From a virus, in the IMG/VR virus record IMGVR_UViG_3300032282_001824, positions 1 to 27,004 of that record: DNA of 27,004 nucleotides, one strand, 5' to 3'. The position numbers and the translations under genes are program-made. A model generated the notes under the pieces. It did not search any database. It saw only the letters and a list, made by a program, of their open reading frames with translations, and was not told where the DNA came from. Positions 1 through 27,004 of this stretch are shown here, in pieces. The stretch's first letter is position 1. Every line of letters starts with the position of its first letter.

Positions 1-22
1 ATTCCAATTCAATTGTTTTCAT
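1..22 (-). CDS. 5' end of an unidentified gene (partial)
   Basis: Only the first codons are inside the window (MKTIELE...). An in-frame ATG also exists at position 52, but the promoter immediately upstream would start transcription at about 50-52, so the ATG at 22, which leaves a leader of about 28 nt, is the more likely start. The gene has its own promoter and follows a terminator, so it belongs to a transcription unit separate from the lysis genes. Nothing can be said about function. Confidence 0.45.
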
Positions 23-56
23 GTTGTTTTTGTTTTTATTTTGGTTAAACATGAAA

Positions 57-86
57 CAAAGATAAACAAACTTTTGTTGATTGCAA
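57..86 (-). promoter_or_regulatory. Bacteroidota-type promoter
   Basis: Read on the minus strand, TTG (84-86) is followed after 19 nt by TATCTTTG (57-64). This matches the known Bacteroidota sigma-ABfr consensus (TTG / TAnnTTTG with 19-21 nt spacing) exactly. It sits between the terminator at 174-205 and the start codon at 22, the right place to drive the partial gene leaving the window. Confidence 0.65.
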
Positions 87-173
87 TAGTTATTCACATT
101 TTTTTTGAATTATTTTTTGATTTTATGCAAAACGTCAATGTTTATGCGTGTTTCCGAATGTATTTTTTTTCAC

Positions 174-205
174 AAAAAAACGCGACCAACTAAATGACCG
201 CGTTT
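174..205 (-). terminator. Rho-independent terminator of the late/lysis operon
   Basis: Read on the minus strand, AAACGCG pairs with CGCGTTT across a 14-nt loop and is followed directly by a run of T residues (TTTTTTTGTG). It lies downstream of the endolysin and the 52-aa gene and upstream of the next promoter, so it most likely ends the long late transcript. The stretch 87-256 contains no convincing gene; a 33-codon ORF that runs through this hairpin was rejected. Confidence 0.75.
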
Positions 206-246
206 CTGTTTTAACCAAAAAATCCCTAACCATGAAAAACTACAAA

Positions 247-254
247 CAAATATA
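247..254 (-). promoter_or_regulatory. Possible -7 promoter element (TATATTTG)
   Basis: A TATATTTG match to the Bacteroidota -7 consensus lies just after the stop codon of the 52-aa ORF. No TTG is found 19-21 nt upstream, so this is only half a promoter. If active, it would make a transcript of about 60-70 nt ending at the 174-205 terminator. Confidence 0.2.
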
Positions 255-256
255 AG

Positions 257-415
257 TTATCTGTTTTGAATTGTGAAATTAAATAATGTAATCATGTAAT
301 AATTTCGGGAAATATCAATTTCAATCATTACAACATTAATGAATCCAATACACAACCGAAACGAAAATTTGCCAATTAACCGGCTTTTATGTTTCCAACG
401 ATTGCGCATTTTCAT
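257..415 (-). CDS. Small protein of 52 aa at the end of the lysis operon
   Basis: The ATG lies two bases after the endolysin stop (TAA-TA-ATG), the same tight spacing seen throughout the operon. The product is basic at its N-terminus (MKMRNRWKHKSR), then has a hydrophobic/amphipathic middle (LIGKFSFRLCIGFINVVMIEID) broken by charged residues, and ends NFTIQNR. I do not recognise a family. Position suggests a lysis accessory or a moron-type gene, but that is context only. The composition is protein-like rather than random, and the ORF fills almost all the space before the terminator region. Confidence 0.45.
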   Translation of the reverse strand: MKMRNRWKHKSRLIGKFSFRLCIGFINVVMIEIDISRNYYMITLFNFTIQNR

Positions 416-417
416 TA

Positions 418-882
418 TTAATGAAATGGAATGTATTGAACCGCGCCGTTACGCCTGACGCTTTTTAAAATTTGATTTCTTTGTTTTCCGGCTGCTGAAT
501 AGGAAACGTGAACCCAATCCGGGTTTTTGTCGTCGCCAAATTCCCAAATAAGTTGATCAAACGACAAATTGTTTTTAATGAACTCAAATATTTGCGCGTT
601 TGTTATTTGCGTATTGTCCATGTCAATATCCATTGCTTCGCCTTTGGAATGCTGCGACGTTTTTGAACTGCCTTTTATCGCTGAATTTAACGCCTTTGAA
701 CGATACCCGGACGAAATGTATATTGGAACGCCGAAATGTTCCCTAATTGGCTGAAATACGTTTTCGGCTAATTTTTGCATGTTTGATAAATGCGCAATTG
801 TTGGTTCGTTGCTAATTCCCAAACGTTTTGCGGAATCTGAACGCGTCATTTCCGCCAATGACAAATTTTTGCTTAACTGCAT
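418..882 (-). CDS. Endolysin, peptidase M15 (D-Ala-D-Ala carboxypeptidase type)
   Basis: A 154-aa protein that should cleave peptide cross-links in host peptidoglycan. The M15_3 zinc site is visible: H78 and D85 in SQHSKGEAMDID and H125 in DWVHVSY, with E114 (LIWEF) as the likely catalytic base. The SSGYRS motif at 58-63 is also typical of the family. There is no signal peptide, so export would depend on a holin, and two small membrane proteins are encoded directly upstream (1180-1413 and 884-1183), forming a lysis cassette. Its start is one base after the stop of the preceding gene. Length is normal for single-domain phage M15 lysins. Confidence 0.9.
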   Translation of the reverse strand: MQLSKNLSLAEMTRSDSAKRLGISNEPTIAHLSNMQKLAENVFQPIREHFGVPIYISSGYRSKALNSAIKGSSKTSQHSKGEAMDIDMDNTQITNAQIFEFIKNNLSFDQLIWEFGDDKNPDWVHVSYSAAGKQRNQILKSVRRNGAVQYIPFH

Positions 883-883
883 G

Positions 884-1183
884 TTAATTCCGAATAATTA
901 ATTCTTTTACCGCTGTTGATAATTCGCTGACGTTTTTTGCAAGGTTTTTAATTTCCAATTGTGTTTGTTCCTGAATTGCCTGATATTTCAATCGCGACTC
1001 TTGTTCAACCAATTCGATTTTCCCTTTCAACTTGCCCTGATCCTCTGTTAATGTCCGAATGTCTGACAATAACATTTCAATATTTTTATTCATGCTACTA
1101 TGAACAAAACGCAAAAAATATCCAATCAATCCGGTTGCCAACCCAATAACAAAAATCCAAAATGTTGTGCTGTCAATTGTCAT
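884..1183 (-). CDS. Small membrane protein with coiled coil; holin/spanin-like candidate
   Basis: A 99-aa protein with one N-terminal membrane segment (about residues 8-26, FWIFVIGLATGLIGYFL) followed by a long charged heptad-like stretch (about 32-95) rich in E, K, L and Q. Its ATG overlaps the stop of the upstream 77-aa membrane protein (ATGA) and it ends just before the endolysin, so the three are probably translated together. Single-TM plus coiled coil fits either a small holin/antiholin or an inner-membrane spanin-like protein; sequence alone does not decide. Confidence 0.6.
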   Translation of the reverse strand: MTIDSTTFWIFVIGLATGLIGYFLRFVHSSMNKNIEMLLSDIRTLTEDQGKLKGKIELVEQESRLKYQAIQEQTQLEIKNLAKNVSELSTAVKELIIRN

Positions 1184-1413
1184 TTTTTTGTCGTTTTTTT
1201 AGATTCCTGAATATAAATCGGTTCGTCTTCAACTGTCAATTGTGATAATGCCGTAATTGTTCCGCCAACGGTTACAACTATCGTTCCAATTGTTGCCGTT
1301 ACGGGAAACGCTACCAATGCGCCGCCAATTATTCCGGCTACTATTCCAATTTTTTGAACTTTTTTCCAAAACTTTGGCGTTGGCTTGTTTACTCTTTCAA
1401 TTAATGTTTTCAT
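1180..1413 (-). CDS. Small membrane protein, probable holin
   Basis: A 77-aa protein with a basic N-terminus (about 1-22, ending in KFWKKVQK), two closely spaced hydrophobic segments (about 23-40 and 41-59, rich in G, A, V, I and T) and a charged tail ending KKTTKK. Size, two-TM layout and position directly upstream of a coiled-coil membrane protein and an M15 endolysin suggest a holin. No named holin family is recognised with certainty. It overlaps the next gene by 4 bp (ATGA). Confidence 0.55.
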   Translation of the reverse strand: MKTLIERVNKPTPKFWKKVQKIGIVAGIIGGALVAFPVTATIGTIVVTVGGTITALSQLTVEDEPIYIQESKKTTKK

Positions 1414-1418
1414 ATTTT

Positions 1419-3014
1419 TTATGTTAAACTTGCTATTTGATCCCCTGTACTTTGAACACTTGCTGGATTAGTTGGTATTCTATCCGTTGCTGTTTTTATC
1501 GTACTTACATTTGTGTTTATAGTGCTTATACTTGAATTATCAGGAGCAGTATATCCACTTGTTGCAAGTCTTGAAGAAACTGTTGCATTTAGATTATCAA
1601 CTATTAATTTTCCTAAACTTCCTGCTGTTGTTGCATTTGAAGTTAAATATGCCCAAATTGATGCTTCGGTTACTGCTGTTGCAGGAGGTGTTTGATTTTG
1701 ATATGTTATTATATTATTCGAATTATCATAAATATAAATATTAGTTACATTTAATTTATATCTAGTTGTTAATATTGGGAATATAGCATTTGATGTATCA
1801 CCACTAACATTTATATTAGTGCAATAAATATTCATTGGAACAGTATTATAATTTAATGTTACACCTGCACCTGAATATGAATAAATAGCAGAAGATGTTG
1901 CACTTGAAGTTATATTCGTAATTGGATTTAATGATGTTCCTATATTTTGAGAAGATGTATTACTTCCTGATGCAGTATAAACTAAAAATGCAGGATATGC
2001 CCCTGCTTTTAACAAAGCACATTTTAAAGTTACTCCTGTTGTAGTGGTAGAATTATAAATTGCACTTGCTGCCCCACCAATAATATCATATATTCCTGAA
2101 TCAATAGTAACAGTTAAATTGTTTCCTGTAAATGCAATTGAATCACCTGTATTACCATAAATATTTCTTGTTGTAAAATTCATGGTAGCTGTATTTGAAG
2201 CAGTAACATTTATTGCTCTTTGATTCCCTGTACTTGTACCATTAATTGTTCCTTTACAATTAAAATTAAATGCTCCTGACGGTGAAGAAGAAGATGCAAT
2301 AGCAATAATATGATTAGTAATACCTGAAAAAATACCATTTATTCCTATATCAATAGTTGGGTTAAATGATGAAGATAAAGTCGCTGTCGCTGTTCCACCT
2401 TGTGTTCCTGCAACATAAGATATAGATGTATTTGTACTTGATGCATTTGCAACTAATGTTAAAGAAGTGTCTGATGCAATTGAAGATATTGTACCTATTG
2501 ATGTTCCTCCTGTTGTTCTAATAATCACTCCTGCTTGTAATTCAGTTGTAAATTTTGTTCCTACACCCGTTATTGTTGTACTTGCAGTTAATGATGTTAT
2601 TGTTCCTGTCAATGAAGTTGTAGTTGCTGAAACAACATATCTAACATTAGTTGCTGTTGAAGAAGAATTTGATACTAATACTAAAGTTGTATTATTTGTA
2701 ATACTTGATATAACACCTATTGCTGTTCCATCTTGATTTTTTATTGTTTGCCCTGCAACTAATTCAGTTGTAAATAAAGTTCCTGAACCTGTTACTGTTG
2801 TGCTTGATGTACTAACAGATATTGTTCCTGTTAATGAACTTGGTGCTATAATTGTAGCATAGTTATTGTTTATTGACTTAACAGATATGTTTGTGTCAAT
2901 GGTCATGTTTAAACCATTTAAAAAAACATCGTCAGATGCAGTAGGAACTGACCCACCTTGCCAATTTGCTGCTGTATTCCAGTTTCCTGCTGTTTTTGCG
3001 TAAACGTATGCCAT
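1419..3014 (-). CDS. Tail-associated adhesin / receptor-binding protein
   Basis: A 531-aa Ser/Thr/Asn-rich protein. The N-terminus (GNWNTAANWQGGSVPTASDD, residues 10-29) is the W-x-GxxPtasDD motif common at the start of beta-rich surface proteins. Two tandem domains of about 68 residues follow (60-127 and 134-201), sharing TTxTGxGTxFTTEL, the hydrophobic strand pattern and a closing SSTxTxxxYV. The middle (about 205-420) looks like a beta-solenoid. The C-terminus (about 430-531) has IWAYLTSN and NTNVSTIKTATDRIPTNPAS, seen in phage fibre tips. It is last in the tail module, where receptor-binding proteins often sit. Its DNA is AT-rich and almost free of CpG, unlike the hub genes, which suggests module exchange. 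Confidence 0.75.
   Translation of the reverse strand: MAYVYAKTAGNWNTAANWQGGSVPTASDDVFLNGLNMTIDTNISVKSINNNYATIIAPSSLTGTISVSTSSTTVTGSGTLFTTELVAGQTIKNQDGTAIGVISSITNNTTLVLVSNSSSTATNVRYVVSATTTSLTGTITSLTASTTITGVGTKFTTELQAGVIIRTTGGTSIGTISSIASDTSLTLVANASSTNTSISYVAGTQGGTATATLSSSFNPTIDIGINGIFSGITNHIIAIASSSSPSGAFNFNCKGTINGTSTGNQRAINVTASNTATMNFTTRNIYGNTGDSIAFTGNNLTVTIDSGIYDIIGGAASAIYNSTTTTGVTLKCALLKAGAYPAFLVYTASGSNTSSQNIGTSLNPITNITSSATSSAIYSYSGAGVTLNYNTVPMNIYCTNINVSGDTSNAIFPILTTRYKLNVTNIYIYDNSNNIITYQNQTPPATAVTEASIWAYLTSNATTAGSLGKLIVDNLNATVSSRLATSGYTAPDNSSISTINTNVSTIKTATDRIPTNPASVQSTGDQIASLT
2412..2837 (-). repeat. Tandem protein-domain duplication within the adhesin gene
   Basis: Two units encode residues 60-127 (2634-2837) and 134-201 (2412-2615). 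They align without large gaps: SLTGTISVSTSSTTVTGSGT versus SLTGTITSLTASTTITGVGT, then FTTEL in both, then a GTxIGxISSI core in both. The DNA copies are diverged, so this is an old duplication of a folded unit and not a recent slippage event. Confidence 0.8.
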
Positions 3015-3017
3015 AAT

Positions 3018-4100
3018 TTATTTATTAACGTATGTATATGTTCCGTTTTTTCTATTCGACCATGTTACCGATGAACTTGCAACATTTGGTGTCATAGTTG
3101 CCGTAACAACACCTAATGAATTTATTGTTAATCTCGTTATTGTCCAACCTGTTGAACTTTCCGATGTGCCACTTAAAGCATAGCCAATGTAATCATATCC
3201 ACTATCTAAATCATGTCTAATTGATAATGGCTTTCTAAATGTTGCATTTGTGTAATCGTAAACACTTTTGACGCTTGGGTATTTTGTGTTACTTGCTTGA
3301 TCGGTATTTACATCTGTTGACTTATTAGCTGCATTTTCAGCAGTATATCCTATATTATTTTGAGTAATACTCCAATTGGCTTGTGTTTGTCCCGGAGTAT
3401 CAACCAATGCTCTAACAACATCACCCACCTCAACTACTTGTCCCGTTGGTAATGTTCCTGCAACAGATACAGTCCAAATATCACCTTTTTTTATTGCTCC
3501 TGACGTGCCTGAACCACCTGTCGAGGGATAAGAGCCACCCGATGCGTCAAAACTTCCCCTATCATCCCATAAGCCAACAACAAGACCGTCAGCGTAAGAA
3601 TTAGCTGCTGTCTCCCTTGCGTCAGCATATACTTTAACTGCATTTTGAGTAGGGTACAATGTGTCTGATGTTCCTAAACTTGTGCTTGTTGACTTGTTAG
3701 ATACATTTTCAGGAGTATATCCCAATGATGAATTGTATAGTGTGTCAAAATATGTTTTTAATGTTGCCTTGACATTTGCCCAACTTAATTTCTTTAATAT
3801 ATTAGAAGCAGCCGAATCAACTAAACCAAGTAAATCTGCATCAATAGGTGTAGCCTTATCTGTTGCTCCATTAATTTTGCTACCTAAAGTAGTTGTTGTT
3901 TCATCACCTGTATTTGTGCCACTTAGATTTGTTGCTGAAATTGTACCCTCAAAAGTGTTGTTATCTTTTAATGAAGCCTTTGAATCATTAATATCAGTTA
4001 AAACAGTATTTAAGTTTGTACCTGTTATGGCATTTGACGTGTTTTCGTAAACCTTACTGTCAATATCAGTTTGTAAATTCGCCTTGTTTAAATTTGCCAT
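3018..4100 (-). CDS. Tail fibre protein with two GYTxEN-type repeats
   Basis: A 360-aa protein with phage fibre motifs. Residues 127-160 (GYTPENVSNKST...LYPTQNAVKVY) and 250-285 (GYTAENAANKST...KYPSVKSVYDY) are two copies of a unit widespread in Bacteroidota phage fibres. The residues between them (about 177-247) contain GLWDDRGSFDASGG and KKGDIWTVSVAGTLPTGQVV, another frequent fibre module. The N-terminus (NLNKANLQTDIDSKVYENTS) is a typical attachment region. It is sandwiched between the LysM baseplate protein and the adhesin. Codon use is AT-rich and CpG-poor compared with the upstream baseplate genes. Confidence 0.8.
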   Translation of the reverse strand: MANLNKANLQTDIDSKVYENTSNAITGTNLNTVLTDINDSKASLKDNNTFEGTISATNLSGTNTGDETTTTLGSKINGATDKATPIDADLLGLVDSAASNILKKLSWANVKATLKTYFDTLYNSSLGYTPENVSNKSTSTSLGTSDTLYPTQNAVKVYADARETAANSYADGLVVGLWDDRGSFDASGGSYPSTGGSGTSGAIKKGDIWTVSVAGTLPTGQVVEVGDVVRALVDTPGQTQANWSITQNNIGYTAENAANKSTDVNTDQASNTKYPSVKSVYDYTNATFRKPLSIRHDLDSGYDYIGYALSGTSESSTGWTITRLTINSLGVVTATMTPNVASSSVTWSNRKNGTYTYVNK

Positions 4101-4103
4101 GTT

Positions 4104-4958
4104 TTAATTAAATGAATTACTGAACGATTCATTGAACGCTATATGTGGTCCCGGTGTTGGCGGTGTAATTGTTTCCAATTGTATTGCTGTTGCCGGTTTT
4201 ACTTTTAACGTTTGTATAAAATTATAATTAATTCGATTTTCAATTTGTTCAATATAGTAATTAATTGATGCATTTTGTATTGAATCAAATGTATTAATGT
4301 CAATATTATTTTGATATGCCAATGCAGCAATGTTATTCAATCCGCCCGTTGTTATCAATGAAATGTCAAAAAATGATTGTTTTGTTTCTGTTTTATATGT
4401 TTTCAAATTTGATTCTGATTGAATTTGCGCCGGTGTAATTGGCGGAACTACGGATTTTATTATTGAATCGTCATAAACTACCGTAAACGGTTCAAAATAG
4501 GGTTCGCAATTAATTAATGTCAACGGCGGAACATAACCCAAATCTTCAAAATCATAAAATGGAAACGGATTTTTTGTTTGTCCTATTTGGTAGGTGTCGT
4601 CGCCGGGAATATTTGTGTAAAATTCCCATTGTTCATATTGGAATAAATATGAACTAAAATATTTTGCGGAAATATTTCCAAATTGATTGTCGTAAAAATT
4701 AAAATATTTTATTGCGCCGCTTGACTTTGCCAAACTAATGTTTTCCGTTAAAATGTATTGTTTTTCAATATTTGTATTTTCTATCAATCCGGTAACAACA
4801 ATTTTGTTCGTTTGATTGTAAAATTGTTTGTTTGCAATGTCAACATTCAATAAATTGTTATCAATCATAAATTTGGATTGATATTCTAAACTTCCGTACA
4901 ATTTAACGACAACGTCTTGAAACGATTCGCCCTTTTGAACTTTATATTCGCGTTGCAT
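4104..4958 (-). CDS. Baseplate/tail protein with N-terminal LysM-like domain
   Basis: A 284-aa protein. Residues 1-55 (REYKVQKGESFQDVVVKLYG... to TNKIVVTG) match a LysM-type fold: YxVqkGeSfxdV, an L/Y helix, then N..IxVxG. LysM-like domains occur in several phage baseplate proteins, often beside hub genes, and may bind peptidoglycan or act as structural adaptors. The rest (about 60-284) is not recognised. The ATG overlaps the end of the gp25-like gene by 17 bp. In Mu-like order the next gene after gp25 would be baseplate J, which is instead at 16493-17353. Confidence 0.6.
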   Translation of the reverse strand: MQREYKVQKGESFQDVVVKLYGSLEYQSKFMIDNNLLNVDIANKQFYNQTNKIVVTGLIENTNIEKQYILTENISLAKSSGAIKYFNFYDNQFGNISAKYFSSYLFQYEQWEFYTNIPGDDTYQIGQTKNPFPFYDFEDLGYVPPLTLINCEPYFEPFTVVYDDSIIKSVVPPITPAQIQSESNLKTYKTETKQSFFDISLITTGGLNNIAALAYQNNIDINTFDSIQNASINYYIEQIENRINYNFIQTLKVKPATAIQLETITPPTPGPHIAFNESFSNSFN

Positions 4959-5244
4959 TTGTGTCTAAAATTAAATTTTCGCCGTCTTGAATAAATTTCG
5001 CCGTTGTTACTGCGTAACCGTCGGATTGCAATTGTAATTTTAAATTTCGGTTTAAATCGTCGGAAATTCCCGCCCCTGACAAATATTGTTGAATGTTTAC
5101 GCCAACCGCCGGAAATTCTTTGTACCAACCCGGCGCGGAATAAATAATGTCGGAAATGTGTTGTTGTTCTGAATCGCCAACGGCAAAATCGCCATTTGCA
5201 AAAATTAAATCGTTTCCGTCATTTTGTAAAAAATCATTTGCCAT
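4942..5244 (-). CDS. Baseplate wedge protein, GPW/gp25 family
   Basis: A 100-aa protein with the family layout: N-terminal NDLIFANGDFAVGDSEQQHI, the conserved PGWYKEFPAVGVNIQQYLSG region (about 38-57), then helix and strands ending LILDTNATRI. gp25-like proteins help build the wedge around the baseplate hub in contractile tails; lysozyme activity reported for the T4 protein is not implied here. It shares a single base with the end of the spike gene and overlaps the downstream LysM gene by 17 bp. Confidence 0.8.
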   Translation of the reverse strand: MANDFLQNDGNDLIFANGDFAVGDSEQQHISDIIYSAPGWYKEFPAVGVNIQQYLSGAGISDDLNRNLKLQLQSDGYAVTTAKFIQDGENLILDTNATRI

Positions 5245-5819
5245 TATTGCCCGTGTTTTATTAATGTGTTTTCAATGTCTGCGCTTTGTGTCGGCGTTAT
5301 GGTTTGCGCTGACCATGTCGCGGTTATTGCTTTTAATGCTGCGCCACCGTCCGCCGGAACGACAACCCATGTTGAAAATGCTGTTTTTAACGTGTTCAAA
5401 TCGTTTTCTAATTTGTTTAGTTTAGTAACCAAATCGTCAACTTTTACCAATCCATTAAACGAACCGTCGCCCAACAAAATTTCCCCGTCCTGAACGATAA
5501 TTTCAGTTTCGCCCGTCGTTATTCGCAACTTTTGTAAATCGCTAAATTGCAAAACGTATTTGTCGCCCTTGTTGTTGACCGCAACCCGGATTGTTGATCC
5601 AATTTCCGGATAACAAATAAAACCGTCGTTTGGATTCGCTGACAAAAAAACGTCGGCAAATTCTGTAACCGCTGTCGTTGTTACCGGCTTGACGCTACAT
5701 GTCCGCGCTTGTTCGTTTACGTCCAAAACAACGCAATCAACCGTTGACAAATAATCTTTTCCAAACGTTCCCGCCAAACGTTGGATTCCCTCTTTTATAT
5801 TCCTTGCGTGTGTACTCAT
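5244..5819 (-). CDS. Baseplate spike / puncturing protein (Mu gp45 / P2 gpV-like)
   Basis: A 191-aa protein. The N-terminal half (about 25-105) has the strand pattern of an OB-fold, with the family-type phrases DGFICYPEIGSTIRVAV and DKYVLQF. It is followed by a short beta segment (TGETEIIVQDGEILLGDGS, about 112-130) resembling a spike stem, then a coiled coil (about 135-160) and an Ala/Thr-rich tail. It lies between the hub gene (overlap ATGA at 5816-5819) and the gp25-like gene, the normal place for the membrane-piercing spike. Assignment rests on layout and synteny more than residue identity. Confidence 0.7.
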   Translation of the reverse strand: MSTHARNIKEGIQRLAGTFGKDYLSTVDCVVLDVNEQARTCSVKPVTTTAVTEFADVFLSANPNDGFICYPEIGSTIRVAVNNKGDKYVLQFSDLQKLRITTGETEIIVQDGEILLGDGSFNGLVKVDDLVTKLNKLENDLNTLKTAFSTWVVVPADGGAALKAITATWSAQTITPTQSADIENTLIKHGQ

Positions 5820-7021
5820 AACCCCGCGTTTATTTCTGCCGTCGAATAATCGTCAACCTTAATGTCCAATGTTATTTTTTGTCGAAATCCATTCATTCCG
5901 AACGTTGTGTTGACCGCTTTAACCATGTAATTTCCGTTTCGTTCCGGCAATACGTCGTCAATCAATCGAACAATGTTGCCAAACTCAACGCGCGGCAATC
6001 CGAACGTTTCAAATTCGCCCCGCCAACCCTCATAACTTAATCGGTTCAATTGCTTTTCAACATACGATTGAACTGTTTCGCCCGGCATGTTAACCATATT
6101 AATGGTTCTAATTTCGCCGTCGAATGCTGTCGGCTTATTTTCAACGGTTACAATTTTTAATTTGTTTTTGTCGTAAAAACCGAAATAGTCAATTTTTTCC
6201 GTTTTGAATTTTGTTGTTCCGTCCTTATTTGTGCCGTTTGAAACCATTTTATGGGTGTGAACCTCAACGCCAATTTTTACGTCGTCCTTACGCTTGTAAA
6301 TCAATTCGTCCGAAATAATATTGTATTGAAATTTGAAATTCTTTTTGTCCATGTCTTCCGGGTAATAAACAATGAATCCGCAACGTAATTCGTTACCCTT
6401 AAAACTACTTTCAAAACGAAAATCTTTTTGCAATCGTTCCAATACTTGCGCAACTGTTTCATTTTGTGTTGTAAAATCTGCAAACTTTGTCGAAATTGGC
6501 GAACCGTTAATTTTGTTTTTGTATGTGAACCCCGTTCCTTGAATTAATTCGGCAATCATTGTTTCCAATGTATATTCCGACGCCTTAAATGTTTTGTTTG
6601 GTGCTTGTATCTGTTTCAATTTCCACATGTTGTCCTCAAATCCCAATTCCAACGGAACGCGATTGTTGACGCTTGTAATGTACCCGTTAAAAACAACGTT
6701 TGTTTCATTGTTAAACGTCCCGGACGGATATTCGTAATTGTACCCCAATTCAATTGTTATTGAATCGCCCCGCATAATTAACGGCGGCGTGTTTCCGGTT
6801 GCAATGGCGACGTTTTGTTTTTCCCAACTTGAAATGTTGCCGAATTGATCTTTAAACGTCAATTTTTTTGGAAATATTATTGTCCCGGTATCTGACAAAT
6901 TTTGCCATGACGACGCAATTTCGATATTGTTAACAAAATCAAAAATGATTTCTTTGTTTCTGTCCGGGTATGTGTCAACCGGATTTTGTTTTAATGTTAT
7001 TTTTGAAATCAAATTTAACAT
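5816..7021 (-). CDS. Baseplate hub protein (P2 gpD / Mu gp44-like)
   Basis: A 401-aa protein with the late-control gene D/hub layout: an N-terminal beta domain with FVNNIEIASSWQNLSDTGTI (about 30-49) and GDSITIELGY, a central region with ETVAQVLERLQKDFRFE (about 187-203) typical of hub domain 3, and a C-terminal beta domain with FGNIVRLIDDVLPERNGNYM. It would form the central ring of the baseplate, on which the spike sits. It shares one base with the preceding gene and overlaps the spike by 4 bp. Length is normal for hub proteins. Confidence 0.75.
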   Translation of the reverse strand: MLNLISKITLKQNPVDTYPDRNKEIIFDFVNNIEIASSWQNLSDTGTIIFPKKLTFKDQFGNISSWEKQNVAIATGNTPPLIMRGDSITIELGYNYEYPSGTFNNETNVVFNGYITSVNNRVPLELGFEDNMWKLKQIQAPNKTFKASEYTLETMIAELIQGTGFTYKNKINGSPISTKFADFTTQNETVAQVLERLQKDFRFESSFKGNELRCGFIVYYPEDMDKKNFKFQYNIISDELIYKRKDDVKIGVEVHTHKMVSNGTNKDGTTKFKTEKIDYFGFYDKNKLKIVTVENKPTAFDGEIRTINMVNMPGETVQSYVEKQLNRLSYEGWRGEFETFGLPRVEFGNIVRLIDDVLPERNGNYMVKAVNTTFGMNGFRQKITLDIKVDDYSTAEINAGL

Positions 7022-7704
7022 TACTGAACGATATTGATTTGAAATGGTAAATCGCTTAACGCTGAAATTTCAAACGTTTGCACGGCAAATTCGCCCTCAT
7101 TTTGTCCTAATGTAAAATCCGTAACAACAATGTCATAAATATCAAATTGATTCAAATACCATGAATTAACCGTTAACGCCGTGTTTTCCTGACATAATTC
7201 GATTAAATCTGCAACCGGCGAAACAAATTTGCTCGCTGTTTGTGTCTGCGGGTATGTTCCATTGTACCCGGAAATAATTCCGCGAATTGTAATTTTATAA
7301 TCGCCGCCTGAAATATATTCCTTAACCGTTCCGTTGCGTCCCTGAATTGCGGTTGTTATTATGTTTTTTGTGTTGACAACATTAAACAACGCCGTATCAA
7401 TTAAAACTTGAAAACCCGGATTTGTTTTTTTTGTCAAATTCAAATTGCTAAAAACTTGACTTCCCAAATACGACGTTATTGGCTTGCCGTTTAACAATAC
7501 CGGATCGGATTTGAACGAATTTGTTGACGCGTCCGTTTGCGGCAATTGTTCCGAAAACTTTTTGTCAACGTCGAACGCTTTTGCCGTTCCCGGCAACAAT
7601 ACCTTGAACGCGCCCGTTTTTATTAAATTTGGCGCAATGGTTTGAATCGTTTGTTTTGTTTGATTCGTTAATTGCGTTTCATTATTTGGAATAATTATTT
7701 TCAT
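7021..7704 (-). CDS. Tail/baseplate protein, DUF6046-like
   Basis: A 227-aa protein encoded between tape measure and hub. Its C-terminal two thirds, with GRNGTVKEYISGGDYKITIR (about 119-138) and a final FAVQTFEISALSDLPF, resemble what I recall as DUF6046, found beside the tape-measure gene in Bacteroidota phages. GTVKEYI...GD..I.I.G patterns also occur in LysM-linked baseplate initiators such as Mu gp43-type proteins, so a hub-initiator role is likely. The family name is from memory; the tail assignment is firm from position. Confidence 0.6.
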   Translation of the reverse strand: MKIIIPNNETQLTNQTKQTIQTIAPNLIKTGAFKVLLPGTAKAFDVDKKFSEQLPQTDASTNSFKSDPVLLNGKPITSYLGSQVFSNLNLTKKTNPGFQVLIDTALFNVVNTKNIITTAIQGRNGTVKEYISGGDYKITIRGIISGYNGTYPQTQTASKFVSPVADLIELCQENTALTVNSWYLNQFDIYDIVVTDFTLGQNEGEFAVQTFEISALSDLPFQINIVQ

Positions 7705-7706
7705 GT

Positions 7707-9356
7707 TTATTGTGTTGCTATTCTGTTGGTATCATTTACAACGTTTAACAATACTTCCGCAACTGCGTTGTGCAATTTTTCGGCAAAATCTTTCGTTGCG
7801 TTTTCAATCTTTATGTTTTGCGTTTCCACTAATTTACCAATATTAATGTGTATTTGTGTCGCTTGCGGTTGACTAACTTTTGACGCTTCGGATTTTGTTG
7901 TCCCGGCTGTTGGTGTCATTGCCGGTGCTGCGCCGCCTTGTTTTCCTAATTTTGGTTTATCTTTTGCAACGTCTGCGGTTGTTTTTTTCTTTGAATCTTT
8001 GGCGTTATATGCGGCTTTGGCGTTTGCAATACCTTGTCCGACGTCCTTAAATGGCGCAACAATTGCTTCGCCCATTGACTTAAGATCCTTTTTCATTTCG
8101 CCCCATTGCCCCGTCATTGCGTGCCACAACAATTTAACGGCGTCAACTGCCATTTTCAAAGGCATAACCAAATAATCAAATATTGCCATTCCGACGCCTT
8201 TTATTACTTCCCATGTTCCGCTTAATACTTTTCGGAAACCCTCAAATTTTACGGCTGCCCAAATAATTGCTGAAACAACAACGCCAACAATTGCAACAAC
8301 CAATCCGAACGGGTTTGAACTTAAAGCAATTTTTAACGCTAACAACCCGGCTGTAAATCCGCCCGTTGCAAATTCTGCGGCAATGGTTGCGACGGTATAC
8401 GATAACGTCCCGGCTGTCATTAATGCCGTTTTTGCAATGTTGATTGATTTTATTATTGATTGCATTTTAAATGAAACATACAATGAACCCAACAAAAACG
8501 TTACGCCTAATATTTCGGCTTTGTATTTTTTGACGAATCCAACTAACCCGACAAATTTAGTCATCATGTTTTGCAATCCTAAAACAATGGCGTTAATTGT
8601 TGGCTTTAATTCTAAAAACAAAGTGTTTTTAAACGCGTCAAAATTATCTTTTAAATTGGAAATTCGCCCGGCTGTTGTATTTGCCGCATTTGCCGCGCCA
8701 TTAAAATACATTCCCGTTTCGCTTGCCCCTTTTCTTAATGCAAATGATAGTAAATCGTATGAAACCTCCATTTCTTTGACTTCATTAACATTTTTTCCGG
8801 TTGCGTCGGCTAACAATTGATAAATGTTAATTCCCGCCAATCCGAATTGTTTTATATCAACGGCATTTGCTTTTCCAATGTTTTTAATTTGCATCAAATT
8901 GGCTGCCATTCTTTGCAATTCATCATTTCCGCCCCCACTTGCTGCAATTGCGTCGCCCAAATTCAAAACGTCGTCCCTTGCGTTGTCTGCGCTTAACCCG
9001 GTTGAAATTAATGACCTATTCGCTTGTAACAATGTCGCAAAATCAAACGGCGTTGTCGCTGCGTCCTTTTGTATTCTTAAAAATGCTGAATGTGCCGCTT
9101 CATTTGTTTTCAAAAACGTTTTCAATCCCATTTCTGCGGATTCAAACGACGCGCCAACGTCAACAACTGAACGCGAAAAATTTGTTAATTGATAAACTGA
9201 AAACGCCCCCGCTGCAACTGTTGCCAATCCGCTGAATGACGAATTTGTATTGTTAACGGCTTTATTTAGGTTTTCGGTGTCCTTTGTTGCGTTTTTGATT
9301 TGCTGCGAAAACAAATCTTTCAGCGACAATATATATTCAACTTTGCTTGTACTCAT
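7707..9356 (-). CDS. Tail tape measure protein
   Basis: A 549-aa protein directly after the G/GT chaperone genes. The N-terminus (about 1-60) is helical. Residues 60-250 resemble the conserved TMP domain: FESAEMGLKTFLKTNEAA, TTPFDFATLLQANRSLISTG and IKQFGLAGINIYQLLADATG. Three hydrophobic segments follow at about 281-297, 311-346 and 349-369, as expected for a protein that enters the inner membrane during DNA ejection. The C-terminus is helical and Lys/Ala-rich. At about 0.15 nm per residue, the usual rule for TMPs, the tail would be roughly 80 nm long, short for a myovirus-type tail. Confidence 0.85.
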   Translation of the reverse strand: MSTSKVEYILSLKDLFSQQIKNATKDTENLNKAVNNTNSSFSGLATVAAGAFSVYQLTNFSRSVVDVGASFESAEMGLKTFLKTNEAAHSAFLRIQKDAATTPFDFATLLQANRSLISTGLSADNARDDVLNLGDAIAASGGGNDELQRMAANLMQIKNIGKANAVDIKQFGLAGINIYQLLADATGKNVNEVKEMEVSYDLLSFALRKGASETGMYFNGAANAANTTAGRISNLKDNFDAFKNTLFLELKPTINAIVLGLQNMMTKFVGLVGFVKKYKAEILGVTFLLGSLYVSFKMQSIIKSINIAKTALMTAGTLSYTVATIAAEFATGGFTAGLLALKIALSSNPFGLVVAIVGVVVSAIIWAAVKFEGFRKVLSGTWEVIKGVGMAIFDYLVMPLKMAVDAVKLLWHAMTGQWGEMKKDLKSMGEAIVAPFKDVGQGIANAKAAYNAKDSKKKTTADVAKDKPKLGKQGGAAPAMTPTAGTTKSEASKVSQPQATQIHINIGKLVETQNIKIENATKDFAEKLHNAVAEVLLNVVNDTNRIATQ

Positions 9357-9364
9357 GTTTTATT

Positions 9365-9888
9365 TTATTTTCGTTCCAATTTGCCGTCTTTATGCAATGC
9401 AAACATTAATTCGCCCTCTAATTGGTAAAATTTGTCGTCGTCCAATTCGTCCGGGTTTATTCCAAAAAAATAGCGAAGCAACGCGCTAATCTGCCGTTCT
9501 TCGCTACTCTCGTCCGTTATGCGGTACTTTAATTTTTTTTTTGAATGTTCAAATTGTATAATTCAACTAATGTTGACGCATACATGTTGAACGTCAAATA
9601 AATTGCGTCGTTTTCCGGCTTCTCGTCCAAAATTCGCGGATCGGAATGACTTGTAATTAAACACGCTTTTAAAATGTTGTCGTTTGCCTGACTTAATGAC
9701 TGCGGTGCTAAATCCAACGCATACATTTTTTGCAACCTTGACGGCATTTTAAAATATCCAACCACCGGTTCGTTTTTATCTGTAACGATAACGTGTGCAT
9801 GAATTTTTATGTTCATTTCGTTACTTAACTTTTCCGCGATTTTATCCGCTTCCTTTTGTACTTTTTCCAAATCTAAACTTACACTCAT
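9365..9888 (-). CDS. Tail assembly chaperone GT, made by -1 frameshift
   Basis: The 119-aa product below ends in Q-K-K-N-stop, encoded by CAA AAA AAA AAT TAA. A -1 shift on the A10 run turns the end into ...KK-KLKYRITDESSEE... and reads on for 56 residues to the TAA at 9365-9367, giving about 174 aa. The extension is charged and helical (RYFFGINPDELDDDKFYQLE), has no good start of its own and ends 8 bases before the tape-measure ATG. This is the classical G/GT layout: the long form recruits tape measure, the short form coats it. Transcript slippage on A10 could give the same product. Confidence 0.7.
9529..9888 (-). CDS. Tail assembly chaperone G (short form)
   Basis: A 119-aa protein encoded between the tail tube and tape measure genes. 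It begins with a charged helix (SLDLEKVQKEADKIAEKLSN), then a beta segment (KIHAHVIVTDKNEPVVGYFK) and a helical C-terminus. Size and position are those of the lambda gpG-like / gpE-type chaperone in contractile-tail phages; the sequence itself is not distinctive. The last codons contain the slippery A10 run that allows the longer GT form. Confidence 0.7.
   Translation of the reverse strand: MSVSLDLEKVQKEADKIAEKLSNEMNIKIHAHVIVTDKNEPVVGYFKMPSRLQKMYALDLAPQSLSQANDNILKACLITSHSDPRILDEKPENDAIYLTFNMYASTLVELYNLNIQKKN
9533..9542 (-). promoter_or_regulatory. Slippery A10 run for -1 frameshift
   Basis: On the minus strand, ten consecutive A residues (phase CAA AAA AAA AAT TAA) lie at the end of the G frame, with the zero-frame stop immediately downstream. 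The A AAA AAA heptamer is one of the best known -1 slip sites. I did not find an obvious strong stem-loop directly after it; a weaker structure or RNA-polymerase slippage may suffice. Confidence 0.7.
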
Positions 9889-9927
9889 AAAATAGTTTTA
9901 ATAAGTGTAAATTTAGAATAATTTTAA

Positions 9928-10344
9928 TTAACGGACAATTGCCCCGATAATTATTGGAATTTTAACAGTAATTGACGTGTCGCCCTCGCTTGACTCCAAC
10001 GGGTTTTCCATGAACTCAACCATTTTTAATGTGTCTTTTTGCGGTAATACATTAACCCCGCCAAATACAACGTTAATGTCAAAAGGTGCAATGTTCAACG
10101 GGTTTCTGTTTGGCGACGCTGCAATTATTTGTTTCCATTCGTCCGTTTTCATTTCGATCGATCCGGAATACTCAACGCGACCATAACCACGCGCAACGGG
10201 TTCATTTCCCGCGCCGTAAATATTTTGTTTTTCTTGTTTGTGCGTGTACTCAATTTTTGAAATTGTAGTTAACGGATTCCCGAACAACATTACTTGAATG
10301 TTGCCCCAACCGTATGCCACGCCGTTAATTAATGGTGTTGCCAT
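9928..10344 (-). CDS. Tail tube protein
   Basis: A 138-aa protein immediately downstream of the sheath gene. It has the compact beta-barrel look of P2 FII / Mu gp40-type tube proteins: NGVAYGWGNIQVMLFGNPLT at the N-terminus, TISKIEYTHKQEKQNIYGAG (about 27-46), a central helix KTDEWKQIIAAS, and terminal strands SITVKIPIIIGAIVR. The tube forms the inner conduit inside the sheath. Length and gene order (sheath, tube, G/GT, tape measure) are standard for contractile tails. Confidence 0.85.
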   Translation of the reverse strand: MATPLINGVAYGWGNIQVMLFGNPLTTISKIEYTHKQEKQNIYGAGNEPVARGYGRVEYSGSIEMKTDEWKQIIAASPNRNPLNIAPFDINVVFGGVNVLPQKDTLKMVEFMENPLESSEGDTSITVKIPIIIGAIVR

Positions 10345-10353
10345 GTTTTAATT

Positions 10354-11865
10354 TTAAATTGATGTTGTGAAACCAATGTTAACCGTAATAAAATCCGCCA
10401 CGCCAATAGGCAATAACCTAACGGCAACGTTAATGTTGTTTGTTGACAATACATTTTGCGCCGGATCAATTTGAACGTCAAACGCTGACAATTCATTGTC
10501 GCGAATCATTTGTTCTAATGGCAACCCGGTTTGACTTTCCATGTATGCAATAAATCCCGCTGTCATTGTTCCGTCGCTGTTCAACGTTATCGGTCTGCTA
10601 ACTTCCGGCAATAATGTTGTTCTAACGTTACGCGTTGCTTTGTCAATTGTTCTGTTTGAATAAACAAAATGATAGTCTGAACTTGGCAATGTTGCCGTTG
10701 TTGGCGGTGTGTTGTATGTGCCACCGATTCCGATCATTTTGCGTAAAAACATGTATCCGTAATCGTTCAAAGTTGTCAATAATGAATCTGATAAATCATT
10801 ATTGTTTTGTCCGTTTCCAAACGCTGCTGTTTCCAATTCTGTACCGTCTGACATATTAAATTTACCAATCCATGCAATTGATTCGCTAACCGCTGACAAT
10901 GCAACTGCGCCCAATTTTGCGCCCAAATCTGAAATTGTTTTTCCGGTTGTTTTCCAAAGTTTAAAACCAAACCCGCTACCGTCTTGTGAAATAATAACCG
11001 ATACATTTTTGGAATTTAACCCGGTTATGTCTGTCAATGCTGAAACGTTTGCCGTTCCTGAAAATTCCGGCGCAAACAAAATTGACAATGGTTTATACAA
11101 CGCTTGTGAATTTGTTGCCTGTGTTTGCAACGCGCCAACTTGACCAGTTGCCCATGCCGTTGAATAATTGTGAAATACGCCCATTTGACGAATTTCTCCG
11201 TTTGCAAAATCGCGAACCAATGCAACATTTGCCGCATCGTATGTTGCATAATATGCTATATACAAAACGCCTTTTGGTTGTAATCTAAAAAATTCAGATA
11301 CATGATAATATTCAACAATTCTTTTTGAGGCTACTCCGCTGACAACCGATTGCGCAATTGTTGCCGCAAATGTTCCGGTAACTGTTAACGAATAAGGCGT
11401 TCCAGTATTTGGAAAAATTCCTTCACCTTTTTTGGTTGTTATCGTAATAACTGCCGCCGAACTTGTTGCTGTAAAACCGTGTGTATTTGTTAACGCGTTT
11501 ATTGCTGCGGCAACTGCTGTCGCCGCTGTTGTTGTTGTTGACGCGTCTGCGGTTGTTAATGTGTATTCACATAATGCAATTGCCGTTCCTGAATAATCTG
11601 TATAAACGACTTTGACAACGTCGCCCGCCGCTTTTGCTGTTACGGTATATGTTGCCGTTGATTTTGTTTCGTCTGAATAAAGGTTATCAATCCCCAACGC
11701 TACGGCGTCCGCTAATGAAAAAATCTTTTTTATCCTTGCTGTTGACGAAAAACCCGACGGCAATGACGAATTTACAAACATTAACCCGGAAATGTAATCA
11801 CTTCCCGGCAATGCACGTCCCAAACCGCCCTGACCGTAATTAAACGTAATATTTGGTAAACTCAT
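10354..11865 (-). CDS. Tail sheath protein, DUF2586-like
   Basis: A 503-aa contractile sheath subunit. The ATG at 11865 (MSLPNITFNYGQGGLGRALP) is preferred to an in-frame TTG at 11907, because that TTG lies inside a terminator-like hairpin (11882-11914). Residues about 70-178 form a Thr/Ala/Val-rich insert (TYTVTAKAAGDVVKVVYTDY...) resembling the surface domain added to many sheaths. The C-terminus (about 380-503, including VSRPITLNSDGTMTAGFIAY and FITVNIGFTTSI) is the conserved sheath handshake region. It is followed by the tube gene with a 9-bp gap. Confidence 0.85.
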   Translation of the reverse strand: MSLPNITFNYGQGGLGRALPGSDYISGLMFVNSSLPSGFSSTARIKKIFSLADAVALGIDNLYSDETKSTATYTVTAKAAGDVVKVVYTDYSGTAIALCEYTLTTADASTTTTAATAVAAAINALTNTHGFTATSSAAVITITTKKGEGIFPNTGTPYSLTVTGTFAATIAQSVVSGVASKRIVEYYHVSEFFRLQPKGVLYIAYYATYDAANVALVRDFANGEIRQMGVFHNYSTAWATGQVGALQTQATNSQALYKPLSILFAPEFSGTANVSALTDITGLNSKNVSVIISQDGSGFGFKLWKTTGKTISDLGAKLGAVALSAVSESIAWIGKFNMSDGTELETAAFGNGQNNNDLSDSLLTTLNDYGYMFLRKMIGIGGTYNTPPTTATLPSSDYHFVYSNRTIDKATRNVRTTLLPEVSRPITLNSDGTMTAGFIAYMESQTGLPLEQMIRDNELSAFDVQIDPAQNVLSTNNINVAVRLLPIGVADFITVNIGFTTSI

Positions 11866-11881
11866 TTTTTTATTGTTTAAA

Positions 11882-11914
11882 AAAACCCTTGAATTTTTGA
11901 TAAACAAGGGTTTT
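11882..11914 (-). terminator. Terminator-like hairpin between head and tail genes
   Basis: On the minus strand AAAACCCTTG pairs perfectly with CAAGGGTTTT over a 13-nt loop, and the T run continues (TTTTTTT) before AAACAATAAAAAAATG, the sheath start. Only about 16 nt separate it from the sheath ATG, so there is no space for a new promoter after it. It therefore probably acts as a partial terminator or RNA-processing site that lowers tail relative to capsid expression. Confidence 0.65.
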
Positions 11915-11926
11915 AATGTTAATTAA

Positions 11927-12106
11927 TTACTGCGCCCCGTCTGTGTCTGCGCTTGCCTTTGTTTTTTTCTTTGCGCCTTGCAAAATTTCGTCGCGTGTCA
12001 ATTCTTTACATTCAACATTTGGTCTGTTAAAATACCATTTGTCGTCAACCATGTAAACAACTAAAACATGCGGAAAATCAATCAACGCTTGTTTTAAATC
12101 TTCCAT
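11927..12106 (-). CDS. Small protein of 59 aa between head and tail modules
   Basis: ATG at 12106 gives MEDLKQALIDFPHVLVVYMV, then DDKWYFNRPNVECKELTRDE, then a Lys/Ala-rich tail ending DTDGAQ. It has an alpha/beta look with a hydrophobic core (VLVVYMV) and ends just before the terminator hairpin. Small proteins with D-x-WYF.RP in this position are common in Bacteroidota Mu-like phages, but I cannot name a function. A head-completion or adaptor role would fit its place between the decoration and sheath genes. Confidence 0.6.
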   Translation of the reverse strand: MEDLKQALIDFPHVLVVYMVDDKWYFNRPNVECKELTRDEILQGAKKKTKASADTDGAQ

Positions 12107-12117
12107 GACTTAAAATA

Positions 12118-12471
12118 TTACGCTTGTACTGCTCGTCCTTTTTCAACGAAATTCGTTCCGTCGTAAACAAACGTAATAACTGCGCTTTTGCTGATTGCCG
12201 GTGCAATTGTTCCCGCGCTTACGAAATTTGTTCCAAACGTTACTGTTCGGCTTGTTGTGTCCGATTTCAAAATAAACGTAATTTCGTCAAATTCTTGACA
12301 TAATGAATCAACGCAATTGATTGTCATTGCACCCGTCAACGTTGCCGGTTGAACGAATGTTTTTGACGCGTTTGGTGTAATTGAAACCGTTGACGCGTAT
12401 GTTGGTTTAACGCTTGCGTGCGTAATTACTCGTCCGGTATTGTCCCCCGGTAAATTGTCAAATCTTGCCAT
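12118..12471 (-). CDS. Probable capsid decoration / head protein
   Basis: A 117-aa beta-rich protein directly after the major capsid gene. It contains VSITPNASKTFVQPATLTGA (about 29-48), MTINCVDSLCQEFDEITFIL and TRTVTFGTNFV-like strands, then VITFVYDGTNFVEKGRA. Small all-beta proteins encoded after the capsid gene are usually decoration or head-stabilising proteins; similar beta phrases (VTFGTNF, FVYDGTNF) occur in phage head fibres and tail-fibre tips. No exact family is claimed. Confidence 0.6.
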   Translation of the reverse strand: MARFDNLPGDNTGRVITHASVKPTYASTVSITPNASKTFVQPATLTGAMTINCVDSLCQEFDEITFILKSDTTSRTVTFGTNFVSAGTIAPAISKSAVITFVYDGTNFVEKGRAVQA

Positions 12472-12491
12472 TTTTTTATATTGTTTTAAAT

Positions 12492-12509
12492 GGGACGGTT
12501 GCCCGCCCC
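12492..12509 (-). other. G+C-rich stem-loop after the major capsid gene
   Basis: On the minus strand GGGGCGG pairs with CCGTCCC (one G-U pair) around a GCAA tetraloop of the stable GNRA class. On the plus strand the same position would be an A-C mismatch, so the structure favours the RNA actually made. No T run follows (ATTTAAAAC), so it is more likely a stability or processing element for the capsid mRNA than a full terminator. Confidence 0.5.
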
Positions 12510-12522
12510 GTTGTTGTTTTTA

Positions 12523-13512
12523 TTATGCTGTCATTGTTGTATAAACAACTAACTGATCCGCGAAACCAATTTGCGTGTCCATTTTGAACAATCCTTTTAC
12601 AAAGAACAATTCGGAATTGTTTTGCAAACGTTGCAATTGCAATTGATTGTCCTCTGTGCTGTTGATACCCAACCAAAGGTTTGAATCAATGTCCGGTTTA
12701 CAAATACAAAGGAAAAAAGTATTTTCAGGCATTCCGGCAACCGGAACAACGTCATAACCTCTGTATTTTGTGTATGCCGCCTCGTCTGAACGAATGTTTT
12801 TGTAACTGTCCGTTCTTAATGCTTCTTCATATTTCAATTGATCCGCATAAGATACAACAAATTTCAAACCACCTTTCCCGTATTTGAATAATAATGCCGG
12901 CGGAACTAAATTCATTGCCAATGTCCATTTATCGCGAATGTTTGAAGATGTCAAAGCAACCGGCGAACTAACTTGTAATGTTGTGTTGTTGTCCAATGCT
13001 TTTTTTACCAATCCGTCAAAATAGAAATAATTTGCGTCTGACGCTGCGCCACCTTTTGACGTTGGATCAACTGCCGAACCGCTTGCGTCGTATTGTGTTC
13101 TCGATTTCCAAATTGCGTTTTCAAAAAATTCGTTCAAACGCTTCATTGTTTGCATTACAATAAAATTTTCCGCTGTAACCGGCAATTCACGTCCTAACAA
13201 TTGCGGTTTCAATTGTTCTGCGTAAAAATGTGCTTCAAAATCGCGCGGGTTTACTTCGTAATACAACATTAAGTCTTGCGGGTATAAAACTGCCCCGTCA
13301 ACTGTTACGCTTCCGTTACTTGTTGGTGTTGCTGCCCTTTTTTGCATAAATCCGCTAACTTCAACGCGCGGAATTGTTCTTTTTTTACGGATTCCGTCTT
13401 CAACGTAAATCGCCCCTTTTTCGATTGTGTCTGCGCCAACAACTGCGCGTGTTATCATGTATGACGCTGCGTTGCCTGACCATGACGTATCCTGAATGTT
13501 TAATGCTTCCAT
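12523..13512 (-). CDS. Major capsid protein (HK97 fold)
   Basis: A 329-aa protein immediately downstream of the prohead protease/scaffold gene. The N-terminal region (about 1-60) carries VEDGIRKKRTIPRVEVSGFM, then VLYPQDLMLYYEVNPRDFEA (about 76-95). The long helix region (TAENFIVMQTMKRLNEFFEN) and the A-domain-like KFVVSYADQLKYEEALR...YRGYDVVPVAGMP...FFLCICKP correspond to the usual MCP layout. The end (FFVKGLFKMDTQIGFADQLVVY) is the P-domain strand typical of HK97-type capsids. Length and synteny fit well. Confidence 0.85.
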   Translation of the reverse strand: MEALNIQDTSWSGNAASYMITRAVVGADTIEKGAIYVEDGIRKKRTIPRVEVSGFMQKRAATPTSNGSVTVDGAVLYPQDLMLYYEVNPRDFEAHFYAEQLKPQLLGRELPVTAENFIVMQTMKRLNEFFENAIWKSRTQYDASGSAVDPTSKGGAASDANYFYFDGLVKKALDNNTTLQVSSPVALTSSNIRDKWTLAMNLVPPALLFKYGKGGLKFVVSYADQLKYEEALRTDSYKNIRSDEAAYTKYRGYDVVPVAGMPENTFFLCICKPDIDSNLWLGINSTEDNQLQLQRLQNNSELFFVKGLFKMDTQIGFADQLVVYTTMTA

Positions 13513-13516
13513 TTTA

Positions 13517-14611
13517 TTATAATTCTAATTTGTTTCTAATTTCAATCATTGCGCTTGCAACTGCTGAACCCAATTTTGATTCCCCGTTGTCGTCAACATT
13601 CAAAACGTTTCCGCTTTTGTTAACTGCCAACCCGTCAATCATTGTGTTTGCCGTGTCAAAATCTGTAATTGCTAAATTTGTCCATTTTTCAATTACTTCG
13701 TCTTTGTTAACGATTTTACCCAATTTTACGGCATTCGTTACCAATTCAACGGCTTTGTTTTTTGCTTCCGCTTCCGCTTTTGCTTTTGCTTCCGCTTCCG
13801 CTTCATTTTTTGCCTTTTCCATTTCGGCAACTTTTTGTTTGGCGTCCGACAAATCCGCTTCCAATTTTGCACATTTTTCTTTCATTGCGTCCAAATCCAT
13901 TTTGGATTTGTTTTCAATGGTTTCAATTGCGTTCAAAATCAATTCTTCATTTGCGTTTTCGTCCAAACCTAATTTGTTTGTTACTTTCAACATTTGATTT
14001 GTGTTTTGATTATTAAAACTGTTAATTATCAATTGCGCCTCTTTATAGGCGTTTTTTGCATTTTCTGCCATGATTCGCGGTTTGTTCAATGAAATGGATT
14101 GTTCGATTTCGTCGCATAACGCATTCGTCAAACATTCCGTTGCCGTGAACCATGTTGTTGCGTCCATTAATTTAGAAATGTCCGCTTCGCTTTTGTTAGT
14201 TTTGCGTGTCAACATTGTAATTAACGATTCTTTCATTAATTTCAACATTTTTTTATCGCCGCCCATAGGGTTGTGAATCATTAACAACGCATAATCTGAC
14301 ATGATCCGTTTGCGTCCCGCTTGGAATATTACTGCGGCAATACTTGCGGCAATACCAACGTTAACCGTGTCAACTTTTGCATTTGTTTTCAAAATTGCGT
14401 TATAAATGCTCATTCCGTCCATAACTGAACCGCCGACGCTATTAATACGAATTTGAATTGATTTTTTGCCCAATGAATCCAAATACAACAATTCGCGCGC
14501 AAATTCTGCGCCGTCAATGCCTTGCCCGTCCTCTGAATCAAACCCAATGTGTTTGTCAATCAACATTATTGGTTCGTCAACGCTTGCGTCAATTGTGTAT
14601 TTTAAAACCAT
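13517..14611 (-). CDS. ClpP-like prohead protease fused to scaffold domain
   Basis: A 364-aa two-part protein. The N-terminal domain (about 1-185) is ClpP-like: IRINSVGGSVMDGMSIYNAI, catalytic S90 in VGIAASIAAVIF, H113 in ALLMIHNPMGG and likely D150 (KLMDATTWF). The C-terminal part (about 230-290) is a strong coiled coil with an alternating Glu/Ala/Lys run, ending in a helix (SAMIEIRNKLEL) that probably docks the capsid protein. Such fusions process and scaffold the prohead, and the scaffold is then removed. Stop and the capsid ATG are 4 bp apart. Confidence 0.88.
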   Translation of the reverse strand: MVLKYTIDASVDEPIMLIDKHIGFDSEDGQGIDGAEFARELLYLDSLGKKSIQIRINSVGGSVMDGMSIYNAILKTNAKVDTVNVGIAASIAAVIFQAGRKRIMSDYALLMIHNPMGGDKKMLKLMKESLITMLTRKTNKSEADISKLMDATTWFTATECLTNALCDEIEQSISLNKPRIMAENAKNAYKEAQLIINSFNNQNTNQMLKVTNKLGLDENANEELILNAIETIENKSKMDLDAMKEKCAKLEADLSDAKQKVAEMEKAKNEAEAEAKAKAEAEAKNKAVELVTNAVKLGKIVNKDEVIEKWTNLAITDFDTANTMIDGLAVNKSGNVLNVDDNGESKLGSAVASAMIEIRNKLEL

Positions 14612-14631
14612 ACAACGAAAATATTAATGAA

Positions 14632-14660
14632 AAATGTAATACATTTACGTTTATTCGTAA
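14632..14660. promoter_or_regulatory. Overlapping inverted repeats; candidate operator
   Basis: In the 64-bp gap between two divergently oriented genes lie a perfect 7+7 palindrome with one central base (AAATGTA-A-TACATTT, 14632-14646) and an adjoining 5+5 repeat (TTACG-N6-CGTAA, 14645-14660). Ribbon-helix-helix proteins bind short palindromes as pairs of dimers, and one such protein is encoded 16 bp away. TACATTTA (14640-14647) is one base from a plus-strand -7 element, so binding could block that promoter. Confidence 0.5.
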
Positions 14661-14675
14661 CATATAGTAAAAAAC

Positions 14676-14894
14676 ATGGCTAAATTCAAAAAAGAAATTT
14701 CAACGTATTTGCGTCCAAATGACAATAAAATGCTAACGGCTTATTGTTTTATTCAACGACGTTCAAAATCTGAAATACTTGAAATTGCTGTTCGGGAAAT
14801 ATTCGCTAAAATGTCGGAACACGACCGCCAACAATTAATCAAAGTTTATGACGGAATGACTGAAACCGAACGGAAATACCCGAAATTCTTTTAA
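14676..14894 (+). CDS. Ribbon-helix-helix (CopG/Arc-like) regulator, only plus-strand gene
   Basis: A 72-aa basic protein. EISTYLRPNDNKMLTAYC (8-25) fits the beta-strand and first helix and RRSKSEILEIAVREIFAK (28-45) the second helix with the usual S-x-SEIL-x-x-A pattern of ribbon-helix-helix DNA-binding proteins. It is opposite to every other gene in the window and divides the fibre gene from the protease gene. Its stop overlaps the stop of the convergent fibre gene (shared TTAA at 14891-14894). Palindromes just upstream suggest autoregulation, possibly also control of the protease gene. No toxin partner is present, so it does not look like an antitoxin. Confidence 0.7.
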   Translation: MAKFKKEISTYLRPNDNKMLTAYCFIQRRSKSEILEIAVREIFAKMSEHDRQQLIKVYDGMTETERKYPKFF

Positions 14895-15745
14895 ATAATA
14901 CTAAAAGTTATTTGACCGGTAATGTGCATGTTACCCGTTCCGGCATTGTCCAAATTTGCTGTCGCATCATAAATTCGCAATTTTCCGCTGTCTGTTCCCG
15001 TTAATGATTGCATAATCATTCCGCGTTTGCTACCGCTTCCCGTTTGATCATTATAAAAATAACCCGTTGAATATTGCGATTGACTTAATGTACCAATTGA
15101 AATTCCGGTTGCCGCTTCAAAATCAATAATTAAATCCGGCGACGAACCCGCAAAATCAAAATTCAATATTTCAACGCTTAATGTTAATGATTGAATGTTT
15201 GGTTGATATAAAAATGATAATTTTTTTGTTGCGCCCAATGTTACTGCCGAACTTGTTGACGTAACTTGCCCGGACGTTAAAACAACCGTTTTCCAAACAT
15301 TATTTATATGCTTTAACGTTTTTAAATCAATGTCGGTTGTTCCGCCTGAAACCCAATTAATGTATTTTGTTTGGTGTACGTTGTATGTGTTGCCGTCTGT
15401 AAATAAAATCGGATCAACTGCGTCGTATATTGTTGTAATTGTTCCCGGAACGGTTGCGTTGGACGAAACTGTTACAACTTTTGCCGGACAATAATAAATT
15501 TCGCCGTCTAAATATATTGCACCCTCTGTAATTGTCAATAAATAATTCCCCAAAATTGGTGCGAATCCGTATGTACAACCCCACAAAATACAATTATCAA
15601 TCGCCCCATTTCCTAAATATCCCTGAAATGTATTTGCGACTGTTGTTTGCAACAAATCAAAAGTGTCGGACAAATGTTCAAATGTTTCCTTAATAAACGG
15701 CTGTTTTGCGTTTGCTGTAATGTTGTTCGATAATATTTTTTTCAT
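14891..15745 (-). CDS. Tail fibre protein downstream of baseplate genes
   Basis: A 284-aa protein. The N-terminus (KKILSNNITANAKQPFIKET, then FEHLSDTFDLLQ) resembles a conserved attachment region seen in tail proteins of Bacteroidota phages. A beta-rich middle with GAIYLDGEIYYCPAK and a Gly/Ser/Thr-rich C-terminus (SGKLRIYDATANLDNAGTGN) follow. It comes after the baseplate J gene and its neighbour, the usual fibre location. It is convergent with the plus-strand ribbon-helix-helix gene. The function as fibre or fibre adaptor is inferred from position and composition. Confidence 0.6.
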   Translation of the reverse strand: MKKILSNNITANAKQPFIKETFEHLSDTFDLLQTTVANTFQGYLGNGAIDNCILWGCTYGFAPILGNYLLTITEGAIYLDGEIYYCPAKVVTVSSNATVPGTITTIYDAVDPILFTDGNTYNVHQTKYINWVSGGTTDIDLKTLKHINNVWKTVVLTSGQVTSTSSAVTLGATKKLSFLYQPNIQSLTLSVEILNFDFAGSSPDLIIDFEAATGISIGTLSQSQYSTGYFYNDQTGSGSKRGMIMQSLTGTDSGKLRIYDATANLDNAGTGNMHITGQITFSII

Positions 15746-15756
15746 TTTATTTTATA

Positions 15757-16491
15757 TTAATAGGATTGAATGTCATATTTTAACCCGGCTAAATTAACCC
15801 GGTCAACAATTGTTTTTATTTTGTTTTCGTATTTCGTCGCTGTGAAATGTGTCGGATCTAACAACGTTGAATCATAATAAACAGTAAACGCGTTTGAATT
15901 AAATGTTGACGTTGCCAATCCTACCGTGTCAATTGCTGAAATGTCATTGTAGGAAATTACCGTTGTGTCTTGAACGTCTGTCCCAACCAAAAAAACGCCT
16001 TGCGCGATTGTGTTTGTATCAACATAAATTGACGGACGCGCTGAACTGTTTAATGTATTTTGATATGGCGGATTGATTAATGTTGGAATAGAACTTGTCA
16101 ACAAACAATACATTTCATTATTTAAAATCCATTCCAAAACGCCAATTGACGAATTGTATTGCAATTGCGTATCAACGGCAATAAAATTGTTGTAATGTTT
16201 AACAAAATATTCAGTATTGTTTAATATTGTTGGGTTGCCTGATGGTGACGTTGCTTTTATGCAACGATAAACGCAATTATCCAATCCAATAACCATATCG
16301 CCAAAATCGTAATCGGTATCGTCGAAAAAATTACTAAAACCGCTTTTTAAATGGTTTTCTGTAAAATTTATCATTAACCAATCCAATGGACGCATTAAAA
16401 CTTTTCCCCATGAAATAAAACGCGAAAATCTTTTATTGATAGGCAATAAATTATTCCAAAAGTTATCATAATTTATGAAAAAATTAAACAT
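15757..16491 (-). CDS. Baseplate protein after J (tail protein I / gp48 position) with carbohydrate-binding-like insert
   Basis: The ATG at 16491 is chosen over an in-frame TTG at 16503. It follows the upstream stop by one base and gives 244 aa. The N-terminus (FINYDNFWNNLLPINKRFSR) is helical. Residues about 60-100 (DYDFGDMVIGLDNCVYRCIK... to YFVKHY) match the GD-x-V...YxC pattern of CBM5/12-like chitin-binding modules. The C-terminus (TATKYENKIKTIVDRVNLAG) is helical. Following baseplate J suggests the gpI/gp48 role linking wedge and fibre, but sequence evidence for that family is weak. Confidence 0.5.
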   Translation of the reverse strand: MFNFFINYDNFWNNLLPINKRFSRFISWGKVLMRPLDWLMINFTENHLKSGFSNFFDDTDYDFGDMVIGLDNCVYRCIKATSPSGNPTILNNTEYFVKHYNNFIAVDTQLQYNSSIGVLEWILNNEMYCLLTSSIPTLINPPYQNTLNSSARPSIYVDTNTIAQGVFLVGTDVQDTTVISYNDISAIDTVGLATSTFNSNAFTVYYDSTLLDPTHFTATKYENKIKTIVDRVNLAGLKYDIQSY

Positions 16492-16492
16492 G

Positions 16493-17353
16493 TTAAACGG
16501 CAATAAAATTCAATGTATTTGCAAAAGTATGTCCCGACGTTGTTTCGGCTTTAATGTACCCGGCATAAGGCAAATAAGACAATCCATTGTACCCGCTTGA
16601 CAATTTAAACAAGGTTGTTTTGTTTGCATATAAAACGGTTGCTTGACGAACATAAATAATTTTCATTTTTAAATCAACCACGCCGGCAACGCTTTGTATT
16701 GCGTCTTCAATATGCGAAACATAAACGCGCCCGTTAAAATCCAATGTTGCAAAATAATTGTTTATTGCTGAAATAACGTCCGCCTGAATTGTTGGTTGAA
16801 ATATTCCTGAATAATAAATGTCCGCCTGAATTTCAATTAAATCTGCGTCCAATGAACTGACTTCGTATGCAATTCCGGCATTACCTATTAAATTAAAATA
16901 AGATTTTAACGCGTCCAATTCCGATGTTGACAATTTTACCGGTGTTGTTCCTTTTGCTGTCTTTATTAAAACTGTTTTATTTGATCCGTTTGTTACTGCG
17001 CAACGTGTAACAATTCGCAAATCCTCATTGATTGTTTGATATTGCGGCGCAATTTCGCCGTTTGTGTTTTGTGTGTAAAATAATTGTTGCGGACTTGTTG
17101 CGCTGTATTGAAATTCAAATGCTTTTTGTTGTAACCATGCCGGCGATTGCGGAACTACTTTTGAAATTTTAGTGTCAATATCAACAACAACCAAATCCAA
17201 AATTTGTTCAAACAAATTAATTGCAACCGCTTGAATATACAACCATAAATTCCAAATTGCTGTTTGACTTGTTGAATCCAACCCGGACAATGACGTTTCG
17301 GCATTTTTTGCCGTTACCATTTGTGCTTTTATTTCTGATATACTTCTTGCCAT
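16493..17353 (-). CDS. Baseplate J-like protein (Mu gp47 family)
   Basis: A 286-aa wedge protein. The N-terminal helical region (about 1-70) ends with the typical PQSPAWLQQKAFEFQYSA. The middle has the conserved VTNGSNKTVLIKTAKGTTPV strands, and the C-terminal part (about 180-235) the J hallmark: QPTIQADVISAINNYFATLD followed by GRVYVSHIEDAIQSVAGVVD. J proteins form the outer wedge of contractile baseplates. Its location is unusual: it and two downstream genes lie upstream of the capsid genes, 11 kb away from gp25 and spike. Confidence 0.8.
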   Translation of the reverse strand: MARSISEIKAQMVTAKNAETSLSGLDSTSQTAIWNLWLYIQAVAINLFEQILDLVVVDIDTKISKVVPQSPAWLQQKAFEFQYSATSPQQLFYTQNTNGEIAPQYQTINEDLRIVTRCAVTNGSNKTVLIKTAKGTTPVKLSTSELDALKSYFNLIGNAGIAYEVSSLDADLIEIQADIYYSGIFQPTIQADVISAINNYFATLDFNGRVYVSHIEDAIQSVAGVVDLKMKIIYVRQATVLYANKTTLFKLSSGYNGLSYLPYAGYIKAETTSGHTFANTLNFIAV

Positions 17354-17360
17354 GTCTTAA

Positions 17361-17825
17361 TTAAAAAACTCTATTATACACTCTTATTTCTAAAGGAGTT
17401 TGATACATACAATTATTATCTAATTCATCACCTGAATAAGAAAATAAATATAATTCATTTGTTGATTGTGTAAAATAACGATATGAAACAACTTTATTTG
17501 GTGTGCCATCTATATTTGGAACTCCAAAAACAGGAAATACTTTGTCTGTTTCAAAAATGTTTTCTGATGCAGTTATTTTATATGTTCCTGCACCTTCATA
17601 AGACAAAATATATTCTACTCCAAAATCATCTTGTAAAGTAACAATTGTTGGAGCATCTGTATCTCTTTGTGTTATTATAACTGATAAACTTTTATATCCT
17701 AAAATAGTTGACTTAATTATTTTTTTACTATCATAAGTAGAACCATTAAAAACATCAACTAACATATAATCATTATCTGTTAAATTGTTTGTTTCTAAAG
17801 GTAAATCTGTTATTGTTGTACTCAT
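17361..17825 (-). CDS. Tail-related protein of unknown function (fibre-like N-terminus)
   Basis: A 154-aa beta-rich protein. The N-terminus (ITDLPLETNNLTDNDYMLVD, then FNGSTYDSKKI) has the ISDLP...L..NDYxxV...g.TkKI pattern found at the start of many phage tail-fibre and neck proteins. The rest (LSYEGAGTYKITASENIFET, EIRVYNRVF) is not recognised. It is inserted between the tail terminator and baseplate J, and its DNA is strongly AT-rich with almost no CpG, unlike its neighbours, so it looks like a recent acquisition. Confidence 0.5.
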   Translation of the reverse strand: MSTTITDLPLETNNLTDNDYMLVDVFNGSTYDSKKIIKSTILGYKSLSVIITQRDTDAPTIVTLQDDFGVEYILSYEGAGTYKITASENIFETDKVFPVFGVPNIDGTPNKVVSYRYFTQSTNELYLFSYSGDELDNNCMYQTPLEIRVYNRVF

Positions 17826-17827
17826 AT

Positions 17828-18400
17828 CTATATTGTTATTACAATTCCACTTTGCGTTATTAAATTACTTCCATTTTGTAAAGTAATTGCATTTAAAACA
17901 ATATTGCCACCATTTACAACACCCAAACCGGTAACAGGTTGTTTAACAACACCACTAACAGGTTCTTGCATTGTGTCGTCAACTAAAACGCATTTATAAT
18001 CCTGAATCCAAACGCTAACTTGGTCATGTTCGGTGTGCATGATTTCATTATTACGGTTAAAAATACCGCTTTTTGTTGACTTCCACTTTTGTAATGTAGT
18101 AAAAATCTGTTGTTTTAAAGTTAGGATATTTGTGTTTTGGTCAAGTGTTCCCATTCCATTATCAGGCTCAAACGAACCGATATGCAAACGAACAATTAAC
18201 GGGTCATACACTTGTACCCCATTCCCTAACAATTGAACATTTCCCTCTAAAATAAACTCCACGAAACAACAAGGGAATGGAAACGAATAATTGTCACCGT
18301 TTTCCAATTCGGCAAATTGATTACGCCATAACCTAACATACAAATTTGGCAATACTGAATTTAAGCGTGTTTGTATTTCTGTATAAAATTCAATGTTCAT
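17828..18400 (-). CDS. Probable tail terminator / head-tail joining protein
   Basis: A 190-aa protein. The N-terminal 110 residues (FYTEIQTRLNSVLPNLYVRL, FPFPCCFVEFILEGNVQLLG, VYDPLIVRLHIGSF) have the alpha/beta arrangement of tail terminator (gpU/gp37-like) proteins: a helix, then strands including FVEF and V.L.IG. The tail (VVKQPVTGLGVVNGGNIVLN onwards) is beta-rich. Its ATG overlaps the stop of the gpG-like gene by 4 bp. The tail-terminator call rests on fold pattern and gene order. Confidence 0.55.
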   Translation of the reverse strand: MNIEFYTEIQTRLNSVLPNLYVRLWRNQFAELENGDNYSFPFPCCFVEFILEGNVQLLGNGVQVYDPLIVRLHIGSFEPDNGMGTLDQNTNILTLKQQIFTTLQKWKSTKSGIFNRNNEIMHTEHDQVSVWIQDYKCVLVDDTMQEPVSGVVKQPVTGLGVVNGGNIVLNAITLQNGSNLITQSGIVITI

Positions 18401-18867
18401 GGTTTAAATGCTCTATCAATCATTTTTAAAATTCTGTCAATTTGTTGCTGTTTCAATGTTCGCGATTCGCCCATGAATTGACGTTTCGGAATTGTCATGC
18501 GTCGCGAATGTGCCTTTACTGTTGCGCCGTCGCGTCGTTTGTATGTTCCAACTTGTTGAACGCCCGTGAACCCCTCGTTGTGTACTTCTGAATAAGGCAA
18601 ATAAGAACCAATAACAATTCGTTCAAATGTTTTGCTTTTTATCTGAACCGAACGTTTTAAATTTCCGCGAACAACTAAAATTTTACGCCCTTTTGGATCG
18701 GGACGTTTGCGTTGACGCCATGGCGAAATTCCGCCGTCATTCCAACCGCTAATTCGGAAACTATTTTGAAAAAATCGTAATGACAAATTCGCCATTTCGT
18801 CCGGCAACTGCCGTTTGACTTGTTCTAAATTTTTCAATACTTTGTTCAAATCGAATTTATTCGCCAT
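18397..18867 (-). CDS. Virion morphogenesis protein, Mu gpG / P2 gpS-like
   Basis: The ATG at 18867 (MANKFDLNKVL) is chosen over an in-frame TTG at 18885; it gives 156 aa and an 11-bp overlap upstream. The protein is basic, with an N-terminal helix (NLEQVKRQLPDEMANLSLRF), WNDGGISPWRQRKRPDPKGR and then GNLKRSVQIK...YSEVHNEGFTG, finishing with PKRQFMGES and a helix. The R-G-x-L-x-x-S ... VHxxG ... P-R-x-F-x-G order is the signature of the phage virion morphogenesis family, which acts in head completion or tail attachment. Confidence 0.8.
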   Translation of the reverse strand: MANKFDLNKVLKNLEQVKRQLPDEMANLSLRFFQNSFRISGWNDGGISPWRQRKRPDPKGRKILVVRGNLKRSVQIKSKTFERIVIGSYLPYSEVHNEGFTGVQQVGTYKRRDGATVKAHSRRMTIPKRQFMGESRTLKQQQIDRILKMIDRAFKP

Positions 18868-19147
18868 TGCTATCGTAAAACTCAAACGCCATGTTTGACG
18901 TTTGGAATTTGTGTGCCATTTCTACATTAACCCCGTCAAATTGAAAACCATGTTCACGCGCTTCCAAAAATTGTTGTTCCGGCATTTGTTTAGAAACCCA
19001 AAATTCAAAATTGGAATAAAACATTGCATGTAAACGAATTGTTTTCAACGGCTTCATTATTTTGCGATAATGTGAAACCGCTGACGCCACCATGTCAACA
19101 ACGCTGTTGCCGGTGCTTTGCCATTCCGTATGTATTTTATTACTCAT
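18857..19147 (-). CDS. Unknown protein in the connector module
   Basis: Two ATG starts are possible, 19162 and 19147; 19147 (MSNKIHTEWQSTGNS) is preferred because it overlaps the ferritin-like gene by only 8 bp, giving 96 aa. It is helical at the start (VVDMVASAVSHYRKIMKP), with an aromatic-rich centre (AMFYSNFEFWVSKQMPEQQF) and ends FEFYDSNGE. No family is recognised. It is locked between the ferritin-like and gpG-like genes by overlaps, so it is co-translated with them and is probably a small structural or assembly factor. Confidence 0.6.
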   Translation of the reverse strand: MSNKIHTEWQSTGNSVVDMVASAVSHYRKIMKPLKTIRLHAMFYSNFEFWVSKQMPEQQFLEAREHGFQFDGVNVEMAHKFQTSNMAFEFYDSNGE

Positions 19148-19637
19148 TTTCGCCCAATTCATGATCAATTTGTAACAACCCGGCTGCGTTGTCTTTTGTC
19201 AAACTTATTGTTGCCAACAAATCGCCGTATTCGCCGACGCTTTTAATCTGTTCCGCGACAAACTCTTGACTGATAACAAAAACCGCGTGATCGTCCCCGC
19301 ATGCCATGTCGGACAATTTTTTGTACTCATTCAACAAATTCAATTCTGCGTCGTATGCTGTTTTGAATGCGTCATAAAACGTTTCAATTGTACCCATTGT
19401 ACGCGCTGCCCCCGTAATATTTGGCAATACGCCCAAATCGTTGCAGAAATCAATTAATCGTTGATAGTGCCCAACTTCGGTGTTTGCTTCATTTAAAAAA
19501 AACTTTGCTGCGCCAAAATACCCAATTTGTTGCATTTGTGCCGACAATTGACGGTACATTAATTCAGCTGTTAATTCGCCCTCAATTCTGTTTTCTAATT
19601 CAAAAATGAATTTATTGTTCAATAATGGTTGTTTCAT
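19140..19637 (-). CDS. Ferritin-like protein (FtnA-type)
   Basis: A 165-aa four-helix-bundle protein that aligns end to end with bacterial ferritin A. Matches include ELENRIEGELTAELMYRQLS to the FtnA helix A region, GAAKFF...TEVGHYQRLIDF to the ExxH helix B, and FVAEQ to the helix D EQ motif. Iron ligands conserved are E21, E54, H57, E98 and Q130; the usual second glutamate of helix D (FtnA E130) is S133 here. It therefore probably still binds and oxidises iron, perhaps with altered kinetics. It is encoded inside the head/connector operon, directly coupled by ATGA to the 54-aa gene upstream. Whether it is a virion part or acts in the host cell is unknown. Confidence 0.8.
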   Translation of the reverse strand: MKQPLLNNKFIFELENRIEGELTAELMYRQLSAQMQQIGYFGAAKFFLNEANTEVGHYQRLIDFCNDLGVLPNITGAARTMGTIETFYDAFKTAYDAELNLLNEYKKLSDMACGDDHAVFVISQEFVAEQIKSVGEYGDLLATISLTKDNAAGLLQIDHELGENE

Positions 19638-19798
19638 TGCAATATGTTTTTTATTGTTTTATTTCTTACTTGTTTTTCATTTGTGTAAATGAATCGTTTT
19701 TGAATATTAATTTGGTCGTTTGAAACTTCATAAATGTAAAATACAAATAAAAGTTTACTTAATCCGCGATTAATTTTTTGTAAGTATAACGCAATCAT
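19634..19798 (-). CDS. Small protein of 54 aa coupled to both neighbours
   Basis: This small gene fills the gap between the MuF-like and ferritin-like genes exactly. Its ATG overlaps the MuF stop (ATGA at 19795-19798) and its TGA overlaps the ferritin start (ATGA at 19634-19637). The product begins MIALYLQKINRGLSKLLFVF, with a hydrophobic patch, and ends in a Lys/Asn-rich tail (KQVRNKTIKNILQ). No family is recognised. The double translational coupling is the main evidence that it is real. Confidence 0.65.
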   Translation of the reverse strand: MIALYLQKINRGLSKLLFVFYIYEVSNDQINIQKRFIYTNEKQVRNKTIKNILQ

Positions 19799-20532
19799 TT
19801 TTTTTTATATAATTGTTCCGATTCTGCAAAATAAGGATGTTTTTTTGAAAATACTACCTTGTCATAATAAGGATTCATTTTAAATTCATCTGACACGCTT
19901 TTTTGCGCTTCCTTACTTGCCTTTTCTAATTTTGTTTTTCCTGTTTTTTTTGGCTCGTCGTAAACTGATAACCGAATCAACTGACAACGACAATTAAAAT
20001 GATTTAACGGACTGTATTGTTTCCAAAATGGGTCGTTAACAGGTAAAATTATTCCGTCCAATGGTCTGCATATTGCTGACGTTCTACCGTCCAAAACTGC
20101 ATCATATTGCAACATGGGAAATTGTTCTGTATTTTGGACAAATTCTGTCCATTTTGAAACCATTTGCCCTTGACCTACTGCGGTGTTATATTCGGCTTTT
20201 AACCAATCAACATTGTATTGATTAAATTTTGAATCCGCTATTTTCTTAAATTTTGAGAATGATAATAATTTTCCGTTTTCATCAATCATTGCACCAATCA
20301 TGTCGGCAACTTGAACGGCTGTTTTTGCGCCTGAAAATAAATAAAGGTTGTTAGTTAGTTGTTCAATTAACACTTTGTCGTTAAAATCATATTCAACCCC
20401 TAAGCCGTCTTTTAACCCGTTAAATAAATGGTCGAATGTCTTTTTTGTTAATTGCTTAGGTAGGTTAAATAAGTTTATAATACCCGAATAAATGAGTTCA
20501 AAAAGTTTGTTTTTATCATAGTCTTCAAACAT
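19795..20532 (-). CDS. MuF-like head morphogenesis protein (SPP1 gp7 family)
   Basis: A 245-aa protein following the portal, with which it overlaps by 8 bp. The C-terminal MuF domain is clear: QYDAVLDGRTSAICRPLDGI (about 141-160), then WKQYSPLNHFNCRCQLIRLS (about 172-191). This D-x-R-t-s-x-C-x-x-l-d-G ... P-x-H-x-n-C-R-C pattern is diagnostic. Proteins of this family are carried inside the prohead in a few copies bound to the portal. No C-terminal toxin is fused; the protein ends in a Lys-rich tail. Confidence 0.88.
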   Translation of the reverse strand: MFEDYDKNKLFELIYSGIINLFNLPKQLTKKTFDHLFNGLKDGLGVEYDFNDKVLIEQLTNNLYLFSGAKTAVQVADMIGAMIDENGKLLSFSKFKKIADSKFNQYNVDWLKAEYNTAVGQGQMVSKWTEFVQNTEQFPMLQYDAVLDGRTSAICRPLDGIILPVNDPFWKQYSPLNHFNCRCQLIRLSVYDEPKKTGKTKLEKASKEAQKSVSDEFKMNPYYDKVVFSKKHPYFAESEQLYKKK

Positions 20533-21865
20533 TTTTGTAAAGTTCCTCTAACTTGTTTTGAACTTCTTTTGGCAATGATTGACTTGTCAAATTTTGACTT
20601 GTCAAATTTTGACTTTCAATTTCTGACAATTTAAAACCCGTCATTTCTTCAACTTGTTTGGCGTCAACTTTCAACCCGGAATCATGCAATATTTTGACAA
20701 TGTCAACAATTTGTTTATTGATTTCGTTTTCTTTGATTTGACCTTGTTCGCGTTCTTTGTCGTTGCAAAATTGGAATTTAATATTTTCAGGAATCGCCAC
20801 GCCATGCAATCGCATTTTCGGCAATAACAAATCATTCATAAAATTTGTAATAAAATCATTGTCCTTTTTTTCAATGACTTCCAACGCTTCGGTTACTGCG
20901 GTATTTTCGCCCAATTTTCCCGGTGTGCTGTCCAATGCGTCTGCGTGTCCTAAAACAATTTTTGAAATTTTGGCTTCGCAACGATGTTCCAATGATTCAT
21001 ATCCTTTGTAACCCGTCCCGGCTGAACTTGTTTCCAAAAATCCAATTTCGTCATTTGTGTCAAAAATTCCCCAACCTGATGAACCCATATTTTGCAACAT
21101 GTTTTCAATTTCGCCCCTTTCGTCGTCTTGGGTTTTAAATGTTTTCGCGTATCTAAATGGCTGTGAATACAATTCGACAAAATCGCCATTGTAACCCATG
21201 ACGTTGCGCAACATTATTTCGTAATAACCAATTCGGTATAACAACCCATACCCGCAACGTGAAATTCCGTTTTCCGTTGGTGTCGGAATGTAAATCAACC
21301 AATCTTTAAATTTTTCGTCTGTTTCAAATTGAATTCCGTTTAATGAATAAACGTAACTGACAACTTGCATTCTGTCCGGCGAAATGTTATGTCGTTTAAT
21401 CAAACGAATATCGTTCAATTTATCGTCTGAAATACCGCCGAAATTTATTAATGAATAACCGTAAAAAATGGAATCCAACGCGTAATTTATTAATGTATTG
21501 ATCCATTCGCCTTGGAACTTGTTTGTCCAAAATTCGTCGATGTCGCCGTTTTCGTCAACCAATTCCCATTTTTTCATTATTGTTAACGACTTGCGTTTTT
21601 CCATGCAAGCGTGAACGTGTCCATTCAAAACGGTATCATTGTATAATTGTTGCATTTTTACCCGGTGCGGATAATATGCCAATTCGGCTTCGTTTATTGC
21701 TGAACGCCACGTTATAACGTCTTGACGGATTCTTTGCAATTGAACGCGCGCAATGTATTTATCTATATGTTTTGGATCTTCTGCGCGTGTAATTCCCGCG
21801 TCGCTTCCGACTAATGGTTGCGTTACCGGAAACCAATAATTGCGAATGTCTTTAATTATTCCCAT
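20525..21865 (-). CDS. Portal protein, DUF935 (Mu gp29-like)
   Basis: A 446-aa protein. DUF935 features include AHVHACMEKRKSL-like NGHVHACMEKRKSLTIMKKW (about 76-95), FYGYSLINFGG, DWLIYIPTPTENGISRCGYG, and near the C-terminus KIVLGHADALDSTPGKLGEN (about 307-326), close to the family's ILG-x-x-x-x-s...G motif. The portal forms the dodecameric ring through which TerL pumps DNA. The C-terminus carries a short tandem repeat (QNLTSQNLTSQSLP) before a final helix. It is followed by the MuF-like gene and preceded by the gp36-like gene. Confidence 0.88.
   Translation of the reverse strand: MGIIKDIRNYWFPVTQPLVGSDAGITRAEDPKHIDKYIARVQLQRIRQDVITWRSAINEAELAYYPHRVKMQQLYNDTVLNGHVHACMEKRKSLTIMKKWELVDENGDIDEFWTNKFQGEWINTLINYALDSIFYGYSLINFGGISDDKLNDIRLIKRHNISPDRMQVVSYVYSLNGIQFETDEKFKDWLIYIPTPTENGISRCGYGLLYRIGYYEIMLRNVMGYNGDFVELYSQPFRYAKTFKTQDDERGEIENMLQNMGSSGWGIFDTNDEIGFLETSSAGTGYKGYESLEHRCEAKISKIVLGHADALDSTPGKLGENTAVTEALEVIEKKDNDFITNFMNDLLLPKMRLHGVAIPENIKFQFCNDKEREQGQIKENEINKQIVDIVKILHDSGLKVDAKQVEEMTGFKLSEIESQNLTSQNLTSQSLPKEVQNKLEELYKNV
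20581..20615 (-). repeat. 15-bp tandem repeat in the portal gene
   Basis: GACTTGTCAAATTTT (plus strand) occurs twice in tandem (20581-20595 and 20596-20610) and a third, partial copy follows. The repeat length is a multiple of three, so it adds QNLTS units to the portal C-terminus without a frame change. The identical copies point to a recent slippage event. Confidence 0.8.
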
Positions 21866-21868
21866 TGA

Positions 21869-22843
21869 TTAATAATTGTTATAATTTTTTGGATTTGAAC
21901 CCCAACGAATGCGCGCGCCTTGTTTTGGTTGCAACAACGGAATGTCTGCCGTAATTGCGTTATTTTGTCCGCCGGCTTCTTTTAACCAATCCAAACAATA
22001 CATGTAATTGTCTTTTCGTAATTGCGGAATGTTGTTTGGTGCAATTCTCATGTGTATTTTGTACAAAACAATGTCAATTAAAAACGCGACTAATTGCTGA
22101 CTGCGATTGTCGCCTTTAATCCACGTAATCGGTAACCATGTATTTATATCTGTTCCGGGAACAACATTACCCGTTCCGTCAACAAATGAAAAATATAATT
22201 GATTATTATAATTTACAATTTCATCTGTTCCATAATTATAATTTGGAACATAATTTGGAAAATTTGAAGGATTTTGATAACAATTATATCCGTAAAATGA
22301 ATAATCTACCCCATTTGACCAATATTTTGATGCAATGTTTACATCTGTCGGAATAACGTTTTTAACATCTGTCAGGCATTTATAAACTTTGTTTTTGTAA
22401 AATACAATATCGCCCTTTTGATATTGTGTGCTGTATGAATAACGCGGATAAGGCGATTGAACAAAAAATAAATCAAATTGTTGACCTACTAATTGCCAAT
22501 TTAAAGGATTAAATGTTTCAGGCGTTGTTATTTCATTTATACAAGAATAAACATTTCCGTTATACAATGTGTTTTGACCAATAACATACGTTAAAGTTTG
22601 ATTATAAGCCGTTGCATTTAACTCTATCAAATCATTTGCATAATAACGCCCGTTATTTACAAAAGTTCCTATTTCTCTAAATTCATCATCAATATCGTAT
22701 CGTTGTACCAAATATGAAATCATTTCCGCCCGGCTTTCCAATTCACATGACAAACGAACAAAATCATTGCTTTGCGTTATTTGTGTCAATTGCTGTTCCT
22801 GAATCCGAAAATTATAATAGTCTTGTAATCGTAAATAACCCAT
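21869..22843 (-). CDS. Mu gp36-like head-tail protein with three carbohydrate-binding-like inserts
   Basis: ATG at 22843 is chosen; a TTG two codons upstream is the only alternative. The 324-aa protein has a gp36 (DUF1320)-type frame: N-terminal helix with SCELESRAEMISYLVQRYDI (32-51), and C-terminal LVAFLIDIVLYKIHMRIAPN (251-270) followed by YCLDWLKEAGG. Mu gp36 is only about half this size. The extra residues (about 80-242) form three CBM5/12-like units: YVIGQNTLYNGNVYSC, YQKGDIVFYKNKVYKC and YGTDEIVNYNNQLYFS, each followed after 15-25 residues by a W. The insert DNA is AT-rich and CpG-poor. The protein likely sits at the head-tail joint. Confidence 0.65.
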   Translation of the reverse strand: MGYLRLQDYYNFRIQEQQLTQITQSNDFVRLSCELESRAEMISYLVQRYDIDDEFREIGTFVNNGRYYANDLIELNATAYNQTLTYVIGQNTLYNGNVYSCINEITTPETFNPLNWQLVGQQFDLFFVQSPYPRYSYSTQYQKGDIVFYKNKVYKCLTDVKNVIPTDVNIASKYWSNGVDYSFYGYNCYQNPSNFPNYVPNYNYGTDEIVNYNNQLYFSFVDGTGNVVPGTDINTWLPITWIKGDNRSQQLVAFLIDIVLYKIHMRIAPNNIPQLRKDNYMYCLDWLKEAGGQNNAITADIPLLQPKQGARIRWGSNPKNYNNY

Positions 22844-22901
22844 AATCAACGAAATTAATTTGATTTGTTGAAATTAGTATTTTTTTACTATATGAAAAAC
22901 G

Positions 22902-25181
22902 TCAATAACCATGTTTTGAATGTTTGTTTTTTCCAACCGTTGCAATGATCGCGTCCGTTCCTTTTTGGTATGTTAAATAATCGTTTGCGAATGCCATGCA
23001 AACCAAATAATCAAATGTGTCGGAACAATTATGTACTAAAATATTATTTGCAAAATATTCATGATAATCTTCTACTTGAATATCATAAACCATTTTTATA
23101 TCTTTCTCTGTATTTTCTTGCGTTATATTTGTTTTTGCATTTTGAAGTACATATTTTATGAATCTTGAATGTTGTTTTAAAAACCTCATTGCAATTAATA
23201 CATTTTTTTTCAATTTCTGTATCATAAAACAATGTGTTTTTAACATGTAATTTATGCCATTCCGAACCTTTTTCTGACTTATGCCATTCAATTGCTTTTG
23301 GTCTTGCATATTTTTCAAGTTTTTCATTACATTCATTTTTTTCAAAATCTGTTTTTTGATTATAATGTAACTTATGATGTTCAATTGAAGAAATACATTT
23401 AAGATTGTGAATATCATTGTTAAGATGATTTCCGTCAATATGATGAATATGATGTTTTTTAGGTATTTGACCAATTTCTGTAATGTATTTATAAATATGA
23501 AGCCTTGTTTTTTTTCTTTCTCCATTAATAATTGCCCATCCACTAAAATATTTTGATTCACTTCCTTTTTTGTTTGGATATCTGTGGAATTTACTTCCGT
23601 TATAAATAATTGTTTCTCGCATATTATATTTTTTATATCATCAAATATACAAAAAATACCCTTTTGTATCTGACTAATAGGCGTAAAATCATTATTTTTT
23701 TCCCATATTTTATGATTTGGAGTACATGTAATTATGTTTTTACCTATTCTATAAGTATTTACTTTTTTGTAGCCATTATTATATACTTTTATTACTTTTT
23801 TATATCCTTTTCTTGTTAATACTAAATCATTTATAGATATTTCATCTATTCTTTTATAACCGCAAATTGTTTTTATTAATGTTTCTCCAACAAAACAATG
23901 TCCGTATTTTTCAAATGTAACGCCGTTAATTGATTCCTTTTCCTTTTTCTTTGTCCCGTCTGCGTCCTCTTGTAAATTGTTGAAATCGCGAATTGAATTT
24001 TTACAACTTTCGTCCAATTCAAAAGTTATTCCGCTAAATTGTTTGTCGAAAATATGATTGATAAAACGTCCACGCATAACAACGGACGGGTTCGACATGG
24101 GTACGCGCAATTGTGGTTTATATTTTCGCAAATAGTGTAAAATCAACGTGAAAAAATTCTGTCCCTTTTCCAACTTGGTATCGCTTTTCCGGCTTGTTGC
24201 GTCGCCGTAAATAAACAATCCGGTCGCGTGTTCAAAATATTCGCGTTCGATTGTCTGACATAATATTTCAACGGTGTTGTTCGGTGTTTCCAAACAAAAT
24301 TCATGTATTTGTTTGATTGATTTTCCGGCTATCTGATAAACGGTTGCGGTAATGTACGGCTTAACGTTTTCGTCAAATGAAATGTGTAACGGAATGTTTG
24401 GATTGTATTTGCATTCCTTAACGTGTTTGTCTGCGCTGAAACATTTATAAAATTCGCCGCCGGTGCGCAATTCAATGTCCCAATTGCCCAAAACATAAAC
24501 TTCATATTCATATTTCGGCAAATCCTTTAAACTATCAATGTAATCCTTTGGAATGTGCGGATTGTCAAATATTCGCGACGGAATATACAACCAACGTTCG
24601 TTCAATTCGCCTTTTGTGTACGGATAATAAAACATGTCGCGAACCCAATTTTTTGCCGGGTTACATGTACCCATTATTTTTTTAGGCGGTTGTTTTGGAT
24701 TTGGATTTGTTATTGATTTGGGAATAATGTAACTGCCGGCGCGTTCCAATGCTTTGTAAAACGATTTTTCGTTTAACTCGTTTATTTCTTCCAACAAAAA
24801 CCCGTTTACCTCTAACCCTTTCCAACGGTTCAAATCTTTGTCGGTGTCGTAATTTTCCGAAAAAAATATTATTTGCGATCCGTTTTCACATGTCACAACT
24901 TGCGTTTCCTGATTGTACGATTTTATGAATTTGTCGGGTTTTATTTTGTTGAATGACGGTATTGTATTTCGTTTTAATGTTGGCAAATCCTTTCGGACAA
25001 CTGCCCAACGTGAACCCGGATAAACTTTACACAACAAAAATATTGCGCCCAATCCGGCAAATGTTTTTCCGCCACGAATCGCGCCACCATACAATACAAA
25101 ATCGTATTTATTTGAAAAAACCGCCTCAAAAAATTCGTCTTGTTTCGGGAATGATTCAAACAGTATTTGTTTATTCGACAT
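22902..25181 (-). CDS. Terminase large subunit (TerL) precursor interrupted by an intein
   Basis: The precursor is 759 aa; after splicing the ATPase-nuclease would be 469 aa (1-428 plus 719-759). Walker A is GAIRGGKT (33-40), the Walker B-type motif is GFLLEEINE (127-135) and the coupling motif GTCNP is at 171-175. Nuclease acidic residues are D270 (SFDENVKP), D327 (IYGDATSRK) and D721 (CSDTFDYLVC). The intein lies between H428 and C719, directly before the third acidic residue, so the unspliced protein should be inactive. TerL packages DNA into proheads through the portal. It overlaps the small-subunit gene by one base. Confidence 0.92.
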   Translation of the reverse strand: MSNKQILFESFPKQDEFFEAVFSNKYDFVLYGGAIRGGKTFAGLGAIFLLCKVYPGSRWAVVRKDLPTLKRNTIPSFNKIKPDKFIKSYNQETQVVTCENGSQIIFFSENYDTDKDLNRWKGLEVNGFLLEEINELNEKSFYKALERAGSYIIPKSITNPNPKQPPKKIMGTCNPAKNWVRDMFYYPYTKGELNERWLYIPSRIFDNPHIPKDYIDSLKDLPKYEYEVYVLGNWDIELRTGGEFYKCFSADKHVKECKYNPNIPLHISFDENVKPYITATVYQIAGKSIKQIHEFCLETPNNTVEILCQTIEREYFEHATGLFIYGDATSRKSDTKLEKGQNFFTLILHYLRKYKPQLRVPMSNPSVVMRGRFINHIFDKQFSGITFELDESCKNSIRDFNNLQEDADGTKKKEKESINGVTFEKYGHCFVGETLIKTICGYKRIDEISINDLVLTRKGYKKVIKVYNNGYKKVNTYRIGKNIITCTPNHKIWEKNNDFTPISQIQKGIFCIFDDIKNIICEKQLFITEVNSTDIQTKKEVNQNILVDGQLLMEKEKKQGFIFINTLQKLVKYLKNIIFIILTEIILTMIFTILNVFLQLNIISYIIIKKQILKKMNVMKNLKNMQDQKQLNGISQKKVRNGINYMLKTHCFMIQKLKKNVLIAMRFLKQHSRFIKYVLQNAKTNITQENTEKDIKMVYDIQVEDYHEYFANNILVHNCSDTFDYLVCMAFANDYLTYQKGTDAIIATVGKNKHSKHGY
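23028..23897 (-). other. Intein in TerL (residues 429-718)
   Basis: A 290-residue protein-splicing element. Block A begins with C429 (CFVGETLIKT), block B is ITCTPNHKIW with the catalytic T487-x-x-H490, and blocks F/G run VYDIQVEDYHEYFANNILVH with penultimate H717, terminal N718 and a C719 nucleophile in the downstream extein. All residues needed for class 1 splicing are present. The middle (about 520-695) does not look like a LAGLIDADG or HNH domain in this frame; it is I/K/N/L-rich, includes a hydrophobic run (about 575-610) and coincides with a different-frame HNH gene. DNA here is about 25 % G+C against nearer 45 % in nearby TerL DNA. Confidence 0.92.
23083..23622 (-). CDS. HNH homing endonuclease nested out of frame inside the intein
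   Basis: A complete 179-aa ORF (ATG at 23622, stop at 23083-23085) in a frame different from TerL and the intein. It starts MRETIIYNGSKFHRYPNKKG, typical of phage HNH endonucleases. The HNH core is HHIHHIDGNHLNNDIHNL (57-74) with later H82/H83, and a C-terminal zinc ribbon has C141-x2-C144 and C158-x3-C162, followed by a basic tail. It spans intein residues about 521-700, between splicing blocks B and F. A TATATTTG element lies about 20 bp upstream of the ATG, so it may be made from its own transcript. It likely cuts intein-less terL alleles and spreads the element. Confidence 0.85.
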   Translation of the reverse strand: MRETIIYNGSKFHRYPNKKGSESKYFSGWAIINGERKKTRLHIYKYITEIGQIPKKHHIHHIDGNHLNNDIHNLKCISSIEHHKLHYNQKTDFEKNECNEKLEKYARPKAIEWHKSEKGSEWHKLHVKNTLFYDTEIEKKCINCNEVFKTTFKIHKICTSKCKNKYNARKYRERYKNGL

Positions 25182-25525
25182 TAAATTTCAATTTCGGTAT
25201 CGCCTATTTTGAAAACTTGTTTGATTTGTTCGCCGCCGCTTGTAATGTCTGTCTGTTGCGTTGGTAATCCGTACCCGCTATTCAACAATTCTTTGTATGC
25301 TTGCGTGTCGCCTTTGCGCGCTTTTGCAATTTGCGACAATGTAATTATGTCCTCTTGGCTCAAATCCTCATGTTCGCCTGAAATTGGGTTTTTTACCTTG
25401 CTGACAACTTCCAACCATTTGCGCGCTATTGTGCTGCGGTTTTTTGAACCAACCGGACGCCCTTTTATGTTTCCTGATTGCCCTTTTTCAAATGGTTTTA
25501 AAGTACCCCCGTTTCTTCCTTCCAT
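25181..25525 (-). CDS. Probable terminase small subunit (DUF5681-type)
   Basis: A 114-aa protein. Residues 12-31 (FEKGQSGNIKGRPVGSKNRS) are the defining KGQSGNPxGRPxGSKN motif of DUF5681, which is DNA-binding-like and usually found directly before TerL in phage genomes. The middle (about 55-90: SQEDIITLSQIAKARKGDTQ, then AYKELLNSGYG) is helical and matches the C-terminal half of such proteins. Its stop shares a base with the TerL start, supporting a small-subunit role in recognising the packaging site. Confidence 0.8.
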   Translation of the reverse strand: MEGRNGGTLKPFEKGQSGNIKGRPVGSKNRSTIARKWLEVVSKVKNPISGEHEDLSQEDIITLSQIAKARKGDTQAYKELLNSGYGLPTQQTDITSGGEQIKQVFKIGDTEIEI

Positions 25526-25543
25526 AACTCTGTTTTTACTCTG

Positions 25544-26089
25544 TTACCTCAAACGACAATCGTAACCCATTGAAACCAATTTATTGTATGCTGTTTCGCG
25601 TTGGTTCATGTCGTCAAATATCAATTCAATTTTCAACGTTGATTCGTTTTTGTCTTCCGGCAATTGAAAATCAATTTCGCTGTTTTCAAAGTTAGTTAAC
25701 GAAACGCCCCAATCTGACAATTGCGTTTGTTCAAATTCGTCAAACAACAAATTTTCGTCCCAATCTAAATTCGCTTTTGACGTTGCGTTGTCTGCAAATG
25801 CTAATTCGCGCCCGGCTTTGGAATCAATATCAATGTCGGTTCGTTTAACTGCAACAATGTCGTTTCCGGTTGTTTCGACGACAATAACATTTTCAAATCC
25901 AATTTGCGCGGCGTTTTCAACTGTTTTGTTTCCGGCAATTATTCGGTTGTTTTTATCTAACAAAATGGATCGTCCCGCGCCGTAATTTCGCAATGATTTT
26001 TCAATCAATGAATTTCCAAATTCTGTTCCTTTGTTGAAATTTTTATCGTCGGGTTTTAATTCCGATATTTTCACGCATTTTTGTGCCAT
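25544..26089 (-). CDS. ParB/Srx-fold domain protein
   Basis: A 181-aa protein of the phage ParB-like nuclease group. The core (about 5-75) has KISELKPDDKNFNKGTEFG, then LLDKNNRIIAGNKTVENAAQ (44-63), corresponding to the ...viaGhrR...A motif of ParB, and IGFENVIVVET. A second conserved part is AFADNATSKANLDWDENLLF (97-116), the DN...WDeexL signature. The family's usual GHRR is GNKT here. Such genes often sit beside terminase or DNA-methylase genes in phages, but no methylase is seen here. Its precise role is not known: it may bind or cut DNA near packaging. Confidence 0.75.
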   Translation of the reverse strand: MAQKCVKISELKPDDKNFNKGTEFGNSLIEKSLRNYGAGRSILLDKNNRIIAGNKTVENAAQIGFENVIVVETTGNDIVAVKRTDIDIDSKAGRELAFADNATSKANLDWDENLLFDEFEQTQLSDWGVSLTNFENSEIDFQLPEDKNESTLKIELIFDDMNQRETAYNKLVSMGYDCRLR

Positions 26090-26091
26090 AA

Positions 26092-26196
26092 CTAAAATGT
26101 TAAATCGTCGTCAATTTTGTCCTTTATGCCTTTAACTGTTGCCCATGCAAAAAACACAAATATTGCAAACGCTAAAATCAAAATTGCTGTTTTCAT
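26092..26196 (-). CDS. Tiny single-pass membrane protein, 34 aa
   Basis: ATG at 26196 overlaps the TGA of the upstream winged-helix gene (ATGA, 26193-26196), and the stop lies two bases before the ParB-like start. The product starts MKTAILILAFAIFVFFAWAT, an unbroken hydrophobic segment, followed by a charged cytoplasmic-type tail (KGIKDKIDDDLTF). Exact placement by coupling at one end and tight spacing at the other supports it as real. The function is unknown. Confidence 0.6.
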   Translation of the reverse strand: MKTAILILAFAIFVFFAWATVKGIKDKIDDDLTF

Positions 26197-26615
26197 GCCA
26201 TTAAATTATTAAAATTATTTTGTTCGTTCAATGCCTTTTGTAATGACGGACTAATTAACCCGTCAAATTCGGACGACATTAATCTTTCAATAATTTTGTT
26301 AAATTTTTCACGTTTGCGCATTGATTGAATTTCGTTGCGTTCGTATGCGTCTGCAAATTGATAAACTGAATAAAACGAATCGGTTTTTGTGTCTTTGACT
26401 TGTCCGACAACTTTTATTATTCCCTCGTCATGCAACAACGATAAAACCGCCGTCAATGTTTGGTGCGGATAACCGGAAATATCGCGCAAACGTTTTGTTG
26501 AAATTCCGCCGCGTTCGTCGGTGTATTTCCAAATCGCATTCAATATTTTTTCGTTTTTGGTTTTCAAATTGCCGCTTTGCAAATTGAACAACCATGTTTT
26601 TACCTTTGCTTTCAT
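26193..26615 (-). CDS. Winged-helix DNA-binding protein
   Basis: A 140-aa protein. Residues about 22-75 look like a winged helix: EKILNAIWKYTDERGGISTK (helix 1 and turn), RLRDISGYPHQTLTAVLSLL (helices 2-3, the recognition helix being HQTLTAVLSLLHDEG) and GIIKVVGQVKDTKTDSFYSV (the wing). The remainder is a charged helix (about 90-125). It overlaps the upstream gene by 4 bp and the tiny membrane gene downstream by 4 bp. It probably regulates transcription or recognises DNA for packaging; the sequence does not tell which. Confidence 0.65.
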   Translation of the reverse strand: MKAKVKTWLFNLQSGNLKTKNEKILNAIWKYTDERGGISTKRLRDISGYPHQTLTAVLSLLHDEGIIKVVGQVKDTKTDSFYSVYQFADAYERNEIQSMRKREKFNKIIERLMSSEFDGLISPSLQKALNEQNNFNNLMA

Positions 26616-26956
26616 TGTTCGTCGGTTTTTAATGTTCTCAAATCATTACGCGACCACATTTTATTTATTAAAAATTGATCTTCTTTTTTTGCCCTCATGG
26701 GGTTTTTCTTTGCAATTGGACGTTTTGGACGTTGTTTTGAATCAATGCCAAATTCGTTTTCGTACTCATTAATAAAAAACATAATTTGCCCCATTGTTTT
26801 GGACGTAATAACGCCGTCGCCATTCAGGAACGCATTTATTTTTTGGCTATTCCAATAACCAAATTTTCGGCAAATTGTCGCCGCTGTTATGCCGGTTCGG
26901 GACGTAAATTCCCGAACGCGGCTAACAAAATCAATTTCAAATTGTGTTTGTGTCAT
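26612..26956 (-). CDS. Helix-turn-helix-like small protein
   Basis: A 114-aa protein. The N-terminal half (SRTGITAATICRKFGYWNSQ, about 18-37, then KINAFLNGDGVITSKTMGQI) has a helix-turn-helix pattern like that of XRE-type repressors (T-x-x-T-I-C-R-K-F-G ... S-x-K-I-N). The C-terminal half is basic (RPKRPIAKKNPMRAKK) and probably flexible. It overlaps the following winged-helix gene by 4 bp. Likely a DNA-binding regulator from the phage's late-control region. Confidence 0.5.
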   Translation of the reverse strand: MTQTQFEIDFVSRVREFTSRTGITAATICRKFGYWNSQKINAFLNGDGVITSKTMGQIMFFINEYENEFGIDSKQRPKRPIAKKNPMRAKKEDQFLINKMWSRNDLRTLKTDEQ

Positions 26957-27004
26957 TTCTTATTTTTAAATATTTCAATTGCTGAATCGTTAACATGTTG
27001 AATC
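26953..27004 (-). CDS. C-terminal end of an upstream gene (partial)
   Basis: In one minus-strand frame, the window end codes ...QHVNDSAIEIFKNKK and stops with a TGA that overlaps the next ATG (ATGA at 26953-26956). This is the same coupling used by most genes here, so an upstream gene very probably ends like this. Only 16 codons are visible, too few to name it. Confidence 0.45.
   Translation of the reverse strand, partial: IQHVNDSAIEIFKNKK

Follow-up and report, generated by a model that had tools for sequence, protein, structure and literature searches.

How an intein can enclose a complete endonuclease gene in a reading frame other than its own, with its own frame open from end to end, is the question raised by the terL gene of a viral contig, IMG/VR record IMGVR_UViG_3300032282_001824. 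The window refers here to the whole stretch of DNA that was analysed, 27,004 nucleotides in length. The initial annotation, which was made from the letters alone, described an HNH endonuclease gene nested out of frame within an intein of the large terminase subunit (TerL), and proposed that this was either a missing intermediate between the known arrangements of inteins and endonucleases or a new arrangement. The explanation favored here, which is considered very probable, is that a phage terL intein carries its homing endonuclease as an overprinted gene, where contiguous translation and splicing would give TerL and internal initiation would give the free HNH protein.

The terL Intein of the Window and Its Inner Gene

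The coordinates of terL, its intein and the inner gene are listed in Table 1. The splicing blocks described at the two ends of the intein are complete, with C429 (base 23897), block B T487-x-x-H490 (TPNH), H717-N718 (N718 at base 23028) and C719, and the class 1 intein residue set is thus present: Cys1, the block B TxxH, the penultimate His, the C-terminal Asn and a +1 Cys. The outer (intein) frame matches Pfam Intein_splicing with an E-value of 1.5e-8 and a score of 35.0 bits, just below the gathering score of 35.8, while the inner frame matches Pfam HNH_3 (E 5e-9) and has an HNH endonuclease as its PHROG match. The separately started HNH gene and the intein frame that stays open through it were likewise found as described. 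The host gene is a single unbroken ORF, unlike that of a split intein or fractured gene, and the endonuclease is out of frame with the splicing blocks, unlike that of a canonical intein containing a homing endonuclease (HEN).

Table 1. Positions of terL, the intein and the inner HNH gene in the window.
Feature	Position	Strand	Remarks
terL, large terminase subunit gene, intein included	22902..25181	-	single open frame of 759 aa without internal stops; matches PHROG terminase large subunit (E 3.8e-25)
Intein, contiguous, 290 aa, Cys1 to Asn290	23028..23897	-	open frame end to end; insertion point follows EKYGH, within the nuclease domain of TerL
N-terminal splicing part of intein, blocks A and B (TxxH)	23623..23897	-	upstream of the HNH start
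HNH endonuclease gene, 179 aa, stop included	23083..23622	-	own ATG at 23622-23620; offset 2 relative to the intein frame
HNH stop codon TGA	23083..23085	-	lies across TAT GAT, which encodes Tyr-Asp in block F of the intein
C-terminal splicing part, block F VYDIQVEDYHEYFANNILVHN, His-Asn at end	23028..23090	-	from sequence blocks and intein model
+1 extein residue Cys719	23025..23027	-	Thr in the intein-less allele L002

Two further observations were made in the window. PHROG 35162, a 232-aa family listed as of "unknown function," matches TerL residues 566-670, where the intein frame shadows the HNH gene, and also the last 232 residues of the terL product of another locus (L254), and this family may be partly a frame shadow. 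Beside the portal gene, at 21869-22849, a protein is encoded that has two CBM_5_12 carbohydrate-binding stretches and a weak match to Mu Gp36.

Structure prediction was applied to both proteins. The HNH model has a pLDDT of 92.5 and its best PDB match is I-HmuI (1u3e), with a probability of 0.99 but an E-value of 0.013; a profile search of PDB sequences with the HNH returned no match. For the intein, an AlphaFold2 model built with 62 sequences gave ten-residue confidence means of 92-98 for residues 1-90, 84 for residues 91-100 and 97 for residues 271-290. Between these parts, the means are 55, 40, 41, 47, and 61 through residue 150 and 44-71 for residues 191-270; residues 151-190 (86, 89, 91, and 90) form a predicted helix amid this low-confidence insert. 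The model matches HINT structures, best of all the gp41-1 intein (6qaz, E 1.9e-7), and the splicing halves of the window intein are accordingly predicted to adopt the HINT fold. One strand of the fold may be atypical, because the HNH coding sequence overwrites the stretch 5' of block F.

Close Relatives and the Nested Family

A second copy was found in another contig (L001), which has the same nested layout and differs from the window by 21 substitutions across the intein, with no gap there. Within the HNH region there are 18 substitutions, no indel, and no stop in either frame. A comparison with intein-less terL relatives, which had been proposed as a check, was provided by L002, an empty allele in which terL has the precise junction GH|T-SDTF in place of the GH|intein|C-SDTF of the window.

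Further nested inteins were recovered by several searches. A first scan with the whole TerL found two loci only, and a TerL-profile scan returned mostly intein-less terL genes. A DNA pattern combining the intein end and TerL gave ten loci with the nested layout, including the L001 contig, and three mini-inteins. The HNH protein alignment was then searched against viral and genome contigs, with frame disregarded. Among 96 loci having an N block, an HNH and a C block, 85 show one continuous outer ORF, and these represent 73 distinct terL inteins, the window's included, which form 55 clusters at 60% HNH identity. The database search proposed initially thus returned TerL inteins of the same layout in number, and the locus is not a lone oddity; the nested layout is the commonest one found for this HNH family. 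In all 73 nested inteins, the HNH is at offset 2 and Cys1 and the final Asn are present; the +1 residue is Cys in 67, Ser in 5, and Thr in 1. All ten outer ORFs that were checked match terminase large subunit families. Homologues with the HNH always in frame had been named initially as evidence that would count against the reading; among the loci retrieved by the HNH protein search, no in-frame HNH-intein fusion was found.

The record titles of the nested loci, mostly metagenome bins, name Bacteroidota, Acidobacteriota, Nitrospirota, Patescibacteria, a Thermoplasmatales archaeon, and others. Two complete named phage genomes, Tetrasphaera phage TJE1 and Acinetobacter phage Highwayman, have the nested layout, with the HNH unannotated within terL, and in Rhodobacteraceae phage LS06-2018-MD07 it likewise lies under the terL annotation. 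Beyond the 73, eight loci were judged nested by reading their translations (L256, L259, L287, L208, L245, L277, L284, and L258), including partial ones: the L208 contig stops in block F, and L245 and L284 begin inside the intein, the N block of L284 being unseen. Seven of the eight have the usual offset. The exception is the terL intein of L258 (1832-4123), with the HNH in the other alternate frame, where the usual frame contains ten stops and its own outer frame none, which suggests a second origin or a frame change. Another locus (L261) is like the nested form but with a single frameshift, and it was excluded from the count.

Other States of the HNH Family

The same HNH family was also found outside the nested layout. 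In fractured terL loci, mostly from Bacillota, the break is at the end of the N-intein and is followed by a free HNH and then by the C-intein with the end of TerL. The HNH adjoins an intein-less terL in phages PAE1, CL2, SN1, and EauM-23, and a terL with a mini-intein in L184. Two mini-inteins (L170 and L171) align with the nested intein of L168 except for a loss of 522 nt, and the first and last HNH codons are kept; judged by this alignment, the L170 mini-intein is a clear deletion derivative of the nested form. In the HNH tree, 19 state changes were counted over six groups, with many weak branches. The initial idea of a missing intermediate is plausible and in part shown by this occurrence in fractured, intein-less and mini-intein loci and by the several state changes, which may have run in either direction. 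It seems reasonably probable that overprinted inteins constitute an ancient and widespread class, in which the HNH lies in a fixed alternate frame of a contiguous splicing intein with the conserved block F as its stop, and whose links to free-standing endonucleases, mini-inteins, and split inteins are events of gain, deletion, and fracture.

Side observations concern three of the loci. L049 (2166-5067) contains a fractured DnaB/gp41-type helicase gene with an extra mini-intein in the N-half, and the C-half ORF there begins in overlap with the HNH stop codon. In L282 (3856-4598) and L212 (3423-4260), a complete terL is followed by a free HNH, after which the 3' end of terL occurs once more (in L212, for example, GDCQRYDLCNFEYTTFKSLGHYQ and GDCKRYDLCNFEYTTFKNLGHYQ), as though the element brought an end of the gene with it.

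The proximity of the free HNHs of this family to terL raises the alternative that the HNH serves DNA packaging together with the terminase rather than homing, and HNH proteins near terL were indeed reported as packaging components (Kala et al., 2014, cited in PMC12613952). Such a role is nevertheless improbable for this family: the HNH is missing in the close relative L002, which has an intact terL, and deleted in L170 and L171, and both the likeness to the homing nuclease I-HmuI and the location inside an intein speak against it as well.

Start and Stop Signals of the HNH Gene

The HNH start codon is ATG in 68 of the 73 nested inteins. Among cluster representatives, a Shine-Dalgarno 4-mer was found at 22 of 51 HNH starts, as compared with 66 of 911 other ATGs of the same inteins (p 2e-11); the start in the window has an A/T-rich leader without such a motif. 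These signals bear on the possibility that the HNH is made as a fusion with the N-intein, by programmed ribosomal frameshifting from the terL frame and not from its own start. A short overlap, as this would need, does exist, the HNH frame being open for a median of 8 codons upstream of the start in the family, and A-rich runs occur near the start in the window. The upstream opening is, however, only 1-2 codons in some loci, and the start codon stands at the domain edge with the Shine-Dalgarno enrichment located there, so that frameshifting is distinctly unlikely. Across the family, a dedicated HNH start and selection on the HNH protein are supported by these sequence comparisons and by those of the next section. 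The initial proposal of a new arrangement, in which the supply of endonuclease is uncoupled from splicing, fits an HNH gene that has its own start, its own stop, and, in many relatives, its own Shine-Dalgarno sequence. An internal TAnnTTTG promoter, of the Bacteroidota type, was also considered, as TATATTTG lies 5' of the HNH start in several loci, but it is not claimed, since the same residues, FCIF, are also present in the mini-intein of L166.

The HNH stop usually lies inside block F, 55 nt before the intein end in 31/73 and 43 nt in 21/73 (52/73 together). In the sequences read, the stop at 55 nt spans Tyr-Asp or Tyr-Asn codons, and that of L173, at 43 nt, an Ile-Glu pair. In the window, an ATG in the outer frame (ATGGTTTATGA) overlaps the HNH stop, just 5' of block F. 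Translation could restart there to give a separate C-half and hence a split intein acting in trans, as in fractured genes, and the C-halves of L049, the gp41-type helicase locus, and of the terL relatives that are fractured do begin in this region. Splicing in trans is nonetheless distinctly improbable for the window, as a C-intein made by such a restart would be no more than 22 residues long and the outer frame is open in 73 nested inteins, which a purely split mode would not need.

The Open Outer Frame and Selection on the HNH Protein

In the window, the openness of the intein frame across the HNH gene exceeds what chance would give. When the gene was recoded under a constant HNH protein, the outer frame was open in none of 4000 recodings made with phage codon usage, in 0.5% of those made with the HNH's own codon usage, and in 0.15% after synonymous swaps; the estimate varies from under 1 in 4000 up to 0.5% because the null models differ. 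The longest stop-free run in the equivalent frame of 20 other genes of the window is 87 codons. Over the 73 nested genes, synonymous swaps are expected to introduce a mean of 2.8 stops per gene, and about 2.5 of 55 clusters would be expected to be open where 55 of 55 were observed, a comparison that is conditional and gives no probability for the family, since an open outer ORF was part of the definition of a nested locus and relatives do not count independently. A comparison that does not rest on this definition is given by the 85 of 96 loci with a continuous outer ORF, whereas non-nested homologues mostly contain 2-17 stops in the equivalent frame; the zero-stop exceptions include L212 and loci later read as nested.

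Substitutions between relatives distinguish the two frames. Position 3 of the HNH codons is the largest substitution class in 16 of 17 pairs with 70-98% nucleotide identity, several of which share members. In the pair L233/L217, 38 of 52 substitutions are at HNH position 3, and the ratio of nonsynonymous to synonymous changes is 12/36 in the HNH frame and 45/4 in the outer frame. The position-3 excess is milder in the group of L186, L189, and L190, and the window/L001 pair is the exception, with 8/4/6 substitutions at HNH codon positions 1/2/3, 12 of them nonsynonymous and 5-6, by two counts, synonymous. As this pair has no position-3 bias, purifying selection is shown for the family and not for the pair. 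Judged by these substitutions, the HNH protein is conserved across the family, while the intein-frame translation drifts yet stays free of stops, and the linker seems to be selected, in the intein frame, chiefly for the absence of a stop codon.

The weak selection signal in the window/L001 pair and the existence of a deletion derivative would also fit an HNH that is merely a decaying passenger. This is very unlikely in view of the 29 invariant columns, HNH residues included, across 11 diverse HNHs and of the silent HNH changes, which are in excess in several close pairs. Sequencing or assembly indels that displaced an ordinary in-frame HNH domain, which do occur in metagenomic contigs and may be resembled by the single frameshift of L261, have practically no weight as an explanation and are rejected because homologues share the layout, including the gapless second contig, 73 inteins at one offset, and complete named phage genomes, besides the open outer frame and the HNH's own start and stop.

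Proposed Mechanism

For the overprinted gene, the following sequence of steps is proposed. The terL mRNA would be read through to give a precursor whose two splicing halves are connected by a linker of about 180 frame-shadow residues. Together, these halves would form a HINT domain that removes the entire insert and ligates TerL, as expected from the complete catalytic residues. Initiation at the internal ATG, just past the N-terminal splicing half and at a two-base offset, would yield the free HNH, whose translation would end at the stop that the conserved Tyr-Asp codons in block F provide. The HNH would then cut the intein-less terL of co-infecting relatives, and repair would copy in the intein together with the HNH gene.

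Comparison with Known Systems

The nested layout was unreported in the literature found on overlapping or out-of-frame intein endonucleases; a bioRxiv preprint on non-canonical actinophage inteins (10.1101/2025.01.02.630785) may cover related cases. The nested inteins offer a large natural set of long overlapping genes, of which one frame is conserved as protein and the other is apparently mainly kept open, and they show that annotation misses nested HNHs, as in TJE1 and Highwayman. They also offer a possible route, open to testing, that links free endonuclease genes, mini-inteins, and split inteins and bears on the origin of these.

I-HmuI is encoded in a group I intron. HNH homing endonucleases of its type share the HNH fold with the window HNH, but the sequence similarity is too low for a PDB profile match. 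Work by Dassa and colleagues in 2009 reportedly described fractured genes that encode split inteins and are accompanied by a free-standing homing endonuclease, as in the gp41-type helicase. The fractured gp41-type and terL loci (L049 and the fractured terL loci) resemble the window in having a separate endonuclease gene between intein halves, a related HNH, and gp41-1 as the nearest fold; the intein frame of the window is continuous, in contrast, so splicing would be in cis.

Mycobacteriophage TerL inteins are located in the ATPase domain, and the tested members splice (PMC5050341). Both they and the window intein are hosted by a phage terminase, but the latter sits in the nuclease domain instead. 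An out-of-frame endonuclease is also known from the ShiLan domain, a hidden HNH in actinophage DNA methylases (PMC11855218; also PMC12613952). There too the HNH ORF occupies another frame of an insertion, the host gene is kept open, and the presence/absence pattern is that of a mobile element; the ShiLan insertion, however, lacks splicing blocks and is thought to be retained in the protein, whereas the window HNH is enclosed by a complete intein. Canonical HEN inteins include an in-frame HNH intein (Dalgaard et al., 1997, cited in PMC5050341) and have their HENs at a conserved insertion site (PMC6801210). As in these, the endonuclease of the window lies between the N- and C-terminal splicing parts, but it is no domain of the intein protein, and the nested layout represents a third way for an intein to carry an endonuclease, neither fused to it nor placed between split halves.
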